In this document: in pieces, positions 1-64,000 of the stretch
Position numbering within the stretch: the stretch's first letter is position 1
Layout of the letters: the number at the start of each line of letters is the position of its first letter
Position numbers and translations under genes: made by a program
The notes under the pieces: model-generated
The model's database searches: none
The model's input: the letters and a program-made list of their open reading frames with translations, nothing else
Told to the model about the DNA's origin: nothing
Virus record (IMG/VR): IMGVR_UViG_3300035212_003113
Coordinates: 186,001-250,000 of that record
Direction: 5' to 3' (one strand)
Origin: a virus
Length of the DNA: 64,000 nt

Positions 1-807
1 CCTGGTCGCAGAAAGATAGATACCGGCGCCAACATGGACGGAGCCCTTTCTGCAATAAGAGAGCTTAATAGAGCACTGATCAGAGGCACTAAGCTAGAGA
101 GAGCACAGCTGGATATGTTCCTTGATAGCATGCATCGCTTTGGCATAAAGACGGACGAGTTTGGCGCCGAGGTTATCGAGGTCACAGAGGATGTCGAGAC
201 CGCGCCGCTAGAGGCCACAGGTCCTACTGCAGAGGTCCAGGTCGAAGCACCGACAGAAGAGGACGTTTTGGAAATTAGTGAGGATGACGTAACTTCCCTA
301 GAGCCCCCCGCCGCAGAGTCAGGAAAAATGGCGCCTGATGAGGAGGAGCCGGTTGAAATCTCACAAGAGGATATTCAGCCGATTGAAGAGCCAGCCGCAG
401 AAGCCCCTCCGGCCCCTGTTGCCCCGGCCTATGACCTGACCGAGGCACATGATGCCTTGCACCAGGTCGCAGAAGGTACTTCGTCTGCTGCCAAGGCCGC
501 CGGCGCAGTTGGCGATACCGCCAACAAGCTCTCGACCCTGGTCAGCCGGCTCAGTGCAATGCTGCCCCCAACTGTGGACGTAGCTGCACTGCCCGCCAAG
601 TTGCATGCTGCAACTGAAACGGCCAAGGCGGTGCAGGCCCTGGTGTCCTCGTCTGTCCGCTCGCCCACATGGACGGCAGGTTCTGAGTTGCCGCACATGC
701 CCGAGTTGGACAAACTGATCTCCGAAGTAGATCAGATTATGTCGCCAACACGGCGGGCATCTAGGTCTCTCCGCTTCGTAAGAACAGGAGACTCCTGGTT
801 GATCTGA
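1..807 (+). CDS. Acidic, Pro/Ala/Glu-rich protein, probably 5'-truncated by window edge
   Basis: I do not recognise this protein. The reading frame is open from base 1 to the TGA at 805-807. The first ATG (34) has no SD site in the preceding 15 bases, so the gene probably begins outside the window. The N-terminal part has a short helical segment, the middle is strongly acidic and rich in Pro, Ala and Glu (low complexity, probably disordered), and the C-terminal third is Ala/Ser-rich and predicted helical. It ends 3 bases before a strong terminator, so it is the last gene of an upstream operon. Function unknown; an acidic linker or scaffold-like protein is possible. Confidence 0.6.
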   Translation, partial: PGRRKIDTGANMDGALSAIRELNRALIRGTKLERAQLDMFLDSMHRFGIKTDEFGAEVIEVTEDVETAPLEATGPTAEVQVEAPTEEDVLEISEDDVTSLEPPAAESGKMAPDEEEPVEISQEDIQPIEEPAAEAPPAPVAPAYDLTEAHDALHQVAEGTSSAAKAAGAVGDTANKLSTLVSRLSAMLPPTVDVAALPAKLHAATETAKAVQALVSSSVRSPTWTAGSELPHMPELDKLISEVDQIMSPTRRASRSLRFVRTGDSWLI

Positions 808-810
808 AGA

Positions 811-838
811 AAAGCCCGGCCCCAAGCCGGGCTTTTTT
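811..838 (+). terminator. Intrinsic terminator
   Basis: Ten-base GC-rich stem (AAAGCCCGGC pairing with GCCGGGCTTT) around a CCCAA-type loop, followed by a T-run. It closes the operon ending at 807 and separates it from the trigger-factor gene. Confidence 0.9.
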
Positions 839-873
839 GTCTGCTGCTTTTTGTGACAAGTGTAAGTCTTGGC

Positions 874-2112
874 ATGAACACACCAACCACAAAGCTAGTC
901 GAAAAAGACGGCAACTTTATAGTGTCAATTACTGTTCCAACCCGTGATGTCGAGGACGCACTAAATTCTGCCGCCTCGGCAATCATGCCTTCGGCCGAAG
1001 TGCCCGGGTTCCGCCCAGGGCACACGCCACTGCCAGTAATTCGTCAGCATTACTCTACGCAGCTAAAGACGCAGGTGTCGGCCAAGCTAGTGCAGGAGGC
1101 AACTCGCACTGCTCTAAAGCAGCTAAGCATCTCGGCCGGCGCCCGTCCTACGTTAGATGGCGACTGTCGTCCGCGCGGCATTCGCAAGTGGCTCGGCAAG
1201 TTCGATATCAATGGTTCATTTTCTTTTTCGGTTGTGACTCCGGTCCCACCAAGAGTAGAGGCGGTCTGTGTCGACGGACTCAACATCGACACTAATGCGG
1301 ACGACTCCTCTCGTGCCGTAGACGAGCAGCTGCACCACCTGCGTCATGACTTTGTCATCAAGACAGTTTCAGAACTGCCATCCGCCGACGGTGACGAGGT
1401 CGTTTGCTCGATTACCGCTACAGATAGCAACGGACAGGAGATCCCAGACTTACGCCTGACAAGCTTTCCACTTTCCATGGATTTGCAAGCCAGCAACATG
1501 CTTAGCAAGACAATGGCACAGCACCTTCTTGGCAAGCGCCCCGGAGATATCGCAGAATTCTCCGAAGACGGCACCACGTACCGCATGGCTGTGGAAAGCG
1601 TCAGCAACCAGCAGCTGCCCCCCCTTGATGACGAATTTGCGGTCAAGTGTGGTTTCACGTCGCTTGCAGATCTGCGCCAACAGGTACTTAATGAGTGGTT
1701 TCTGAAAAATGCCGGCAGGGTTCGACGAGCGCTACATCTGCAGGTTCGCGAGCAGCTTGTAAAGAACAATCCTTTTGAAGTTCCCTCGGAGTGGCTCGCA
1801 GATTACGACAACAAAGTCCGCGGTCTTGCTCAAAATGACGAAACACTCCAGGGAGCAGATGCAGCGGAGTTCGCAAGGGTTTACGCAGCATCAGACTACC
1901 TACTAGAGCTTCTAGAGGATCAGTTCCCGGCAGAGACTACAATTTCAGATGTAGATTTGATTCAGTACGCAAAAGAAGAGCTGGCAACTGCTGCCGTCAA
2001 GCCCGAAGACTATATCAAATTCCTAGTAAACAATGGCCAGTATGACTCGTGGGTAATTCAACAGAAAAAGACAAAGACCCTAGACTGGCTAATTTCGCGA
2101 TCAAATCAGTGA
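874..2112 (+). CDS. tig: Trigger factor-like ribosome-associated chaperone
   Basis: Predicted 412-residue homologue of the bacterial trigger factor, which binds ribosomes at the exit tunnel and shields nascent chains. The N-terminal domain (about 1-125) contains the ribosome-docking signature GFRPGHTP at 45-52, keeping the Phe-Arg pair that contacts the ribosome. Residues about 170-245 match the FKBP-like peptidyl-prolyl isomerase domain in layout, and 250-412 is the helical C-terminal arm domain. Length is close to the usual 430. An in-frame GTG at 853 would add seven residues; ATG 874 is preferred because the alignment to the family begins there. It stands alone between a terminator and small genes. 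A full trigger factor is unusual for a phage; with DnaJ (10226) and thioredoxin (13491) it suggests the phage brings its own folding helpers. Confidence 0.85.
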   Translation: MNTPTTKLVEKDGNFIVSITVPTRDVEDALNSAASAIMPSAEVPGFRPGHTPLPVIRQHYSTQLKTQVSAKLVQEATRTALKQLSISAGARPTLDGDCRPRGIRKWLGKFDINGSFSFSVVTPVPPRVEAVCVDGLNIDTNADDSSRAVDEQLHHLRHDFVIKTVSELPSADGDEVVCSITATDSNGQEIPDLRLTSFPLSMDLQASNMLSKTMAQHLLGKRPGDIAEFSEDGTTYRMAVESVSNQQLPPLDDEFAVKCGFTSLADLRQQVLNEWFLKNAGRVRRALHLQVREQLVKNNPFEVPSEWLADYDNKVRGLAQNDETLQGADAAEFARVYAASDYLLELLEDQFPAETTISDVDLIQYAKEELATAAVKPEDYIKFLVNNGQYDSWVIQQKKTKTLDWLISRSNQ

Positions 2113-2140
2113 GCCCCCAGTGGCAGAAAGAGAAAGAAAT

Positions 2141-2422
2141 ATGAACAAGAAGACCGTTACGTGCACCGTTAGTGGTTTCGCTGTCCGCAAGTACACGTCA
2201 GCCGAGGGCAAGAAAGAGGAAGATCCCGGCGTCGTATCCCTCGCGCTTATTGGCAACAAGGCCGATATCCGCCCAAATGAGGCCCTGGGTCAGCTGACCG
2301 TTTCGGATGTACTGGCCGCTCTTAACGTGCACCAGGAGTCGCGCGAGCAGGTAGAGATCACTCTGCACTTCTCAGTTCCAGAGGAGCTTGCCAACAAGAT
2401 CGAACAGGCCCGTCGAGGCTGA
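2141..2422 (+). CDS. Small conserved-looking hypothetical protein
   Basis: Not recognised; 93 residues. ATG 2141 follows a purine-rich AGAAAGAGAAAG SD-like tract, which decides the start over an in-frame GTG at 2120. The protein alternates predicted beta strands and a short helix near the end and carries charged termini. It follows the trigger factor by 28 bases and is followed directly by a strong terminator, so it is likely co-transcribed with trigger factor. Confidence 0.65.
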   Translation: MNKKTVTCTVSGFAVRKYTSAEGKKEEDPGVVSLALIGNKADIRPNEALGQLTVSDVLAALNVHQESREQVEITLHFSVPEELANKIEQARRG

Positions 2423-2429
2423 ACGAAAC

Positions 2430-2453
2430 GGGGCCCGCAAGGGCCCCTTTTTG
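2430..2453 (+). terminator. Intrinsic terminator
   Basis: GGGGCCC / GGGCCCC stem around a GCAA tetraloop, followed by five Ts. It ends the trigger-factor transcript. Confidence 0.92.
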
Positions 2454-2458
2454 CTTTT

Positions 2459-2770
2459 ATGAACAAGATTAAAGTAGCAAAAGCAACAACGTGTCCTAGG
2501 TGTAATTCTTTCATCTATTACCTGCCAACCCCGCTTGACGCCGGGTTAGCACAGCATCTTGCGATATTCGGGGAACCGTTTTATCCCCTTGATCGCTTCA
2601 AGGTGTTTAAAATAGAGACAGAGGGCATCTTAATCGATTCAATGATAGGTCGCGGCGAGATCCGAGTTAAGTTCAAGCAGAACGCGGTATCGATGTCTGC
2701 ACTTTTCCGGACAGCTCTTCTAGAGTGGGTACAAAGCAAAGTCGGAGCCGCCGAGTATATCGGCGCCTAG
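2459..2770 (+). CDS. Small protein with one CxxC pair
   Basis: Not recognised; 103 residues. It begins with a basic stretch and a CPRC pair (residues 12-15) that could be half of a zinc knuckle; no second pair is present. The ATG lies only six bases after the T-run of the preceding terminator and has no SD site, so it may be translated from a short or leaderless transcript, or from read-through. It lies 9 bases upstream of the DNA polymerase gene and is probably in the replication operon. Confidence 0.6.
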   Translation: MNKIKVAKATTCPRCNSFIYYLPTPLDAGLAQHLAIFGEPFYPLDRFKVFKIETEGILIDSMIGRGEIRVKFKQNAVSMSALFRTALLEWVQSKVGAAEYIGA

Positions 2771-2779
2771 GTATTTAAA

Positions 2780-5700
2780 ATGAGCAAATTCGTAAACCTC
2801 CATGGCCACACATACGGTTCAGTTCTGGACGCGATCATTCGCCCTGCAGAGCTATTTAAGCGCGCCAAGGAGCTGGGCCACAAGGCAATTGCCATCACTG
2901 ATCACGGCAATATGTCGCAGATCTATCCCGCTTACAAAGAGTCAAAAAAGACCGGCGTAAAGCTTATTCCTGGCAATGAGGTTTACTTTGTCGAAGACCT
3001 AGATAATCCCAAGTCAAAGCGCCGGCATCTGGTGCTGCTCGCCGCCAACCATGAGGGGTACAAGAACTTGTGCCGCATTACATACGAGGGCTTCCTAAAT
3101 TCAGTTACCGTCATGGGTAAAGAGTTTCCTCGTATTACTGCGGACATACTTCGCAAGTACAACGCAGGTCTCTTTGCCACTTCTGCGTGCGGCGGCAGCA
3201 TCATTGCAGCACATCTGTATGAGGGCGACAACGATGGTGCTGATCGCCATGCAAAGATTTTTGCAGATATTTTCGGCGACCGCTTTTTCATAGAGATTCA
3301 GCCGCATACACTAAAGCGCGGCAATTTTGACCAGGTCCAGCTTAACAATATGCTCAAGGGCGTTGCAGAGCGCCTCGGCATTCGCATGGTTGCTACGTGC
3401 GATTCTCACTATCTAACTCCAGAGGACGAGAAGTTCCACGACATGGTTCTTGCTATCAGTGACAAGAAGTCGCTCTCTGATCTAACGCGTCATCGCTACG
3501 TGAGCAGCATTCCGTGTGGATCGTGCGCTGGCTCAGGCTGCGAGGAGTGCGGCAGCACTGGCATTGGAGAGATCATCCCATGCCCAGAGTTTTACCTGAA
3601 AACCGAAGATGAGGTCCGCGGCTTCTTCTCGAAGCAGTATTCCCCTGAGTTTGCCGAGCAGCTAATCTCGAACACCTCCATGATTGCCGACCAGTGCGAA
3701 GAGCCAAAGTATCTTGAGCCCAGCGGCGAGCGCATCCCGAAATATGATATGCGGATGATCACCTCCTGCAAAGACCACGACGAGTTTGTTGCCTGGCTGG
3801 CAGAGAAGCCTGCGCGACAGTCGATTCCAGTCGACAATGCATACCTGCGCTTTCGCGTGGCAAAGCGTTACCGCGATTACACTAAGGGCTTTGACCGAGT
3901 TAAGCAGAAGCAGTACTGGGAGCGCCTGGAAGCAGAGCTGGAGATTCTTGAGGCTCGAGGTTTTTGCAGCTATATGCTGATCGTAGCAGATGCCATCCAG
4001 TGGGCAGAGTCCGAGGAAATCTGGACAGGTATTGCTCGTGGATCGGCAGGCTCAAGCCTTATCGCATATTTTCTGGGCATTCACAAGCTGGATCCAATTC
4101 CTTATGGCCTGCTGTTCGAGCGCTTTCAGAATAAAGAGCGCGCTCAATGCCCAGATATCGATACCGATATTCTTTCATCTGGCCGTGATCGCCTGATTAA
4201 GTATATTTCTGAACGCTGGGGCCCAGAGTATGTTGCTCAGATCACTAACGTAAACCGCATCACTCCCAAGGTTGCTATCAAGGACATTGCCAAGTCCCTT
4301 GAAGTCGGCGGCACTCGCCAGGAGTCTTTTGCTATCGCTGAGAAGATCACAAAGGAAATCCCGCTCAAGGTTACAAAGCCCGATGGCAAAATTATCGAGA
4401 TTAATACGGTTGCTCTTGCAAAAGAGTACAGCCCAACTCTGGTAGATTTCTTCAAGCGGCACCCAGAGGTCGAGGCCCATGCAGAGAAGGTAGTCGGACT
4501 CCCCCGCAGCTGGGGCGTCCATGCCGGCGGCGTTATCGTCAGCGATGTCCCGCTACCCGAGTTCGTACCACTGCGCCGGGACTCAGATGGCACCGTCAGC
4601 GTGCACTATGACAAATACGTATCAGAGGAAGTCGGCCTAATCAAGATCGACATGCTTGGTCTCGATACCCTAGACGTCCTGCGCGAGGCGCATGCTGCCG
4701 CTCACAAGATGGGCATTGCGCTACCTAAACCTTGGGAAGTCCCAGAGGACGATCAGCGCGTCTACAAGATGATTTCTGATGGCGACGTTCTCGGTCTATT
4801 TCAGCTGGAAGGCGGAACGCTTGCACAGCTGTGCAAACCAATGCAGCCAAAGACTATAGAAGATATTTCTCTCATTAACGCACTCGGTCGACCTGGTGTT
4901 GACAAGGCCAAGCGCAAGCAATTTATTGAGCGCCGGCATGGTCGGCAGGAGGTCGAGTATGCTCACCCCGAGCTCGAGCACATCTCCAAGGCAACCCTTG
5001 GCATCTCTGTCTATGATGAAGATCTTCTAAAGATCGCGAACCACATCGCAGGCTGGAGTCTTTCTGAGGCTGACGGACTGCGCAAGCTAACAAAGCTAAA
5101 GGAAAAGGGCGCGGAGCTTGCGGCCAAGCTGGAGAAGAAGTTTGTGGATGATGCCGAAAAGCTCGGCCGTGTCACTCGTAAAGATGCTCAGTTCATCTGG
5201 GATAACGTTATTGCAGACTATGCAAAATACGGATTCTGCAAAGCACATTCTGTAGCTTATTCGCGAATGGGCTATGCAACTGCTTACTACAAGTATCACG
5301 CACGTGCCGCATTCCTGTGCGCCTACCTTAATCAGGAGATCTCTAAAAAGACGCCTGATACCGCTGCCTACATCGAGCAGATCAAGAAAGAGGTTCTTTC
5401 TAGCGGCATCTCTATCCGTGCCTGCGACATAAATCTGAGTGGAGACCGGTATCGCGCCATCAACAAGAAATCAATCGTTACAGGACTTAACGCCGTCAAC
5501 GGCGTTGGCGACGTAGCAATTGGGCATATCTTTGCCGGCCAGCCATATAACTCGCTTGCTGACTTCGTCTATCGTAGTCCTTCTTCTGTGAACCGCAAGA
5601 CCATTATCTCGCTCGCCAAGGCTGGCGCATTCGACGGCTTTAATATCTCGCGTCGCTGGATCTGCGAGGCTTTCTCTGAGGAGAAGCGCGCCAAGCAGCT

Positions 5701-6229
5701 GCGAACAAAGATCAACGCCCTTGGCGATGCCGCCACCAAAGACGGCAGCGATGCCCGCGATATTGATTGGTCTGGGTTTGACTATCTAGCTGATCAGAAT
5801 GCACTACGTGTAGAGTGGTCCCGCAAAGACATCCTACTCGGAGAAAAAGAAGCTCTTGGTGAATTTATCTCTGGCTCCGCAGAAGAGGTCTTTGGTGGTT
5901 TCTTCAAGAACATTGATAATCCTCTTACCAGGGCGAATATGATGGCTATGCCAAAATTCCATAAGGTAATTCTAGAAGGCATCGTACTTGGCATAGACCA
6001 GCTGCCAGTGCGCACTGGCAAGAATGCTGGTCGGATGCAAGGCAAGTTGCGCATAGAGTCACTTAAAAAAGAGGACTTTGAGGTGTCTATCTGGCCAGAC
6101 GACTGGGAGCTTGTAAAACCTCGCCTTGAGGTAGGACTGCCGGTAATAATGCGCTGTACTGTAAGAGAATGGAATGAATCTAAATCCCTTAACCTAGAAG
6201 ACATTGTCTCAATCTGGAAGGAAAAATGA
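2780..6229 (+). CDS. dnaE: DNA polymerase III alpha subunit (C-family replicative polymerase) with PHP domain
   Basis: Predicted 1149-residue C-family DNA polymerase, the likely replicative polymerase. The N-terminal PHP domain shows its metal-site pattern (LHGHT at 7-11, ITDHGN, PGNE, CDSHY). The palm has the RGSAGSS and PDIDTD motifs plus the KIDMLGLDTL motif that supplies the third catalytic Asp, followed by GRPGVDKAK and YDEDLLKIA. The HSVAYSRMGYATAYYK segment and an OB-fold-like C-terminus (about 1060-1149) complete the DnaE layout. The start is the ATG at 2780. A four-Cys insertion (residues about 246-262, CxxC and CxxC) resembling a DnaJ zinc centre sits at the end of the PHP domain and is unusual. 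No separate epsilon proofreader was seen in the window; the PHP domain may proofread. The stop overlaps the next start by 4 bases. Confidence 0.95.
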   Translation: MSKFVNLHGHTYGSVLDAIIRPAELFKRAKELGHKAIAITDHGNMSQIYPAYKESKKTGVKLIPGNEVYFVEDLDNPKSKRRHLVLLAANHEGYKNLCRITYEGFLNSVTVMGKEFPRITADILRKYNAGLFATSACGGSIIAAHLYEGDNDGADRHAKIFADIFGDRFFIEIQPHTLKRGNFDQVQLNNMLKGVAERLGIRMVATCDSHYLTPEDEKFHDMVLAISDKKSLSDLTRHRYVSSIPCGSCAGSGCEECGSTGIGEIIPCPEFYLKTEDEVRGFFSKQYSPEFAEQLISNTSMIADQCEEPKYLEPSGERIPKYDMRMITSCKDHDEFVAWLAEKPARQSIPVDNAYLRFRVAKRYRDYTKGFDRVKQKQYWERLEAELEILEARGFCSYMLIVADAIQWAESEEIWTGIARGSAGSSLIAYFLGIHKLDPIPYGLLFERFQNKERAQCPDIDTDILSSGRDRLIKYISERWGPEYVAQITNVNRITPKVAIKDIAKSLEVGGTRQESFAIAEKITKEIPLKVTKPDGKIIEINTVALAKEYSPTLVDFFKRHPEVEAHAEKVVGLPRSWGVHAGGVIVSDVPLPEFVPLRRDSDGTVSVHYDKYVSEEVGLIKIDMLGLDTLDVLREAHAAAHKMGIALPKPWEVPEDDQRVYKMISDGDVLGLFQLEGGTLAQLCKPMQPKTIEDISLINALGRPGVDKAKRKQFIERRHGRQEVEYAHPELEHISKATLGISVYDEDLLKIANHIAGWSLSEADGLRKLTKLKEKGAELAAKLEKKFVDDAEKLGRVTRKDAQFIWDNVIADYAKYGFCKAHSVAYSRMGYATAYYKYHARAAFLCAYLNQEISKKTPDTAAYIEQIKKEVLSSGISIRACDINLSGDRYRAINKKSIVTGLNAVNGVGDVAIGHIFAGQPYNSLADFVYRSPSSVNRKTIISLAKAGAFDGFNISRRWICEAFSEEKRAKQLRTKINALGDAATKDGSDARDIDWSGFDYLADQNALRVEWSRKDILLGEKEALGEFISGSAEEVFGGFFKNIDNPLTRANMMAMPKFHKVILEGIVLGIDQLPVRTGKNAGRMQGKLRIESLKKEDFEVSIWPDDWELVKPRLEVGLPVIMRCTVREWNESKSLNLEDIVSIWKEK

Positions 6230-6771
6230 ACTGCATTAACTGTAACCTAGAGATTTCTCCAAGCTTCGTCGCATCTATTCGCGACAATAAATGCCCTGCC
6301 TGTGGCAAGTCATGTCTGTCGGAGGCCGACCACGGCGCCATCTTTTCAGTAGTTTCCATCATCACCTCCGCTGTTACCGACCTGTCAGAAGATATGACTG
6401 TTCGTCTCGCAACTGCTCTACACGGCAAATTTGATATCTTTCCGAAAGGCGTTGTTGTCGACGGTCAGGTGACAAAAGAGGTTGTCTACGTAAGCAGCAA
6501 TAGCCCGTCTATGCGCAAGCCTGCTCCACTGCCTGTCCGCAAAGCGCGCTCCGCACCAGAAGCTGAGCTTCCTGGTGAAAAGCTCACGCCGGCCCAGCTA
6601 GCGCGTCTCCGCCAGTTCCAGCAAATACAGGAACAAGAGGCGGGCGATGATGATGAGGCGGTCACCTTTGATGGTCCGGTTGCTGAAGATATTCGCGATG
6701 CCGAGGCGATCCGCCTGGCCAAACAAAAGATTGCAAAGATGCGAGCTGAGCAAGCCGGAATCAAGGGCTGA
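6226..6771 (+). CDS. Zinc-ribbon protein downstream of polymerase
   Basis: Not recognised beyond an N-terminal zinc ribbon: CINC (3-6) and CPAC (23-26) form a four-Cys site. The middle (35-90) is predicted alpha/beta; the rest is charged and contains a helical Gln/Glu-rich segment and a C-terminal basic helix. Overlaps the polymerase stop by four bases, so it is translationally coupled to it and may be an accessory factor for replication or transcription. This role is inference from position. Confidence 0.7.
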   Translation: MNCINCNLEISPSFVASIRDNKCPACGKSCLSEADHGAIFSVVSIITSAVTDLSEDMTVRLATALHGKFDIFPKGVVVDGQVTKEVVYVSSNSPSMRKPAPLPVRKARSAPEAELPGEKLTPAQLARLRQFQQIQEQEAGDDDEAVTFDGPVAEDIRDAEAIRLAKQKIAKMRAEQAGIKG

Positions 6772-6774
6772 TAC

Positions 6775-7044
6775 ATGGAATGGAAAAAGCGCAACATAAG
6801 GAACGTGCATGTTTACTGCACAGATCTTGATGAGAAAAACTTAGAAGGCATGTTGGCAGAGTGCAAGATTGCAGATGCCCGCGGAATCATGTCCTGTGAT
6901 TTTGAAGGCAAAGTGATGCGCTTTTCTCCGGCCAAGAGTATGACATGGGGCGTTGTCTGGTATATTCAGAATCTTATGATTATGCAGCGATTGCACCAGG
7001 TTGATTCTGCTATAGAGATGCTTAAGAATCGCGGTGTGATTTGA
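6775..7044 (+). CDS. Small hypothetical protein
   Basis: Not recognised; 89 residues, alpha/beta composition, with two Cys and an amphipathic helix near the C-terminus. It starts 3 bases after the zinc-ribbon gene and its stop overlaps the TTG start of the next gene, so it belongs to the same polymerase operon. Confidence 0.6.
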   Translation: MEWKKRNIRNVHVYCTDLDEKNLEGMLAECKIADARGIMSCDFEGKVMRFSPAKSMTWGVVWYIQNLMIMQRLHQVDSAIEMLKNRGVI

Positions 7045-7430
7045 AGTTAAAAGAGTACCTGTTGGCTACTAGTGACTTTTCTTCTCTCGGCGACATAGAT
7101 ATCCTGTTCGAAGAAGAACCGTGGGGGCGACCAGGTGCTATCATATGGGCTAGCGCAAGAAATTATTTCGTCCCTCATCGCGAGGACGTCATAGGACTGA
7201 CTATGACAATGGACTCTCATAATAAATTCTGGCGCGCCTATATTACGCAAAATCTGGACAGCTGCATATACGAAGAGCTTTCTTCAATCGGCAGACCAGC
7301 TCTCGGTCTACTGAGTATTCGCGTGCACCTAGAAGAGGAGAGCGACAGCAAGCACCGCGACACCTTGCACAGCATGAACTTTCTTGAAGATGATCACGGC
7401 TACTGGTCACATAATATCTGGAGCGAATAA
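7041..7430 (+). CDS. Small hypothetical protein with TTG start
   Basis: Not recognised; 129 residues, acidic and Trp/Tyr-rich, with no clear domain. The TTG at 7041 overlaps the previous TGA, a start arrangement used several times in this window (also at 12284 and 28319). No in-frame ATG lies near the 5' end. The next gene begins directly after its stop codon. Confidence 0.65.
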   Translation: MKLKEYLLATSDFSSLGDIDILFEEEPWGRPGAIIWASARNYFVPHREDVIGLTMTMDSHNKFWRAYITQNLDSCIYEELSSIGRPALGLLSIRVHLEEESDSKHRDTLHSMNFLEDDHGYWSHNIWSE

Positions 7431-7982
7431 ATGTCAGAAGAGCAAAAGTCTGAATCGATCATGGCCCAGCTGGAGGAGCAGATTCGTGCTGCTACTGGCT
7501 ATCCGAACATACGTATAATGATGCGTACAATTTCTGAGTACGTTAATCAGATTCCAGATACTGTCTCGACGGTAGATGGGCACACTGCTCGTGAACTAGC
7601 TGCTCGCTTCTTAAAGGGCCAGTCGCTCTGTGCAGACCTTGTTGCAATTGCAGAATTTTATGAGGGCAAGATGGCTCGTAAACAGAAGGCAACCTATTCT
7701 GAAGCGTTTATCGAGGCACACGACAAGTTCAAGACGCAGAAGGAGAAAGAGTCGTACGCAGAAATCTCTGCTACGCACGTCGATGCGGCTGAAGAGCACC
7801 TGCGTGCAAAGATGTTCCGACTTCTTATCGAGAATAAGCGCGAAGACCTAGAGAAAGCGCATTATTTTATGCGTAAGATTGCAGAGGGTGACACTATGGC
7901 TCCGCCAGATCTATCGTCTGTGCAAAATGCTCAAGGTGGTACTATTCAGCGAAGGAACGAGTCTGGTCGCGTGGGCTTCTAG
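7431..7982 (+). CDS. Helical protein, possible UvsY-like recombination mediator
   Basis: 183 residues, almost entirely alpha-helical and highly charged. A long helix region (about 80-150) is rich in Lys/Glu and ends in a pattern loosely like phage recombination mediators such as T4 UvsY. The identification is weak and rests on helical make-up plus position: it lies just before the ssDNA-binding protein gene and a few kb before RecA/UvsX, its expected partners. It could equally be an unrelated helical protein. The 120 bases to the next gene hold only a small hairpin (8057-8070). Confidence 0.5.
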   Translation: MSEEQKSESIMAQLEEQIRAATGYPNIRIMMRTISEYVNQIPDTVSTVDGHTARELAARFLKGQSLCADLVAIAEFYEGKMARKQKATYSEAFIEAHDKFKTQKEKESYAEISATHVDAAEEHLRAKMFRLLIENKREDLEKAHYFMRKIAEGDTMAPPDLSSVQNAQGGTIQRRNESGRVGF

Positions 7983-8102
7983 ACTACGGATAGTTCAGCA
8001 TAGCAACGCCACTATGTGGCAGTCAACTATTAACAACAGTCTGTAGGCGCAAGCCGGGATAAGAGTATCCTCACTATACGTGCAGACAAAAAGAGGAAAA
8101 AC

Positions 8103-8849
8103 ATGACTACAGTAAATGGACGTATTGCTTGGGGTGAGAAGGCTGGTGGCGGCGGTGCCGGTGCTTCAAAGCTAGATCAGAAGAACGACTTTCTGCGCCT
8201 CAAGGCTGATGGCGACTACATCATTCAGCTGCTCAGCGAAGCGCCAATGGCTTATCACGAGCACTGGAGTAAGACCGCTGATGGCGCAAACCGCAGCGTT
8301 CGATGCTCGCTACGCAATTGCACTCTTTGCAAGGAATACGAGATTGCCAAGAACTCGCCGGATGCAGCGCGACGGGAAGCCTCAAAGCAGATGCGCGCTA
8401 GCCCCAAGTATGCCATCGAGGCTTACTTGCTTGCCCAAGGCAATGAGCGCCTTGGTCAGAGCGTCGGCCGTGCGGTAATCTTTGAGTTTGGCAAGCAGAT
8501 CTATGACCAGATCTCGCAGGTCGCAAAGACTCTTGACAAGATCGGCGGTCAGCTCAACGGCAGCATTCTGCTAGTTAATCGCGAGGCTCGCCGTGGTCCG
8601 TCCGGCATGTACAGCGTCACGCTAGTGCCCACGGGTTACAAGATGAGCCAGCAGCAGCTTGACTCTGTCAAATCCTTCGAGGAGAAGGGCATTGATCTCA
8701 GCAAGCTCTATGCTCCACCAGAGGACGAGGCCAATATGCGCCGTCTTGGTCGTCTAGGCGGCCCAGGCGGAGAGGCACCGACTGCCACTGCTGCGCCATC
8801 TGATGCTGCTCCATCGGCTGGTGGTGCCAAGTGGGACGATAGCTGGTGA
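8103..8849 (+). CDS. Single-stranded DNA-binding protein, T4 gp32-like
   Basis: 248-residue predicted ssDNA-binding protein that would coat single strands during replication and recombination. A Gly-rich N-terminus leads into an OB-fold core holding a gp32-type zinc site: His 52/54, Cys 68, Cys 73 and Cys 76, the same His-Cys-Cys-Cys order as T4 gp32. The C-terminus is a flexible Ala/Pro linker ending in an acidic-aromatic tip (WDDSW), as in SSBs that recruit partners. A strong AAGAGG SD precedes the ATG. It has its own terminator, and a weak hairpin (8057-8070) in its 120-base leader might serve autoregulation; that is speculation. Confidence 0.8.
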   Translation: MTTVNGRIAWGEKAGGGGAGASKLDQKNDFLRLKADGDYIIQLLSEAPMAYHEHWSKTADGANRSVRCSLRNCTLCKEYEIAKNSPDAARREASKQMRASPKYAIEAYLLAQGNERLGQSVGRAVIFEFGKQIYDQISQVAKTLDKIGGQLNGSILLVNREARRGPSGMYSVTLVPTGYKMSQQQLDSVKSFEEKGIDLSKLYAPPEDEANMRRLGRLGGPGGEAPTATAAPSDAAPSAGGAKWDDSW

Positions 8850-8871
8850 TTAAAAATTGAATACAGCACAT

Positions 8872-8902
8872 AGCCGGCGTCAGCCGGCTTTTTGCTTTTT
8901 TT
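8872..8902 (+). terminator. Intrinsic terminator
   Basis: AGCCGGC / GCCGGCT stem with GTCA loop and a T-run, closing the ssDNA-binding protein gene. Confidence 0.9.
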
Positions 8903-8917
8903 GATGTAATTCTGAAA

Positions 8918-9628
8918 ATGGAACACGTATTAAGAATAGAATCTCTCCTCAGGGCTAGCTCACTCTTTCATACAATGGAAGACGTCTCTACGCAAAACCA
9001 TTTAGTGATCACCTCGCTGTCCGGACATGCAGTCGGACTGTCATATGTAATCATGACAGATGAGATCGTGCTCGACTATGACCTAGTCCTGCAGCCCACT
9101 TATGTAAATCTATATACGCTTGGTAAACTCTGCGACCTTGCCACAAATCTTGGCGTTAGTGTGCAGTCGCCGCGACCAACAGAAATGCGTACTACAAAGG
9201 TTGGCTTACGCCGCCGAGTATCTCCGGTACTTCTGCAAACACTGCAGGATGTCGAGTCAGCGATAAATATATTCTGTTTTGCAGTCGATTCTGCATCTGA
9301 ATATTTTCAGCGCGTTGCTGTATCTCATACTCTTCCGAACGTCGACATCTCTATGTGGGAAGGCGTTGATCTGAATTTCACAAACATCGACAGACTTACC
9401 GAGCGCAAGGCGATAACATATACGGACTGGCGTGCCCTAGCAGAAACAGTTGCAGAGCTAGATATTCCTGATGAGTACATAGAAGGCATGGTGGATATTG
9501 CCAACCGCTGCCAGCTTTTCGAGGAAGCAAATCCGCACCTGCCTATTGCCCAAGTAGTTGATCCGCTGCTTGCACTGCTAGAAGAAATGGATGAGCGTCC
9601 GCCACCAAACAGCTATGATGTGAATTGA
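8918..9628 (+). CDS. Hypothetical protein upstream of RuvC-like gene
   Basis: Not recognised; 236 residues, mixed alpha/beta, with no Cys pairs or nucleotide-binding motif visible and an acidic Pro-rich tail. It starts soon after the terminator of the SSB gene and its last base is shared with the ATG of the resolvase gene, making it the first gene of an operon that continues to the protease at 15432. Confidence 0.65.
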   Translation: MEHVLRIESLLRASSLFHTMEDVSTQNHLVITSLSGHAVGLSYVIMTDEIVLDYDLVLQPTYVNLYTLGKLCDLATNLGVSVQSPRPTEMRTTKVGLRRRVSPVLLQTLQDVESAINIFCFAVDSASEYFQRVAVSHTLPNVDISMWEGVDLNFTNIDRLTERKAITYTDWRALAETVAELDIPDEYIEGMVDIANRCQLFEEANPHLPIAQVVDPLLALLEEMDERPPPNSYDVN

Positions 9629-10344
9629 TGCGCCTATTATCCCTTGATATATCAAGCCGAAATACGGGCTGGACTCTGCTTGAGAACGGCGTGCCGCTAT
9701 TGACCGGAGATATAGCTCCTCCGGACACAGGACATCCAGCCAAGCTCCATTTTTTTCGGAGCAAGGTATTTGATCTCTGTAGCGCTCATTCCCCTGAGCA
9801 GTTGTGCATCGAGGATGTTTGGGCTGGTAAAAATAAACTAACGTACAAGATACTTTCCCTGTACCATGGAGTCGTCTATCAGCTATCGGCCGAGTTTGGC
9901 CTGCAGTTGCAAGTAATGACGCCAAGCCGGTTCCGACGACTGGTCGGAGCCGTCCACAAAGTAAAGCTAAACTACGCTGACCGCGAAGATGCAAAGGCAG
10001 CAGTTGGAACGCTTGTCTGCTCGCTTTATCCAGAGCTATCATCGGCTTCGGAAGACGTGCACGATTCTGTTGGAATTGCACTTGCAGCGCACTATTGGCA
10101 TGAGAACTTTTCATCCGCGCTTGAAGCTGCAAAAGCATCCAATCCAAAGATACGATCCGAGTCACGTCTCGCAGACATAGCAGACCGGGCGACCGAAGCC
10201 TACTTTAAAGACTTGGAGAAAGAAAATGCAAAATCCGTGGGAAACGCTGGGGGTGACTCCGGGAACGCCTCCGGAGGAACTAAAAAAGGCCTACAAAAAG
10301 CTGGCCCTGCAGTTCCATCCAGATCGAAATCCCGGCAATCCTGA
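9628..10344 (+). CDS. RuvC/RNase H-fold Holliday junction resolvase-like nuclease
   Basis: 238 residues. Predicted nuclease of the RuvC family that would cut branched DNA in recombination or before packaging. The RNase H-fold acidic residues are visible: Asp 7 in LSLDIS, Glu 62 in CIEDVW, and Asp 143/Asp 146 in the DVHDSVGIA helix. ATG 9628 is chosen over the TTG at 9625 because the catalytic beta strand follows at once. The last 40 or so residues are Gly/Ser/Lys-rich and are encoded in DNA that overlaps the J domain of the next gene by 119 bases in another frame, so this tail may be a later extension. Confidence 0.8.
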   Translation: MRLLSLDISSRNTGWTLLENGVPLLTGDIAPPDTGHPAKLHFFRSKVFDLCSAHSPEQLCIEDVWAGKNKLTYKILSLYHGVVYQLSAEFGLQLQVMTPSRFRRLVGAVHKVKLNYADREDAKAAVGTLVCSLYPELSSASEDVHDSVGIALAAHYWHENFSSALEAAKASNPKIRSESRLADIADRATEAYFKDLEKENAKSVGNAGGDSGNASGGTKKGLQKAGPAVPSRSKSRQS

Positions 10345-11158
10345 GGCCGAAGAGCGGTTCAAGCAAATCACAGCAGCCTACGAAAGCATTACTTCTGGCA
10401 GTGCTGACCCGACGCCCGCAGAGCGCGAATTCACAGAAGATATGCTCAATGACCTTTTTGGGCAGTTCGGCTTTGGCTTTGGAAACCGCAGTCCTCGTAA
10501 TCAGGCATATGCAGAGGTAGAGCCAATCTCTATATCTGTGCGAGAGTACTGCACTGGTTCTAAGAAAAGCACAAAGATTCGTATCGACGGACCTTGTGCA
10601 ACTTGCTCTGGAATTGGCGCCACTCTTGGCAACTACACTCAATGCCAGCCTTGCCGCGGCACTGGCAAGGCTACATACCGACAGGGCTTCGTTACTGTGT
10701 CTATGGGCAACTGCCCTGCGTGCTCTGGGGCCGGTAGATCCATAAAAAAGGCATGCGAAGCCTGTGCGGGCGCTGGTCGGGGAATCCAGGAAAGCTCTAT
10801 TGCTGTCGATCTGCTGCCAGGGATCAGCAATGGTATCATGATTAATTATGGCGGTGCTCGCCTAGGTATTCCTATTGTTGTGCAAGACAGTGGAGATTTA
10901 CTTATCGAGGGCGCAAACATTCGCTCAAAAATCTCTATAAGCCTTGAGCAGGCGCTTTTCGGCTGCAAACTGCAGGTCGAAACTGCCCTTGGCACAAAAA
11001 CAGTTTCTATCGATCCCCTTAAATACGGGTCTGCTGAGCTGCGCCTGCGCGGTCTTGGTGTCCAGGGCACCAGTCCTGGCGACCATATGCTTGATGTAAG
11101 GGTAACGATGCCAGAAGACGATGTCCGAAGAAAGATAAAAGAGGCATTAGATGAGTAA
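10226..11158 (+). CDS. dnaJ: DnaJ (Hsp40) co-chaperone
   Basis: 310-residue type I DnaJ, which would stimulate the ATPase of host DnaK and deliver substrates. The J domain (1-60) has the essential HPD at 31-33; a short Gly/Phe region (75-88) follows; four CxxCxGxG zinc motifs lie at 124-131, 140-147, 163-170 and 177-184; substrate-binding C-terminal domains fill the rest. It is shorter than the usual 370 residues mainly in the G/F linker. The start lies inside the resolvase gene. No DnaK gene is in the window, so it must work with the host's or with one elsewhere in the phage. Confidence 0.92.
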   Translation: MQNPWETLGVTPGTPPEELKKAYKKLALQFHPDRNPGNPEAEERFKQITAAYESITSGSADPTPAEREFTEDMLNDLFGQFGFGFGNRSPRNQAYAEVEPISISVREYCTGSKKSTKIRIDGPCATCSGIGATLGNYTQCQPCRGTGKATYRQGFVTVSMGNCPACSGAGRSIKKACEACAGAGRGIQESSIAVDLLPGISNGIMINYGGARLGIPIVVQDSGDLLIEGANIRSKISISLEQALFGCKLQVETALGTKTVSIDPLKYGSAELRLRGLGVQGTSPGDHMLDVRVTMPEDDVRRKIKEALDE

Positions 11159-12287
11159 TAATAAAGACTTCCTGAAGGCTTTTAACAAAGCATTCTCTAA
11201 GAATGGAACGGATGCTGCGCGCAAAGCCAGTGATCCGCAAGCGTACAAGGGGGAGGTGATTGAATTTCCGTCCTTGACGCTTGGCGACGCTAGCCACTAC
11301 TGGGGCTTGCCGCTTGGCAAGATCACCCAGTTCCACGGCCCGGAAGGCTGTGGAAAAACTTTTTTTGCCATGCTCATGGTAAAGCAGGCTCAGGACAAGT
11401 ATCCTGGCAGCAGCGTTGTGTGGTTCGATGCCGAGTATAGCTTCAATGAAACCTGGGCAAAGAATCTTGGAATCGATACGGACCGCCTCGTAATCGTGCC
11501 CGAGAATAACGCTGCGGTCATCTTTACGATGATCTGCGGTCGCTCCAATGACCAGGGCAAGAAGATCGATCTTGGTATTCTTGACCACGTTGGCGGGAAA
11601 ACGCTTGACTGCAAGCTGATTGTACTAGATAGCATCGCAAATCTTATCTACCCGATTGAGGAGAATCGCGGCTTCGATGAACAGGAGATGGCCGCTGGTG
11701 CTCGCTTCCTTATGAAGGGCATGAAGCGCACCACTCCAATGCTCGCTGAGACTGGCACGTCCTTTCTGTGTATCAATCAGGCGCGCGAGAAGATTGGCGA
11801 GCGAATCCCAACCCTCACGTATCCTGGTGGTCGTCCGTATCGCCACACTCTGAGTCTTGCTGTTCTCTTCAAAGCCTCTGGCTCAAAAGACGGCCAGATT
11901 CAGAGCGAGAACGAGCGCAAGCAGGGTCACAAGATTCTTGCAACAGTAGAGAAAACGCGCGCTGGTCCGGACAAGTGGAAGAGCGAATTCTGGCTCGATT
12001 TCTCTAAAGGCGTCGTCAATCGCGGTGCCGAAGCCGCAATGCTTGGAGATGCTTATGGCATCATCTCTCGTCCAAATGCTGTCACCTGGATCTATGAAGA
12101 TCTCACGGTAAAGGGCAAGGATGCGTTCGCCGCGGCCCTCGAGGCTCGACCCGATCTAGTAGAAAAACTAATCGCACATATTCAGGAGATTAAGACCAGC
12201 GGCAATGGCCGACCCGCTGTATTGTCAGAAGACGATACTGGTCCGGTTTCTGACTTCGAGGTCGGTGACAGTGGAGAGGTAGCTTGA
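11151..12287 (+). CDS. RecA/UvsX-type recombinase
   Basis: 378-residue strand-exchange ATPase. Walker A is GPEGCGKT (63-70), the catalytic Glu lies in FDAEYSF (about 95), and Walker B is in LIVLDSIANL. A NQAREKIG segment and the GG of TYPGGRPYR match the L2/RecA core region. It lacks part of the RecA C-terminal domain and resembles phage UvsX/RecA proteins in size. It overlaps the dnaJ stop by 8 bases. With the gp32-like SSB and the RuvC-like nuclease it forms a recombination set for recombination-dependent replication or repair. Confidence 0.9.
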   Translation: MSNNKDFLKAFNKAFSKNGTDAARKASDPQAYKGEVIEFPSLTLGDASHYWGLPLGKITQFHGPEGCGKTFFAMLMVKQAQDKYPGSSVVWFDAEYSFNETWAKNLGIDTDRLVIVPENNAAVIFTMICGRSNDQGKKIDLGILDHVGGKTLDCKLIVLDSIANLIYPIEENRGFDEQEMAAGARFLMKGMKRTTPMLAETGTSFLCINQAREKIGERIPTLTYPGGRPYRHTLSLAVLFKASGSKDGQIQSENERKQGHKILATVEKTRAGPDKWKSEFWLDFSKGVVNRGAEAAMLGDAYGIISRPNAVTWIYEDLTVKGKDAFAAALEARPDLVEKLIAHIQEIKTSGNGRPAVLSEDDTGPVSDFEVGDSGEVA

Positions 12288-12766
12288 AAACTCATTGTCC
12301 AGCCTGTGGCAAGTCGTCACTGAACTTCATACACAAGCAGACCGGACGCCTTTACTGCAGCTCATGCGGGCAGCAGATTGCTGCGTCAGAGACCATATTG
12401 GCGGCCCTTGTCCGTAAGGGCGCCTTTCTCCCTGATGACTTCTTCTCTCGGCCTGAGCCAGAAGTGGTCAAGGAGGTTGTTCCTGAGCCGTACGATGCGC
12501 GAGCAGCCGCCATGCGGCGAATACAGAGCTCTCAGCGTCAGCTTGACAGCGGTCGCGAGTCTGATATGTCCAGGAAAATTAACATTCCTAAGATGAGTCG
12601 CGAAGAGGCAACCGCTCGAAAGCGAGCGATAGTTGCAAGTCTGGCGAATACTGATGAGTTGATCTCTCAGGCAGCTCAACCACCTAGCCCGGATTTGGCC
12701 TCTGACTTTGCAGAGATCGGTCTTGACCTAGGGGAGGTTGATAGCATCCTGAAGAGCGACCAGTGA
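12284..12766 (+). CDS. Zinc-ribbon protein next to primase core
   Basis: 160 residues starting at TTG 12284, which overlaps the recA stop and has a good GGAGAGGT SD. An N-terminal four-Cys zinc ribbon (CPAC at 5-8, CSSC at 25-28) is followed by a charged, largely disordered region. The following gene is a primase catalytic core lacking a zinc domain, so this protein may supply the template-reading zinc finger in trans. That is inference; it may also be an unrelated zinc-ribbon adaptor. Confidence 0.65.
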   Translation: MKTHCPACGKSSLNFIHKQTGRLYCSSCGQQIAASETILAALVRKGAFLPDDFFSRPEPEVVKEVVPEPYDARAAAMRRIQSSQRQLDSGRESDMSRKINIPKMSREEATARKRAIVASLANTDELISQAAQPPSPDLASDFAEIGLDLGEVDSILKSDQ

Positions 12767-13497
12767 TCGAAAAAGAAGCATTAGATACGACAGTGCAACT
12801 GTGTGGCCTCGGGATCTGGACTGATCCCGAGGTCCTCTCTTATTGTCGTGAACGCGGCATAGCGGACAGCACTATTCGCGAGTGGGGGCTTGGAGCCTTC
12901 CCGGAAGATCCTAATCAGCTGTTTGCCCTCAGTTCAAAGATCAATACTCCGAAAATGTTCTCTGGCAGCATCCTGCGTCTCATTGATGGTTATTTTGAGT
13001 CTTCGTTTTTAAAGAATCGGCTGATCATACCTGTCAACGACCCATATGGCGTACCAATTGCTATCATGGGGCGCACTACACTGTCTCAAGAAGTTGTCAA
13101 GCAGCACGACTTCCCAAAGTACTACAATACTCACTATAATAAAACTCGCTCACTATTCGGACTTGATCGTGCGATAAGTACCGTTCTGCGTACAGGTGAG
13201 ATCATACTGGTCGAAGGCAACGTAGACGTCATCATGGCGCATCAGCATGGCCTAAAGAATGTTGTTGCCACCAGTTCTTCGAACATAAGCTCGCATCAAA
13301 TTTCGCTGGCTGCAAGATATGCTGAGCGCATCTACTTGGCGCTAGATGGAGACGAAGCTGGCCGAGCCGGAATACAAAGGGCGCTTGAAAAATATGGCGC
13401 GGCGGCCAAGCAGCTGGGAATCACGATAGCTCCCCTTCATATATCTGGAGGGAAGGATTTAGACGAAGCCCTAAGGGCAGGAGGTATAAGATGGTAG
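12763..13497 (+). CDS. DnaG-type TOPRIM primase core
   Basis: 244 residues from GTG 12763, which overlaps the previous stop. It matches the RNA-polymerase core of bacterial DnaG: an N-terminal substrate-binding region, then the TOPRIM catalytic Glu 151 in LVEGNVDVIMAH and the metal-binding LDGDEAG at 194-200, ending with GGKDLDE. Normal DnaG (about 580 residues) also has an N-terminal CHC2 zinc finger and a C-terminal helicase-binding domain; both are missing here. No helicase gene is in the window. Confidence 0.88.
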   Translation: MIEKEALDTTVQLCGLGIWTDPEVLSYCRERGIADSTIREWGLGAFPEDPNQLFALSSKINTPKMFSGSILRLIDGYFESSFLKNRLIIPVNDPYGVPIAIMGRTTLSQEVVKQHDFPKYYNTHYNKTRSLFGLDRAISTVLRTGEIILVEGNVDVIMAHQHGLKNVVATSSSNISSHQISLAARYAERIYLALDGDEAGRAGIQRALEKYGAAAKQLGITIAPLHISGGKDLDEALRAGGIRW

Positions 13498-13769
13498 AAG
13501 AGAATTGTCTTGTTAAGTTTTACGCTGATTGGTGCGGTCCCTGTAAGCAGTTTTCGCCCACGATTGACCGAGTTGTTGCCGAAACCGGCGTAAAGCTAGT
13601 CCAAATAAATGTAGATGCTCAGCCGGAGCTCGCCCAGCAATTTGGAGTGCGCAGCATTCCTGCTCTTTTTGCCGTCAAGGGCGGTGTACCGGTCGGCTCA
13701 GTATTTGGTAACAAGCCAGAAGCAGATGTCCGCGAGCTCGTTAGAAAGGTAGTAGGAACACCTGAATGA
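13491..13769 (+). CDS. Thioredoxin
   Basis: 92-residue single-domain thioredoxin with the canonical WCGPCK redox site (residues about 14-19) and the cis-Pro in SIPA. It would reduce disulfides in the cytoplasm, for example of a ribonucleotide reductase or newly made proteins; no reductase gene is in the window. The ATG overlaps the primase gene by 7 bases and the stop overlaps the next start by 4 bases. Confidence 0.95.
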   Translation: MVEENCLVKFYADWCGPCKQFSPTIDRVVAETGVKLVQINVDAQPELAQQFGVRSIPALFAVKGGVPVGSVFGNKPEADVRELVRKVVGTPE

Positions 13770-14329
13770 AAGTTGTTATTTATGATGCCAGCTTTAGGGC
13801 CGGATGGGTGGGAAATTCCTGGGTACTGGGCGGACGTCTTTACCGAGCTCTGCGCAAAGTCGATCTTGTTATCCCAGTACTGCTGTGGGAGCAAGTAGCC
13901 TCAGAGCTACAGAAATTGCCTAACTATAGTATAAAAGACTTGCAGGTCTGGAGCCACGGCCATCCCGGCGGAGTGTCAATAAATGGCGAATCCATTAACA
14001 ATCGCAATATCAATCCTGCTTTCTGGGGCAGTATTGCTCGAAAGCTGCGTGGCGACGGACGAGTGTGGTTTCGCACCTGCGCTACGTTTTGTGGTTATGC
14101 CGGACATGAATTTGCAAAAAAGCTCGCCGATACCATGGATCGAACGGTAGTAGGTCATACATATATTATTGGTCCTTTTCAGTCGGGATTGCATGTGCAC
14201 CAACCTGGACGGGAGCCAAACTGGTCGCCTCAGGAAGGTTTGGAGGTTAGGAAAGATGGTAGCACGGGCATTAGAATGTCAGGTCCGCTTCAGCCGAACA
14301 CCGTGACATGCCTACATACTGATTTTTAA
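13766..14329 (+). CDS. Protein with His/Cys caspase-like (DUF4347-like) signature
   Basis: 187 residues, no firm family. A hydrophobic strand leads into VWSHGHPG (His 64), and a second strand ends in WFRTCATFCG (Cys 105, Cys 109) followed by a helix, the strand-His-Gly and strand-Cys order of clan CD (caspase-like) proteases and DUF4347. The C-terminal region is Gly/Pro-rich. If the dyad is real it could be a protease or a peptide-bond-recognising effector; the resemblance is by motif only. It has four-base overlap with the thioredoxin gene. Confidence 0.65.
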   Translation: MKVVIYDASFRAGWVGNSWVLGGRLYRALRKVDLVIPVLLWEQVASELQKLPNYSIKDLQVWSHGHPGGVSINGESINNRNINPAFWGSIARKLRGDGRVWFRTCATFCGYAGHEFAKKLADTMDRTVVGHTYIIGPFQSGLHVHQPGREPNWSPQEGLEVRKDGSTGIRMSGPLQPNTVTCLHTDF

Positions 14330-14338
14330 CGAGGACAA

Positions 14339-14737
14339 ATGAGCAACCCGAAGCAGCCAAAGAAGATGTCCACAGAAGAGTGGATTCAATTACTTCTTGA
14401 TAACCAAGACGCTTGGAAAGATAGGCTAGCTTACGTAGATGAAGAAGCCCGGCGCATCTTCTTTAGCTCTTCGGGTCCTCCTCTAGACTCCAACCTACAA
14501 TTCGTAAGCGTTTACTTTTACGCTACTTATATGTTTAACTTCATATCTTCTCTCGTGGCAGACCCGGATATTGGAGTTCCAAAAGAAATACTAGAATACC
14601 ATTCTGAGCTAGCTGAAGAGCTGGCTCAAAGCGCTTACAAGGATTCCACTTCGCACCTGAAGCGCAAGCAGAAACTGTTAGATGGAGATGACATAGATCC
14701 AGAACTACTGGTAACAATGAAAAAAGGTGACGCATGA
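14339..14737 (+). CDS. Small acidic helical hypothetical protein
   Basis: Not recognised; 132 residues, mainly helical, Lys-rich at the N-terminus and acidic at the C-terminus. A strong CGAGG SD precedes ATG 14339. The stop overlaps the start of the lipoprotein protease gene. Confidence 0.65.
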   Translation: MSNPKQPKKMSTEEWIQLLLDNQDAWKDRLAYVDEEARRIFFSSSGPPLDSNLQFVSVYFYATYMFNFISSLVADPDIGVPKEILEYHSELAEELAQSAYKDSTSHLKRKQKLLDGDDIDPELLVTMKKGDA

Positions 14738-15432
14738 GGATACTGCTGGCTTTTTTACTTTCTTGCTTAATCGCTTGCCAACCAAAAAGCCCGCCGCCTC
14801 CTCTAGAAGTATCTGCTGAGAAAAATATATGGAAAATGCAGACCCTCACTTCACAATGCACTTCCTTCCAGATCGATAAAGAGCTGATTGTCACCGCAGC
14901 CCACTGCGCGCACTCTCAGCTCTTTTTATTTAAAAATGGACCAGATACCCTTGAAGGCAAGCTGGTGGGTCTTTCAGAAGAATCAGACATTGCAGTGTTT
15001 TTTGTTCCAGGCGCTGATCGCCCAGGATTCCCAGTAGGCGAGAATCCGCCGGCTCCAGGCGAAGAGCTGGTGGCAATCGGCTTCCCTGCTCGCGTTACAG
15101 ATAGCTACGTCTTTGTGCCGGTGCGAATTGCAGGACTTGCTCGCTCTCCTGATGGCAGCATATTTGCCCGAACTATGGGTCCGTCTGTGTGGCCAGGCAT
15201 GAGCGGCGGTCCACTGGTCAATTCGCGTGGCGAAGTTGTCGGCGTAGTCTCGAGCACTGGCCAAATATTCTTCGGCCCAGAAAACGATCCAACAAGCCTG
15301 ATGCGCGAAGCTGGTAACTTCTCAGTGGATCTAATGAAAACAATAACTGATATAATTGCTGCTGCGAATCGTCGTGCCTATGAGAACGGTGAATCAGAGG
15401 AAGAGCCAGAAACTTCCGGCACTAGCGAATAA
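14734..15432 (+). CDS. Trypsin-like serine protease, predicted lipoprotein
   Basis: 232 residues. The N-terminus is a lipoprotein signal: MR, a hydrophobic stretch, then the lipobox LIAC with Cys 15 as the predicted lipid-bearing residue. A chymotrypsin-fold protease follows with the full triad: His 57 in TAAHC, Asp 85 in ESDIAVF and Ser 157 in GMSGGPL. The tail is acidic and disordered. It is predicted to sit on the periplasmic side of a membrane, where it could process host or phage envelope proteins. It is the last gene of the replication operon, just before a terminator. A secreted lipoprotein protease is rare in phages. Confidence 0.85.
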   Translation: MRILLAFLLSCLIACQPKSPPPPLEVSAEKNIWKMQTLTSQCTSFQIDKELIVTAAHCAHSQLFLFKNGPDTLEGKLVGLSEESDIAVFFVPGADRPGFPVGENPPAPGEELVAIGFPARVTDSYVFVPVRIAGLARSPDGSIFARTMGPSVWPGMSGGPLVNSRGEVVGVVSSTGQIFFGPENDPTSLMREAGNFSVDLMKTITDIIAAANRRAYENGESEEEPETSGTSE

Positions 15433-15434
15433 AG

Positions 15435-15460
15435 AAACGGGGCCGCGAGGCCCCGTTTTT
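15435..15460 (+). terminator. Bidirectional intrinsic terminator
   Basis: AAACGGGGCC / GGCCCCGTTT stem with GCGA loop and T-runs on both strands. It serves the protease gene from the left and the convergent aminomutase gene, whose stop codon lies in the T-tract, from the right. Confidence 0.9.
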
Positions 15461-16850
15461 ATTTAATCACGCCCGCCTTTGCGGCAGCAATCATCTCATG
15501 TCGTCTACCTGGATCTGCCCAGTCTGCTTGTGCAGACGACCCTAGTGATACCAGTGGATCATAGTAGCAAAAAACTTCACCGGGCTTTACGCTGGGCGCC
15601 GCATATACCGAGATGCCGCTGCTCCGGTCGTACGCCTCGAACGAGTGCGCATCGCGCTTGCCGCCCCCTCCAGGAGCGTCTACAACGAACACAGGCGTGT
15701 TGAAGCCGGCAGTACTGCCTCGCACCCCCTTCTCGATCTCAAGGGCCGTAGAAACCGCTGTACGCAAGTCCTCCGTGCCGCGCACCAAGTCGTGCACGTA
15801 TACATAATAAGGATGCACATTAATCCAGCTCAGCCGCTTTACCAGCATCTTCATAGTTTCTATGCTATCGTTCACGCCGCGCTGCAGTACGCTCTGGTTA
15901 CGGACAGTGACTCCGCGCTCCATCAGCAGATTGCACGCCCGTGCACTGATTCCTGTTATTTCCGCAGGATGATTAAAGTGCGTATGAATTACCACTTCCT
16001 TGTGCAGCTGGCGACCGCGAGCCGCAATATCGCAGATCGCATCAGTCCATGCTGTATCGGTCAGCACCTTCATTGGCTGGATTGCAAGCCCTTTTGTAGC
16101 GTAGCGCCACCGCCGTACATGCGGAATGGCCAGTAACCGCTCTCCAATAGCACGCACTTGATCGGCGCGCAGCCGGTAGCTGTCTCCGCCACTCACAACG
16201 ACATCCTCTACCTCGGGCCGCGATTCGATGTACTGGAAGATCCTCGACCAGCGCTCCTCGTCGGCCTTCAGACTGATCTTTTCTACCATATCTGTATCCA
16301 GGCCGACCGCATAACTGCGCGTACAAAAACGGCAATAGACCGGGCATGTATCAAGTGCTAGAAATAGTACTTTATCTGCATAGCGATGCGTCAACCCTGG
16401 CACCGGGCTGTCGTCCTGCTCGTGTAGCGAGTCCAGAGTCAACATGGGATGATCGGGCTCTAATTCACTGCCTACTGGCAGGAATTGCCGGCGAATTGGA
16501 TCAGTATACGGGCTTGACCAGTCGATCAGGCTCATTAGATACGGGCTTATGCGAACGGCCATGGGAGCAGCGGCAAATCCAGCTTGCACATCTGCAATGA
16601 AATCTTCTGACACAAGGTCGCGAACCGCGACTACTAGCCGGTCTGCTGAAGTTATCGCATTTTTTTCCTGCCAGGTGTGGCTTAGGAAAGCCCCCTCGTC
16701 GATCTCGCTCCACGCCGGAATCTTCCTCCAAAACTCGTCCGTGCGCAAGTTGCGGTGATCCAGGGCTGCGGCCGGAGCTGGCGGCTTAAGACTGTTAACG
16801 CTGTCAAGAATTTGTAGTTTGCTCATGGCTACTATTACAAGATTGCCCAT
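15459..16850 (-). CDS. Lysine 2,3-aminomutase-like radical SAM enzyme
   Basis: 463 residues of the KamA family, which uses a 4Fe-4S cluster, S-adenosylmethionine and PLP to move an amino group from C2 to C3 (lysine to beta-lysine). All key residues of the characterised enzyme are present: cluster Cys 169, 173 and 176 in CPVYCRFCTR, carboxylate-binding Arg 178, Asp 354 (YVHDL) and Asp 391 (VVDAPGGGG) that bind the substrate's second amino group, and PLP-linked Lys 398. The SPVPGLTHRY and HTHFNHP motifs are also kept. Length matches KamA, not the shorter EF-P enzyme EpmB. An internal start at 16826 is possible; neither start has a strong SD. It is reversed relative to its left neighbours. Purpose in a phage is unclear. 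Confidence 0.9.
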   Translation of the reverse strand: MGNLVIVAMSKLQILDSVNSLKPPAPAAALDHRNLRTDEFWRKIPAWSEIDEGAFLSHTWQEKNAITSADRLVVAVRDLVSEDFIADVQAGFAAAPMAVRISPYLMSLIDWSSPYTDPIRRQFLPVGSELEPDHPMLTLDSLHEQDDSPVPGLTHRYADKVLFLALDTCPVYCRFCTRSYAVGLDTDMVEKISLKADEERWSRIFQYIESRPEVEDVVVSGGDSYRLRADQVRAIGERLLAIPHVRRWRYATKGLAIQPMKVLTDTAWTDAICDIAARGRQLHKEVVIHTHFNHPAEITGISARACNLLMERGVTVRNQSVLQRGVNDSIETMKMLVKRLSWINVHPYYVYVHDLVRGTEDLRTAVSTALEIEKGVRGSTAGFNTPVFVVDAPGGGGKRDAHSFEAYDRSSGISVYAAPSVKPGEVFCYYDPLVSLGSSAQADWADPGRRHEMIAAAKAGVIK

Positions 16851-16883
16851 TCATGCGACCTTGAGGCTGGTAGTAGCGTGCAA

Positions 16884-16910
16884 CAAAAAACCCCGCTTTT
16901 TCAGCGGGGT
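16884..16910 (-). terminator. Intrinsic terminator (minus strand)
   Basis: ACCCCGCT / AGCGGGGT stem; on the minus strand it is followed by six Ts. It ends the LamG/cadherin-like surface protein gene ahead of the aminomutase gene. Confidence 0.9.
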
Positions 16911-16935
16911 CTCTTATTAAGATTACATCACCCTA

Positions 16936-19227
16936 TCAGCTGCCTGAAGTCGGATGCGAACCCGGAAGGCCAAAGTTCGCTGTATAGCGAGCAACGCCTT
17001 TGGTTATGCGGAAATCATCTATATGCCCAAAATAGCCAGAAGTACCTGGATTTGTTGTGGAGACTGAGCCAATTACAAGTGGTTCGCCGTTAGATGGAAT
17101 TGTGCCACTTGCCGTACCAATTGCTGCAGAAGTGCCATTGACGTATAGGGTAAACGTGCCTCCACTCCTAACAAATGCCAGGTGCGTCCAAGTGTTTGCA
17201 GGGATAATATCACCAGTCGCCGCGCTTACGGCCCAACTGGTACCATTAGTTGTGGCATAGTAATACGCACGGTACGCATTAAGTGACGAGTTGAACTGCA
17301 AGAATCCTATAACACCTCCGTAAATACTAAGCGACTGTCTTTTACCAAACAGGTATTTTTGCGTCCCATTTGCAAGGCCGTTAATAGGATTAATCCACAT
17401 TTCAATTGTATAGTTTCCAGATCCAAATTCAAGACTCTGGCTTGAAGGAACAGATAGATAATCTCCAACGCCATCAAAATATAAACTCGAGCCGCCATAT
17501 CTGCTTTGTGCCGTGCTAATAAAGGCATTGCCGACTCGTGATACCGCAAAGGCATTGGCGCTGCTGTCAACAAACGACGTGCTGCCATTTGCCCCATCGG
17601 CCTTCATTAGCAGCGAGACGCTTGAGAAGTACGGGTCCGAGACTGGGTGGGAGCCCGGAGGCGTAAAGTTCGCAGTGTATCGGGCGATACCTTTGGTCAC
17701 ACGCAAGTCGTCTATGTAGCCGTTGAGGTCGTAGGTGTAGCCGGGGACAGATGTTCTGCCGACGAGCTGGGCGTGCGTTGTAGTTACATTCTGACTCGAC
17801 AGTGTTGTCGAGCCTATCAGTGCCCCGTTGAGAAAAAATCGCGTCAGAGTCCCTTGCCGAGATACTGCTGCGTGGTGCCACTGGTTTTGGGCAACCGTGG
17901 CAGGAGCGTTGAGCCCGCCCCCGCTACCGGACTGGTAGTTCTCAAAGCCTAGCCCAGTTCCGGTGGTTGACGAGTCGCCTAGTATGTAAAAGTTGTAGCC
18001 CATGGAGGATCCTGAAGGTGCAAAACATGAAAATATGGTCGCGATTCGCTGGTTGCCCGCACTCAGCGGCGAGTTTCCAGCGATAAAAAACCAGCACTCT
18101 ATGGTGAAGTTGCCAGTCCCGAAGCTGAACAGCGCGGAGTTTGCAATAGATAGGTTGTCCCCGCTGCCATCAAAATATGCACTGGATCCGCCGAACTTAC
18201 TCTGTGCGGTTCTAATCGCAGCATTACCAAGCCTTGAGATGGCAAGATTATTAGCGCTGCTATCGACAAACGACGTGCTGTTATTTGCCCCGTCAGCCTT
18301 AAGTAATAGCGAGACGTTTGCGAAGGATGCGTCCACAGCGTCCGCAACCGTAAGCGTGACCGTAGCTGCAGCAGAATTCGCCGTGCCATCGTTGACCCTG
18401 AAGGTAAAGCTGTCTGAGCCGGAATAGCCGCTATTCGGAGTATACGTCAGGCTTGGAGCCGTACCGGTCAAGGAGCCGTTGGCAGGATTCGTCACAACCG
18501 TGTACGTCAATGCGCTGCCTTCGACATCGCTGCCCGCCAGAGTTATTGCAGTTGCGGTGTCACGGTTCACCGATACGCTCTGGGCAGTAGCCGCAGGCGT
18601 GTCATTGACGGCAGTTACTGTGATGCTAACGGTAGCAGTAGAAGAGTTCACGTACCCGTCGTTAACGCGGAACGTAAAGCTGTCCGAGCCGTTGTAGTTC
18701 GCATTGGGCGTATAGACCAGGTTCGGGGCGTTACCCGTCAGCACGCCATTGCTTGGGCCGGCGACTACTGCGTAGGTCAGCGGATTTCCGTCGATATCAC
18801 TGCCTGTCAGGGTAATAGCAACGTAGCCGTCTTCGAGCACGCTGACGCTCTGGGCAGTAGCCTCAGGCGTGTCATTAACCGCAGTTACTGTTATTGAAAC
18901 AGTAGCCACGGCCGAATCTGCTGTACCATCATTAGCTTTGAACGTAAAGCTGTCCGAGCCGTTGTAGTTTGCGTTAGGCGTATAAGTCAGGCTCGGAGCG
19001 GAGCCACTTAGGACGCCATTAGTCGGGCCGTCAACTACTGTATAGGTCAGTATATCGCCATTTGCATCACTGGCAGTGAGCACGATGTTGGCCGCAGCAT
19101 CCTCAGATGTCGAGATGTTCTGGCCTACAACTACGGGAGCCACAGGGCCGGTACCAGGTAGAACTGTATCCGAAGTCTGAGAGGTCGATAGTATAGCTGG
19201 ACTTAATAAACCAAAATTACTGGGCAT
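16936..19227 (-). CDS. Large surface protein: three cadherin-like/Ig-like repeats plus two LamG/concanavalin-like domains
   Basis: 763 residues from ATG 19227, chosen because AGGGAG lies just upstream (a longer frame from 19338 has no SD). After a short N-terminus it has three tandem repeats of about 95 residues, each with the YTPN-YNGSDSFTFRVNDG pattern of bacterial cadherin-like repeats. Two LamG-type jelly-roll domains follow, each with SLLLKADGAN-type openings and FDGSGDNLSI-like strands, and each ending in a DDLRVTKGIARYT-type motif. Such proteins bind carbohydrates or calcium; a virion-exposed adhesin or host-binding protein is likely. No signal peptide. It is a single-gene minus-strand unit. 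Confidence 0.8.
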   Translation of the reverse strand: MPSNFGLLSPAILSTSQTSDTVLPGTGPVAPVVVGQNISTSEDAAANIVLTASDANGDILTYTVVDGPTNGVLSGSAPSLTYTPNANYNGSDSFTFKANDGTADSAVATVSITVTAVNDTPEATAQSVSVLEDGYVAITLTGSDIDGNPLTYAVVAGPSNGVLTGNAPNLVYTPNANYNGSDSFTFRVNDGYVNSSTATVSITVTAVNDTPAATAQSVSVNRDTATAITLAGSDVEGSALTYTVVTNPANGSLTGTAPSLTYTPNSGYSGSDSFTFRVNDGTANSAAATVTLTVADAVDASFANVSLLLKADGANNSTSFVDSSANNLAISRLGNAAIRTAQSKFGGSSAYFDGSGDNLSIANSALFSFGTGNFTIECWFFIAGNSPLSAGNQRIATIFSCFAPSGSSMGYNFYILGDSSTTGTGLGFENYQSGSGGGLNAPATVAQNQWHHAAVSRQGTLTRFFLNGALIGSTTLSSQNVTTTHAQLVGRTSVPGYTYDLNGYIDDLRVTKGIARYTANFTPPGSHPVSDPYFSSVSLLMKADGANGSTSFVDSSANAFAVSRVGNAFISTAQSRYGGSSLYFDGVGDYLSVPSSQSLEFGSGNYTIEMWINPINGLANGTQKYLFGKRQSLSIYGGVIGFLQFNSSLNAYRAYYYATTNGTSWAVSAATGDIIPANTWTHLAFVRSGGTFTLYVNGTSAAIGTASGTIPSNGEPLVIGSVSTTNPGTSGYFGHIDDFRITKGVARYTANFGLPGSHPTSGS

Positions 19228-19281
19228 TAATTCTCCCTGGATCACTGGCCTTGCACGAATTTTGCTTGGCCATACTGCAGT

Positions 19282-19291
19282 ATATTTAGTA
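19282..19291. promoter_or_regulatory. Shared AT-rich element in divergent intergenic region (copy 1)
   Basis: ATATTTAGTA occurs here and at 21712-21721, in both cases between a minus-strand gene and a plus-strand gene that diverge. Read on the minus strand (TACTAAATAT) it lies 55 and 40 bases before the start codons, a distance suitable for a promoter. It loosely resembles T4-type late promoters (TATAAATA). Two copies are weak evidence. Confidence 0.3.
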
Positions 19292-19305
19292 CCGTCGGCA
19301 GCTCC

Positions 19306-19325
19306 CGGCCGGGGTACCCCGGCCG
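19306..19325. promoter_or_regulatory. Perfect 20-bp GC-rich palindrome between divergent genes
   Basis: Bases 19306-19325 are fully self-complementary, centred on GGGGTACCCC. They lie between the start of the surface-protein gene (19227, minus) and the NUDIX gene (19377, plus). It could be an operator for a dimeric regulator or, as RNA, a hairpin without a T-run in either leader. Confidence 0.4.
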
Positions 19326-19376
19326 CAAAACCTATCATTGCAGGCGCATAGAGGTAATGTCAAAAGCCGGAGCACC

Positions 19377-19793
19377 ATGATTTTTTCGCTTTTCAAACGC
19401 GCCAGCCCAGCGGTAGCAGCCGGAGCAGTCATAATAGCAAACAACACTGGCAGGATACTGCTACAACTACGCGCACCATACCTCAGTGCCGGCGGAAAAT
19501 GGAGCCTGGTTGGCGGCGGAGTCGAGCCCGGAGAATCACCAGAACGCGCCATGTTTCGCGAAATCGCCGAAGAAACAGGCGCCGCATTAGAAGGCAAACC
19601 TCAGTACCTGCACACGTATGAGAAAAAAGACTTCAAATATCACAGCTACCTGCTGCGCATTCCAGAAGAGTTCGAACCAGTAGGCAACCAGGAGTCTGCC
19701 GAGCACCGGTGGGTAGATATTGACGACCTGCCCGAACCGCTTCATCCCGGGATGAAGCCCCTAATACCCATAATCCTTCTCGCAATAAAATAA
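19377..19793 (+). CDS. NUDIX hydrolase
   Basis: 138 residues from ATG 19377, preceded by a GGAG SD. The NUDIX box is complete at residues 47-69 (Gly-x5-Glu-x7-REIAEETGA). The family cleaves nucleoside diphosphates linked to another group; substrates range from oxidised dNTPs to ADP-ribose and RNA caps, and the sequence does not decide which. It is flanked by its own leader and terminator and stands as an isolated plus-strand gene within a reversed block. Confidence 0.9.
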   Translation: MIFSLFKRASPAVAAGAVIIANNTGRILLQLRAPYLSAGGKWSLVGGGVEPGESPERAMFREIAEETGAALEGKPQYLHTYEKKDFKYHSYLLRIPEEFEPVGNQESAEHRWVDIDDLPEPLHPGMKPLIPIILLAIK

Positions 19794-19820
19794 AACAGCC
19801 AGAAACCCGTCCGGCTTGCG

Positions 19821-19852
19821 GCCCGCAGATTGTTTGCGGGCTTCTTCTTTTT
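19821..19852 (+). terminator. Intrinsic terminator
   Basis: GCCCGCA / TGCGGGC stem with a seven-base loop and a T-rich tail, after the NUDIX gene. Confidence 0.85.
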
Positions 19853-19943
19853 ACCTGCCAGCCAAAATATGCCAGACCGCCGGCTATAAAATGTAATTCA
19901 ATACGAGATAGGTTAAGATTTTTATTAGCAGTCGAGGTGATTT

Positions 19944-20378
19944 ATTTCTAAGTCAAGCAATTCCCAGTATCTTTATCGCGAGGTCGTGGTCGACCCTGTT
20001 ATCCTTTCTACCGTTTATCTCAAAAACGCAACGTATAACATCAACGAAGTTGAGCTGATGGAAGAACTCAAAGAACTTCAGGATCGGCTGATTGCCAAGA
20101 TCAAAGAGGTCATTGATACGTGCTTGACCGAGAGGCAGCGCGAGGTGATGATACGGACGTATTTAGAGCAAAGAACGCAGATGGAAGTGGCAGACATGCT
20201 AGGGGTATGTCAGACGACTGTACATAAGATTATCTCTGGCAATATCGACTATTCCAACGGAGGGAGACGTTACGGCGGAGCGCTAAAGAAGATAAAGAAG
20301 ATCTGCGAAACTGATCAAGAAGTGGTGCAGATTCTCTCTCGTCTCGAGGAGATCAAGGGACTTCTGAGCGAAACCTAG
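19944..20378 (+). CDS. Sigma-70 region 4-like HTH regulator (possible ATT start)
   Basis: Small protein with an acidic helical N-terminal half and a region-4-type helix-turn-helix: LTERQREVMIRTYLEQ, then EVADMLGVCQTTVHKI. It would recognise a promoter -35 element or act as a phage sigma-like or transcription regulator; regions 2 and 3 are absent, so it is not a complete sigma factor. The frame is open from 19941. A good GAGGTGA SD at 19934-19940 points to ATT 19944 (144 residues), because the first GTG (19986, 130 residues) has an SD too close to it. The start is uncertain; the frame and stop are not. It precedes the virion genes and could control late transcription. Confidence 0.75.
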   Translation: MSKSSNSQYLYREVVVDPVILSTVYLKNATYNINEVELMEELKELQDRLIAKIKEVIDTCLTERQREVMIRTYLEQRTQMEVADMLGVCQTTVHKIISGNIDYSNGGRRYGGALKKIKKICETDQEVVQILSRLEEIKGLLSET

Positions 20379-20468
20379 CGCTTTCAGGTCTTCGTCTGGC
20401 CATTATTTCCTATTAAACATGAAACCACAGAGCCCGTGATCCGGTGAACGGTTGTTTGCAGACACCAA

Positions 20469-20495
20469 CAAAAAGCCCGCTTTGCGGCGGGCCAT
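20469..20495 (-). terminator. Intrinsic terminator (minus strand)
   Basis: GCCCGC / GCGGGC stem followed by five Ts on the minus strand. It lies directly after the decayed gene copy and nearly matches the terminator after the intact copy (21302-21322), so it was duplicated with it. The 90 bases between it and the sigma-like gene show nothing recognisable. Confidence 0.8.
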
Positions 20496-20497
20496 TT

Positions 20498-20641
20498 TCA
20501 TTCTTCTTCTACAGCAAGTCCTAGCAGTACGCCGTCAACCGCGTCTCCTTCACGCGCCAGTTCAGCTGCATAAAGCTTGTTCACTACCTTTACAGGACTA
20601 GAGAGTAAATCGGCCTTGCGAGCACTTGGGGTAAAAACAAC
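20498..20641 (-). pseudogene. Decayed 3' fragment, duplicate of the gene at 21331-21672
   Basis: In frame with TGA at 20498-20500, the minus strand reads ARKADLLSSPVKVVNKL and so on to GLAVEEE, about 40 residues clearly homologous to the C-terminus of the 113-residue protein encoded at 21331-21672 (ARKADLLTSLVKVANEL to GLAAVEE). An in-frame TAG (20642-20644) lies just upstream and no start codon with an SD exists, so only the 3' end remains. Its terminator is also conserved. Confidence 0.8.
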
Positions 20642-20653
20642 CTAGCCCGGTTG
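20633..20653 (-). terminator. Weak intrinsic terminator (minus strand)
   Basis: CAACC / GGTTG stem with six-base loop and five Ts on the minus strand, directly downstream of the stop codon of the 187-residue minus gene. Confidence 0.5.
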
Positions 20654-20654
20654 C

Positions 20655-21218
20655 TTATTTTTTGATCGTACTGAGCTCTGAACCTGCATGCCCTACCTTA
20701 CCAACGTTTATAGAGAACTTGCCCTCGTTGGTTTCAACATCCAGCGTATCACCGCTTTTTGCCCAAATAAGAATTGACTCTCCATGCTTGGTCTGTTCTG
20801 CTCCTTTTGCAGATGTTACAGTTACTTGTCCATCAGCTGAGTTATGTGTTAGAAAGAGTGCCATATAATTTGGAAAATACTCTACAGTTACGCTAGCAGA
20901 TTTGGTGGTTTCATCTTCTATTGGGACTATAGAGACGCCCCAGCCATGAGCATTTAGAAGTTTTAGAAGAGAATCGATTGTCCGTACTCCGTCTAGTGCA
21001 CCTGCGATCTGCATGCCGGGTAAAGAATGTCGGGTTTGTCCTTCTCCACCTTGTAGTGATGCGCCACAATGGGGGCAAACTTTTTCTTTGGCACCTGCAT
21101 CTACTGCAATTTTTTTAAACCGATCTCCGATATCCATGGCTAGGCGAGCATTTCGGGCATCACCCTTCTGTAGGAATTTCTGCGCAAGGTCATACGCAGC
21201 AGCAGTCTTTTTAAGCAT
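20655..21218 (-). CDS. Hypothetical protein with single CPHC motif
   Basis: Not recognised; 187 residues. The N-terminal 40 residues form a charged helical segment like those in the phage's virion proteins. A CPHC pair at about 48-51 is followed by a Gly-rich linker, then a mainly beta C-terminal domain (90-187). An AGAGG SD precedes the ATG. It lies between an intact minus gene and the decayed copy of that gene, as if inserted into, or duplicated with, a tandem pair. Confidence 0.65.
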   Translation of the reverse strand: MLKKTAAAYDLAQKFLQKGDARNARLAMDIGDRFKKIAVDAGAKEKVCPHCGASLQGGEGQTRHSLPGMQIAGALDGVRTIDSLLKLLNAHGWGVSIVPIEDETTKSASVTVEYFPNYMALFLTHNSADGQVTVTSAKGAEQTKHGESILIWAKSGDTLDVETNEGKFSINVGKVGHAGSELSTIKK

Positions 21219-21301
21219 AAGGAGCCTCTTTATTTGGGGCCCTTTGCCTGAGCCCGGTCAAACTTTCATATTTCTTATTTTCGGATTCATAGAAGCAACT
21301 G

Positions 21302-21322
21302 AAAAACCCGCTTCGCAGCGGG
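21302..21322 (-). terminator. Intrinsic terminator (minus strand)
   Basis: CCCGCT / AGCGGG stem with TCGC loop and five Ts on the minus strand, ending the gene at 21331-21672. Confidence 0.85.
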
Positions 21323-21330
21323 CTTTCAAT

Positions 21331-21672
21331 TCACTCTTCTACCGCAGCCAGCCCACGCAGTACACTATCAACTGCGTCTGCTTCGTTGGCCAATCCAGCT
21401 GCATCGAGCTCGTTCGCGACCTTTACGAGGCTAGTGAGCAGGTCGGCTTTACGAGCATTTAGGGCAAACTGAATCTGGCCTAATAGTTCTCGCTCGGCCT
21501 TTGTCAACTTCTTGTCGCCCTCTGCGCGCGCCTGGAGCTCCTTCTTTTTCTTTTTTAGAAGTGCGGTTGGGATCTTCTTGTCCGCAGGCACCTTGAGCTT
21601 TTTATGCAGCTCGCCCTTTTCCTCAAGATTAACGGCTCCCTGCATCCACTTGTTTTTTTTCTTAGCAGCCAC
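21331..21672 (-). CDS. Lys-rich protein with recurrent helical-hairpin motif
   Basis: 113 residues. The N-terminal 70 residues are very Lys-rich with a GELHKKL...KKIP segment that recurs, by my recollection, in small phage proteins. The C-terminus holds the helical motif VANELDAAGLANEADAVDSV found in many other proteins of this window (24605, 35602, 41972, 43483). Function unknown; a basic, helical virion or core-associated protein is plausible. Reversed relative to the virion operon, with its own terminator and a decayed duplicate at 20498-20641. Confidence 0.7.
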   Translation of the reverse strand: MAAKKKNKWMQGAVNLEEKGELHKKLKVPADKKIPTALLKKKKKELQARAEGDKKLTKAERELLGQIQFALNARKADLLTSLVKVANELDAAGLANEADAVDSVLRGLAAVEE

Positions 21673-21711
21673 TGCGCACCTCTATAAAATGATCTAGCGC
21701 ATTGCTTTGCA

Positions 21712-21721
21712 ATATTTAGTA
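21712..21721. promoter_or_regulatory. Shared AT-rich element in divergent intergenic region (copy 2)
   Basis: Second copy of ATATTTAGTA (see 19282-19291), 40 bases upstream of the minus gene starting at 21672 and 49 bases upstream of the plus gene starting at 21770. Candidate promoter element only. Confidence 0.3.
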
Positions 21722-21769
21722 GAGGGGCTGAACTGGCAGCCCTTGCTATTATTGAAGCAGTAGGAGCCC

Positions 21770-22522
21770 ATGAGCAACAAATTCCCTTTGTTTAAGACTG
21801 CTGGATCGGGGCTAAAGGCTGAGGCTGGCCTATCGGAGATTGCAGACAGCGTACTAGATAAGATAAAAGATCTTAGCGACAGTGATGCAGTCAAGACAAT
21901 AAAACAGTTGCCAAAGGACATCTATAACAAGCTATTTGGCGATGATGCCGACGAGCCTGTCAGTGATGACAAGCAGGCTCCGGCTCCTCCAAAGACAAAA
22001 AAGTATTATCAGCAGGTGCTCTCGGAGAGCGAGAAGAAGACGCCGGGTGGAAAGCCTATAACTGTCACAAAGCTGCAGACCATTCCTGGTCCCCCTGGAT
22101 CAGATGATGCTTTTTATGCACGAGTACTAAGTGGCATCGGCGCTCCTGTAACACCCGAGACAAAAAAATTTCTATATGCATGGAGAAAGGCAGAGGGAGG
22201 GATGGCTGCATTTAATCCATTTAATACCACAAGATCACTATCCGGCGAGACACTGACGAATTATAATAGCCACGGCGTAAAAAACTACCCCAGCGAAGAC
22301 CACGGGGTAGCTGCAACAATTGCCACGCTTCTGGGTGGAAAGTACAGTTCTATAGTGGATGCCCTCAGGGACCAGTCTCCTGGTGCCGCTATGCGTGCGG
22401 CGCAGGCATTGGCAAAGACTCCCTGGGGCACTGGTCGCGGAGTTATAAACGTACTGCGCAGCAAGCAGATCACTCGCATGCCAATTTACTGGCTACCTGA
22501 AGAAGGCAGTGCGCTGACCTAG
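21770..22522 (+). CDS. Muralytic transglycosylase/lysozyme-like virion protein
   Basis: 250 residues. The first 110 are charged and flexible. The C-terminal half has a lysozyme-like pattern seen in phage peptidoglycan hydrolases: FLYAWRKAEGG with Glu 142 as candidate catalytic residue, then NPFNTT, GVKNYPSEDHGVAAT, GGKYSSI and TPWGTG. It would cut glycan strands, as an endolysin or virion-associated enzyme. There is no signal peptide or transmembrane segment and no holin was found nearby. A strong GTAGGAG SD precedes the ATG; it opens the rightward virion block and is followed by its own terminator. Confidence 0.7.
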   Translation: MSNKFPLFKTAGSGLKAEAGLSEIADSVLDKIKDLSDSDAVKTIKQLPKDIYNKLFGDDADEPVSDDKQAPAPPKTKKYYQQVLSESEKKTPGGKPITVTKLQTIPGPPGSDDAFYARVLSGIGAPVTPETKKFLYAWRKAEGGMAAFNPFNTTRSLSGETLTNYNSHGVKNYPSEDHGVAATIATLLGGKYSSIVDALRDQSPGAAMRAAQALAKTPWGTGRGVINVLRSKQITRMPIYWLPEEGSALT

Positions 22523-22537
22523 ACAGGCTATTCATAT

Positions 22538-22560
22538 GATCGGTTAATTCCGATCTTTAT
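22538..22560 (+). terminator. Intrinsic terminator
   Basis: GATCGG / CCGATC stem with TTAATT loop followed by TTTATAT. Less GC-rich than other terminators in the window. Confidence 0.65.
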
Positions 22561-22630
22561 ATGTAAAATTACCTATTAATCCGGGAGCTCTATTTTGGCC
22601 ATAGGTCTAAATTACCGGTATTGGAGTAAC

Positions 22631-23110
22631 ATGAAGCTGGACATTGATTGGAATTCAATTGAGCAGGCGGTTCGGCCCTCAAAGCCTGCCACGCTGGACT
22701 TCTCAGCTGTTGGCAGCCAGTTTACAAAGGTAGCGTTTGACGTGTACAAGCGCACTGGCGAGGATTCGCTGTGGGAGCTTCGCGAGGCCGAGGACGGCCG
22801 CAAGATCCTGGTCGCTCTATATGAGGAATCAGAGGGCGAGACCGTTAAGACCGCATCTGCCTCTGAGTGGTCGGCACATGCCGACGCGTCGCGTCAATTT
22901 GTTACGCTAGCTTTCCAGGGCACTCCGGTCTACAAGTTCTCGTCCAAGGAGCACGGCTTTGATGAGGGCAGCGCAGCGCAGTTTGCTAACTACGTAGTTG
23001 CGCAGGCAAAGCAGCCCGACTTTATCGCAAAGATGGCATTCAGCCTTACCCCGGCTCGCCGGGCACACCTGCTAGGCATCGTCCGCAATCAGGGGAAAAC
23101 AAATGAGTGA
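22631..23110 (+). CDS. Hypothetical virion-region protein
   Basis: Not recognised; 159 residues from ATG 22631, chosen because TTGGAG lies just upstream (a TTG at 22595 lacks an SD). Acidic alpha/beta protein with a Ser/Ala-rich middle and a basic helical C-terminus. It overlaps the next gene by 8 bases, so the two are coupled; the next protein carries similar short beta segments. Confidence 0.65.
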   Translation: MKLDIDWNSIEQAVRPSKPATLDFSAVGSQFTKVAFDVYKRTGEDSLWELREAEDGRKILVALYEESEGETVKTASASEWSAHADASRQFVTLAFQGTPVYKFSSKEHGFDEGSAAQFANYVVAQAKQPDFIAKMAFSLTPARRAHLLGIVRNQGKTNE

Positions 23111-24602
23111 TATTAAGCACCAGCTTGATGCTTTTATTAAGGCTGCCTCTGCAGCGATTGTCGAAGACTCCAAAGATTATTTTATATCGGATGTACTCGG
23201 CCGCATTGAGACTGCCTATGGTCGTACAAAAGATGCCAGCCTGCATGCGCTTCACAACATCGTGAAGTCGCACAAGGACAGCGTAATCATCAGCCGCGCC
23301 GAACTGCGCAGCGGTTGGGAGCGCGTTGCTAGCCTTGGGCGTGCAGATGTGGTTCGCGACGAGATCGGCGACCTCCTGGGTGCCGCTGCTCCGGACACTG
23401 GTGTTGTGCGCAGCTCGGAAAAGACCGCAATGAATGCAGGTGGCGCTGCCATTGATATCTCGGTTGACGAGTCTGCCAAGTACGCAGCGCTATTTGGTGA
23501 GCACGTCGCCACCCGCTCTATCCGCAGTGGTGCCGATGCAGTGTCTGCCGAAATTCGCGACTATGGTCTTGACGCCAAGCTTACGCTGGCTGCCCAGGAT
23601 TCGCGCTTTGCTGTATTCGCAGCAGAGCTAAGCGATGGCAAGCGCACCGCCAGTGCACTGATTCCTGTTGAAGTAAAAAACGGCAACGTCCTGCTCCCGT
23701 CGGTATTCTTCGGCTCCACCTTTTCTGAATTTAATGCAGACAATCTCAACAAGTGGGCATCCGCTGGTGGTGCCGCATCGGTATCTGCCGTAGGCCTTCT
23801 GGATCATTTGAATAATCTTGCTGGTCCAGCGCTGGTCGAGGCCGGCAAGGCAGAGTGGGACGCCGGGATTGGCATTGCTGGCGGTACAGGCGTTGACCTT
23901 GGCCAGGCCGCTTCGCCTGTCCTAGCTAACGCAGAAGTTCCGGCCGAGCTCACTGCGGCTGCCCGTGATCTGGGTGGCACTGATTTCGAGCAGATCTTTA
24001 AAGAGGCTACTGTCAAGTGCGGCCAGGAGAAGCTTGCATCTGCTCGCCAGATGCTCGCCAATGAGCTGCGCTTTGCAAACGTTCGCCATGATAAGATTGT
24101 AGTCGACAGCGAGCTGGAGAACGGCATTCGCCTTGGCACGCATGTCCGCACGGCTGCTGGCAAACAGTACATAACCGTCCCAGTAGAATTTGATGGCAAG
24201 AGCGTACTGCTCCCCGGCTTCTTCCAGGCCGGCAACCGCGTACTTGAATTCTCGGATCACGCTCTGCACTCTGTTGCAGCAGATGGCGAGACGTCATTCC
24301 GGTCAATTGCAAGCAGCATGCGCACTGCTTCATTCTCTGACCTCTACAAAGTAGTCATCAAGAATGCTCAGTTTGGCAACCTAGCTGGTGCCGAAGAGGC
24401 GATGGCAGTTATCCTAGAAGAACATGGTGAAGAGCTCCATCGTCAGGCATTCCAGGATATGATCTCTGTCATTCAGAAGAGCGCCACCATGGAGCGTAAC
24501 GATTTCGACAAGTACGCAGCAGACCTGGCCGACGGCGGCAGCGAGACGGCTAATTATGTCTCTAACAAGGTAAACCTGGCCATGTTTGGCCTTCTGGATT
24601 GA
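23103..24602 (+). CDS. Probable virion structural protein with internal repeat
   Basis: 499 residues, no known family. Two related blocks are visible: about 155-220 (IPVEVKNGNVLLPSVFFG) and about 330-390 (VPVEFDGKSVLLPGFFQAG), each a beta-rich domain in front of an Asn/His helix, suggesting internal duplication. The N- and C-terminal parts are helical and the end carries a charged ADLADGG segment related to the recurrent helical motif. Coding bias toward C- and G-ending codons suggests high expression, as for a virion protein. Confidence 0.7.
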   Translation: MSDIKHQLDAFIKAASAAIVEDSKDYFISDVLGRIETAYGRTKDASLHALHNIVKSHKDSVIISRAELRSGWERVASLGRADVVRDEIGDLLGAAAPDTGVVRSSEKTAMNAGGAAIDISVDESAKYAALFGEHVATRSIRSGADAVSAEIRDYGLDAKLTLAAQDSRFAVFAAELSDGKRTASALIPVEVKNGNVLLPSVFFGSTFSEFNADNLNKWASAGGAASVSAVGLLDHLNNLAGPALVEAGKAEWDAGIGIAGGTGVDLGQAASPVLANAEVPAELTAAARDLGGTDFEQIFKEATVKCGQEKLASARQMLANELRFANVRHDKIVVDSELENGIRLGTHVRTAAGKQYITVPVEFDGKSVLLPGFFQAGNRVLEFSDHALHSVAADGETSFRSIASSMRTASFSDLYKVVIKNAQFGNLAGAEEAMAVILEEHGEELHRQAFQDMISVIQKSATMERNDFDKYAADLADGGSETANYVSNKVNLAMFGLLD

Positions 24603-24604
24603 TT

Positions 24605-25129
24605 ATGCTTAAAATCGCAAGTATAGAAAAAGAAATCACAGAACTAGATGGTGCTGGTAGCGACGAGAAAACTCGTGCTGCCGCAGCTCTTGATTTTGCA
24701 GCATACGATACGGATGATCTGCGTCGCGTAGCTGCACTTGTAGTGGGCTTTGCCGATGCATTTGACGCAGACGGCCACAAGACTGCTGCAGATGCACTTG
24801 ATCGCGTTCTGAATAAGTTCGCTGCCTCGCCAGAAGCATTCTGGGATCCGCCAAAGCGCCGTCCTATGGACCTGGTGCCGCCAGTACGCTCTTCCCTGGG
24901 GGACATTGGACACAGTCTCAGTACGAGACACTCGCCCGATCTTCCTGGTGTCCAGCTCGTACGCGTTTCAGATGGCGTATACCGCGATCCAGTAACCAAC
25001 AAGACATATGACTTTCATCGTGGCTTTGTGCTGGATGACGGCACAAAATACGTCGGAGGCTCTGTATCGGCCCAGACGCCGGCCGGAAACGAGAAGTTTA
25101 GGCCACTGAAGCAGCAAATAGACTACTGA
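24605..25129 (+). CDS. Protein with recurrent helical-hairpin motif
   Basis: 174 residues from ATG 24605, which lies 3 bases after the previous stop; a TTG at 24599 overlaps that stop. Residues about 38-70 hold the recurrent motif (ALVVGFADAFDADGHKTAADAL). The C-terminal half is Pro-rich then beta-rich (YRDPVTNKTYDFHRGF). Not otherwise recognised; likely a minor virion or assembly protein. A short imperfect hairpin (25135-25158) follows. Confidence 0.65.
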   Translation: MLKIASIEKEITELDGAGSDEKTRAAAALDFAAYDTDDLRRVAALVVGFADAFDADGHKTAADALDRVLNKFAASPEAFWDPPKRRPMDLVPPVRSSLGDIGHSLSTRHSPDLPGVQLVRVSDGVYRDPVTNKTYDFHRGFVLDDGTKYVGGSVSAQTPAGNEKFRPLKQQIDY

Positions 25130-25177
25130 CTTCAGAGGGGCTCTTAAACGGGCCCCTAATTATTTGTAATTAGCTTT

Positions 25178-25882
25178 ATGGCAACAAAAAACAAAGTACT
25201 GTCTCATATCGACCGAGATATAATTATCAAGATGCTTTCTGATGGCGAAAGTCCACAGAAAGTTGCCGAGTTTCTACAGACAAAGTATCCTGGGAAACAC
25301 AATGCACATCTAAATATTCATTGGCGAACAATCCACGACTTCCGTGATCGCTTCATGCCTTCTGGCAAACTAAGCAAAATTGCTATACAGGAGTCAGAGG
25401 TTCCGCGCTGGGCAAAAGAGAACGCGGATATAAAAGCCGAGCTAATGAAGAGCTCTGCGTACCAGAATGCAATAGCGAAGCTGGCCGAGGAAGAGATTAG
25501 CGTAAAAAAAGAATTGGTTCAGTTGCTTACTCTTGTCAAAGGCCGTATGGAGTTCTACTACAACGAGCTGGCAGTGAATAATAAGATGGATGAGCGCAAT
25601 GAGAAAGTGCTGCTAGAGCAGATGAAACTGCTGCTGTCCATACTCAGTCAACATGATAAAGCAGAGACGACGGCTGCTGCGGCTGCAACAGAAGTCAACG
25701 TTAGCATTAATATCGTAAAAGATCATGCACTTATAATAAGAGAAGCAGTGCGCGATACGCTAGACAGCGTAGACCCAAACCTCGCGATAGAGTTTATGGA
25801 GCGCCTTAATCTTAAAATGAAGGAGCTTGAGTATACGGAAACTACAGGTATTATTCCTATAGGCGGGAGAATAAATGTTTGA
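25178..25882 (+). CDS. Probable small terminase subunit or DNA-binding HTH protein
   Basis: 234 residues. The first 60 residues look like a helix-turn-helix for DNA (IIIKMLSDGESPQKVAEFLQ, then a recognition helix in WRTIHDFRDRF). Two long charged helices (85-165) suitable for oligomerisation follow, and a helical C-terminus. This HTH plus coiled-coil layout, placed upstream of the large terminase, fits a small terminase that recognises packaging sites; no sequence signature proves it. It overlaps the next gene by 8 bases. Confidence 0.5.
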   Translation: MATKNKVLSHIDRDIIIKMLSDGESPQKVAEFLQTKYPGKHNAHLNIHWRTIHDFRDRFMPSGKLSKIAIQESEVPRWAKENADIKAELMKSSAYQNAIAKLAEEEISVKKELVQLLTLVKGRMEFYYNELAVNNKMDERNEKVLLEQMKLLLSILSQHDKAETTAAAAATEVNVSINIVKDHALIIREAVRDTLDSVDPNLAIEFMERLNLKMKELEYTETTGIIPIGGRINV

Positions 25883-27233
25883 CTATTCCGATCCAAAGCT
25901 AGATGGCGAGATGCTCCAGATCCTGGAGCGTATAGCTGCGCGTGCAGCTGGCAGTGGCGTAAATCCAAATGACCTAGTAAAGTATCTTTTCTTAGAGAGG
26001 ATTGTACACGATGGACTGCGGCACATTGGACTGCATTTCTCCGATGCAGAACGAAGACCTCTGATTATGCACCTAATGCGGTGCGACGTGGATGATCTAA
26101 AAGGTATAGCAGATGAGATGGTCTCTGTGCTCAAGGGCATGAGTGATAAGAATATCACTTACAGCTTTAAGTTAGGAGACAGGATCAAGAAGGCTTATCC
26201 AGTACGGGTAGATACAGCTGTATATACGGGTATAAATAAAGATTTCCCGGGTCTGGCGTCGCGGGCCGCAAACTTAATATCTTCGGGCCTATTAGAACCA
26301 GACGCAATTCGTAGAACAATCTCTCACCTCCCAGTGAGCGACCGACTTGACTTCTTGACCTGGTATGGATTAAAGTACAAGTCAGGAAAAAATATTTCTT
26401 ACTTGGCTGCCCAGGAGGACGTCTTGATCAAAAAAGTTGCTAATGGGGACGATCAGTTTCCTAGCTATATCTACGAGTTTGAGCGCCGAAACAAGCCTGC
26501 TGCAGAGGTTCCGGTTTCGGTAAGCTTTGCAAAAGATTCTGACGCAGATCCAATGTCTGCCGCTGAGTTTAAAAAGATGCGGGAGAAGATGGTCGGCAGG
26601 ACATTTGCCATTGACAAACTTCTGGAGAAATACCGTCACCTTCTCAAGGAAGAGCAGTTTGATGCGGTAGAAGATAGCCTTAATGCGCTGCGCAAAAACA
26701 TCCGCAGACTAAAGGTTGCTACACTTAGTGACGCAATAGAAAAAACTGCATTCATGGCAGAGCAAAACGACTGGTTCGAGGGAGCAGATCTTATTCGCCG
26801 CCTGGCAGCTAGTGATGAGCAATTCGTAAAGATTGCAAATCTAATATCACGTCCAGAGGACTTGGGCAAGGTATTGAAGTCTCTTGATGAAATCTCCGGC
26901 TTCCTGCGTCAGCGCGCCATAATAAGAGAGCTGTCGGCGCGTGATATCGATATCTTTAATCTTGGATTTGGCCATATGCCCGAGATTGGCGACGCAGCGG
27001 CAAAGCTAATGGAGGCATTTAATGGCGCTGCAAATAAAATAGACGATCTTGTTAGCAAGCTTCGCGCAGAGCTCCAGCAGCAGACCGCTCCGAAGATGGC
27101 TCCGGAAGTGGTTAAAACGCTCGTCAAGCCCCAGGACCTGCCCCTTGTCAAGGCTCTTGAGCCAGGCGTCGCTCCTGCGCAACCAGAGCCATCTGGCGAA
27201 TTAGCTCCTCTGCCCAAGAAGCCTCTTCTATGA
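25875..27233 (+). CDS. Large helical hypothetical protein
   Basis: Not recognised; 452 residues, nearly all helical, with a Pro-rich tail. A helical segment (about 290-325, AIEKTAFMAEQNDWFEGADL) is a divergent form of the recurrent motif. Position between the putative small terminase and the nucleotidyltransferase suggests packaging or assembly, but no motif supports this. Confidence 0.65.
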   Translation: MFDYSDPKLDGEMLQILERIAARAAGSGVNPNDLVKYLFLERIVHDGLRHIGLHFSDAERRPLIMHLMRCDVDDLKGIADEMVSVLKGMSDKNITYSFKLGDRIKKAYPVRVDTAVYTGINKDFPGLASRAANLISSGLLEPDAIRRTISHLPVSDRLDFLTWYGLKYKSGKNISYLAAQEDVLIKKVANGDDQFPSYIYEFERRNKPAAEVPVSVSFAKDSDADPMSAAEFKKMREKMVGRTFAIDKLLEKYRHLLKEEQFDAVEDSLNALRKNIRRLKVATLSDAIEKTAFMAEQNDWFEGADLIRRLAASDEQFVKIANLISRPEDLGKVLKSLDEISGFLRQRAIIRELSARDIDIFNLGFGHMPEIGDAAAKLMEAFNGAANKIDDLVSKLRAELQQQTAPKMAPEVVKTLVKPQDLPLVKALEPGVAPAQPEPSGELAPLPKKPLL

Positions 27234-27937
27234 AAACCGTAGCGCATCTTATGAAAAAAGTTGCCGATATAGCTCGCATGTGCGGACTACCGCGGCCTTT
27301 TATCGTTGGAGGCGCAGTTCGCAATATGATATCTGGGACGGACCCTGCGGACTATGACATAACTTGTGGCTCTGAGCATAATCTACGCCTTGCAGACGAA
27401 GTCGCCAAACACTTTGGCGTACCGGTTTATGAAACCGGGGTCGGCGCCAAGAAAATGGTTATAGATGGTGTAGAGCTGGACTTCAGTCCTCATGTCATCT
27501 ATCATCACAGCGAGAAAGGTCCTTTTGAATCAGAGACCTATAGCCGCGATTTCACCATAAATACCATGATGGTGGCATGCGACAATGGTGAATTCGTAGA
27601 CCTATGTGGCGGGCTACAGGATCTAGAGAGCAGGATCATAAGATGTCCAGTCAGTCCTCAGGTAACTTTCAAGGACCCGGCCCGACTACTCAGGCTGCTG
27701 CGCCATATCGCAGACGGCCTAAGCCCTGATTCAGAAACAGAGGCGGAAGCATGCGCTCAATTTCACAATGTGGCGAAGCTGCATCACCGGCATGCGGGCA
27801 AGATGATAAATGATGCTATTCGCAAGAATCCGGCCGTGCTAGACTGGCTGCATAGTCGTGGTTTAATTAAGCATGTTCCAATGACAAAACTTATAATAGG
27901 AGAGCTGGCACGCCGTCGGCTACTGCACCATGCATGA
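27230..27937 (+). CDS. CCA-adding/poly(A) polymerase-type nucleotidyltransferase
   Basis: 235 residues matching the head and neck of class II tRNA nucleotidyltransferases. Visible: FIVGGAVRN (GG at 27-28), the metal-binding DYD at 41-43, the third carboxylate in VELDFSP (Asp 84), RDFTINTMMV, and the GGLQDLESRIIRC and PARLLRLLRHIA segments. It would add nucleotides to RNA 3' ends; it is shorter than full CCA enzymes (about 370-410), lacking most of the tail domain. No tRNA gene was seen in this window, so it may act on host or distant phage tRNAs or on other RNA. Confidence 0.88.
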   Translation: MKTVAHLMKKVADIARMCGLPRPFIVGGAVRNMISGTDPADYDITCGSEHNLRLADEVAKHFGVPVYETGVGAKKMVIDGVELDFSPHVIYHHSEKGPFESETYSRDFTINTMMVACDNGEFVDLCGGLQDLESRIIRCPVSPQVTFKDPARLLRLLRHIADGLSPDSETEAEACAQFHNVAKLHHRHAGKMINDAIRKNPAVLDWLHSRGLIKHVPMTKLIIGELARRRLLHHA

Positions 27938-28322
27938 CTTAAAGAAGTGGAAACACAAGATAATAAATGAGGCGCTTGCAATTCACAATGAATGTGGACC
28001 AGACTCGTCCCCGCTGATCATGGCGCTTGCTGATTGGTCACGGGATCATCCACTGTGCGGGGACGATGCTCGAGTGCCGCCGTTCTTTAGGAACAATTAC
28101 GATTATGGCTCCGGAGAGGGTTTGACCGGCGCGCTTGAAGAGTACCGGAAGAAGTCTGCGCGATCACTCAAAAAGCGCGTTTACGAAGCGTATGCTACAG
28201 ACTCAGCAATTCCTACAGAGGCTTATTGCGGCAAAGAGCGCAATCGTCGGTACTGGCGATCTGCTGGATCCACAAAAGCAGTAAGAGATTTCTTGAAATA
28301 TATAGACCAGGTGAGCTGTTGA
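27930..28322 (+). CDS. Hypothetical protein
   Basis: Not recognised; 130 residues, basic, rich in aromatic residues, mostly helical. It overlaps the nucleotidyltransferase gene by 8 bases and its stop overlaps the TTG start of the next gene, so the three are translated as a coupled set. Confidence 0.65.
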   Translation: MHDLKKWKHKIINEALAIHNECGPDSSPLIMALADWSRDHPLCGDDARVPPFFRNNYDYGSGEGLTGALEEYRKKSARSLKKRVYEAYATDSAIPTEAYCGKERNRRYWRSAGSTKAVRDFLKYIDQVSC

Positions 28323-28861
28323 AAAAGCTAGCGATTATCCGAACCCAGGACGGCGTGCACCGCTGTCCTTTTGGCCTAAGTATACAGACTGCCTGCAGGA
28401 ATGCGGGTAACTCCGTACTACGCATGGAAGCACTTGATAATGTCGAGGCGGATGATCGCGATCTGCAACTAGAGCACAATGTTGCCGCATATGCTTTGCA
28501 TGGGGCAGGGCGCTGCATATTTGCAGACAAGCTTGCGGAGAATGGCCGCGTAGTTCACTGTGACTATGGCGAGCCTGGCGCAGGCATGAGAGACTCCCCT
28601 ATGGATGCCATACAGGTGTATCCGCGAATGTTCGGCGCTATGGGTATTCACGGTTATTATAGCTATCCGCTGGCTAGCTACTGGGATAATCCTGGCAATG
28701 CCAATTTATTCGACGGCATCTATGGCTATGCATCCCAAGAAGAGCCTGGCCTTATAATTAATGCAGATTCTACGGAAAACACAGAATTAGATAGCGCTGA
28801 TGCGGAGAGGGTTTCTGCAGCGATTTCAGATCTAATTGGACACGGAGATGCAGATGAATGA
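28319..28861 (+). CDS. Hypothetical protein with TTG start
   Basis: 180 residues from TTG 28319 (AGGTGAGC SD just upstream, overlap with the previous stop). An ATG at 28226 in frame would extend it deep into the previous gene without an SD. It is alpha/beta with an opening strand KKLAIIRT, three or four Cys without a clear pair, and an acidic C-terminal helix. Not recognised. Confidence 0.65.
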   Translation: MKKLAIIRTQDGVHRCPFGLSIQTACRNAGNSVLRMEALDNVEADDRDLQLEHNVAAYALHGAGRCIFADKLAENGRVVHCDYGEPGAGMRDSPMDAIQVYPRMFGAMGIHGYYSYPLASYWDNPGNANLFDGIYGYASQEEPGLIINADSTENTELDSADAERVSAAISDLIGHGDADE

Positions 28862-29720
28862 CGAACTCCTAAATATAATCGATGACGACCTCATGCTTGA
28901 GGAGGATGGCGACTCTGGTGCAGACATCCATGTGATTCCAGGGTCAGGGCTTTCTGTCGTTGACCTAAAGGAGCCCGAGCGCGAGACCGATTGGGAAACC
29001 GATGGCGATCATGATAAATTTCTAGTCTATCTAGCCGATAAAATGAAGTCAATTCCGCGCCACCGCGGTCATACGACCGTAGGTGTAGAGCGCGCAATAT
29101 CCTATCTCAAGAAGCTTGATGGTGAGATTAGCAAGGCAATCCGCTCGGACGAGAAGAATATTATTGACGAGGAAGAGGCTGAGGGAATCCGTGATCAGAT
29201 TTATGATTATGTTGATCGCCTAGAAGAGGCTCTTCAGAATCTTAGTGACAAGAAGCACCGCCGCCGCAGCTCCAACGTGAAGATTTCTTCCTCGGTCTAC
29301 TCCCGCATCGGGCCAAATGGCGACCCAATGTATTATATTCGTGCAGAGAATGATGGCGAGGAGTCGCTGCTGCAGGTTGCGCTCGAGGAGCCTAGCGACC
29401 TACAGGTACGTGCCTATATTGAGTGGGAGGAGGGCAAGTTTAAGAAAGAGGCCTCCTCTGCTCGCATTGTCCTCATGGCCGATCCGTTTCTCCACGAGGT
29501 AACGAACATCATCATTCGCTCCCACGTAACCTATGGTCGCAACATCGAGTCAGTTTATCGTGATCTGGCTAAGAAGTATACCTTCACAAACCGTGATCAT
29601 CTCGCAGTCCACTCCCTCCTTCGGGAAAAGGGCTTGCTGATAGATCGTGATCTAAGTCGCCTAGGCGAGGAAGTTGAGATTGGCACCCAGAGTGTTGGCG
29701 CCAAATCTTATCCAGCCTGA
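28854..29720 (+). CDS. Acidic hypothetical protein
   Basis: 289 residues from ATG 28854, which has GGAG six bases upstream. The first 45 residues are very acidic; a long helical region (60-145) follows, then a beta-rich part with KISSSVYSR and a C-terminal helical domain with a possible HTH (VYRDLAKKYTFTNRDHL). Not recognised; it may be a packaging or regulatory protein. Confidence 0.65.
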   Translation: MNDELLNIIDDDLMLEEDGDSGADIHVIPGSGLSVVDLKEPERETDWETDGDHDKFLVYLADKMKSIPRHRGHTTVGVERAISYLKKLDGEISKAIRSDEKNIIDEEEAEGIRDQIYDYVDRLEEALQNLSDKKHRRRSSNVKISSSVYSRIGPNGDPMYYIRAENDGEESLLQVALEEPSDLQVRAYIEWEEGKFKKEASSARIVLMADPFLHEVTNIIIRSHVTYGRNIESVYRDLAKKYTFTNRDHLAVHSLLREKGLLIDRDLSRLGEEVEIGTQSVGAKSYPA

Positions 29721-29728
29721 GGAGAAGC

Positions 29729-30226
29729 ATGACCATTTGGGATGATCTCTATAAAGACCTAGTAAAGAGCGAGCTTCGCCAGGATGGCGTATCGCCGCTA
29801 GATGGCGAGTTCCGTACTGTCGAGGCCAAAGTCGATGAACTGCGCAAGCGAGTAGGTCTAGATGCAGTACAGAGTATGACAAAAGAAGCATCTATGCGCA
29901 AGTCTGCCGCTGATTCTGGCCGAGACAAGCAGATGGAGCAGTGCGCCATTGATGCAAAGTCATATGCCTCTGGTCTCGTTGATCTGCGTCGTGCCGGCAT
30001 AACGCTGCGAGCTGTGATGGATGACCTAAAAAATAAATTCCATGATAAGCTTGAGCTAATTCGAGATATGGAGAATGAACTGGAAGAGTTCGTTCAAAAG
30101 CAGTTAGATAAATACAAAGTTGACTCACCTGCGCCGATACCAGTGCTATATAACAAGCCAGAAGGCGGGCAAAGAGACGAAGACAACAATATATTCGAAA
30201 ATATCTCTGATAAGCTAAAGCACTGA
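29729..30226 (+). CDS. Helical hypothetical protein
   Basis: Not recognised; 165 residues, helical and coiled-coil prone (45-135), with two Cys. A GAGGAG SD lies 8 bases before the ATG. It is the gene immediately upstream of the large terminase, a place often held by an assembly helper or small terminase; the sequence does not decide. Confidence 0.65.
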   Translation: MTIWDDLYKDLVKSELRQDGVSPLDGEFRTVEAKVDELRKRVGLDAVQSMTKEASMRKSAADSGRDKQMEQCAIDAKSYASGLVDLRRAGITLRAVMDDLKNKFHDKLELIRDMENELEEFVQKQLDKYKVDSPAPIPVLYNKPEGGQRDEDNNIFENISDKLKH

Positions 30227-30249
30227 AAAGCGCCTGTAGTTGCAATAAG

Positions 30250-30280
30250 TCCGGCTTAAAATGCCGGATTTATGTTTTTG
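30250..30280 (+). terminator. Intrinsic terminator or attenuator before terminase gene
   Basis: TCCGGC / GCCGGA stem with seven-base loop, then TTTATGTTTTT. It lies 11 bases before the terminase start and could let terminase be transcribed at a lower level than the genes before it. Confidence 0.65.
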
Positions 30281-30290
30281 TGGAGCAAGC

Positions 30291-32150
30291 ATGGTAAGCC
30301 CTAAGAAAATAAAAGCTTTAACACCGAAAGACATTTTTGATGAAATCAAGAAAGATATCTCAAAAATAGATCCAGTTAGCTTTGCAGAAAATCATTTGAC
30401 AATAGACGGAAAGCCATTCGACTTATCGGGCTCGGGCTGGAAGTACATGGCGGAAATCTATCGGATGATATCTGCTCAGGTAGAGAATAAAGAGGCGCGC
30501 CCAATTGTTCTACTGAAGGGACGTCAGGTCGGTGCAACCATCATGGCAGGGGTGCTCAGCCTACACATGGGTAGCTCTGGCCTATATGGTATTGAATCCG
30601 GCAAACCCCCGATCCGAGTCATGCATGTTTTTCCTGATCTGAAGCGCTGCGGCGTGTATGCAAAGGATATTCTTGCAAGTCTAATTAGCGGTGCTAAAGA
30701 GAATTATATCTCAAGGCGTGCGCTTAAGGTTGCAAAGGTCGTAGATCTGGAGGACACGCAGACCCAGAAGAATTTTGTCGGCATGAACAAGATTCGTATC
30801 GACTCCATAGGGAAGTCAGGCGACCGTATTCGCGGTAGCACGCAGGATGTTTTGCTTTATGATGAAATCCAAGACATGGGGCGCACTGCCATAGAGAATA
30901 CTCTCAAGGTTCTAACTGCAACCCCATACGGTGCTCCTACTAAGGGGGTACAGGTATTCTTTGGAACGCCTAAGCATGCAGGCTCATACTTCTGGTCTCT
31001 CTGGGAAGACTCTGATCAGCGATTTTATCAACTGCGCTGCAAGCATTGCGACCACCATTTCTTTCTCTATAATCTTGAAAATGATGACTGGAACGAGACT
31101 TGGGTAAAAGAGCAACTAGTAAAGTGTCCTTCCTGCCTAAAGACTCAGGACAAGAGAGAGGCAGTAGACCTGGGAAGGTGGGTCGCAACTAAGCCGTTTA
31201 ATGCAAAGGGCGAGCCGCAGAAATTCGTAGGATATCATTTTAACATGATGCTTAGCCCTCTCTTCACAAAAGAGAATGTGCTTGAGTACTGGCCGCAGCA
31301 TAATAAAAATGCATCCGAGCGGGCATGGAGAAACGAGACCAAGGGGCAATTTTACTCTGCTAGCGAAGTACCGCTTACCTTGGAAGAGGTTTATGCAAAT
31401 GCTCTCGACGAGAGTCGCGGCGTTGCAAAAAGTATATCCTCTCCAGCCGGCAAGAGTTACTTCCTTGGGATGGACTGGGGTGAGAAGGTTGAATCTGATT
31501 CAGACCTAGAGGCGAAACGCGGCAAATCTTTCACCTGTGCTGTCATACTATCAGTGGATCACACAGGCGTTCTCACTATAGAGAATGCGGTTCGCCTAAA
31601 AAAGAATGACCCGGATTACAAGATGAATGTTGTCCGCAAACTAATGTCTGATTTTCACATAGATCAGGCGGCAGCAGACTTTTATTACGGCAACGACTTT
31701 GTTCGACTGGTTCAGCATAACGAGGGCCTAAAGGATAAATTCTTGGGCTGCACAAATCTCAGTAACTCTAAGCGAGCTTTCTCTTATGATGAGAAAGACC
31801 TAATGGTAGGCGTGAACAAGGACCAGGTCCTTGATGAGATATTTGCTCTATTTAAGAGAGGGCGTATAAAAATACCGGCCAAAGGCGACTCACTAGAGCT
31901 ACTGAGTTGGCTAGTTGATCATATTACGTCCATGGAAACACACACCAAGACAAAAGACGGCATTGTGCTAAAAACATATAAAAAGGGCGTAATACAGAAC
32001 GACGGATTAATGGCACTAATGTACGCATATACAGCGTACAAATTCATGGTAACTCGCAAATTCAGCGAATTTGCAGTCGAGGGTGTAAATAAAAAACGCC
32101 AAGAAGAGGTAGTTGTTCCAGTTGTGGGCTACATTCCGCGCATGCACTGA
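30291..32150 (+). CDS. Terminase large subunit
   Basis: 619 residues from ATG 30291 (TGGAG SD; an earlier ATG at 30261 sits in the terminator). The packaging motor ATPase shows a Walker A-like KGRQVGAT at 76-83 and Walker B VLLYDE at 187-192. A four-Cys zinc segment (CKHC and CPSC, about 248-285) is inserted before the nuclease. The RNase H-type nuclease begins at FLGMDWGEK (about 399) with further acidic residues in ADFYYGND and NDGLMALMY. It drives DNA into the prohead and cuts it. Portal follows 8 bases after the stop. Confidence 0.93.
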   Translation: MVSPKKIKALTPKDIFDEIKKDISKIDPVSFAENHLTIDGKPFDLSGSGWKYMAEIYRMISAQVENKEARPIVLLKGRQVGATIMAGVLSLHMGSSGLYGIESGKPPIRVMHVFPDLKRCGVYAKDILASLISGAKENYISRRALKVAKVVDLEDTQTQKNFVGMNKIRIDSIGKSGDRIRGSTQDVLLYDEIQDMGRTAIENTLKVLTATPYGAPTKGVQVFFGTPKHAGSYFWSLWEDSDQRFYQLRCKHCDHHFFLYNLENDDWNETWVKEQLVKCPSCLKTQDKREAVDLGRWVATKPFNAKGEPQKFVGYHFNMMLSPLFTKENVLEYWPQHNKNASERAWRNETKGQFYSASEVPLTLEEVYANALDESRGVAKSISSPAGKSYFLGMDWGEKVESDSDLEAKRGKSFTCAVILSVDHTGVLTIENAVRLKKNDPDYKMNVVRKLMSDFHIDQAAADFYYGNDFVRLVQHNEGLKDKFLGCTNLSNSKRAFSYDEKDLMVGVNKDQVLDEIFALFKRGRIKIPAKGDSLELLSWLVDHITSMETHTKTKDGIVLKTYKKGVIQNDGLMALMYAYTAYKFMVTRKFSEFAVEGVNKKRQEEVVVPVVGYIPRMH

Positions 32151-32158
32151 GGTAGGAT

Positions 32159-34000
32159 ATGACAGATAATCACAATAAATGGGGCACAGTAGATTGGCAG
32201 ACTCCACCAGAGCCGCTCGCCTTGGCGTCCCGCCCTGATGGCAAGACGCCGTATCGCCCACCTGCGTATTCTAATGTCTCCGTTCCTGAGCGCACGCGGG
32301 ACTTTGCCATTAGCGAGGCATCCCTGCGCTCATTAGGCCCGGAGCGCCGTGCTCAAGTAGAGGATGAGATGCTGCGCAAGACAGCGGTAGCTGGCGATCC
32401 TCGCGTACAGTTAGGCAATGCAGTTGCAGCTGGCAAGCAAAGCCTTATCAAGACTGCTGCTGCTTCAGAACTAGGCGGACAGCTGCATATCGCTGGTCGT
32501 GGCAATACCACGAACATGATGCCTAATCTGTATTCGCCTCTGTTTCTGACTGCCAACCTACAGCTGCCGCGTGATCGCATAACCGCTAATGCGTGGAATC
32601 GCGCATTCTACGAGACAAATCCTCTTGTACGTAATGCAATCAACCTTCATGCTACTTATCCGATTAGCAAGCTAGTTATCAAGTGCAAGGATAAGAAAAT
32701 CGAGCGCAAGTACTTGGACATGGCGAAGCGCGTTGATCTTTTCAACGTAGTTCAGCAGGTAGCCCTCGAGTACTGGATGATTGGCGAAGTATTTCCATAT
32801 GCGGAGTACGACGAAGACCGCAACATGTGGTCGAAGATATACTGCCACAATCCAGACTACGTTGTAGTAAAGCGTACCCCGATTCCAGGTGAATCGATTA
32901 TTGCTCTTAAGCCAGACCCCAAGCTGCTGCAAATAGTTCAGTCAAATGACCCGGTCCATCGCGCGTATCGCGAGAAAATGGATCCGTCGCTGCTAGATGC
33001 AATTGCTCGCAACGAGTACATTCCACTCGATGGCTTTAATATTAGCCACATCAAGAACGAGTCGACAGCATACAATACCCACGGATCCTCTGTTATAGTT
33101 TCTGTCTGGAAAGATCTCGTGCTGTGGGACCTTTTCCGCGAGAATAAGTTTATTCAGGCAGATGCCATGGTAAATCCCATGACACTGGTAAAGGTAGGCG
33201 CCTCGAATGCAGATGGTCACTATCCGCGACAGGAAGAGCTGTCGGCTATGCGTGATGTGTTCGAGCATGCGCAGTACGATAAGGATTTTAAGATATTTAC
33301 GCACCCAGATGTTGCAATAGAGAGAATCGGCTACAACGGCGGTATCCTCGACATATCTGGAGACTTGAATTTTATACTTGATAATATATTCATTGGCCTT
33401 ATGGTCCCGAAGGCAGTGATTACGCAGGAGGGTGCGTCCTACGCCTCGGCGTCAGTCGCTCTCGACGTCATTCGTCAGCGATATAATAACTTCCGCACGA
33501 AGATGACAAACTGGCTTGTGAATAAGATCTTTGCGCCCATGGCAGAGGCCAATGACTTTTATGAGACCATTGATGGCCAGAAGCATCTGGTCCTGCCCGA
33601 GATAGAGTGGAATCAGATGACGCTCTATGACGTCGATACGTACATAGGTCATCTCCTGAATTTGCTTGACAAGACTCCGCCTACTGCGCCGGTAGGCGTA
33701 AGTCGCACAACCGTGTACCGCAGTCTTGGGCTAGATTTCCAGGACGAGCTAGCGAATCAGAGGAAAGAGGCAATTCAGATGGCAATTGTTGCCAAAGAGA
33801 TGGCTGCGATTGCAGGCATGTCCTTGTCCGAGCTCCGTACGCTTGATCCCGATCAGCCGATCATAGAAAAAGAGGATGCGCTGCTGCCCGGAGTTGCTCC
33901 AGAGGGTGCCCCTCCAGGCGGAGACATGGGGATGCCTCCTTCGGGACCTGATGCCGGTCCACCGCCTGGTGGCGCCGAGCTACCTATGCCGCCGATGTGA
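32159..34000 (+). CDS. Portal protein
   Basis: 613 residues, start supported by a GAGGTAGG SD. The family layout is seen: disordered N-terminus, a conserved NPLVRNAINLHA helix after the clip region, alpha/beta wing (GEVFPYAEYDEDRN), DGFNISHIKN, the WKDLVLWDLFRENKF stem helix, FIGLMVPKAVIT and the crown helices (VIRQRYNNFRTK), ending in a Pro/Gly/Met-rich tail. It would form the dodecameric ring for DNA entry and exit and recruit the terminase encoded just upstream. Confidence 0.88.
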   Translation: MTDNHNKWGTVDWQTPPEPLALASRPDGKTPYRPPAYSNVSVPERTRDFAISEASLRSLGPERRAQVEDEMLRKTAVAGDPRVQLGNAVAAGKQSLIKTAAASELGGQLHIAGRGNTTNMMPNLYSPLFLTANLQLPRDRITANAWNRAFYETNPLVRNAINLHATYPISKLVIKCKDKKIERKYLDMAKRVDLFNVVQQVALEYWMIGEVFPYAEYDEDRNMWSKIYCHNPDYVVVKRTPIPGESIIALKPDPKLLQIVQSNDPVHRAYREKMDPSLLDAIARNEYIPLDGFNISHIKNESTAYNTHGSSVIVSVWKDLVLWDLFRENKFIQADAMVNPMTLVKVGASNADGHYPRQEELSAMRDVFEHAQYDKDFKIFTHPDVAIERIGYNGGILDISGDLNFILDNIFIGLMVPKAVITQEGASYASASVALDVIRQRYNNFRTKMTNWLVNKIFAPMAEANDFYETIDGQKHLVLPEIEWNQMTLYDVDTYIGHLLNLLDKTPPTAPVGVSRTTVYRSLGLDFQDELANQRKEAIQMAIVAKEMAAIAGMSLSELRTLDPDQPIIEKEDALLPGVAPEGAPPGGDMGMPPSGPDAGPPPGGAELPMPPM

Positions 34001-34006
34001 TGAGAG

Positions 34007-34423
34007 ATGCTTAAGAATGATATAAAACTGTACAAGGATGGCAATCGAGCCGCAGAGATGCGGCTCATCTCCTTTATTCTTGACTGCGAAAAGCGCTTGG
34101 ATCGCAATGCTGCAGCCGCGCTGGTCAGTGTCGGAGGGAAGGTAGGAACAATAGCGAGACTTGCTACTGAAAAGATTGCGGCTGAGCTACTCAAGAAACA
34201 GGCCCAGGTGCAACTAAAGATCAGGATCCAGAGCTGCCTAAATACTATTGAAAGCTCCGGCTTTTTTCGTGATGCCGGTGCGAGCAAAAGCGTATGGGTG
34301 CCGCTTCTTAAGGAGGCCTCGGCACTGCGCTGGAGATTGAAAACCGACCAGGAAGTATATAATATTGATCTAAGAATAAGAAGAATGATAGATCTTGCGC
34401 GCCAAATCGGGATTAGCATATGA
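34007..34423 (+). CDS. Small helical hypothetical protein
   Basis: Not recognised; 138 residues, basic and helical, with two Cys. It starts 6 bases after the portal stop and its stop overlaps the next gene by 4 bases. It may be a head-neck or assembly component; no motif seen. Confidence 0.65.
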   Translation: MLKNDIKLYKDGNRAAEMRLISFILDCEKRLDRNAAAALVSVGGKVGTIARLATEKIAAELLKKQAQVQLKIRIQSCLNTIESSGFFRDAGASKSVWVPLLKEASALRWRLKTDQEVYNIDLRIRRMIDLARQIGISI

Positions 34424-35586
34424 CCAAAAAGATCGAGCCGATACAAAAAAAATCTTGGACACTGAAAAGCATTGAAAAAGATATATTAGGCGCCCTTCCA
34501 GATATAAAAAAGGAGAAGGATCGTCTAGTCAAGATGGTGACAGACAAGTTTTCAGATGAGGGCGACGCTGATGAGACCAAGAGGGAGGATGTTCGGCCAC
34601 AGAGCCAGAAGCGCCCTCCTAAACCCGTAATAGCTCAGCAGGATGCCATACTGGTGCCGCCTGGAACCAGAGTTCATGCAATAAGGGACGGCATTGCTTC
34701 TGTGCACAGAGATACGGTAGAAGGTCATATAGTGACTATAGCAGATCCAGTTTTCTACGGGATTGGTAATTTTCTTGGATTTGGAAAGGACGATGCCTAT
34801 GTTTATTCCGGGTTTGCATCAATACAGGTAAAAGACGGCGACGAGATAAAGAGTGGACAGGTAATAGGTATTGCGCGGCCAATGCCAGGCTCATCAGGCA
34901 AGTCGTATATCAGGATAACAAAAAAAGTGGACGGTTCCCGCTCCACTATGGCCCAATCAGAACTGCACTCTGCAGTCAAGACTTCTGATTTTTCAAAGAT
35001 TCCTCGCGAGGGCATAACGAGCACGAATGCCTCTCGCCCCGTAGATGCTCCGATCAAAGGGTCACCAGGGACTAGAGACACCAACACCTATAACAGCGTT
35101 ATAGATCAATTTCAAGTAGATAAGAATCCAAGATATACCCCTCGCGCGCACAAGCCAGGCGGGAGCCTCCAGACATTTTGCAATATATTTGTCTGGGATG
35201 TGACAGAGGCGATGGGCTCCCCGCTGCCTCACTGGGTCGATGGGAATGGAAATCCTGCTCAGCCTGGCAAGGGAAGTCGCGAACTAAACGGCAATGCTAG
35301 CGTAGACTGGCTGGCCCAGCATGGCTCTAGATTCGGCTGGAAAGAGGTCGATGAGGCAGAGGCGCAGGAGTACGCTAACAAGGGTCATGCCGTCGTTGCA
35401 GGCCAGAAAGAAATCGGCAAATCAAAGATTGGTCACGTTGCAATGGTTAGACCGGGAAAGATAACAAGGCATGGACCGTCTGTAGCAAATGCTGGGGGCA
35501 GGAATATAAACAAGGCTCAGGTGGCACAGGTATTTGGAGCTGGCTACAAGAATGGTCTAATAAGATATTGGGCAAACCTTGCATAA
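34420..35586 (+). CDS. Putative virion peptidoglycan hydrolase: degenerate M23-like domain plus CHAP-type domain
   Basis: 388 residues. A charged helical N-terminus (1-70) precedes a beta-rich region (75-170) with the M23 endopeptidase outline GHIVTIAD ... VKDGDEIKSGQVIG, but the His residues that bind zinc are replaced, so this part is probably inactive and may bind. The C-terminal domain looks like a CHAP/NlpC amidase: Cys 254 in TFCNIFVWDV and His 339 in IGHVAMVRPG. It may cut peptidoglycan stems on infection. It lies between portal and metalloprotease genes in the head operon. Confidence 0.65.
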   Translation: MTKKIEPIQKKSWTLKSIEKDILGALPDIKKEKDRLVKMVTDKFSDEGDADETKREDVRPQSQKRPPKPVIAQQDAILVPPGTRVHAIRDGIASVHRDTVEGHIVTIADPVFYGIGNFLGFGKDDAYVYSGFASIQVKDGDEIKSGQVIGIARPMPGSSGKSYIRITKKVDGSRSTMAQSELHSAVKTSDFSKIPREGITSTNASRPVDAPIKGSPGTRDTNTYNSVIDQFQVDKNPRYTPRAHKPGGSLQTFCNIFVWDVTEAMGSPLPHWVDGNGNPAQPGKGSRELNGNASVDWLAQHGSRFGWKEVDEAEAQEYANKGHAVVAGQKEIGKSKIGHVAMVRPGKITRHGPSVANAGGRNINKAQVAQVFGAGYKNGLIRYWANLA

Positions 35587-35601
35587 AATCGGAGCAAGAA
35601 T

Positions 35602-36495
35602 ATGCCAAAGTTCCTTTCTAAACGAGAAGAAAAGACCTGGAAAAAGGCCAAGTCTGCTTTTAAGAAGCAGAAGGGCCGAGCTCCGGGAAAAAAAGATTGG
35701 CCGCTAGTGATGCATATTTTCCAGGGCATGGAAAAGCGTGCAGTGAACATAGTTATTAAGCCGTACGAAATTTTTGTAAAAGAAGGCCTCGACCTGGTTG
35801 AACAGGTCTTTGGTGCTGGCTATTTCTCTGGCGTAAGTACCATTGTTGTGCAGCCGCACCAGACGCATCACTATGGAGAAGTCATTTCTGACGATCCAGA
35901 GACAATATACATATCGGCAGACAGGATAGAGCAGGAGTTTGCGCAGCATCCGTTAGAGAGGGCGTTTCAAATGGCCTCTACTCTTGTTCACGAAATGGGA
36001 CACATTAAATCTGGATTCAAGGGCGGAGAGGGCCCGGCCGAGGCCGAGGAGCATCGTTTTGCTCAGGTATTTAAGGAAAAGATTAAGTCAAATCCTGAGG
36101 CATTCAAGAAGTTCGATAAGAAATCCGTACTGCACGCCGACTTGGTTCGCCTCGCCAATGATGCAGATCTAGATGGTCACGTTGCGGCGGCCGACTTCTT
36201 AGATTCTGCTTTGCACAAAAAGGCAGATTCAACTGCAGATGTTGAGCAGATAATCCAAGGGATTATTGCACTTATCCGATACATGGTTAGCCGTGTATCA
36301 GATGAGAACAAGCAGAGCTTCAAAAACAGCCTTTTGCTAAAAATACGTCAGATATCCCCAGAGCTGTCTCAGAAAAGGAAGAACCCTTCTGCTGGCATAG
36401 GTGCCGTTTTTGGTCTTCTGAAGAACTTGATGGCAGGATTAGATCCTGCTCAGATAGGGTATATAGTTGGGCAGATTGCTTCGAGGGCAGCATGA
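35602..36495 (+). CDS. Zinc metalloprotease-like protein (HEMGH motif)
   Basis: 297 residues. The N-terminal 45 residues are Lys-rich and helical. Residues 128-150 hold a zinc-protease signature: TLVHEMGH (His 130, Glu 131, His 134) followed by an acidic stretch AEAEEHRF whose Glu may be the third ligand. The recurrent helical motif is at 178-210 (LVRLANDADLDGHVAAADFL). The last 90 residues are helical. It could process a virion protein or act on the host envelope. No signal peptide. Confidence 0.75.
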   Translation: MPKFLSKREEKTWKKAKSAFKKQKGRAPGKKDWPLVMHIFQGMEKRAVNIVIKPYEIFVKEGLDLVEQVFGAGYFSGVSTIVVQPHQTHHYGEVISDDPETIYISADRIEQEFAQHPLERAFQMASTLVHEMGHIKSGFKGGEGPAEAEEHRFAQVFKEKIKSNPEAFKKFDKKSVLHADLVRLANDADLDGHVAAADFLDSALHKKADSTADVEQIIQGIIALIRYMVSRVSDENKQSFKNSLLLKIRQISPELSQKRKNPSAGIGAVFGLLKNLMAGLDPAQIGYIVGQIASRAA

Positions 36496-37184
36496 AGAAG
36501 AATGCAAGCACAGAGATGACCTCTCAGACCGACCCTGTTACCGGCAACAAGATATACGTAACTACCACGGCTCGCCTGCTCTTCAGGAAGATGCATCCTG
36601 AATGGGCAAAGGTAAAAAACGATATATTGAATGAGGCAATAGCAAAGGCATTTGCCTCTGCGAAGGTGATTCAAACCTTTAAATCTAAGAAATGGGAAGA
36701 GGAAGGCGATATCCGTGGCAGCGATTCGAGCAAGTTCATATGCATTCATCGCGGCTCTTTTCTCATAATTATAGCTGCAAAAGGCAGTCACAATCTGCCG
36801 CCTCCGCCAGCCAGATCGTCAAAAGCTAGCGCCCGCGTTGCGCTAGAGAAAAGTGCTGAAGGGCGGGACGATGCTATGCGCGCCCACCGCGGCTGGCTAG
36901 CGGAGCACTATTTTGATTTCTTTGTCGGGCATGCTGCGCTTGATGCCGAGAGTGAGAAGTCTCTTAAGGAGTATATAAAAAACAATGGTGGGCTCAAGAG
37001 TATGAAAGGCGCATCTCCTAAAGAACTCGCGGCCAAGGCTAAGAAAAAGCCGAGTGATGTTGCCAGCCAAATGGCCAGGACCATGCTCAGCGAGGATCAG
37101 CGCGGCCAGCTGACGCGCGAACCAGGTCTTTTGAACGATAGGCCTGGCAATCTTTCTGTTCCGTTTTCATTTCCACTGGAGTGA
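36492..37184 (+). CDS. Basic hypothetical protein
   Basis: Not recognised; 230 residues, Lys/Ala-rich, with a Pro-rich linker near residue 100 and a helical second half. It overlaps the metalloprotease gene by 4 bases. Likely a minor structural or assembly protein by position. Confidence 0.65.
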   Translation: MKKNASTEMTSQTDPVTGNKIYVTTTARLLFRKMHPEWAKVKNDILNEAIAKAFASAKVIQTFKSKKWEEEGDIRGSDSSKFICIHRGSFLIIIAAKGSHNLPPPPARSSKASARVALEKSAEGRDDAMRAHRGWLAEHYFDFFVGHAALDAESEKSLKEYIKNNGGLKSMKGASPKELAAKAKKKPSDVASQMARTMLSEDQRGQLTREPGLLNDRPGNLSVPFSFPLE

Positions 37185-37187
37185 GTG

Positions 37188-37748
37188 ATGTCTAGTATTA
37201 CCAAGAAATCTGCAGTGGAGTTTTCCGTTCCAGTCTCAGATGGCGAAAAAGAGCGCGCTGTCGCACTGAAGGATCGCATACATGATTTTTGCGATAGAAT
37301 AAAGAAGTTCAAGGATTTTTTCGATGCCTTTTTTACTTCTCTTGAGCAGATCAGCTCAGGCAAAGACCTAATTCCAATTGGCGCCACACTAAAGCGCTAT
37401 CAGTATAAGCTGCGCTCTCACTTTAATAACTGCGTCAAGACCCTTTCCCTGGTACTGGTTTCATATAGGAGTCTTTATTCTGAGTCACGTACGGATCAGA
37501 TAAGGGACGTAATGATGAATACTTTTTCTGAGGCACGGCTCAAGTTCATAGAGCTGATGAGTCTGATGGATGATTTTGACTCAGATAATTTTATAGCAGG
37601 GGCCAAGGAAAACTATCAACAGATCAATAATTATATGGAAAAGGTATTGGCCAGCTGCCAAGAAGAGTGGATTTCGCATATAGATAAGAATATTCTGGGT
37701 AAATTGAAGCTAGCTTCGAGTTTTTCGCTTGTAAGGACTACCAAATGA
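37188..37748 (+). CDS. Helical hypothetical protein
   Basis: Not recognised; 186 residues from ATG 37188 (CTGGAG SD upstream; GTG 37185 is an alternative). Rich in Phe, Lys and Asp, predicted to be a helical bundle. The stop overlaps the start of a very small gene. Confidence 0.65.
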   Translation: MSSITKKSAVEFSVPVSDGEKERAVALKDRIHDFCDRIKKFKDFFDAFFTSLEQISSGKDLIPIGATLKRYQYKLRSHFNNCVKTLSLVLVSYRSLYSESRTDQIRDVMMNTFSEARLKFIELMSLMDDFDSDNFIAGAKENYQQINNYMEKVLASCQEEWISHIDKNILGKLKLASSFSLVRTTK

Positions 37749-37885
37749 TAATTAAATACGGGACATCCGAGGCCGCCGAAGTAATCGATGCGAAGAATAT
37801 TCCTTCGTGGGTGACTCGCGATCCGCCGAAATCCGAGCAGGATGGCGTGACGGAGTCTGACGATAATACAGAGGAAAAAGAATGA
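37745..37885 (+). CDS. Small acidic protein (46 residues)
   Basis: ATG 37745 overlaps the previous stop (ATGA) and its own TGA overlaps the next ATG (ATGA), so it fits seamlessly between two genes. The product begins MIIKYGTSEAAEVIDAKN and ends in a very acidic tail. Without it the 133 bases here would be the only non-coding gap in this part of the operon. Function unknown. Confidence 0.75.
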   Translation: MIIKYGTSEAAEVIDAKNIPSWVTRDPPKSEQDGVTESDDNTEEKE

Positions 37886-40800
37886 GTATTGTCAAGCATG
37901 CCTTTATCGATGGCGTTTCTATTGGAATACTAGATAACAACAAACTCAATGATGATCCGGGCGTACAAGCCCGGTTTGCGGCCGTCACGAACAAGCTTCG
38001 TGACGAGCAAAAGAAGCGCGGCAGCAAGGAGCTCTCTCCTTATGTGGATGACTTCCTTTATGCCAGCTGCATTATGATGCATGCTGCAGAGGCAGCACTT
38101 GTCAATCAGGAGACGGGTGAACCGATCAAGACTGCGGCCGGCAAGTCGGCTGCAGGTTGGTTCGAGAAATACGATATCGATGGCGGCAAAGAGACTGCTC
38201 GCTGGGTATCGCCAGATGGCATTCGCCCAGTAAAGAATAACAATGGAGATATCTTCCCAGAATCCGAGCTACTAAAGGCCTATAAGAACTGGGTCGGCAA
38301 GCCGCTCTGCAAAGATCATGTGTCTAGCTCCGTAGACGGCATCCGCGGCGTAATCGTAGATACGTATTATGATCCAAAGTTTAAGCGTGTTCACGCGCTA
38401 TTTGCACTTGATAAGAAGAACTATCCCGATCTCGCCCGCAAGGTAGAGGCCGGCTATGCCACCAATGTCTCTATGGGCACGGCGGTTGGTCGCTCTATCT
38501 GCAGCGAGTGCCAGAACGTTGCAACCGTAGCATCTGAATTCTGCTCGCACGTCAAGTCGCGTACGCATTACGGCGAGATCAACTTTGATCTAAATCCAAT
38601 TGAGCTGAGCATCGTTGTCACCGGTGCAGATCCGCGTGCGAAGATTCGCAAGATTGTTGCAAGCCTAGACGAGTACCGTGCCCAGGCAGAGGAGCTGCGC
38701 AAGGTAAAAGGCGCTCCGCTAGAGGAGCTTGATCAGATTTCTGCAAACATCAAGGCTGCCGCAGCAGTTGCGGAAGAGATCGACGTAAAGCCGGTACTGT
38801 CCGACATAATCAGTATAATGGAGACATCAGAGCCTGGCAGTGGCGCCTTTGGTGATGCAACAGATAAGCTTGTCGCTCTGCTCTCGGAAGAGGGTAATGC
38901 TGAAGCCGTTTACTCTAACATCAAAGATGATCGCCCTCTGGTCGATTCGTTGCTAAATGCTCTACGAAGAGCTAAGGCACAGGATCTGGTGGAAAAGCTG
39001 AATTCTCTAAGGATTCAGAATGTGTCAGTGCCATCGATGCAGTCAACGGATACGACCAAGACGGTTGGCAGTGTAGATGGCGCGCTATCTAATTTGAATA
39101 CTAGCATAAAACCCAGCTCAACGCTGGGAGATATAGAGCTAGAGAACCAGGTAAGTGCGTTTGCTCCAGGTACCCGTGACATGTCCGGTCTGCAGCAATT
39201 TGCAGCATTATATACAGATGGCGTAGCCACAAAAGACGGGCAGCTGCTTGAAAAAGCAGCTAATGATCTGGCAGGCAGAATAACATCTATTAAAAACAGT
39301 TTGGATAGTTTGAAATCGTGTCTCCCGACCCAGAAGGCGGGAGTGGGAACAGGAGATATTATGACGTTTGATGAACTACGGAAGCGTGCTAACCTGCGGA
39401 AGAAGGCTTACATGCAGGGAACTGAGGAACCAAAGTCTTACCCCGCCATGGGAAATCCGGATCTACGTGATGGCGACCATCACCTACACGGTGAAGAGCT
39501 CGACACCTCCGTAGCTAATCCAGACCAGAAGACGAAGGAAATGCTGCTTCGCGCGTCGCTTAACGAGCGCCGTACTGCCCGCGCAGAGAAGCTGAAGGCC
39601 ATTGCTGAAATGGCTGTTGTCGTCAAGGACCAGTCAGGCAATCCAGCCGGCGCAATTGTCAACAAGAAGTTCGTTCCAAAGGCAATGGCTGATGATGGCC
39701 ACGACGCCGATGACGCCGATCACGCTGAAGACGGCGATCACGCCGCTGATGCCGAGCTCAAGAAGGCAGAGGCCGCTCTCGTTCAGCGCCTTGAGATGCT
39801 GAAGGAAGCCGCTAAGAAGAAGGCCAAAAAGCCAGTTAAGGAAGAAGAAGAGGATAAGCCTGCCAAGGGCGGCAAGGATGCCAAGAAGGCTAAGCCAACC
39901 AAGGGCGACGACAAGATGGACAAGATGAAGAAGAAGGCTTATCCACAGGGCACTGCTGAGCCAGAGTCATACAAGCCAATGGGCGATCCAGACCTCCGCG
40001 ACGGCGATCATCACCTGGGTGGCAAGGAGCTCGACACCAAGGCAGGCAATCCTGATCAGAAGGTCAAGGAGCTAATTCAGCGCGCCGGCCTAAAGGCTCG
40101 TCTCACCAAGTCGGCCAACGTTGCAAACTCACGTTGGGCAGTCCTCGCAGGCGACAAGGAAGTGTTCTCGGTCACCGCCGGCGATGCGTACAATGTTCAC
40201 CTTAATAAGCAGAGCGATGTTGCTGGCAAGACCTGGGGCGATCTGTTCGTTTCGCCAGCCTATGGCAAGCAGCTTATGGCGCAGATTCGCGCTGGCAAGA
40301 TTAGCAAGTTGGCAGAAGAGCTTGATGCTGCGAAGCAGTCAGTTGATGCTCCGGCCGCTGATGCAGCTCCAGCCCCCGCCGCTGCACCAGCTCCGGCCCC
40401 AATGGTAGATGTCGTTCCAGAAGCCAAGGGCGATGACGACATGAAGGACAAGCTCATGGCCGCTCTCGAGAAGCTCGAGGAGTGCATGCAGAATCTAAAA
40501 GACATTGTCATGGGCTCCGATAAGGGCGTAGACAACGTTGATGTAGATACCATGGCCGCTACGGCTTCACTCGACCGTGGCATGTTCGAGGCTCACGCAG
40601 AGCTGGCTTCGCTGGCTAGCGAGCTCAGCTTCCTCGCCAAGGAAGCAAATCTGAGCGTTCCGTCGGTACGCCTTGCTGCTCGCGCGGCAATCCGTGACGG
40701 TCACCTCGCTGCAATCGAGGCTAACGAGCGCATCGCTGAGTACGCCGATGCCTGCGACGGCGGCATGTATGTTCTCGATGAGGAGGAGCTAGAAGAGGTC

Positions 40801-41691
40801 GCCGAGGAAGTCGAGGAGGCTATTGAAGAGCACGATGAGGAGGAGCACGGCGATCTAGACAAGGCCCTAGAGGACCTCCGCAAGGAGCTTGCCGAGCTCG
40901 AGGACAAGGTTGATGAGCTCGAGGAAGAGGTCGAGGAAGGCGAAGAGGACGAGGAGAAGGAGTCGGACGCTATGGACGACAAACTCGCCGCCCGCGCCGC
41001 AATGCGCCAGCAGCTCGTTGCTCGCGCCGCGAAGGCTGATATGGTCACCGCAGATCCGATGTTGAATATTCACGGCAAGGGCGAGGGCAAGCTCGACCTC
41101 GGCATGAATATCTCGGATGATGGCGATGTCGTTGAGAGCGTATTCGAGGTACAGCAGAAGGTCATGAATACTCTTGGCGAGAAAGTCAAGAAGGCCGCTG
41201 CCGGTATCGCTGAGGCCGTCCGCAAGGGCGTCCTGAAGGATTCGCAGCTCGATGTACTCGTTGCTACCGCTGCAGTCGATGCAGAGGCCGTTAAGTACTA
41301 CCGCGATTACTTCGCCGGCGCCGATGCCGACTTCGCCAAGGGCCTTGTTGCAGAGTTCAAGAAGTCTGCTTCCGCCACAGAGGACGTTGGCTTCCGTTAC
41401 AAGCGCGCATACGCAGTAGCAATCGATGCACAGGCTCGCAACCTAATTGGCACCGGCCGCGCCGCTCTTGATGAGTGCGCCGACACGCTGGCCAACGGCA
41501 GCGACGCGAACTTCGATAGCTTCAAGCGCATGGTTGGCAGTGTCAAGACCTCTGTCCGTACGGCCGGTGTCGTACCCCAGATGGGCGTCGTTGATGGCGG
41601 CGAAGCCACGAATACGCGCACGGCCTCGGACAATGGTTCCGTTGATGTACGCGATTGGCGCAGCCTAGGCAAAGCGCTGTTCGATATCTGA
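37882..41691 (+). CDS. Prohead protease/scaffold polyprotein
   Basis: 1269 residues. The N-terminal 260 residues resemble prohead maturation proteases: PLCKDHV (candidate His), NVSMGTAVG (candidate Ser), and Cys-rich CSECQNV and FCSHVK. The middle is helical. Two copies of a 55-residue block (KAY-QGT-EP ... PDLRDGDHH ... NPDQK) lie at about 508-563 and 685-740. Then come Lys-rich, Pro/Ala-rich and very acidic coiled-coil segments (about 970-1035) typical of scaffolds. A strong internal start at 39361 probably yields the scaffold part alone. It would template head assembly and cleave itself and other proteins. Codons of the second half are strongly C-biased, fitting high expression. Confidence 0.7.
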   Translation: MSIVKHAFIDGVSIGILDNNKLNDDPGVQARFAAVTNKLRDEQKKRGSKELSPYVDDFLYASCIMMHAAEAALVNQETGEPIKTAAGKSAAGWFEKYDIDGGKETARWVSPDGIRPVKNNNGDIFPESELLKAYKNWVGKPLCKDHVSSSVDGIRGVIVDTYYDPKFKRVHALFALDKKNYPDLARKVEAGYATNVSMGTAVGRSICSECQNVATVASEFCSHVKSRTHYGEINFDLNPIELSIVVTGADPRAKIRKIVASLDEYRAQAEELRKVKGAPLEELDQISANIKAAAAVAEEIDVKPVLSDIISIMETSEPGSGAFGDATDKLVALLSEEGNAEAVYSNIKDDRPLVDSLLNALRRAKAQDLVEKLNSLRIQNVSVPSMQSTDTTKTVGSVDGALSNLNTSIKPSSTLGDIELENQVSAFAPGTRDMSGLQQFAALYTDGVATKDGQLLEKAANDLAGRITSIKNSLDSLKSCLPTQKAGVGTGDIMTFDELRKRANLRKKAYMQGTEEPKSYPAMGNPDLRDGDHHLHGEELDTSVANPDQKTKEMLLRASLNERRTARAEKLKAIAEMAVVVKDQSGNPAGAIVNKKFVPKAMADDGHDADDADHAEDGDHAADAELKKAEAALVQRLEMLKEAAKKKAKKPVKEEEEDKPAKGGKDAKKAKPTKGDDKMDKMKKKAYPQGTAEPESYKPMGDPDLRDGDHHLGGKELDTKAGNPDQKVKELIQRAGLKARLTKSANVANSRWAVLAGDKEVFSVTAGDAYNVHLNKQSDVAGKTWGDLFVSPAYGKQLMAQIRAGKISKLAEELDAAKQSVDAPAADAAPAPAAAPAPAPMVDVVPEAKGDDDMKDKLMAALEKLEECMQNLKDIVMGSDKGVDNVDVDTMAATASLDRGMFEAHAELASLASELSFLAKEANLSVPSVRLAARAAIRDGHLAAIEANERIAEYADACDGGMYVLDEEELEEVAEEVEEAIEEHDEEEHGDLDKALEDLRKELAELEDKVDELEEEVEEGEEDEEKESDAMDDKLAARAAMRQQLVARAAKADMVTADPMLNIHGKGEGKLDLGMNISDDGDVVESVFEVQQKVMNTLGEKVKKAAAGIAEAVRKGVLKDSQLDVLVATAAVDAEAVKYYRDYFAGADADFAKGLVAEFKKSASATEDVGFRYKRAYAVAIDAQARNLIGTGRAALDECADTLANGSDANFDSFKRMVGSVKTSVRTAGVVPQMGVVDGGEATNTRTASDNGSVDVRDWRSLGKALFDI
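39351..39363 (+). promoter_or_regulatory. Internal ribosome-binding site and start inside protease/scaffold gene
   Basis: AGGAG at 39351-39355 lies five bases before an in-frame ATG (39361), an ideal SD spacing, in the middle of a long gene. It would begin a nested scaffold product. Confidence 0.65.
39361..41691 (+). CDS. Predicted nested scaffold protein (in-frame internal start)
   Basis: In-frame product of 776 residues beginning MTFDELRKRANLRKK at codon 494 of the protease/scaffold gene. It contains both 55-residue blocks and the acidic coiled coil but lacks the protease region, the same arrangement as lambda C/Nu3 where the scaffold is made from an internal start. Prediction rests on the strong SD and the marked change in codon bias near here; no other proof. 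Confidence 0.5.
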   Translation: MTFDELRKRANLRKKAYMQGTEEPKSYPAMGNPDLRDGDHHLHGEELDTSVANPDQKTKEMLLRASLNERRTARAEKLKAIAEMAVVVKDQSGNPAGAIVNKKFVPKAMADDGHDADDADHAEDGDHAADAELKKAEAALVQRLEMLKEAAKKKAKKPVKEEEEDKPAKGGKDAKKAKPTKGDDKMDKMKKKAYPQGTAEPESYKPMGDPDLRDGDHHLGGKELDTKAGNPDQKVKELIQRAGLKARLTKSANVANSRWAVLAGDKEVFSVTAGDAYNVHLNKQSDVAGKTWGDLFVSPAYGKQLMAQIRAGKISKLAEELDAAKQSVDAPAADAAPAPAAAPAPAPMVDVVPEAKGDDDMKDKLMAALEKLEECMQNLKDIVMGSDKGVDNVDVDTMAATASLDRGMFEAHAELASLASELSFLAKEANLSVPSVRLAARAAIRDGHLAAIEANERIAEYADACDGGMYVLDEEELEEVAEEVEEAIEEHDEEEHGDLDKALEDLRKELAELEDKVDELEEEVEEGEEDEEKESDAMDDKLAARAAMRQQLVARAAKADMVTADPMLNIHGKGEGKLDLGMNISDDGDVVESVFEVQQKVMNTLGEKVKKAAAGIAEAVRKGVLKDSQLDVLVATAAVDAEAVKYYRDYFAGADADFAKGLVAEFKKSASATEDVGFRYKRAYAVAIDAQARNLIGTGRAALDECADTLANGSDANFDSFKRMVGSVKTSVRTAGVVPQMGVVDGGEATNTRTASDNGSVDVRDWRSLGKALFDI
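39403..39570 (+). repeat. Internal repeat block, copy 1
   Basis: Encodes about 56 residues (KAYMQGTEEP ... PDLRDGDHHLHGEELDT ... NPDQK ... RASLNERR) repeated at 39934-40101. The DGDHH core is the most conserved part. Confidence 0.8.
39934..40101 (+). repeat. Internal repeat block, copy 2
   Basis: Second copy (KAYPQGTAEP ... PDLRDGDHHLGGKELDT ... NPDQK ... RAGLKAR), 531 bases after copy 1. Confidence 0.8.
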
Positions 41692-41710
41692 GTAAAATAG
41701 TACTCAGATA
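41685..41710 (+). other. Hairpin enclosing the stop codon of protease/scaffold gene
   Basis: Ten-base perfect stem (TATCTGAGTA with TACTCAGATA) around AAATAG. The TGA stop is inside the stem. It is followed by a separate GC-rich terminator; the same arrangement follows three other abundant genes. Confidence 0.7.
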
Positions 41711-41714
41711 AACG

Positions 41715-41744
41715 AGTCCCCGCTCCGGCGGGGACTTCTTTTTT
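41715..41744 (+). terminator. Intrinsic terminator
   Basis: AGTCCCCGC / GCGGGGACT stem with TCCG loop and T-run, ending the protease/scaffold transcript. A 5-bp hairpin (41784-41798) of unknown role lies in the leader of the next gene. Confidence 0.9.
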
Positions 41745-41841
41745 ATAAATCGCGCCGGCAGATCAATAAATGTAAATATTTTTGTCCGTCTAGCGGACCG
41801 TAATTTATTGAAAAGGAACATATAAGCCAGGTGAGGCATTT

Positions 41842-41985
41842 ATGTTTGACTTAGACCGGCTTGAGATGCAGTCAGAAATGCAAGAGCTGAAAGAGTTGGG
41901 CCTAGATCCGGAGGAAATACGAGGATATATATGTTTTTTCTGGGTAGATTCTGAAGAAAGTGAGGTAGGAAATGTCATCAATTGA
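41842..41985 (+). CDS. Small acidic protein (47 residues)
   Basis: ATG 41842 has a clear GTGAGG SD. The product begins MFDLDRLEMQSEMQEL and has an acidic helix followed by a hydrophobic GYICFFW patch. It overlaps the next gene by 14 bases. It opens the operon after the scaffold terminator. Function unknown. Confidence 0.6.
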   Translation: MFDLDRLEMQSEMQELKELGLDPEEIRGYICFFWVDSEESEVGNVIN

Positions 41986-42178
41986 TATCGCAGATGAGAT
42001 CGCAAAGGGAATGCAGGATGCCTTGACAGAGAATGCTCCCAAGATCGAAGGGCACTTTTCAGGCGTTGCTAACCAGCTGGCCAATACTGCCAATGCGTTA
42101 GATGCTGCCGGTAGCCCGTTGGCTGCACGAGTAGACTCGCTGCTTGGTCAGATGGTCAGTGTACTAGGAGAGGACTGA
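41972..42178 (+). CDS. Small helical protein made mainly of the recurrent motif
   Basis: 68 residues with a GAGGTAGG SD. Residues about 27-60 (VANQLANTANALDAAGSPLA, then ARVDSLL) are the recurrent helical-hairpin motif, here making up half of the protein, so this is the simplest carrier of the module. Function unknown; likely virion-associated. Confidence 0.7.
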   Translation: MSSIDIADEIAKGMQDALTENAPKIEGHFSGVANQLANTANALDAAGSPLAARVDSLLGQMVSVLGED

Positions 42179-42885
42179 TGCTTAGGCCAATTCACGTAGG
42201 TAGAAATTGGCCAACGCAGCGGCCTCTTGATCCTAATGCGACCTTCCTGCCTGGCATGATTGCCCAGCACAAGCTGATCGGCAATGAAATCGTACTGGGC
42301 GTAAGCGACGGTATCGCACCATTTGGCATAATAGAGGACGTGCGCGAGGTAGCTCACGTAAGGCCATCTATTGATGAAATAGTTGTTATAACTCCTGATT
42401 CATCAGAAATAGATGTGTCAACGGGTGTTCCAGCACTTGCAATAAGCAAGGTTGCATTTCTTAAAAACGCCAATGTGCTGCAGCACAGCTTTGCCTCGGA
42501 CATTCCCGGCGTAGAGCTGATTGCAATAAATGGCGCAGTCAATGTCGTCGCAGGCACTGTTCTGAATGCCAAGCTTAGCCCGATATCTACAACTAATGAC
42601 AGCGTAATGATACGTGTTAGATATTCCTATTATGTGCCGAACCGGCCAGGAGACGATACTACGCTAGGCAGCAACAAGGTAACCGTATGGCCAAATCCCA
42701 GTGGCTGCATATTTGCTACTGATCAGTATGAGACAGCAGTGCCATATCCGCTTAATGCAGCGCTCTATGTAAGCTCTGGCGGTCGTCTGACTACCGAGCA
42801 GCTAATGGATGCCCAGCCGGCCGTAGCAATGGTTTGTGTGCCACCCACTAGCGTAAACCCAATGCTAGAGTTTATGTGGCTGTGA
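42178..42885 (+). CDS. Probable virion structural protein
   Basis: 235 residues, predicted all-beta. An N-terminal strand region (LPGMIAQHKLIGNEIVLGVSDG) and a KVTVWPNPSG segment resemble the product of 49117 (KVTLWDKPGL), suggesting paralogous decoration, sheath-like or tube-like proteins. It shares one base with the previous stop. No family can be named. Confidence 0.65.
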   Translation: MLRPIHVGRNWPTQRPLDPNATFLPGMIAQHKLIGNEIVLGVSDGIAPFGIIEDVREVAHVRPSIDEIVVITPDSSEIDVSTGVPALAISKVAFLKNANVLQHSFASDIPGVELIAINGAVNVVAGTVLNAKLSPISTTNDSVMIRVRYSYYVPNRPGDDTTLGSNKVTVWPNPSGCIFATDQYETAVPYPLNAALYVSSGGRLTTEQLMDAQPAVAMVCVPPTSVNPMLEFMWL

Positions 42886-42892
42886 GGAGTTT

Positions 42893-43477
42893 ATGAAAAA
42901 AGATCTTTCATCGTTTGCGCGTATGTTCGAGGCGGATTCCGGCATGGATCGCCGCGACCCATTTGTTTCTGCGTGGTCAGATGCGCTCATGCAGAGCAAT
43001 TCACAGCGCAATCGCAAGTTTATTGCTACTGACGTAGACAACTGGCTGAATACCATGATGAAAGAGGCGGCGGGCGCCGATGACTCTGCCACGGTAGATG
43101 TTTGGCTTGATGGCAGCAATGACCTATTCTGCGTATCGCTAACGGATACGTCAGGCTGCTCAGAGTTCTGTGTAGCTCCGCCACGCAGTCCTAAAACGGA
43201 CAAAGAGCGCCTCATTCTTTCTGTAATCAACGGCGGACAGGATGCTTACGACGCTCTGCGCAAGACCGTTATGAAATTCAAAGCTGGCGATGCGCCAGCA
43301 GTGACTGAGTCGGACAAGCGCGAAGCAGAGATCGTCGAAGAAGAGATGTCCGATGACCAAATAGATGAGATCTCTGGTAAACTAGATAAGGCTGCTTCCC
43401 TAGTTGCTAATAATCAAGCTGCAGCATACATGATCGAATTAGCAGCCTCTCGCATCAGAGAGCTTAAGAACGGGTGA
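42893..43477 (+). CDS. Hypothetical virion-region protein
   Basis: Not recognised; 194 residues, preceded by a GAGGAG SD. It is alpha/beta in the first half, with an acidic middle and a helical C-terminus (AASLVANNQAAAYMIELA) that is a divergent form of the recurrent motif. Confidence 0.65.
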   Translation: MKKDLSSFARMFEADSGMDRRDPFVSAWSDALMQSNSQRNRKFIATDVDNWLNTMMKEAAGADDSATVDVWLDGSNDLFCVSLTDTSGCSEFCVAPPRSPKTDKERLILSVINGGQDAYDALRKTVMKFKAGDAPAVTESDKREAEIVEEEMSDDQIDEISGKLDKAASLVANNQAAAYMIELAASRIRELKNG

Positions 43478-43482
43478 AAAAT

Positions 43483-43872
43483 ATGTCTAAGTTTGTTGAT
43501 GTAGACGGCATTCTTGCCGAGGTTCAGAAGAAGATGGCCGGCCAGTCGACCATGCCGAAGAGCGTCTTCAAGCAGGACGCCGCTCGTGAAGACGTTGATG
43601 TTCAGAGCGAGCTAAACAAGCGCGCCGAGGCCTACTTCAGTAAGATCCTTGACGAAGCTCACCCGAAGTCAGTAAAGCTCGAGGGCATCGACGCAACGGT
43701 AATGACTCTAGAGGATCGCCATGCTGCGGCCATGGAGACCTTGAGCGACGCAAAGCGCAAGAAGCTTGCGGCCGTTGCTATGCAGCTAGTTCATGTTGCG
43801 AATCAGGCTGAAAAAGATGGCCTAACAAAGCAGGCCGCTGATCTTCGTATTGCTGCTCGCAAGCTAGTTTGA
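43483..43872 (+). CDS. Small helical protein with recurrent motif
   Basis: 129 residues from ATG 43483 (GGTGA five bases upstream; GTG 43474 is an alternative overlapping the previous stop). The C-terminal 35 residues (VAMQLVHVANQAEKDGLTKQ, then AADLRIAA) are the recurrent helical motif. Codon bias suggests good expression. Likely a virion protein. Confidence 0.68.
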   Translation: MSKFVDVDGILAEVQKKMAGQSTMPKSVFKQDAAREDVDVQSELNKRAEAYFSKILDEAHPKSVKLEGIDATVMTLEDRHAAAMETLSDAKRKKLAAVAMQLVHVANQAEKDGLTKQAADLRIAARKLV

Positions 43873-43884
43873 AGTGGTTTTTCA

Positions 43885-44826
43885 ATGAGTACCAAGAAAC
43901 AAAAAATAGGCGAGATATTCGCGTCGCTTCAATCAGACCTCTTGCGGCTCAATGAGGTAGCAGCCTCTCGCTTCGTAAAGCGCGCATGGATGTTCGAAAG
44001 TGCTTATACAAATACTGCGGATGCGCTTAAGAATTTAAAGTCTGCAAAAGAGAGTGCCGAAGAAGCAGTGAAAGGCGTTCCAGTTCTCGCCAGAGAGGGC
44101 AAGATAAAAGATCCTACCGCCGTTTTACGCGACTTTCAGCTATTGAATAAGAGCATCTCTGCTCAGGTGCGTGCTTTTGAGCTCGAGCTGGAAAAGCCAC
44201 TAAGGCAGCTTGATTACTGGGCAAAGACTGGTCCATCGTTCCTGAAGCAAAAGAAGGCAGAGATAGAGAGTATGCTTGATGCTGCTAAAAAAAGTAGCGC
44301 TGCTCCAACATCTCTTGCCATATTTGATACTCCGGCGGAGGATCTCCTTGATCCGATTACAAGGGCCCTCTCGGATGCAGTTGATGAAATAGAGAATGCG
44401 CAGTCGGCCCTTGGTGATTCTGCTGATGCGGCATCTGTACCGGCAGCACAGCCCGATGCAGCAGTTGCTCCATCGCCTGATGGCGCCGCAGCCGGTGACG
44501 AGGCTTCTCAGGCGTACGACACATATATACTTGGCGGAAAGAAGGCTCTGGATGAGTTCTTTGACAAGTATAATGTAGAGCAAGACCCCAAAGATCCAAA
44601 CTTTATCAAAGAGTATTTTGATATAGTCAAGAAACACATAATTGACAGCAAACAAGTGCAGACATTGATGCTGAATGCTGACAAACAGGGCGAGGCGAGA
44701 GAGAAGCTGATTCGCATGCCCAGATTTATCGAGGCAGCCCAGAAGGCGCATAATGCAGTTGTGGATCAAATACAAATCGCCTCGAATCAAATTGATCAGG
44801 CAGACGCAACTCTTCCAGAGAGATAA
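43885..44826 (+). CDS. Helical hypothetical protein
   Basis: Not recognised; 313 residues. Two helical regions (1-130 and 210-313) are joined by an Ala/Pro/Asp-rich linker (175-205). Its coiled-coil nature suggests a structural or assembly role. It is 2 bases before the next gene. Confidence 0.65.
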   Translation: MSTKKQKIGEIFASLQSDLLRLNEVAASRFVKRAWMFESAYTNTADALKNLKSAKESAEEAVKGVPVLAREGKIKDPTAVLRDFQLLNKSISAQVRAFELELEKPLRQLDYWAKTGPSFLKQKKAEIESMLDAAKKSSAAPTSLAIFDTPAEDLLDPITRALSDAVDEIENAQSALGDSADAASVPAAQPDAAVAPSPDGAAAGDEASQAYDTYILGGKKALDEFFDKYNVEQDPKDPNFIKEYFDIVKKHIIDSKQVQTLMLNADKQGEAREKLIRMPRFIEAAQKAHNAVVDQIQIASNQIDQADATLPER

Positions 44827-44828
44827 GC

Positions 44829-45995
44829 ATGGCAAAATTCAGCACAAGTAACATTCCTCGTCCTGACGCAGCCAGCGGCACCGGAGGTCGTGCATCTGGC
44901 GGTTCGGGCAAGCCAGCCAAGACGGTTAAGCAGGACTGGGTCACGTCTCTGCAGAATAAGCTAGTGGAGCAATCCAAGAAGCTAAATGCGCCAATTGACC
45001 TTGGTCCTACTGGCGTCGATGGCGTTTATGGCAAAAAGACGCGCGGAGCCGTAGAGGTAGTCGCCAAGGCTCTAAAAATAGAGAATCCTCTTGATGCGAA
45101 TGGCCGTCCGACAAAGGAATTTAATGATAAAGTTGGACTGGGTGACAATGTCGCTGCACCAGGGACTCCTACTGCACCAGGGACTCCTGCTGCACCAGGA
45201 TCACCAGATGCGCCGGAAAAAGAAGGCGAGGCGGTTCAATTTCTCAATGATGTCGATGTAGATGGCAAGAACATAAGCATAGGTGTTCTTGAGGCCGGAC
45301 TTCCGACGACAATGACCAAAACATTAGATGCCGGAGGGCAAGAGCTTCCGCTGTCTCCAGCCGAGGCACTGTCTAGGTTTAAGATGATAAGAGACGCAAT
45401 GCTTGCCGCTGGATTTTCTGTTTCATCCGAAATGCCTAATGTTCGCAGTCTTTCGAGTTCATCAGACTATGCTCGTGCATCGGAACAACTTGAGACCGTC
45501 TGGAAAGAACTGACTTCTCATCTGGAGAGTCTTGAAAAGGCTATAGTTGCAAAAATTACAGAAAAGCGAAAGGCAATGGGTCTGTCTGCCGGCTCTACTC
45601 AGAGAGCATACAAGGCTGAGAGGAGTACGTCTCTTTTTCCGAAAGCAATAAATGCGGGGCTGATTACGGCGTACAAATGGCTAAGCGGATATCTTAAAGA
45701 GATGGAGAAGGGCGACGAGACCAACCCCCGGCCGCTTTTAGAGGTAATGAAGCGGAACACGGGCGTCGCAGTCGACCGAAACTATCCGCATGACATGTGG
45801 AACGACGAACAGGCTCGTAAGGTGGGCCAGATACTGCGATCAGCCGGAGGCTGGCTTGGAGAGAGGATTGTTCCAGCAGACACCTCTCAGTACTACAAAG
45901 GGCCGTATAGAGACGACATTGTAGATAAGGAATGGACGAATGCTTTCAAAGAGAACAGCAATGAAATCTGGAAAATAATTAGAGGCCAGAAATGA
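44829..45995 (+). CDS. Peptidoglycan-binding-domain protein
   Basis: 388 residues. Residues about 35-90 match the PG_binding_1 type module (LVEQSKKLNAP, GVDGVYGKKTRGAVEVVAKAL). A Pro-rich linker of three 6-residue repeats (APGTPT-type, DNA 45156-45209) follows, then a helical C-terminal domain (200-388) with a NYPHDMWND segment. Probably a tail or baseplate protein that contacts the cell wall. It overlaps the next gene by 4 bases. Confidence 0.65.
   Translation: MAKFSTSNIPRPDAASGTGGRASGGSGKPAKTVKQDWVTSLQNKLVEQSKKLNAPIDLGPTGVDGVYGKKTRGAVEVVAKALKIENPLDANGRPTKEFNDKVGLGDNVAAPGTPTAPGTPAAPGSPDAPEKEGEAVQFLNDVDVDGKNISIGVLEAGLPTTMTKTLDAGGQELPLSPAEALSRFKMIRDAMLAAGFSVSSEMPNVRSLSSSSDYARASEQLETVWKELTSHLESLEKAIVAKITEKRKAMGLSAGSTQRAYKAERSTSLFPKAINAGLITAYKWLSGYLKEMEKGDETNPRPLLEVMKRNTGVAVDRNYPHDMWNDEQARKVGQILRSAGGWLGERIVPADTSQYYKGPYRDDIVDKEWTNAFKENSNEIWKIIRGQK
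45156..45209 (+). repeat. Three tandem 18-bp repeats
   Basis: Three consecutive 18-base units beginning GCACCAGG encode APGTPT, APGTPA and APGSPD. They form a flexible linker in the peptidoglycan-binding protein. Confidence 0.85.
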
Positions 45996-47209
45996 GCGTA
46001 GTCAAAGACATCTTCAAGGCATACAAGGCATCCGGCTATCGCGATGTTGAATTTGACAGCATGTTGAGCTCGGCCAAGGGTGCGCTCGGCCTCTCTGAGG
46101 ACGAGGTCATAGGTATGCTTGCCGAGGCGTGGGACAGCGGTGCTCTCAAAAACCTAGAGTCGTATGCTTCGTTCGCTCCGCCGGTTGAGTCAGGCGAGAT
46201 GCTTCTTTTTAAAAAAGCAAATCCTGGGACTCCCGAATTCGACTATGTAGAGGCGCTACTCGACTCTCTTGATAGTGCGGTTGCGGCAAAAAATGCGCAA
46301 GATGTGCAGGATCTGACAAAGAAAATTGATGCAGTCGCGAAATCAAGTAACACTGAATATAAAAAGGCGCTATTTGATATAATAGAGAGCAAGAGATCGC
46401 CAACAGAGACAATTGATGACATGCCCATAATGAGGGGCATAAGTGGCGCTAGCGGGGACACATTTGATTCGATTAAAGCGATTCATGAATACGGCACTAC
46501 GAGAGGCTTTGCCGTGCCAGGCGCTGCATCGGCATATGTTCCGCGCCTAGGTTCTGTTAACGAGGTCGCCGATATAGCGAAAGAATTAAAAAAACCATCG
46601 CCAGATCCGAGGGCAATAGAAAGATTTAAAAACATATCCGAGGCGAAGGTTGGTCTCTGGGGCAAAGATGCCGATGCTGCCAGGCAACTGGCTAGGGACT
46701 TTAATGAAAATGAGATGCGCGGCCTGTTAAGTAAATTGGGACTGCCCCCTGATCAAGAGATGAAGCTCCTCAATAACTTTTTGGAGAATAAGGGCTCAAG
46801 AATGACCAAGCTCTTGGAAAGAGAGAAGGGGGTTCTCGGGGCCCTTACCAAAATATTTTCCAAGAACAAAGGGGTAAGTGCTCTCGAAAAGTTTAAGGCT
46901 GGCGGCACGCTTTTGGGCGCTCCTGCACGAGCATTTTTGTGGATGCCAAAAATGTTATGGAAGCTCAAGGGTTTTCCTGTGTTAGGCCCGATTGCAGGCA
47001 TTTTAGCTGGCCTGGGTCAGACTGCGGCCGCTGGATACATTGGTCTTAAGACATTTTTTGGCGACGATGACAAGCCAGACGTATCTGCGCCTGTTGAAGC
47101 ACCCGCTGGCAATGGCTCTGTACCCGGATCAATCGCAGATCCTGCTCTCGCTGGCAACTTGCATCAAAAGATGCGCACAATTCTAAAAAGGACCTTTGGT
47201 CCCCGCTGA
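45992..47209 (+). CDS. Hypothetical virion-region protein with one membrane-like segment
   Basis: Not recognised; 405 residues. Mostly helical and charged, but residues about 320-360 form a hydrophobic Gly/Ala-rich stretch (VLGPIAGILAGLGQTAAAGY) that could insert in a membrane, followed by a short tail. Such a segment fits a protein ejected into the envelope during infection; this is inference. Confidence 0.65.
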   Translation: MSVVKDIFKAYKASGYRDVEFDSMLSSAKGALGLSEDEVIGMLAEAWDSGALKNLESYASFAPPVESGEMLLFKKANPGTPEFDYVEALLDSLDSAVAAKNAQDVQDLTKKIDAVAKSSNTEYKKALFDIIESKRSPTETIDDMPIMRGISGASGDTFDSIKAIHEYGTTRGFAVPGAASAYVPRLGSVNEVADIAKELKKPSPDPRAIERFKNISEAKVGLWGKDADAARQLARDFNENEMRGLLSKLGLPPDQEMKLLNNFLENKGSRMTKLLEREKGVLGALTKIFSKNKGVSALEKFKAGGTLLGAPARAFLWMPKMLWKLKGFPVLGPIAGILAGLGQTAAAGYIGLKTFFGDDDKPDVSAPVEAPAGNGSVPGSIADPALAGNLHQKMRTILKRTFGPR

Positions 47210-47236
47210 ACAGATTCGGTAAAATAGGAGTACGCT

Positions 47237-49045
47237 ATGTCTATCGCTGACAATATAGAAAAAGAATTTGCCAGACTGCTTCGCGAGTCCAGATCTGTTG
47301 CGCGCCATAAGCTAGTTGCCCAGGCCGCCGACAAGGAAGACGCCATAAGAGCCAAGCGCCCTCGCAAAGAGAAGAACAAGAAGAGCGTCATCGAAGAAGC
47401 TCATCCGGGCGAAGTGTTTGTTGCCGAGTCTGACGGGCTTGGTGGCCTAGCCGGAAACCCAGAGCAGGTACAACAGCAGATACTCGACGCACTGAATCGC
47501 CGTCCTTCTGCTTTTCCATATCAGGGCCTTGTGGCAAATGCCATGGCTGACTTTGAGAAGACCGCAGAAGTGCTCGAATCACACAATCTATTTAGCGAGG
47601 CCGCAGCAATCCGCAAGGTTGCCGCGGAGTGGCTATCGGTGTTAGAAAGGCGAGGGGGCTTAAAAAAAAAGGCATCAGATGGGGTTCCGGATCAAGTGAT
47701 CTCTCCTAGCGGAGAGGTGATAGAAGATTTTATCAATGTCCCTAGTGCTCGTCCAAATGCGCCCGGATCGGCAAAGACGCCTCCTTCTGCTTCTCCTCCC
47801 CCATCCGGAGCGTTCATCCCTGATGCAGAAGAGGTCCGCGGCGGTGCGGCAGCAGCTTCAGCCGAAGGGAAGGCGGCTACTCGTGTTGTTGGTCCAGTAC
47901 CAGTAGATCCATCTGCGGCCGTGGCAGATGCAAAAAAAGCTGCAGATGCTACACAGCCTCTTGCCGATGCTGGAAAAGCTGCCGCAAAGGCAAAAGGCTT
48001 CTTCTCAAAGGCACTGAAATATCTTGGCGTGGCTGGCGATGCGGCCATGATCGGCTCGTATGCCCTTGACAAGGATTGGACATCTGTAATAGGTACTGTT
48101 GGCGCGGGCGGTGTGGCCGCAGCTGCTGCCGCATTGAGTGCACCGTTGGCCGCAGCTGCAGGAGGAGTAACAGCAGCAGCAGGAATAGGCATAGGCATAT
48201 ACAGCTTGATCAATGAGACTATTCTCGGAGCTTGGCAAGAGGATCTAGAAACGGACATAAATGATGCCATTGGGGCTGTCCAGTCAGTTCTAGATGATAA
48301 TGACACGGATACTGCCCAGAGGTCTGCAGCCCAGACCATGATGAATGAGCTGCAAGCTATTGTCAAAAATATATCCGTTTTGCGCCAGGAGGCTAAGAAA
48401 GGTGAGCGGGCAAACATGAACGCAGTGGCCCAAGGGATGTCTGATATCGAAGATTCTGTGCGCGCGGCTCGCATAGCGGCAGATGATCTAAAAGGTGCGA
48501 CCGTATTTGATCTTGGGGTGCGAAAAGTCATCGCCACTCTTGATGATATAGAAGAGTCTAATCAGGAGTTCAACGAAGAACTGCAGAGCAAGGTAGATCC
48601 ATCAATGTCCAAACTTACGGATGCCATTAAGCAGATTTCTGCTGCGGCAGCAGCGAGAAAGGGCATAATAGGAGAGCTTAATATAAATGTGGGCGGCTCT
48701 TCGCCAGGCTCCTCATCATCCTCTTCGTCTCAAGGCTCTCCAGCTGTCTCCACGGATGATCCTGCTCATATCAAAGAAGTGCAGGCTGCAATAAACGACC
48801 TGCAGGCCGCAGACGCAGGATTCAGCCCAAGGCTTGCTCTAACTGGAAAGTGGGATCCGCCGACAGAAAAGGCGCTTGAGTCCTACGTTCAGCTTTGGTT
48901 AGAAGTCGACCCAGGTCTTGTCCAGGTTATAAGTGTTGAAAGCCTTAAGGACGCTGAGGGCAGCGTTATACGCGCCATGAATCGCGACTATCGCAATAAA
49001 GAGGAAGTAATCGCCTCTATCATGAGAGCTTCGACTAATAAATAG
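47237..49045 (+). CDS. Large virion-region protein with hydrophobic segments and peptidoglycan-binding-like C-terminus
   Basis: 602 residues, TAGGAG SD. The N-terminus (1-140) includes a form of the recurrent motif (MADFEKTAEVLESHNLFSEA). A Pro-rich linker leads to a very hydrophobic Ala/Gly region (about 270-335) with likely membrane-active helices, then a helical segment, a Ser-rich linker and a C-terminal domain (about 505-570) like PG_binding_1 (VQAAINDLQ, LTGKWDPPTEKAL). This make-up suits an internal or tail protein that crosses the envelope at DNA delivery. Confidence 0.65.
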   Translation: MSIADNIEKEFARLLRESRSVARHKLVAQAADKEDAIRAKRPRKEKNKKSVIEEAHPGEVFVAESDGLGGLAGNPEQVQQQILDALNRRPSAFPYQGLVANAMADFEKTAEVLESHNLFSEAAAIRKVAAEWLSVLERRGGLKKKASDGVPDQVISPSGEVIEDFINVPSARPNAPGSAKTPPSASPPPSGAFIPDAEEVRGGAAAASAEGKAATRVVGPVPVDPSAAVADAKKAADATQPLADAGKAAAKAKGFFSKALKYLGVAGDAAMIGSYALDKDWTSVIGTVGAGGVAAAAAALSAPLAAAAGGVTAAAGIGIGIYSLINETILGAWQEDLETDINDAIGAVQSVLDDNDTDTAQRSAAQTMMNELQAIVKNISVLRQEAKKGERANMNAVAQGMSDIEDSVRAARIAADDLKGATVFDLGVRKVIATLDDIEESNQEFNEELQSKVDPSMSKLTDAIKQISAAAAARKGIIGELNINVGGSSPGSSSSSSSQGSPAVSTDDPAHIKEVQAAINDLQAADAGFSPRLALTGKWDPPTEKALESYVQLWLEVDPGLVQVISVESLKDAEGSVIRAMNRDYRNKEEVIASIMRASTNK

Positions 49046-49116
49046 TGTAATAACTGATGTTTTAGAGGTCGAGACGCGGTCTGGCCACTTTAAACGAAAT
49101 AAGTGAGGTAATTAAA

Positions 49117-49767
49117 ATGGCTCTATATCCTGTTCAGCCCGGCATCCAACCACTAGGTCTTTTCGACGTTCTCGACACCGAGCTCGCCACCATCAAGGGC
49201 GGCGAGGTTATGACCCTCGGTTCAGCTGCTACCACCAACTCAGGCACGGAGACCGCTGCTCCCGACGTTCTCGACGGCTACACCTTCGAGGCGACCGCCA
49301 GCCGTCCAGTTGCTCAGAAGGCTTCGCTCGCAGCGAACGCTTTCGTTGCTCTCGCCGATGAGGGCACTGGTCCCGACTACTTCACCATGCTCGGCACGGT
49401 AGTAGGCGGCAAGACCGGTCTCGTTGTCAGCGGCGGCGCCGTCCTCGGCCCACACACCTCGACCGCTTCGGGCAAGGTCACCCTATGGGACAAGCCCGGT
49501 CTCTACGAGGTTACCCTCGATGCAGTAGCTTCGGACTTCGCCAGCACGGCTCTCGTTCCTGGTAAAGTTCTCGGCTTCACCGCCGCGGGCTTGCTGCAGC
49601 GTAACGGCGGCGTCGGCGCTCTCGCCGACAGCGGCTGCGCAGTATTCGTCGAGTTCTCGCAGTCGTCCAGCCTCGTCACCACGCCAGCTCGTCTGGTCGG
49701 CGGTGCGAATGCTCCTGACCGCGTCAAGATCATGTTCCTCGGCGCTGCTGGCAAGGCTCTGACCTGA
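49117..49767 (+). CDS. Abundant virion structural protein
   Basis: 216 residues, predicted all-beta. Coding bias is extreme toward C-ending codons (CTC, TTC, ACC), as in the major capsid gene, showing very high expression. It has its own leader with a GTGAGG SD and its own double-hairpin 3' end. The KVTLWDKPGLYEVTL segment resembles one in the 42178 product. Candidate roles are decoration protein or tail tube; the sequence does not decide. Confidence 0.7.
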   Translation: MALYPVQPGIQPLGLFDVLDTELATIKGGEVMTLGSAATTNSGTETAAPDVLDGYTFEATASRPVAQKASLAANAFVALADEGTGPDYFTMLGTVVGGKTGLVVSGGAVLGPHTSTASGKVTLWDKPGLYEVTLDAVASDFASTALVPGKVLGFTAAGLLQRNGGVGALADSGCAVFVEFSQSSSLVTTPARLVGGANAPDRVKIMFLGAAGKALT

Positions 49768-49770
49768 TAT

Positions 49771-49785
49771 ATACCTAAAAGGTAT
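49771..49785 (+). other. AT-rich hairpin after stop codon
   Basis: Six-base stem ATACCT / AGGTAT with AAA loop, 3 bases after the stop, preceding a GC-rich terminator. Confidence 0.7.
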
Positions 49786-49792
49786 GGGATTT

Positions 49793-49820
49793 GGGCCGCT
49801 AAATGCGGCCCTTTTCTTTT
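49793..49820 (+). terminator. Intrinsic terminator
   Basis: GGGCCGC / GCGGCCC stem with five-base loop and TTTTCTTTT tail. Confidence 0.9.
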
Positions 49821-49907
49821 GCTATTAATCCGCCCAGATAGTTGTATCAAGGGTGGCCACCTATTGTAAAATAAAAAGGTTCTGCCATTGGAATTACGGA
49901 GTAAGCG

Positions 49908-51917
49908 ATGCCATATGTTTGTGATGTTCGTAGAGATAACAAGTTAACGGTCATAGAGGTAGATGGGCGTCTGTATATCGAAAGTCAAGAGTACACCCCA
50001 ACAAATCTTGCTCCAATTGCTTTTTCACAGGGCCCTACTACGTGGCCCCCCGCTGCATCGAGTGCCTCTGGTAGATTTCCTGCTCAACAGCTATCCCTTT
50101 CACGAGTATATTCTCGCGGCTACACCGGTCTTTACCCATTTACTGATACAGATGGCGAGGCCTATGACACAACTCGTACGATGTGCGGACTGAGCGTACT
50201 TGGTCCAGTTGTCTATTCTTCGGCTTACGAGAGGTTCTATTGCTGGGGCAATAGCTCGTCTGCAAACAACGCCGTATCGTCATTTGACGATTCATTTAGA
50301 ATGGTTTCTGGTAGCCTTGGGACAATAGGTGGCACTTATTCTGTTTATGGCTTCTTTTTGCCTTCACAGAATAACAGATGGTTTGCCATAGCGCCTCATG
50401 GGCCAGGAATCGGAGCTGATGGAACTAGCGCTCTGACTGCAGCCACGGTAGGGTCTTTGCTGGAAAGCGGCGTAGTGTCTACCAATTCAGCATCGAGCTG
50501 GTGGCATCAGCTACATGTTCCCTACCTCGGTACCGATTGGCTGGTATCAGTTCTATCTCCTTGGCAGAATGGATTTAGTTCCGTGGTAGCATATAACGAC
50601 GTTAGAATTGCTTATTATAATCGCAATACAGGGGCTGGTACTGACCTCGGTATATGGCTGGACGTTGCCACTACGTTTCTGCCGAGTGCCGGGCTGTCCG
50701 CATTCTCAACGCTCGGGTGCTCTCCCAGTAATCACATAAGGACGAGCACTGATGAAGTTTATTTCTATTTCCCTATTCTTAGTAGTACCAATGAGACAAC
50801 AACTGGTCTTCCTGGCTTTAAGGTAGCCATCGGCACGATCAGCGGGTTAAATTCCACCCCTACTCGTACGCCGATCAGTACTGCCTATACAATAAGTGCA
50901 GTCGATACCGTAGCCAATACCATTACGACAAGTGCGGATGCTCCGAACTTTTCAGTTGTGCGCTTTACTGCAACAGGAGTAGGAGCGGCTGTTCCGCCGC
51001 CACTTGAGACTGGGCGCGACTACTGGACGATCAGACAGTCGGCCAATATAAGCAAGATCGCAACGACCTATCAAAATGCGGTCGATGGCTACTCTGTAGA
51101 TCTTACTGGTGCTGGCGCCGGAACTCGCGTGGCCACTGCATTTGAATTCCTGACGCTAGATGTCAATTCGATTTCATCAGGTGGAGCTGCAGTCACAAAC
51201 AGGAACGCAATTCCAGGCACTATTACTCGTATGTGGGTATTCGAGGATGCCGGCATCAAATACCTATGCATGGGCGTCTCTGAAGGCGGCACCCGAGCGA
51301 CGCTTAACTCCAGCGTCATGAATCTTTATTTGTGGCGTCTAGATAGCAAGCGCCAGGCAACATTCCTGCAGAAGGTCACGGCAGGCAGCGCTGGTCGCGT
51401 AAGAAGCTTCTTTACGCTTGATGAGGCGCAGAAGCGGATAGCCATGATTTACGATGATCGCATAATGTTCTACCAGTGGAACCCATCTACAAACTGGACC
51501 TTTCAGTCAACACAGGATGTGCAGGTGCAGGACGTAGGTGTGGATACGCTTGGTCGCACATGGGTAACAAACCGCGGAACATATGCTGGTCCAATGGCAG
51601 GTATTCCGGCTAACCAGCAGCAACTGTATGTGTTTGAGCCATCTGGCGCTGCGGCAAACATAGTGGTTTCATTTGCGCAGAATGCTTATACGTACAGCGG
51701 GACCCCTGTTGCCTCAAATATAATCGTAAATGCCTATGACACAACTGGCGCCCGCGTCGCACTTGGCGTAACGCTTACTCGCGACTCTACGAATTTCTCA
51801 TTTACTGCCGACGCACCGTCAGCATCAGTAGTTACGAGTACTTCGGCCGATACTCTTGTGCCGATCTCTATATTCTCTACCGGATTGCTTTCCGTACTTG
51901 CTGTGCCAGGAACATGA
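49908..51917 (+). CDS. Large beta-rich virion protein, possible fibre or adhesin
   Basis: 669 residues, ACGGAG SD. Beta-rich throughout, with many Ser/Thr/Gly and aromatic residues and irregular repeats suggestive of a propeller or beta-solenoid. Its C-terminal 90 residues look like an Ig-type fold (NIVVSFAQNAYTYSGTPVAS). No family recognised; a surface-exposed tail protein is likely. It overlaps the next gene by 4 bases. Confidence 0.65.
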   Translation: MPYVCDVRRDNKLTVIEVDGRLYIESQEYTPTNLAPIAFSQGPTTWPPAASSASGRFPAQQLSLSRVYSRGYTGLYPFTDTDGEAYDTTRTMCGLSVLGPVVYSSAYERFYCWGNSSSANNAVSSFDDSFRMVSGSLGTIGGTYSVYGFFLPSQNNRWFAIAPHGPGIGADGTSALTAATVGSLLESGVVSTNSASSWWHQLHVPYLGTDWLVSVLSPWQNGFSSVVAYNDVRIAYYNRNTGAGTDLGIWLDVATTFLPSAGLSAFSTLGCSPSNHIRTSTDEVYFYFPILSSTNETTTGLPGFKVAIGTISGLNSTPTRTPISTAYTISAVDTVANTITTSADAPNFSVVRFTATGVGAAVPPPLETGRDYWTIRQSANISKIATTYQNAVDGYSVDLTGAGAGTRVATAFEFLTLDVNSISSGGAAVTNRNAIPGTITRMWVFEDAGIKYLCMGVSEGGTRATLNSSVMNLYLWRLDSKRQATFLQKVTAGSAGRVRSFFTLDEAQKRIAMIYDDRIMFYQWNPSTNWTFQSTQDVQVQDVGVDTLGRTWVTNRGTYAGPMAGIPANQQQLYVFEPSGAAANIVVSFAQNAYTYSGTPVASNIIVNAYDTTGARVALGVTLTRDSTNFSFTADAPSASVVTSTSADTLVPISIFSTGLLSVLAVPGT

Positions 51918-52264
51918 CGGACTACTATCTTAATACAACGAGCGGTACCGCTACGTCTGCAGTGCGGGCCGCCTCTTATGTCAGGCAAGAGATTCCATTT
52001 GTCCCTCTGCCTGACCAGGTGTCTGCGTCATCGAATGTCTCGTGGGGGTCGGTGGCCGTTGCCATTGCCTTTTCTTTTCAGGCCAGTGACCTACCTCCTG
52101 CAATTTATCCAGAGTCCGCGACAGCGTCTGCCGTATCATCCAGCGGACTGTTTTTTGGAGCGAATCTTGCGCCAGTAGCGGCATCGGCAATTGTATTACA
52201 GACCGACACTCCGGAGCCACCTCCTTCTGGTGGTGGAGCTGGGTTGCGTTTTTATTGGGGTTGA
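51914..52264 (+). CDS. Small Ser/Ala-rich hypothetical protein
   Basis: 116 residues, beta-rich, ending in a Pro/Gly-rich linker and LRFYWG. Coupled to the large beta-rich protein upstream by a 4-base overlap, so it may be its partner or tip. Not recognised. Confidence 0.65.
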   Translation: MTDYYLNTTSGTATSAVRAASYVRQEIPFVPLPDQVSASSNVSWGSVAVAIAFSFQASDLPPAIYPESATASAVSSSGLFFGANLAPVAASAIVLQTDTPEPPPSGGGAGLRFYWG

Positions 52265-52266
52265 AT

Positions 52267-52452
52267 GTGAAAAAGATAGATATAAAAATAGAGGAAGAGT
52301 CTCCGCACACGGTCAGTATTTATGTTGACGAGCATCATGTTGCTTGGCAGCCATTTGAACCAGGAAGCTTATTGCCATGGTCATCAAAGGCGGCTGCTCA
52401 GGCATGGGGTGATGAATGGGTACTGAAAAATGTATCACAAGAAAGCGAATAA
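52267..52452 (+). CDS. Small hypothetical protein with GTG start
   Basis: 61 residues from GTG 52267 (GGGG six bases upstream; an in-frame TTG at 52261 is an alternative). Beta-strand rich start KKIDIKIEEES, two His and several Trp. It is the last gene before a terminator. Not recognised. Confidence 0.55.
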   Translation: MKKIDIKIEEESPHTVSIYVDEHHVAWQPFEPGSLLPWSSKAAAQAWGDEWVLKNVSQESE

Positions 52453-52458
52453 TAGAGG

Positions 52459-52482
52459 AAGGGCCGTCGGCCCTTTTTCTTT
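52459..52482 (+). terminator. Intrinsic terminator
   Basis: AAGGGCC / GGCCCTT stem with GTC loop and T-run. It isolates the capsid gene from upstream transcription. Confidence 0.9.
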
Positions 52483-52614
52483 TTGGCTATCAATTTGGAT
52501 AGCACTGTTTAAGCATGCCTATTAATTCTGTAGGTAATTTTCGTAATTAATTTTGGTGACTCTTGTCCCCAAAGTGCAAGTAAGAGTAAGTAAAGTTCAC
52601 TTCGGAGAAAAACA

Positions 52615-53619
52615 ATGTCAAATCTTTTTGATAACTCAGGCGAGCTCGGTGGTCTGACCACCCGCGACGCGCTGAAGAGCCTCGTTCGCATTGCCAAGGT
52701 TCTAGAGGAGGGCATGCCCTCGAACGCCGTCGCCGCTGGTCGTCCTTCGACCACCGAGACGCAGCGTGATGAGCTCGTCCGCCAGGCCATCCTCGATCAG
52801 GGCGGCAAGGTCGCTCTCGCCCAGGCCATGGCGCTCCCAATCCGCCGCAACCTTGATTACTCGGGCGTTGCTCGCCGCGGCCTCGTCGTTGACGAGCTCG
52901 CCACCGGCGTTCTCCCGCTTTACGAGCGCGATATCGATGTCGCTGCATTCGTAATCTCGGCCAATGGCGCAGTTCCAGAGAGCCCCGTCCGTGGCGACCG
53001 CGTATTCGTTCCAGAGTTCGACATCGCCTGTCACCCACTCGTTCGTATCCGTGAGGCTCGCCAACGCCGCTTCAACGTCATCGAGCGCACCGTTCAGAAG
53101 GCCAAGCAGGAGATCGCCGCGACCGAGGACGCTAACTTCTTCGCCGCTCTCGACTTCGCTGCTGACGCCGCCCTCGGTGGTGAGAACACCGCCCAGGTTC
53201 TCGGTGCCCGCATCTCGCGCGCCGACATGGTTGAGATCAAGTCAGAGGTCGATCAGTGGGACTTGCTCACCAGCAAGTTCTTCATGAACATCCGCGACTT
53301 CCAGGACCTGCTCCTCTGGACGTCACAGGGTGGTACGTCGGCTGCCGAGGTTGATCCGGTAACGCACCGCGAGATCCTCCAGACCGGTCTCTACGCCAAG
53401 CTGTTCACCGCTGACATCATCGTCAGCAAGCTCGTTCCCTTCGGCAGCGTCTTCGGCTGCGCAGAGCCCGACATGGTCGGCGTAATGCCAATTCGCCAGA
53501 ACGTCGAAGTCGTTCCGAACGACAAGATGGATCGCCTCAGCCTCGGCTGGACGGTATTCGAGACCATCGGCATCGGCGTAGTCAACGCTCGCGGCGTTGC
53601 AGTCGGTCGCAAGGCCTGA
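52615..53619 (+). CDS. Major capsid protein (HK97-fold)
   Basis: 334 residues. The layout fits an HK97-fold capsid protein: helical N-terminal arm, RRNLDYSGVARRGLVVDEL, then the strand pattern DVAAFVISANGAVPESPVRGDRVFVPEFDIACHP split around the E-loop, the RRFNVIERTVQKAKQEI spine helix, and a C-terminal beta region (VGVMPIRQ). Coding bias is extreme (mostly CTC, GCC, GAG, ATC) and a CGGAG SD precedes the ATG, as for the most abundant virion protein. It is flanked by terminators on both sides, so it is a single-gene transcript. It lies far from portal, unusual for compact phages but not for large ones. Confidence 0.8.
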   Translation: MSNLFDNSGELGGLTTRDALKSLVRIAKVLEEGMPSNAVAAGRPSTTETQRDELVRQAILDQGGKVALAQAMALPIRRNLDYSGVARRGLVVDELATGVLPLYERDIDVAAFVISANGAVPESPVRGDRVFVPEFDIACHPLVRIREARQRRFNVIERTVQKAKQEIAATEDANFFAALDFAADAALGGENTAQVLGARISRADMVEIKSEVDQWDLLTSKFFMNIRDFQDLLLWTSQGGTSAAEVDPVTHREILQTGLYAKLFTADIIVSKLVPFGSVFGCAEPDMVGVMPIRQNVEVVPNDKMDRLSLGWTVFETIGIGVVNARGVAVGRKA

Positions 53620-53622
53620 TAG

Positions 53623-53637
53623 TAGCTTAAAAAGCTA
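53623..53637 (+). other. AT-rich hairpin after capsid stop codon
   Basis: Six-base stem TAGCTT / AAGCTA with AAA loop, 3 bases after the stop and 6 bases before the GC-rich terminator; same layout as at 49771. Confidence 0.7.
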
Positions 53638-53643
53638 AAGATT

Positions 53644-53671
53644 GACCGCCGCAAGGCGGTCTTCTTTTTTT
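53644..53671 (+). terminator. Intrinsic terminator
   Basis: GACCGCC / GGCGGTC stem with GCAA loop and T-run, ending the capsid transcript. Confidence 0.9.
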
Positions 53672-53736
53672 GCGCCGACTGCTGCATATGGCTCGAGCAG
53701 TATAGAATTCATGTGAGGCATGCTCCAGGAGCGCAC

Positions 53737-54090
53737 GTGAATTTTCTAGATTTTATTTTTCGCAAGTACGAGGAACCGGTTGAGCCAGCCGATGGCTATC
53801 TTACTCACTCACCTGTAACACATTCTATAATGCGTCCAGGCGTCTATGAGTGCTTTGGACGAGAAGTAAAGATCCTTGGATTCGACCAGGCCGGGCAGCT
53901 CTTTGCCACCTTATATATGTGCCACAAGGGTACCGGAGAATGCTCAGAATGGCGTACGCTGGGTTTCCATAGGATGTCCAGCGGAGATGGTGACGAGACG
54001 TGGGACTGTCTGATAGATAAGTGCGCAATCGTCCTTCACGCTGCTGAGCAAGGTGGAAGGCTTAAAGTAAAGATAGAGGTAGATAAATGA
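53737..54090 (+). CDS. Small hypothetical protein upstream of thymidylate synthase
   Basis: 117 residues from GTG 53737, which has AGGAG at good spacing (an in-frame GTG at 53713 has none). The middle part is beta-rich with paired strands (GVYECFGREVKILGFDQAG) and three or four Cys; it resembles small phage-encoded DUF1653-type or similar proteins only loosely. It overlaps the thymidylate synthase start by 4 bases. Confidence 0.6.
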   Translation: MNFLDFIFRKYEEPVEPADGYLTHSPVTHSIMRPGVYECFGREVKILGFDQAGQLFATLYMCHKGTGECSEWRTLGFHRMSSGDGDETWDCLIDKCAIVLHAAEQGGRLKVKIEVDK

Positions 54091-54941
54091 CAGAAGCAGC
54101 TTACCTAGATACAATGCGCCAGATAATAGATCATGGCATCGAAATAGGTGATCGCACAGGAGTAGGTACGCGAGCGATATTTGGAGCTCAGCTTAAATTT
54201 GATATGGCTGATGGGTTTCCTCTTTTGACGACACGTCGCATCGCATTCAGGATTGCATTTGAAGAAATGATGTGGTTTCTCAGAGGGCAGACCGATTCAA
54301 AGATCCTTGAGGGCAAAAAGATCAATATATGGAAGGGTAACTCTACCCGGCATTTTCTAGATTCTCGTGGCCTGCATCATCTGAGCGAAGGCGACATAGG
54401 GGCGGGATATGGTCACCAGTTACGAAATTTTAATGGTAGCGCTGCTTCTCCTGGCCATGATCAGCTAGCGGCAATTGTTTCAGAGGTCCAGAGAAATCCT
54501 CATAGCCGCCGCCACTTTGTTAGTTACTGGAATCCTCAGCAGGTTCTAACAGAAGCCGCTTTGCCGCCGTGTCATGTGAGTTGGGCGCTGCAGGTTGCCG
54601 CTGGTCGCCTTAATCTATCTTTTCAGATGAGGTCTAATGACTTTTACCTGGGGAATCCTACGAACATAGCTGGCTACGGTTTTTTGCTGCATGCTCTTTC
54701 AAGGCTATTTTCGCTTGAGCCAGGCTTGCTTGTATTCCAGGGCTCGGATGTGCACCTGTATTCCAACCAGCTAGAAAATGCCAAGATTCAGGTAACAAGG
54801 CAGCCACTGCAGCTTCCGCAGTTGCGGATAATTCCAGATCTGCAGTCACTTGACGACCTGCTGCGCCTAGAATTCTCAGACATAGAGCTGCTCAATTATA
54901 GTCATCATCCAGATCTGCCGAAAGTCGAGATGGCCGTATGA
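54087..54941 (+). CDS. thyA: Thymidylate synthase (ThyA type)
   Basis: 284 residues. Converts dUMP to dTMP using methylenetetrahydrofolate. The catalytic Cys 162 lies in LPPCHVSW; the folate- and phosphate-binding RSNDFYLGNPTNIAGY (182-197), PLLTTRR, and SRRHFVSYWNP segments are present. The usual PVYG segment near residue 107 reads GAGYGHQ. The length is normal for ThyA. It overlaps dihydrofolate reductase by 4 bases, giving a closed folate cycle for dTMP. Confidence 0.95.
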   Translation: MTEAAYLDTMRQIIDHGIEIGDRTGVGTRAIFGAQLKFDMADGFPLLTTRRIAFRIAFEEMMWFLRGQTDSKILEGKKINIWKGNSTRHFLDSRGLHHLSEGDIGAGYGHQLRNFNGSAASPGHDQLAAIVSEVQRNPHSRRHFVSYWNPQQVLTEAALPPCHVSWALQVAAGRLNLSFQMRSNDFYLGNPTNIAGYGFLLHALSRLFSLEPGLLVFQGSDVHLYSNQLENAKIQVTRQPLQLPQLRIIPDLQSLDDLLRLEFSDIELLNYSHHPDLPKVEMAV

Positions 54942-55393
54942 GAGCATTCCGGCTAATAGGCATCGCCGCTGTTTCAGAAAATGGTGTAATCGGAGCTGAC
55001 AACTCTCTGCCATGGAATTTGCCAGAAGACCTGGCTTGGTTCAAGAGCATTACTCTTGGTAGTACTCTTGCAATGGGTCGAGCTACATTTGAATCAATAG
55101 GGCGTCCTCTGCCTGGTCGTACCACGTATATACTTACGCGTAGCCCTCGCACAGAGATGGAGATCTCCTCAATCGACGACATATCCAAGCACACTGGGAG
55201 AGTTTTCCTCTGTGGTGGCTCAGAGATATATGCCAGGTATTTGTTTGAGTGTGACGAGCTGCTAGTTACCCGTGTTTTCGGCGAGTATGCAGGCGACAAA
55301 TATTTTCCTTATTTTGCTCACAAATTTTCGCTTGCAGAGATAATAAAGGAAACGGCTGCATTTCGTATAGAAAGGTATAGCAGAAACAAATGA
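54938..55393 (+). CDS. folA: Dihydrofolate reductase
   Basis: 151 residues. Regenerates tetrahydrofolate from the dihydrofolate made by ThyA. Conserved features: IAAVSENGVIG at the N-terminus, NSLPWNLPEDL with the catalytic acidic Glu, LAMGRATFESIGRPLPGR, ILTRSP and the FLCGGSEIYA NADPH-binding Gly pair. Size is typical of bacterial and phage enzymes. Coupled to ThyA and to the next gene by 4-base overlaps. Confidence 0.93.
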   Translation: MRAFRLIGIAAVSENGVIGADNSLPWNLPEDLAWFKSITLGSTLAMGRATFESIGRPLPGRTTYILTRSPRTEMEISSIDDISKHTGRVFLCGGSEIYARYLFECDELLVTRVFGEYAGDKYFPYFAHKFSLAEIIKETAAFRIERYSRNK

Positions 55394-55821
55394 AAATATG
55401 CAAGGCAGAAATGAGATGGGGTACCGCAGACATCCGGGCTGCAGCTATAGAGAAGTGTTTTGCTGACTTGCTGTCGGAGTCGTCATACTCTTTTGAGAGT
55501 GGATCTGTTCAAAAAGCTGTCCTAAACAGTGGATGCTTGATTGACTCGGATGGCATAATGCCGATCCTTGTAGGAAGTATAGCAGAATTTATTTCATTCG
55601 AGGTCACGCCAGGAGAGAGCTACACATCAAGCGGGTCTCTGATAGACTATGCTGTGTCACAGTTTTATCAAGGGAGGCGGAGATCATCTGGCTGCTTTAG
55701 CTTGCGACTAAAGCTCGGTGCACAGGAAGTGCCGCTGCTTGCCGGAGGACTTGTGCTGGTGGCAGGCCGGGAGACGCCTAAATCATCAAGCTTTTTTGAG
55801 AGTTATCGCGATTTTGACTAA
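55390..55821 (+). CDS. Hypothetical protein
   Basis: Not recognised; 143 residues, Ser-rich, mixed alpha/beta, with three Cys. It overlaps the dihydrofolate reductase stop by 4 bases and is the last gene of the nucleotide operon. Confidence 0.6.
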   Translation: MKICKAEMRWGTADIRAAAIEKCFADLLSESSYSFESGSVQKAVLNSGCLIDSDGIMPILVGSIAEFISFEVTPGESYTSSGSLIDYAVSQFYQGRRRSSGCFSLRLKLGAQEVPLLAGGLVLVAGRETPKSSSFFESYRDFD

Positions 55822-55912
55822 AGAAGCAGACTATTCATATTTTATCTGAGCTGTGTGCTACGATAAATAATGGAAACAGCTCAATTAAAGTAGTAATAGA
55901 TACTATGGTACC

Positions 55913-55978
55913 ATGAAGAAAGGCAGGCGCTGTCCAATCTGCAGGCGCAGGCGACAGAAAGGCCTCGGAGGAAGTTAG
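55913..55978 (+). CDS. Possible 21-residue Arg-rich peptide
   Basis: ATG 55913 opens a short frame encoding MKKGRRCPICRRRRQKGLGG; its TAG overlaps the GTG start of the next gene. It has a CPIC pair and eight Arg/Lys. No SD precedes the ATG, so it may be only a leader peptide or chance. Confidence 0.25.
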   Translation: MKKGRRCPICRRRRQKGLGGS

Positions 55979-56874
55979 TGGCAAAGGTAGAGCCAGTTTT
56001 ACCTAAATTCTTGGTAAAGAATATAAGCGGCGGCGACCTGCTTATTCTTAACTCATTTCCTATTCGCCCAGGCCAAACAATCGACGTATACAAGTCTGCA
56101 GAGTACCAGTCTGATCGCGTAGATGTCACTAATATGATCTTGCGCGGCCTGGAGATGCCAGATGGCGACATTTATGTTAAATGGAAGATTAAGCGCAAGA
56201 TAGAGGTTCTTGAATTCCAGAATCCCAATTACCAGGGAAATGGAATTACTGCAAACAAGATACAGACGACGAACGACTACTTTGAGGGTGCTGTTCTATC
56301 TGTCGTCGGCGGCAAGCTCGTGTGGATGGATTCAGCAGCCAGTGCAATGGCTTCTGATTTCTTGCTTCTTGCTCCAGACAGTGGTCTTCCTAATAGCCGT
56401 GTTCTTACTGGAGAAGTTGGCGAAATAGATCTTCAGGATGCTGGGCCGGGCAGCAGCGTCAACATTGCTCTTGCAGATACTGCAGTCTCTCCTGGTAGCT
56501 ATGGCTCTACGCTTCAGATTCCTAACTTCACAGTAGACGGCAAAGGACGCATAACCTTTGCAGCAAATACGCCACTGCCTCCTATTGGCCAGAATATAAA
56601 TGGCATCAGAAGGGTGAGTACCGATGTATCAATCTCTTCCGAGACAGATTTTACGCTTCTTGTTGACGCCAGTGCTGGGCAGGTAGTCATAACATTGCCG
56701 ACACCAACAATCGATGGCATGCTCTTTAACATAAAGAAGGTCGACACTAGCGATAACTTCGTAGTAGTTTCGCCGGAGACAGGGCTGCTCGACGGAGACA
56801 GCACGCAGCTCATCATAGATCCATGGCAAAGCATGTCTGTTCAATCCCTTGATGGCGACTGGTTCATCATATAG
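55978..56874 (+). CDS. Fibre-type virion protein
   Basis: 298 residues from GTG 55978 with a strong CGGAGGAAG SD. Beta-rich N-terminus, then a fibre-like segment (ITANKIQTTNDYFEGAVLS, SLVTVDGKGRITFAANT-like strands). The C-terminal 75 residues (LLVDASAGQVVITLPTP, NIKKVD, ending GDWFII) are shared with the ends of the next two fibre genes, a domain common in phage tail fibres. Probably a baseplate or fibre adaptor. Confidence 0.7.
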   Translation: MAKVEPVLPKFLVKNISGGDLLILNSFPIRPGQTIDVYKSAEYQSDRVDVTNMILRGLEMPDGDIYVKWKIKRKIEVLEFQNPNYQGNGITANKIQTTNDYFEGAVLSVVGGKLVWMDSAASAMASDFLLLAPDSGLPNSRVLTGEVGEIDLQDAGPGSSVNIALADTAVSPGSYGSTLQIPNFTVDGKGRITFAANTPLPPIGQNINGIRRVSTDVSISSETDFTLLVDASAGQVVITLPTPTIDGMLFNIKKVDTSDNFVVVSPETGLLDGDSTQLIIDPWQSMSVQSLDGDWFII

Positions 56875-56966
56875 CCGTTTGCGTTATCTTATAATAATTG
56901 TGTATAACGCGAAAGCAAAAGTGTAGCCAAGGAAAGCAGGAAGGTCAGCCAACAAAGGGAGCATAA

Positions 56967-58346
56967 ATGACCTTTAGACCATATACTGGTAAGGTCAGGC
57001 TTGGCGACTCGGATATCTTCCTAGATATTTCCGATTTTTCGCAGCCTGAATATGATGGATATGTACTTTCTCGTAGTGGAGAGACAATTGTCGCCACTCT
57101 TATCGGCCAGAGCAAACTGGCACTGTCAGAGCCTCAGAATCCAAGTGATGCCGCAACGAAGGCATACGTAGATTCAGTTGTCGCCTCGGTTGATCCGGCT
57201 GGCGACGTAGGCCAGATCCAGTTTAACCTGGATAACGACAACATGGGCGCCAGCCCGAATTTTGCATGGAATGACTCTACCAGCACCCTGAGTGTTTCTG
57301 GTAAGGTCTCAGTAAGTGGCGAATTCGTAATTGCCGAGAGCGTAAACCTGCCAGCCGGTCAGTCCGGTGCAGGCAAGCTGGCAGCCAAGGATAACGGAGC
57401 CCTGTACTTCGTTGATTCCGACGGCTACTCGCACTACGTAATGCCCGATGGCCTCGTGACGCTATCTGGTCTTTCGCCTGTTGTTGACTTCTCGCCAGAG
57501 CTGCCCTCATTCAGAACGATCAACCTTTCGGGCACAACTGCTTTCTCCGCTTCCAACTACGGCAGCGGCCGCGCAGTCAGCGTAAGAATGGTTGCTGGCG
57601 CTAGCACAAGAGCAATCAGTTTTCCAAATGGTTGGAAGTGGCTTGGCGGCGGCAGTGGTCCAACCTCTGTCCCAGCAAACAAGGTCGCGATGGTCTCGGT
57701 CGTATCCTATGGATCCGATGAGTCTGATGTAGTTGCCGGTTGGTCGTACACTGACTCTGCGGTTATCACTGGTAACGCCACCACTGGTCAAATAGCATTT
57801 TTCAATGGTGATCGTAATATTTCAGGCGAAACAAACCTGCAGTGGGATGCAGCTAATGATCGCCTGCTTATCGGCAGCGTAGCATCGCCAGCAGCAAGTC
57901 TGCATGTAGCAGGCACAGTTCAGGTCGATGGTACAGCGTCTTTCACTCAGTCGCCTTCTATGGGCGGCAACAGAGTTACGGATGTTGCTTCGCCTTCGGC
58001 AGATACTGATGCTGTTAACAAGAGCTATGTAGAGTCAAGAAGGCTATATAGCATACAGATGGTAACGGCAGACGCGTCTATTGAAGCCGACAAGGATCTT
58101 GTGTTCGTGGGCGGCGCTGGTAGTTCAGTACTTAGACTGCCTCTCGCCACTGTCTCGAATGCAGGCAAGGCCATTACGATCAAGAAGACGAATACAGGAG
58201 AAGCAGATCTCGTAGGCACTCAGATTGGCTCAGGCCAGTCGGTCGACGGGACGCAGGTCGACGGAACCTCCGTCTACTACAACATTTTCCTGCAGAATGA
58301 AACTGTCACGCTTGTTAGCGATGGCAGCAACTGGTTCGTAATCTGA
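56967..58346 (+). CDS. Tail fibre paralogue 1
   Basis: 459 residues, GGGAG SD. The N-terminal 70 residues (FRPYTGKVRLGDSDIFLDIS ... VATLIGQ ... DAATKAYVD) are shared with the genes at 58467 and 61428 and probably dock the fibre to the virion. The middle is beta-rich (SVSGEFVIAESVNLPAGQSG) and the end is the common fibre terminus (IKKTNTGEADLV ... SDGSNWFVI). It lacks the long coiled-coil repeat of its paralogues. Predicted host-recognition or accessory fibre. Confidence 0.75.
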   Translation: MTFRPYTGKVRLGDSDIFLDISDFSQPEYDGYVLSRSGETIVATLIGQSKLALSEPQNPSDAATKAYVDSVVASVDPAGDVGQIQFNLDNDNMGASPNFAWNDSTSTLSVSGKVSVSGEFVIAESVNLPAGQSGAGKLAAKDNGALYFVDSDGYSHYVMPDGLVTLSGLSPVVDFSPELPSFRTINLSGTTAFSASNYGSGRAVSVRMVAGASTRAISFPNGWKWLGGGSGPTSVPANKVAMVSVVSYGSDESDVVAGWSYTDSAVITGNATTGQIAFFNGDRNISGETNLQWDAANDRLLIGSVASPAASLHVAGTVQVDGTASFTQSPSMGGNRVTDVASPSADTDAVNKSYVESRRLYSIQMVTADASIEADKDLVFVGGAGSSVLRLPLATVSNAGKAITIKKTNTGEADLVGTQIGSGQSVDGTQVDGTSVYYNIFLQNETVTLVSDGSNWFVI

Positions 58347-58348
58347 TA

Positions 58349-58397
58349 GACTGGGAAGGTCGCCGCCGCGTCGTCATGCGGCCTTTCCCGTCTAATA
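58349..58397 (+). other. Long imperfect hairpin after fibre gene 1
   Basis: AGAC/GTCT and GGGAAGG/CCTTTCCC arms enclose a GC-rich CGCCGC/GCGGC inner stem. There is no long T-run, so it may be a weak terminator or RNA-stabilising structure. The remaining 70 bases before the next gene hold only the AGGAG SD. Confidence 0.45.
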
Positions 58398-58466
58398 ATA
58401 ATATAGCATAGTCCGCAAGCGAACATAGTTAGGTAAGCGAGCAAGCCTAAACAAATAGGAGTCCAC

Positions 58467-61229
58467 ATGACTTTTAGACCATATGCCGGAAAAGTCCGTC
58501 TTGGTGATTCGGACGTTTTCCTTGATATCTCAGAGCTGCAGGACGGGTATGTCCTTTCGCGCAGCGGCAGCGAAGTCGTTGCCACCCTAATCGGCCAGGA
58601 CAAGCTGGCCCTCGGCACCCCTTCACGCGGCTCAGATGCTGCGACGAAGGAGTACGTTGACGGCCTGGTTGATTCCGAAGAGGCCCGCGCCATCGCCGCA
58701 GAGTCTGCAATCCAGGCAGAAGTTGACGCAGAGGAAGTTGCCCGCGCAGCTGGTGACACGACTCTCACCACGAACCTCAATGCAGAGATTGCCCGCGCAA
58801 CCTCCGCAGAGGCCGGCCTGCAGAGCCAGATCAGCAGCATCGTCTCAAACGTTGACCCAGCTGCTCTCGACTCACTGACCGAGATCGTTGATGCTTTCCA
58901 GGGTGCCGACGGTTACATCCTCGATTCACTCGCCTCGCTCTCGACCGGTTCAAACTCGGCCCTCCAGGCAGAGATCAACCGTGCTACCGCTGCAGAAGTT
59001 GCCCTCCAGGCAGCTCTTGATGCAGAAGTAGTTGCTCGTGGCGCCGATGTTGATGCAGAAGAGGCTCGTGCAATGGCAGCAGAGGCTGATCTTGCCTCTG
59101 ACCTCTCCGACGAGGAAGCTGCCCGCATTGCAGGCGATGCAGCTCTTTCTGCCAGCCTTGCTGCAGAGGTTGCTCGTGCGACCGCCGCTGAGGGTGTCCT
59201 CACGACCAATCTCAGCAATGAGGTTGCCCGCGCAACCGCCGCTGAGGGCGTTCTGCAGAGCAACATCGATGCAGAAGAGGCCCGTGCTCTCGCCGCAGAG
59301 GCCGGTCTCCAGAGCGACATCGACGCAGAGGAGGCTCGTGCTCTTGCTGCTGAAGGCGCTCTTCAGAGCGAGCTTGATGCAGAAGAGGCCCGTGCTCTCT
59401 CGGCCGAAGGCGTTCTTCAGGACAATATCGATGCAGAGCAATCCGCTCGTGTATCGGCAGACAGCGTAGAGCAGGCTGCTCGTATCGCTGGCGACGCAGC
59501 ACTTCAGGCTGCTATCGATGCAGAGGCCGCTGCCCGCGCCGCTGGCGACCTTTCGCTCCAGGGCGATCTTACCTCCGAGGTAAATCGCGCAACTGCTGCA
59601 GAGGCCGCTCTGCAGGCAGAGATTGACGCAGAGGAAGTCCGCGCCGCTGCCGCAGAGGCAACGCTGACCTCCAACCTTGCAGCAGAGATTGCTCGTGCAA
59701 CGGCCGCAGAGGGCGTTCTTACGACCAACCTCAGCAACGAGGTTTCACGCGCAACTGCCGCCGAGACCGCTCTCCAGGGCGAGATCGACGCAGAAGAGGT
59801 CCGTGCTCTCGCAGCCGAGGCCGCCATTCAGGCAGAAGTCGATGCAGAAGAGGTTCGTGCCCTCGCTGCAGAGGCCGGTCTCCAGGGCGAGATTGACGCA
59901 GAGGAAGTTGCCCGCGCAGCTGGCGACACGACTCTCACCACGAACCTCAATGCAGAGATTGCCCGTGCAACCTCCGCAGAGGCCGGTCTGCAGAGCCAGA
60001 TCAGCAGCATCGTTTCGAACGTTGATCCAGCTGCTCTTGACTCGCTGACCGAGATCGTTGATGCCTTCCAGGGTGCCGACGGCTACATTCTCGACTCACT
60101 CGCCGCACTGTCGTCCGGTTCAAACTCCGCCCTCCAGGCAGAGATCAACCGTGCAACGGCTGCAGAGGTAGCTCTCCAGGCATCAATTGATGCCGAGGTC
60201 TCAGCCCGCACTGCAGACGTCAATGCAGAGGAGAGCCGCGCTCTCGCTGCAGAGGCAACCCTCCAGAGCAACATCGACGCAGAGGCAGTTGCCCGCGCAG
60301 CAGATGTTGATGCAGAAGAGGCTCGTGCACTTGCCGCCGAGGCAGGTCTCCAGAGCGATATCGATGGTGAAGAGGCCCGCGCTCTCGCCGCCGAAGGCGT
60401 GCTCCAGGGCAACATTGATGCAGAAGTTGCTCGCGCAACCGCTGCAGAGGGTGTTCTTACGACCAACCTCTCCAACGAGGTTTCCCGTGCAACGGCCGCT
60501 GAGGGCGTTCTTCAGGGCAACATCGACTCCGAGATTGCTCGCGCTCTTGCCGCAGAGGATGCACTCGATGCAGCCATCACTGCAGAAGAGACCCGCGCAA
60601 TGGCAGCCGAGTCCGCAGAGGCTGCTGCTCGTGCCGCTCAGGACACCGTCCTCGAGGGCATGATCAACACCGAGACCGTGAATCGCCAGGCTGATGTCGA
60701 TGCAGAAGAGGCCCGCGCTCTTGCTGCAGAGGCAGTTGTTCAGGCCGCCGTTGATGCAGAGGTTGCTCGCGCAACCGCCGCAGAAGGCGTCCTCACGACC
60801 AACCTGAGCAACGAGGTTTCCCGTGCAACCGCTGCAGAGACCGCTCTTCAGAGTGAGATTGATGCAGAGGAAGTTGCTCGCGCAGCAGCAGACTCGGCCC
60901 TTGATGGTCGCGTCGGCTCGCTCGAGGCAACCCGCGCTCGCATGTCGGGCGTCCAGAGCGTTTCGGCTGATGCAGGCGTTGCTGGCGACAAGGACATTGT
61001 CCTCGTCACCTGCTCGTCGGTTGACGTTGTTGTCACGCTGCCCGCAGCATCGTCTGCTTCCGGCCGCATGATCTTCATCAAGAAGATCGATGCCACCAGC
61101 CACGATGTCGTTGTCAAGTCGGTCTCCGGCTCCATCGACGGTACGGCTGCCAGCACCGGCAAGCACATCTACCTGCAGTACGAAGCAATGACCGTTGTTT
61201 CGGATGGCTCGAACTGGTACATCGTCTGA
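58467..61229 (+). CDS. Tail fibre paralogue 2 with long coiled-coil repeats
   Basis: 920 residues, TAGGAG SD. It has the shared N-terminal docking domain (1-65), then about 750 residues of an 18-residue repeat (LQ-x-x-IDAEEARALAAEA type) that predicts a long trimeric coiled-coil shaft. It is interrupted twice by a block with SNVDPAALDSLTEIVDAFQG, and ends with the common fibre terminus (IKKIDATSHDVVV ... SDGSNWYIV). The two interrupting blocks are near-identical at DNA level. Strong codon bias shows high expression. Likely a long tail fibre or whisker shaft. Confidence 0.8.
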   Translation: MTFRPYAGKVRLGDSDVFLDISELQDGYVLSRSGSEVVATLIGQDKLALGTPSRGSDAATKEYVDGLVDSEEARAIAAESAIQAEVDAEEVARAAGDTTLTTNLNAEIARATSAEAGLQSQISSIVSNVDPAALDSLTEIVDAFQGADGYILDSLASLSTGSNSALQAEINRATAAEVALQAALDAEVVARGADVDAEEARAMAAEADLASDLSDEEAARIAGDAALSASLAAEVARATAAEGVLTTNLSNEVARATAAEGVLQSNIDAEEARALAAEAGLQSDIDAEEARALAAEGALQSELDAEEARALSAEGVLQDNIDAEQSARVSADSVEQAARIAGDAALQAAIDAEAAARAAGDLSLQGDLTSEVNRATAAEAALQAEIDAEEVRAAAAEATLTSNLAAEIARATAAEGVLTTNLSNEVSRATAAETALQGEIDAEEVRALAAEAAIQAEVDAEEVRALAAEAGLQGEIDAEEVARAAGDTTLTTNLNAEIARATSAEAGLQSQISSIVSNVDPAALDSLTEIVDAFQGADGYILDSLAALSSGSNSALQAEINRATAAEVALQASIDAEVSARTADVNAEESRALAAEATLQSNIDAEAVARAADVDAEEARALAAEAGLQSDIDGEEARALAAEGVLQGNIDAEVARATAAEGVLTTNLSNEVSRATAAEGVLQGNIDSEIARALAAEDALDAAITAEETRAMAAESAEAAARAAQDTVLEGMINTETVNRQADVDAEEARALAAEAVVQAAVDAEVARATAAEGVLTTNLSNEVSRATAAETALQSEIDAEEVARAAADSALDGRVGSLEATRARMSGVQSVSADAGVAGDKDIVLVTCSSVDVVVTLPAASSASGRMIFIKKIDATSHDVVVKSVSGSIDGTAASTGKHIYLQYEAMTVVSDGSNWYIV
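58731..59010 (+). repeat. Direct repeat within fibre gene 2, copy 1
   Basis: About 280 bases, nearly identical to 59901-60180, encoding the block from EEVARAAGDTTLTTNLNAEI to the NRATAAEVALQA region. It could recombine and change shaft length. Confidence 0.85.
59901..60180 (+). repeat. Direct repeat within fibre gene 2, copy 2
   Basis: Second copy, 1170 bases after copy 1. A more diverged version lies in the next fibre gene near 62670-62850. Confidence 0.85.
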
Positions 61230-61252
61230 TAATTAGCTATTAAAGCTAATTA
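61230..61252 (+). other. AT-rich hairpin after stop codon of fibre gene 2
   Basis: Nine-base stem TAATTAGCT / AGCTAATTA with ATTAA loop, immediately after the TGA, followed by a GC-rich terminator. Confidence 0.7.
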
Positions 61253-61256
61253 AGGC

Positions 61257-61288
61257 CCGGCCCCAGAGATGGGGCCGGTTCTTTTTCT
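61257..61288 (+). terminator. Intrinsic terminator
   Basis: CCGGCCCC / GGGGCCGG stem with AGAGAT loop and TTCTTTTTC tail. The following 140 bases hold no gene; I see only the AGGAG SD of the next fibre gene. Confidence 0.9.
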
Positions 61289-61427
61289 ATTAAAAAACTG
61301 GCGTTCTTGCGCGCTAGGATAGCATTTGGCGTTTCAGCGAGCTCGATGCTAGGGTACACTCTCTTGGTATGCAGAAGTCCCATGGCAAGAGTAAGTGAAA
61401 TCATAAAGGTAAAGCAGGAGTAAAAAG

Positions 61428-64000
61428 ATGACTTTTAGACCGTATGCTGGCAAGGTACGCCTTGGCAACACAGATGTGTTTCTTGATATCTCAGAGCTGC
61501 AGGATGGCTATGTGCTATCGCGCGAAGGCTCAGAAATCGTCGCAACTCTTATCGGGCAGGATAAGCTTAGCCTAAGTGCTCCGCTTAATGATTCCGATGC
61601 AGCGACCAAAGCCTATGTTGACGCGGCCCTTTCTGGCGCTGTTTCAGATGGATATGTCGATCTTGAGGCTGAGCGCATTGCCCGCATTGCTGCGGACAGC
61701 TCGCTACAGGGCCAGATTGACAACATTGTATCAAATCTCGACCCGGCTGCGCTGGACTCGCTAACTGAAATCGTTGCAGCTTTCCAGGGAGCCGACGGCG
61801 ACCTGAGCACGTCCATCAGCTCGCTTGCAGCATCTGCGAGCTCTGCTCTGGCTGCAGAGACTGCAGAGCGCATTGCTCAAGACGGTTATATTTCTGCAGA
61901 TTTGGATGCAGAGATTGCCCGCGCCACGGCAGCCGAGGCCGCACTGGAAGCAGAATTGGCCACAGAAGAGGCTCGTGCTATTGCTGCTGAGGCACTGCTC
62001 CAGGCCGCGGTTGACGCAGAGGCTGCTCGTGCAGCTGCCGCAGAGGCAGCTCTGGCTGACGATATTGCCGCAGAACAGGCTGCTCGTATTGCTGGTGATG
62101 CAGCACTCGCCGCAGATCTTGATACTGAAGAGGCTCGCGCCCTCGCCGCAGAGGCAGATCTTGCTGCAGATATTACTGCAGAAGAGAACGCTCGCCAGGC
62201 CGCAGATCTTGCTGAAACCGCTGCCCGTATTGCTGGTGACGAGAGCCTTCAGGCGGCTCTGACGAGTGAGATAAATGATCGCCTTGCCGCAGACCTTGCT
62301 GTTCAGGCCGACCTGACCTCCGAGGTTAGCCGTGCTCTTGCTGCAGAAGCCGCAATTCAGGCAGAAGTTGATGCAGAAGAGGTAGCCCGTGCTGCCGGTG
62401 ACGCACAGCTGACGTCTGATCTCGCTGACGAGGTTTCCCGTGCAACCGCTGCAGAGACCGCTCTCCAGGGCGAGATCGACGCAGAGGAGCTTGCTCGCGC
62501 TGCTGCTGATACCGCTCTTGAGGCAGATATCGCAGCAGAAGAGGTACGCGCTCTGGCTGCGGAGGCAGCTCTACAGAGCGACCTCTCGGACGAGACCGCT
62601 GCCCGCATTGCTGGTGACGCAACACTGACTGCAGACCTGTCTGCAGAAGTCGTTCGTGCAACGGCTGCAGAGGCCGGCCTACAGAGCCAGATCAGCAGCA
62701 TTATCTCGAACGTGGATCCTGCGGCACTCGACTCCCTTACGGAGATCGTTGACGCATTCCAGGGTGCAGATGGTTATATTCTAGATTCGCTCGCTGCGCT
62801 TTCAAGCGGCACGAACTCTGCTCTCCAGGCAGAGATTGTTCGCGCAACTGCGGCAGAAGTTGCCCTGCAGGCAGCTATCGATGCAGAGGCTGCAGCTCGC
62901 GCAGCAGATGTTGACGCAGAAGAGGCCCGTGCTCTTGCGGCAGAAGTTGCCCTCCAGGCAGCCATTGATGCCGAGGCAGTAGCCCGCGCCGCTGACGTTG
63001 ATGCAGAGGAAGTTCGTGCCCTTGCTGCAGAGGCAGCACTGGCAGCCGATATTGCCACGGAAACTGCTCGTGCCACAGCGGCCGAGGCGGTTCTGACGGC
63101 AGATCTCGCTACAGAGGTTGCTCGCGCCACGGCAGCCGAAGGCGTTCTGACGTCAAATCTTAACTCCGAGATTGCTCGCGCTCTTGCTGCAGAGGATGCA
63201 CTCGACGCGGCAATCGCTGCCGAGACTGCTCGTGCAACGGCAGCAGAAGGCACGCTGACCGCCAATCTAAATAGCGAAATTATACGCGCCACGGCCGCCG
63301 AGCTGGCTCTTGATAATGCAATAGATGCAGAGGCAGCCGAGCGCGCAGCGCAGGACGGTTATCTTGCTGCAGATATTGCCGCAGAGGAGGCTCGTGCTCT
63401 GGCTGCTGAGGCCGCAGAGGCAGCTGCCCGCGCCGCCGCTGACGACGCGCTCGATGCTCGCCTTGACGGCATGGAGTCTGAGCGTAGCCAGATGGTACTG
63501 TTTGAGACGGCACCACAGGTTTATGCAGACGGTTCGCCTGGCTCGATTGATCCGATTGATGTCTCGCGTCTTCTGTTGTCGCCACCGCAGTCGCCTGTTC
63601 GCAATGGCTGGTATTTCCGCAACGCGGTAGCTAGCTCGAAGATCAACTGGTACCTGTTCGACGGTCTTGCGAATCCGGTAAAGGTCGGCAGCACGGCTGC
63701 GCCTGACCTTAATGGCTATATGGTCGTCACTGTTGACGGCAATGGTCTTTCGACCGGTCAAAACGTTCCAGTCTCTGGCCGTCCTTGGTTCTCGATGTAC
63801 GCAGGCACAAATATTGCTGCATTCCTGAATCGCGTAACCTTCCAGGTTCCATCGACAACCTCTCTCCCGGCCAAGACAAAGGTGATTCTTTACTTTGGTC
63901 AGGATCCGGGTGCCACGGTATATCCCGCCGATCAGACTCTGCAGCGCATTGCAATGACCTCTGTTTCTACCTCGGGTTCGCCTACGGCCGGAACGCAGGT
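61428..64000 (+). CDS. Tail fibre paralogue 3 with coiled-coil repeats, 3'-truncated by window
   Basis: At least 857 residues, running off the window; AGGAG SD before ATG 61428. It has the same N-terminal docking domain as the two previous fibres, then about 600 residues of the 18-residue AAE/IDAE repeat, with two NLDPAALDSLTEIV-type blocks (near 61735 and 62710). After 63470 a different, beta-rich region starts (SERSQMVLFETAPQVYADGS ... GWYFRNAVASSKINWYLFDG), likely a receptor- or sugar-binding head. It probably encodes the host-binding fibre; its C-terminus is not in the window. Confidence 0.8.
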   Translation, partial: MTFRPYAGKVRLGNTDVFLDISELQDGYVLSREGSEIVATLIGQDKLSLSAPLNDSDAATKAYVDAALSGAVSDGYVDLEAERIARIAADSSLQGQIDNIVSNLDPAALDSLTEIVAAFQGADGDLSTSISSLAASASSALAAETAERIAQDGYISADLDAEIARATAAEAALEAELATEEARAIAAEALLQAAVDAEAARAAAAEAALADDIAAEQAARIAGDAALAADLDTEEARALAAEADLAADITAEENARQAADLAETAARIAGDESLQAALTSEINDRLAADLAVQADLTSEVSRALAAEAAIQAEVDAEEVARAAGDAQLTSDLADEVSRATAAETALQGEIDAEELARAAADTALEADIAAEEVRALAAEAALQSDLSDETAARIAGDATLTADLSAEVVRATAAEAGLQSQISSIISNVDPAALDSLTEIVDAFQGADGYILDSLAALSSGTNSALQAEIVRATAAEVALQAAIDAEAAARAADVDAEEARALAAEVALQAAIDAEAVARAADVDAEEVRALAAEAALAADIATETARATAAEAVLTADLATEVARATAAEGVLTSNLNSEIARALAAEDALDAAIAAETARATAAEGTLTANLNSEIIRATAAELALDNAIDAEAAERAAQDGYLAADIAAEEARALAAEAAEAAARAAADDALDARLDGMESERSQMVLFETAPQVYADGSPGSIDPIDVSRLLLSPPQSPVRNGWYFRNAVASSKINWYLFDGLANPVKVGSTAAPDLNGYMVVTVDGNGLSTGQNVPVSGRPWFSMYAGTNIAAFLNRVTFQVPSTTSLPAKTKVILYFGQDPGATVYPADQTLQRIAMTSVSTSGSPTAGTQ

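Follow-up and report, generated by a model that had tools for sequence, protein, structure and literature searches.

The gene kamA lies in the middle of a large virus genome and is predicted to encode a lysine 2,3-aminomutase, which raises the questions of whether the enzyme works and of what use it would be to a phage. The window is the whole stretch of DNA that was analysed, 64,000 nucleotides corresponding to positions 186001-250000 of a 371,675-bp virus record. The gene and its surroundings within the window are as follows:

14734-15432, plus strand: trypsin-like/HtrA-like protease of 232 amino acids, convergent with kamA; 53-54% identity in related phages
15435-15458, minus strand: intrinsic-terminator-like hairpin (a pattern match), immediately 3' of the kamA stop codon
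15459-16850, minus strand: kamA, a lysine 2,3-aminomutase-type radical SAM/PLP enzyme of 463 amino acids
16890-16910, minus strand: hairpin followed by TTTTTT on the minus strand, a probable terminator that separates kamA from the minus-strand gene upstream of it
16936-19338, minus strand: secreted-type protein of 800 amino acids with tandem-95 repeats, a neighbour of kamA
19338-19793, plus strand: Nudix hydrolase, also a neighbour

The kamA start codon may be at 16850 or at 16826 (Met9); Met9 corresponds to a methionine that is conserved across related phages.

The first-pass annotation had described the product as a phage-encoded radical SAM/PLP enzyme of the KamA family, and this was borne out by profile searches, by comparison with a solved structure and by the phage nature of the genome. 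The product scored 234.9 bits against TIGR00238 (the KamA family), above the cut-off of 199.2. It fell below the cut-offs of the models for the AblA equivalog (TIGR03820; 256.7 bits, cut-off 525.4), the EpmB equivalog (TIGR03821; 158.3 bits, cut-off 369.3), glutamate 2,3-aminomutase (TIGR04368; 210.2 bits, cut-off 650) and arginine 2,3-aminomutase (TIGR04468; 206.9 bits, cut-off 600), the first of these being the reason that the enzyme was not filed as AblA. A sequence search of the PDB returned a sole relative, Clostridium subterminale KamA (2A5H; 238.6 bits, E = 1e-69), and PHROGs held no family matching the product. An AlphaFold model built with 46 aligned homologs had a mean pLDDT of 90.7 and a pTM of 0.90. 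Foldseek matched the model to 2A5H with an E-value of 1.6e-31, against 2.1e-5 for the next solved structure; among predicted viral structures it found distant radical SAM proteins only.

The clostridial enzyme is about 35% identical to the window enzyme and shares its fold, although the latter has a longer N-terminus and a different C-terminal region and is encoded by a phage. Alignment of the two located the CxxxCxxC cluster cysteines at C169, C173 and C176 (C125, C129 and C132 of 2A5H), the PLP lysine at K398 (K337), the carboxylate-binding arginine at R178 (R134), the substrate aspartate pair at D354 and D391 (D293 and D330) and a conserved glutamine at Q319 (Q258). In 2A5H, Asp293 and Asp330 bind the side-chain amine of lysine and Arg134 binds its carboxylate. 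The catalytic and substrate-binding residues did not vary in any of the 28 phage or 78 bacterial sequences of the subfamily described below. The earlier statement that the cluster cysteines, the PLP lysine and both aspartates are intact therefore agrees with the 2A5H alignment, and the intact residues, the family and the fold together support the accompanying suggestion that the enzyme is probably active.

One position departs from the clostridial enzyme: Arg116 of 2A5H is replaced by K160 in the window enzyme, and a lysine is present here in all 28 phage sequences and in 71 of the 78 bacterial ones. This substitution, the separation of the subfamily from characterised AblA and a LAM_C match that covers just 24 residues of the C-terminal part could indicate an aminomutase that acts on something other than free lysine. 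Plasmid-borne relatives from Klebsiella and Rhizobium also point that way: the clusters around them look biosynthetic and include a tRNA-ligase-like protein, aminotransferases or a polyketide synthase. However, the subfamily never varies at the two aspartates that bind the lysine amine in 2A5H, and cellular members adjoin enzymes for beta-lysine or its products, so that another substrate is considered improbable. On the Klebsiella plasmid, pKPN-8c6e (L100, 7986-12121), KamA is 47% identical to the window enzyme, and its gene is in one operon with those for an MFS transporter and a class I tRNA-ligase-like protein; the set may be a small biosynthetic cluster.

The source virus is a jumbo tailed phage. 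The record carries a 127-bp direct terminal repeat, which indicates that the genome (371.5 kb, 51% G+C) is circularly complete, and it encodes a terminase, DnaE-type polymerase, primase, RecA-like protein, DnaB, RNR, gyrase, UvdE, IMPDH, DNA ligase and RNA ligase. For the terminase and the polymerase, the phage collection offered only remote relatives (25-33% identity). A second IMG/VR contig matches 17.4 kb around kamA at 99.99% identity and kamA occupies the same site in two diverged phages, so the locus is not an assembly chimera. Lon protease, Cpn60 chaperonin and a TubZ/PhuZ-like tubulin are encoded at record positions 134540-136960, 139026-140774 and 317857-319203, respectively, and two trigger-factor-like proteins at 93346-94743 and 186853-188112. 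The view that kamA is out of place among virion and replication genes needs qualifying: it is a cellular-type metabolic gene, but the same genome also holds Lon, Cpn60, the trigger factors, IMPDH and RNR, and 28 phage copies of the enzyme exist.

The anatomy of the locus was then considered together with the possibility that kamA is a host gene picked up by chance, in transit and without function. The gene is on the minus strand within a plus-strand region, and its third-position G+C falls within the upper 13% of the genome's genes, both of which would suit a passenger. The hairpin at 15435-15458 sits between kamA and the convergent plus-strand protease gene that ends at 15432; with seven terminator pattern matches in the region against 5.0 expected, this match is weak alone, but it lies exactly at the gene ends. 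The 16890-16910 stem was listed on the plus strand in the pattern search. The simplest reading of the flanking terminators is that kamA may form a one-gene transcription unit, and its neighbours are in keeping with the earlier remark that no partner gene adjoins it.

In the two diverged phages (L003 and L004) the kamA products are 92% and 91% identical to the window enzyme. The identity of kamA exceeds that of the adjoining phage genes, most of which are 53-74% identical, with the RecA-like gene at 88-90%. The dN/dS of kamA is 0.088 and 0.051 against L003 and L004, and 0.035 between L003 and L004. As the values of 0.05-0.09 indicate, kamA is under strong purifying selection. L004 lacks the 800-aa gene beside kamA and has retained kamA itself. 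The dS to both phages is lower for kamA, the 800-aa gene and the Nudix gene (window positions 15459-19793) than for most flanking genes, which suggests that this segment may have been swapped between related phages, and a recent exchange of this kind would also be compatible with a gene in transit. Nevertheless, the selection test largely refutes a non-functional passenger, as do the higher identity of kamA and the catalytic residues that are intact in every one of the phage copies; such a passenger is very unlikely. As a metabolic gene of cellular type that lies in a verified phage genome (with a terminase) and is kept under selection, kamA answers to the definition of a phage auxiliary metabolic gene.

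The distribution of the enzyme among phages was determined by scanning IMG/VR with the subfamily alignment, which yielded 32 loci. The tree included 28 distinct phage sequences, counting the window copy, to which the others are 58-93% identical. Their neighbourhoods differ, and include UvdE, 5'-3' exonuclease, tubulin, RecA-like and phosphatidylserine decarboxylase genes, for which reason no conserved operon partner could be named across phages. On one phage contig (L053, 3331-5743) kamA overlaps the end of the phosphatidylserine decarboxylase gene, a homolog of which is also found in L040.

A scan of cellular genomes found at least 585 relatives, the best 80 of which are 56-70% identical to the phage enzyme and come mostly from Myxococcota, followed by Eremiobacterota, Verrucomicrobiota, Gemmatimonadota and others. 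The first-pass annotation had called for a tree with the EpmB family. A quick tree with some long branches placed the references for both EpmB and AblA, and the remaining phage KamA types, outside the group that contains the window enzyme. The enzyme belongs to a separate KamA subfamily that is widely distributed, in Myxococcota and in other phyla. A more careful tree resolved the phage copies into three clades, all supported at 100/99 or better; these are nested in a myxococcal-rich clade (100/99) that also contains four bacterial MAG genes. The KamA proteins of Myxococcota (Sorangium, Labilithrix, Nannocystis and MAGs) reach 70% identity, and in the tree the phage copies fall among them; unlike the phage genes, theirs are chromosomal, and some of the genomes also have kdd elsewhere.

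A single clade of all phage copies was rejected (AU p = 0.0075); for this to mean several transfers, L102, L103, L109 and L114 must be bacterial. By eye, the flanks of L102 and L103 look chromosomal (ABC transporter, EutN-like, Ppx-like and polyphosphate-kinase-like genes); the bacterial status of L109 and L114 is less certain. Because phage copies are interleaved with myxococcal genes, the enzyme gene has probably been transferred more than once between myxococcal-type bacteria and phages. Either repeated capture by phages from one bacterial lineage or movement in both directions could account for the pattern. The tree also points to a host of the Myxococcota kind, and a MopE-type metal-binding motif found in one of the phage proteins is a weak hint in the same direction, motifs of this type being linked with Myxococcota.

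The reaction catalysed by the subfamily was sought in the gene neighbourhoods of its cellular members. At ten Eremiobacterota-type loci, kamA has directly upstream of it a gene homologous to that for L-erythro-3,5-diaminohexanoate dehydrogenase (kdd), identified by phmmer apart from one of the ten loci that was tested with NF052381 (229.5 bits, cut-off 200). At four further loci, from MAGs of Bacteroidota, Marinimicrobia and Calditrichota, kamA adjoins or is near ablB, the gene for beta-lysine N-acetyltransferase; L174 (332 bits) and L179 (278 bits) exceed the cut-off of 205, and L158 and L180 score just below it. Both contexts use beta-lysine, and they support the conversion of free L-lysine to L-beta-lysine. 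The AblA/AblB pathway is thus similar in the neighbours of these subfamily members, but differs in that the window enzyme is below the AblA cut-off and the phage genome is without ablB. AblB was found neither here nor in 21 mostly partial kamA-bearing phage records, and a phage-borne kdd partner gave no match. As there is no ablB on the phage, any downstream step must be the host's.

The survey of 25 whole bacterial genomes that hold the phage-type enzyme found kdd above its cut-off in 9 and ablB above 180 bits in 6, two of which exceed the cut-off. EpmA was above its cut-off in 16, including L102 and L103, the genomes nearest to the phage copies; neither of these two has a kdd match, and L103 alone has an ablB-like match, just under the cut-off. 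The prevalence of EpmA bears on the EF-P route raised in the first-pass annotation, taken here as a replacement or supplement of EpmB: host EpmA would attach the phage-made beta-lysine to EF-P and so tune how proline-rich phage proteins are translated. The KamA family includes EpmB, which has the same radical SAM/PLP core. However, the window enzyme is only 28-29% identical to two EpmB references, both of which have Glu in place of Asp at the D330 position, and its EpmB score is far from the cut-off. A genome-wide search for epmA- and efp-like genes found none, and neither EF-P nor EpmA was detected in 21 related phage records. In addition, EpmB makes (R)-beta-lysine and KamA-type enzymes make (S)-beta-lysine.

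A second KamA paralog is present in 18 of the 25 genomes and scores 220-277 bits against EpmB, higher than the phage-type enzyme (157-183 bits) though also under the cut-off. When twelve of these second paralogs were compared by BLAST, all gave better scores with AblA than with EpmB, so any assignment of their role is tentative. By these scores, the phage seems to have taken the less EpmB-like of two bacterial KamA paralogs. A role as EpmB was therefore set aside as the main reading, on the score, the D330 residue, the lack of EpmA and EF-P matches and the more EpmB-like paralogs elsewhere, and it is judged a slender prospect.

The earlier suggestion of DNA-base modification can be widened to a DNA-base or small-molecule conjugation pathway in which beta-lysine or another amine is ligated to a nucleotide or peptide; a different phage KamA speaks for it. 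This protein, 33-36% identical to the window enzyme, is encoded in a conserved operon of Voja-6-like Pseudomonas phages and the Vibrio phages GR7B and GR11A (phages of about 200 kb), together with an ATP-grasp-like ligase, an acyltransferase-like protein and, in the Vibrio phage, queC. Within our subfamily, kamA of the Myxococcota MAG L114 abuts a QueD/PTPS gene. Nonetheless, the Voja-6/GR7B proteins group with AblA, across the tree from the window enzyme, BLAST and phmmer found no homolog of any of their partner genes in the present genome, and kamA stands alone. Furthermore, among about 60 ORFs of the genome scanned with Pfam or NCBIfam, none was for a base-modification enzyme such as thymidylate synthase or 5-hmU kinase. 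There is accordingly little to recommend conjugation for this phage. Thymidine hypermodification like that of phage M6 was also unsupported: the genes for it (dUMP hydroxymethylase, 5-hmU kinase, transferase) were absent from the roughly 60 ORFs scanned, and no M6-like phage was among the KamA matches listed from 50,697 phage records.

In Voja-6 (L006, 620-6957) and GR7B (L007, 1-7454), KamA is the last gene of the conserved cassette, directly upstream of topoisomerase genes. The cassette also contains methyltransferase-like genes in Voja-6, and queC copies and a GNAT gene in GR7B, and it looks like a beta-lysine conjugation pathway. The Vibrio phage KamA is already annotated as lysine 2,3-aminomutase in GenBank.

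The best explanation for these observations is that the window gene probably encodes a working L-lysine 2,3-aminomutase and is a host-derived auxiliary metabolic gene. From the family and the conserved residues, a [4Fe-4S] cluster and S-adenosylmethionine would generate a 5'-deoxyadenosyl radical, and PLP would shift the amino group of lysine from the alpha carbon to carbon 3, with L-beta-lysine as the product. The substrate would be the host's free lysine pool. The gene would have been acquired from bacteria of the Myxococcota kind, a direction that we infer from the tree, is kept by the selection seen in its dN/dS, and would be expressed as its own unit, as the terminators imply. Host enzymes might then use beta-lysine as the precursor of the solute N-epsilon-acetyl-beta-lysine or as an entry to lysine catabolism. 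This last step, in which the product enters host pathways, is proposed solely from the neighbours of cellular relatives and is tentative. It is more doubtful still that several jumbo phage lineages independently took and kept this myxobacterial-type enzyme because beta-lysine itself serves the phage, for example as a conjugate on DNA, lipid or protein or through altered host physiology, a role that would be new to viruses.

Auxiliary metabolic genes are well known in phages, and the literature searched held no report of a lysine 2,3-aminomutase in phages. Repeated capture and strong purifying selection in at least three clades of large phages suggest that making beta-lysine, or removing lysine, is of importance in infection, and the position of the clade suggests Myxococcota-like hosts. 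The finding would gain novelty if DNA, lipid or protein, whether of phage or host, were shown to receive the beta-lysine.

Two further features of the genome were observed. Outside the window, between 0.5 and 77 kb of the record, iterated hmmsearch found a 39-member paralogous family of small ORFs, mostly of 80-150 amino acids (for example 29096-29386, 31323-31607 and 51343-51627), many of which start MKL[DE]x[YW]. Comparison with the flanks from other phages and from bacteria turned up no relatives, and the family is a large lineage-specific expansion. In addition, 14 proteins of differing length have a common N-terminal region, some 35 residues long, that resembles LxKIAxELDxxGxxxxADxLDxL. 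Their genes are located at window positions 21331-21672 (minus strand), 24599-25129 (plus) and 35602-36495 (plus) and at 11 other places in the record, and the shared stretch could be a sorting or processing tag.
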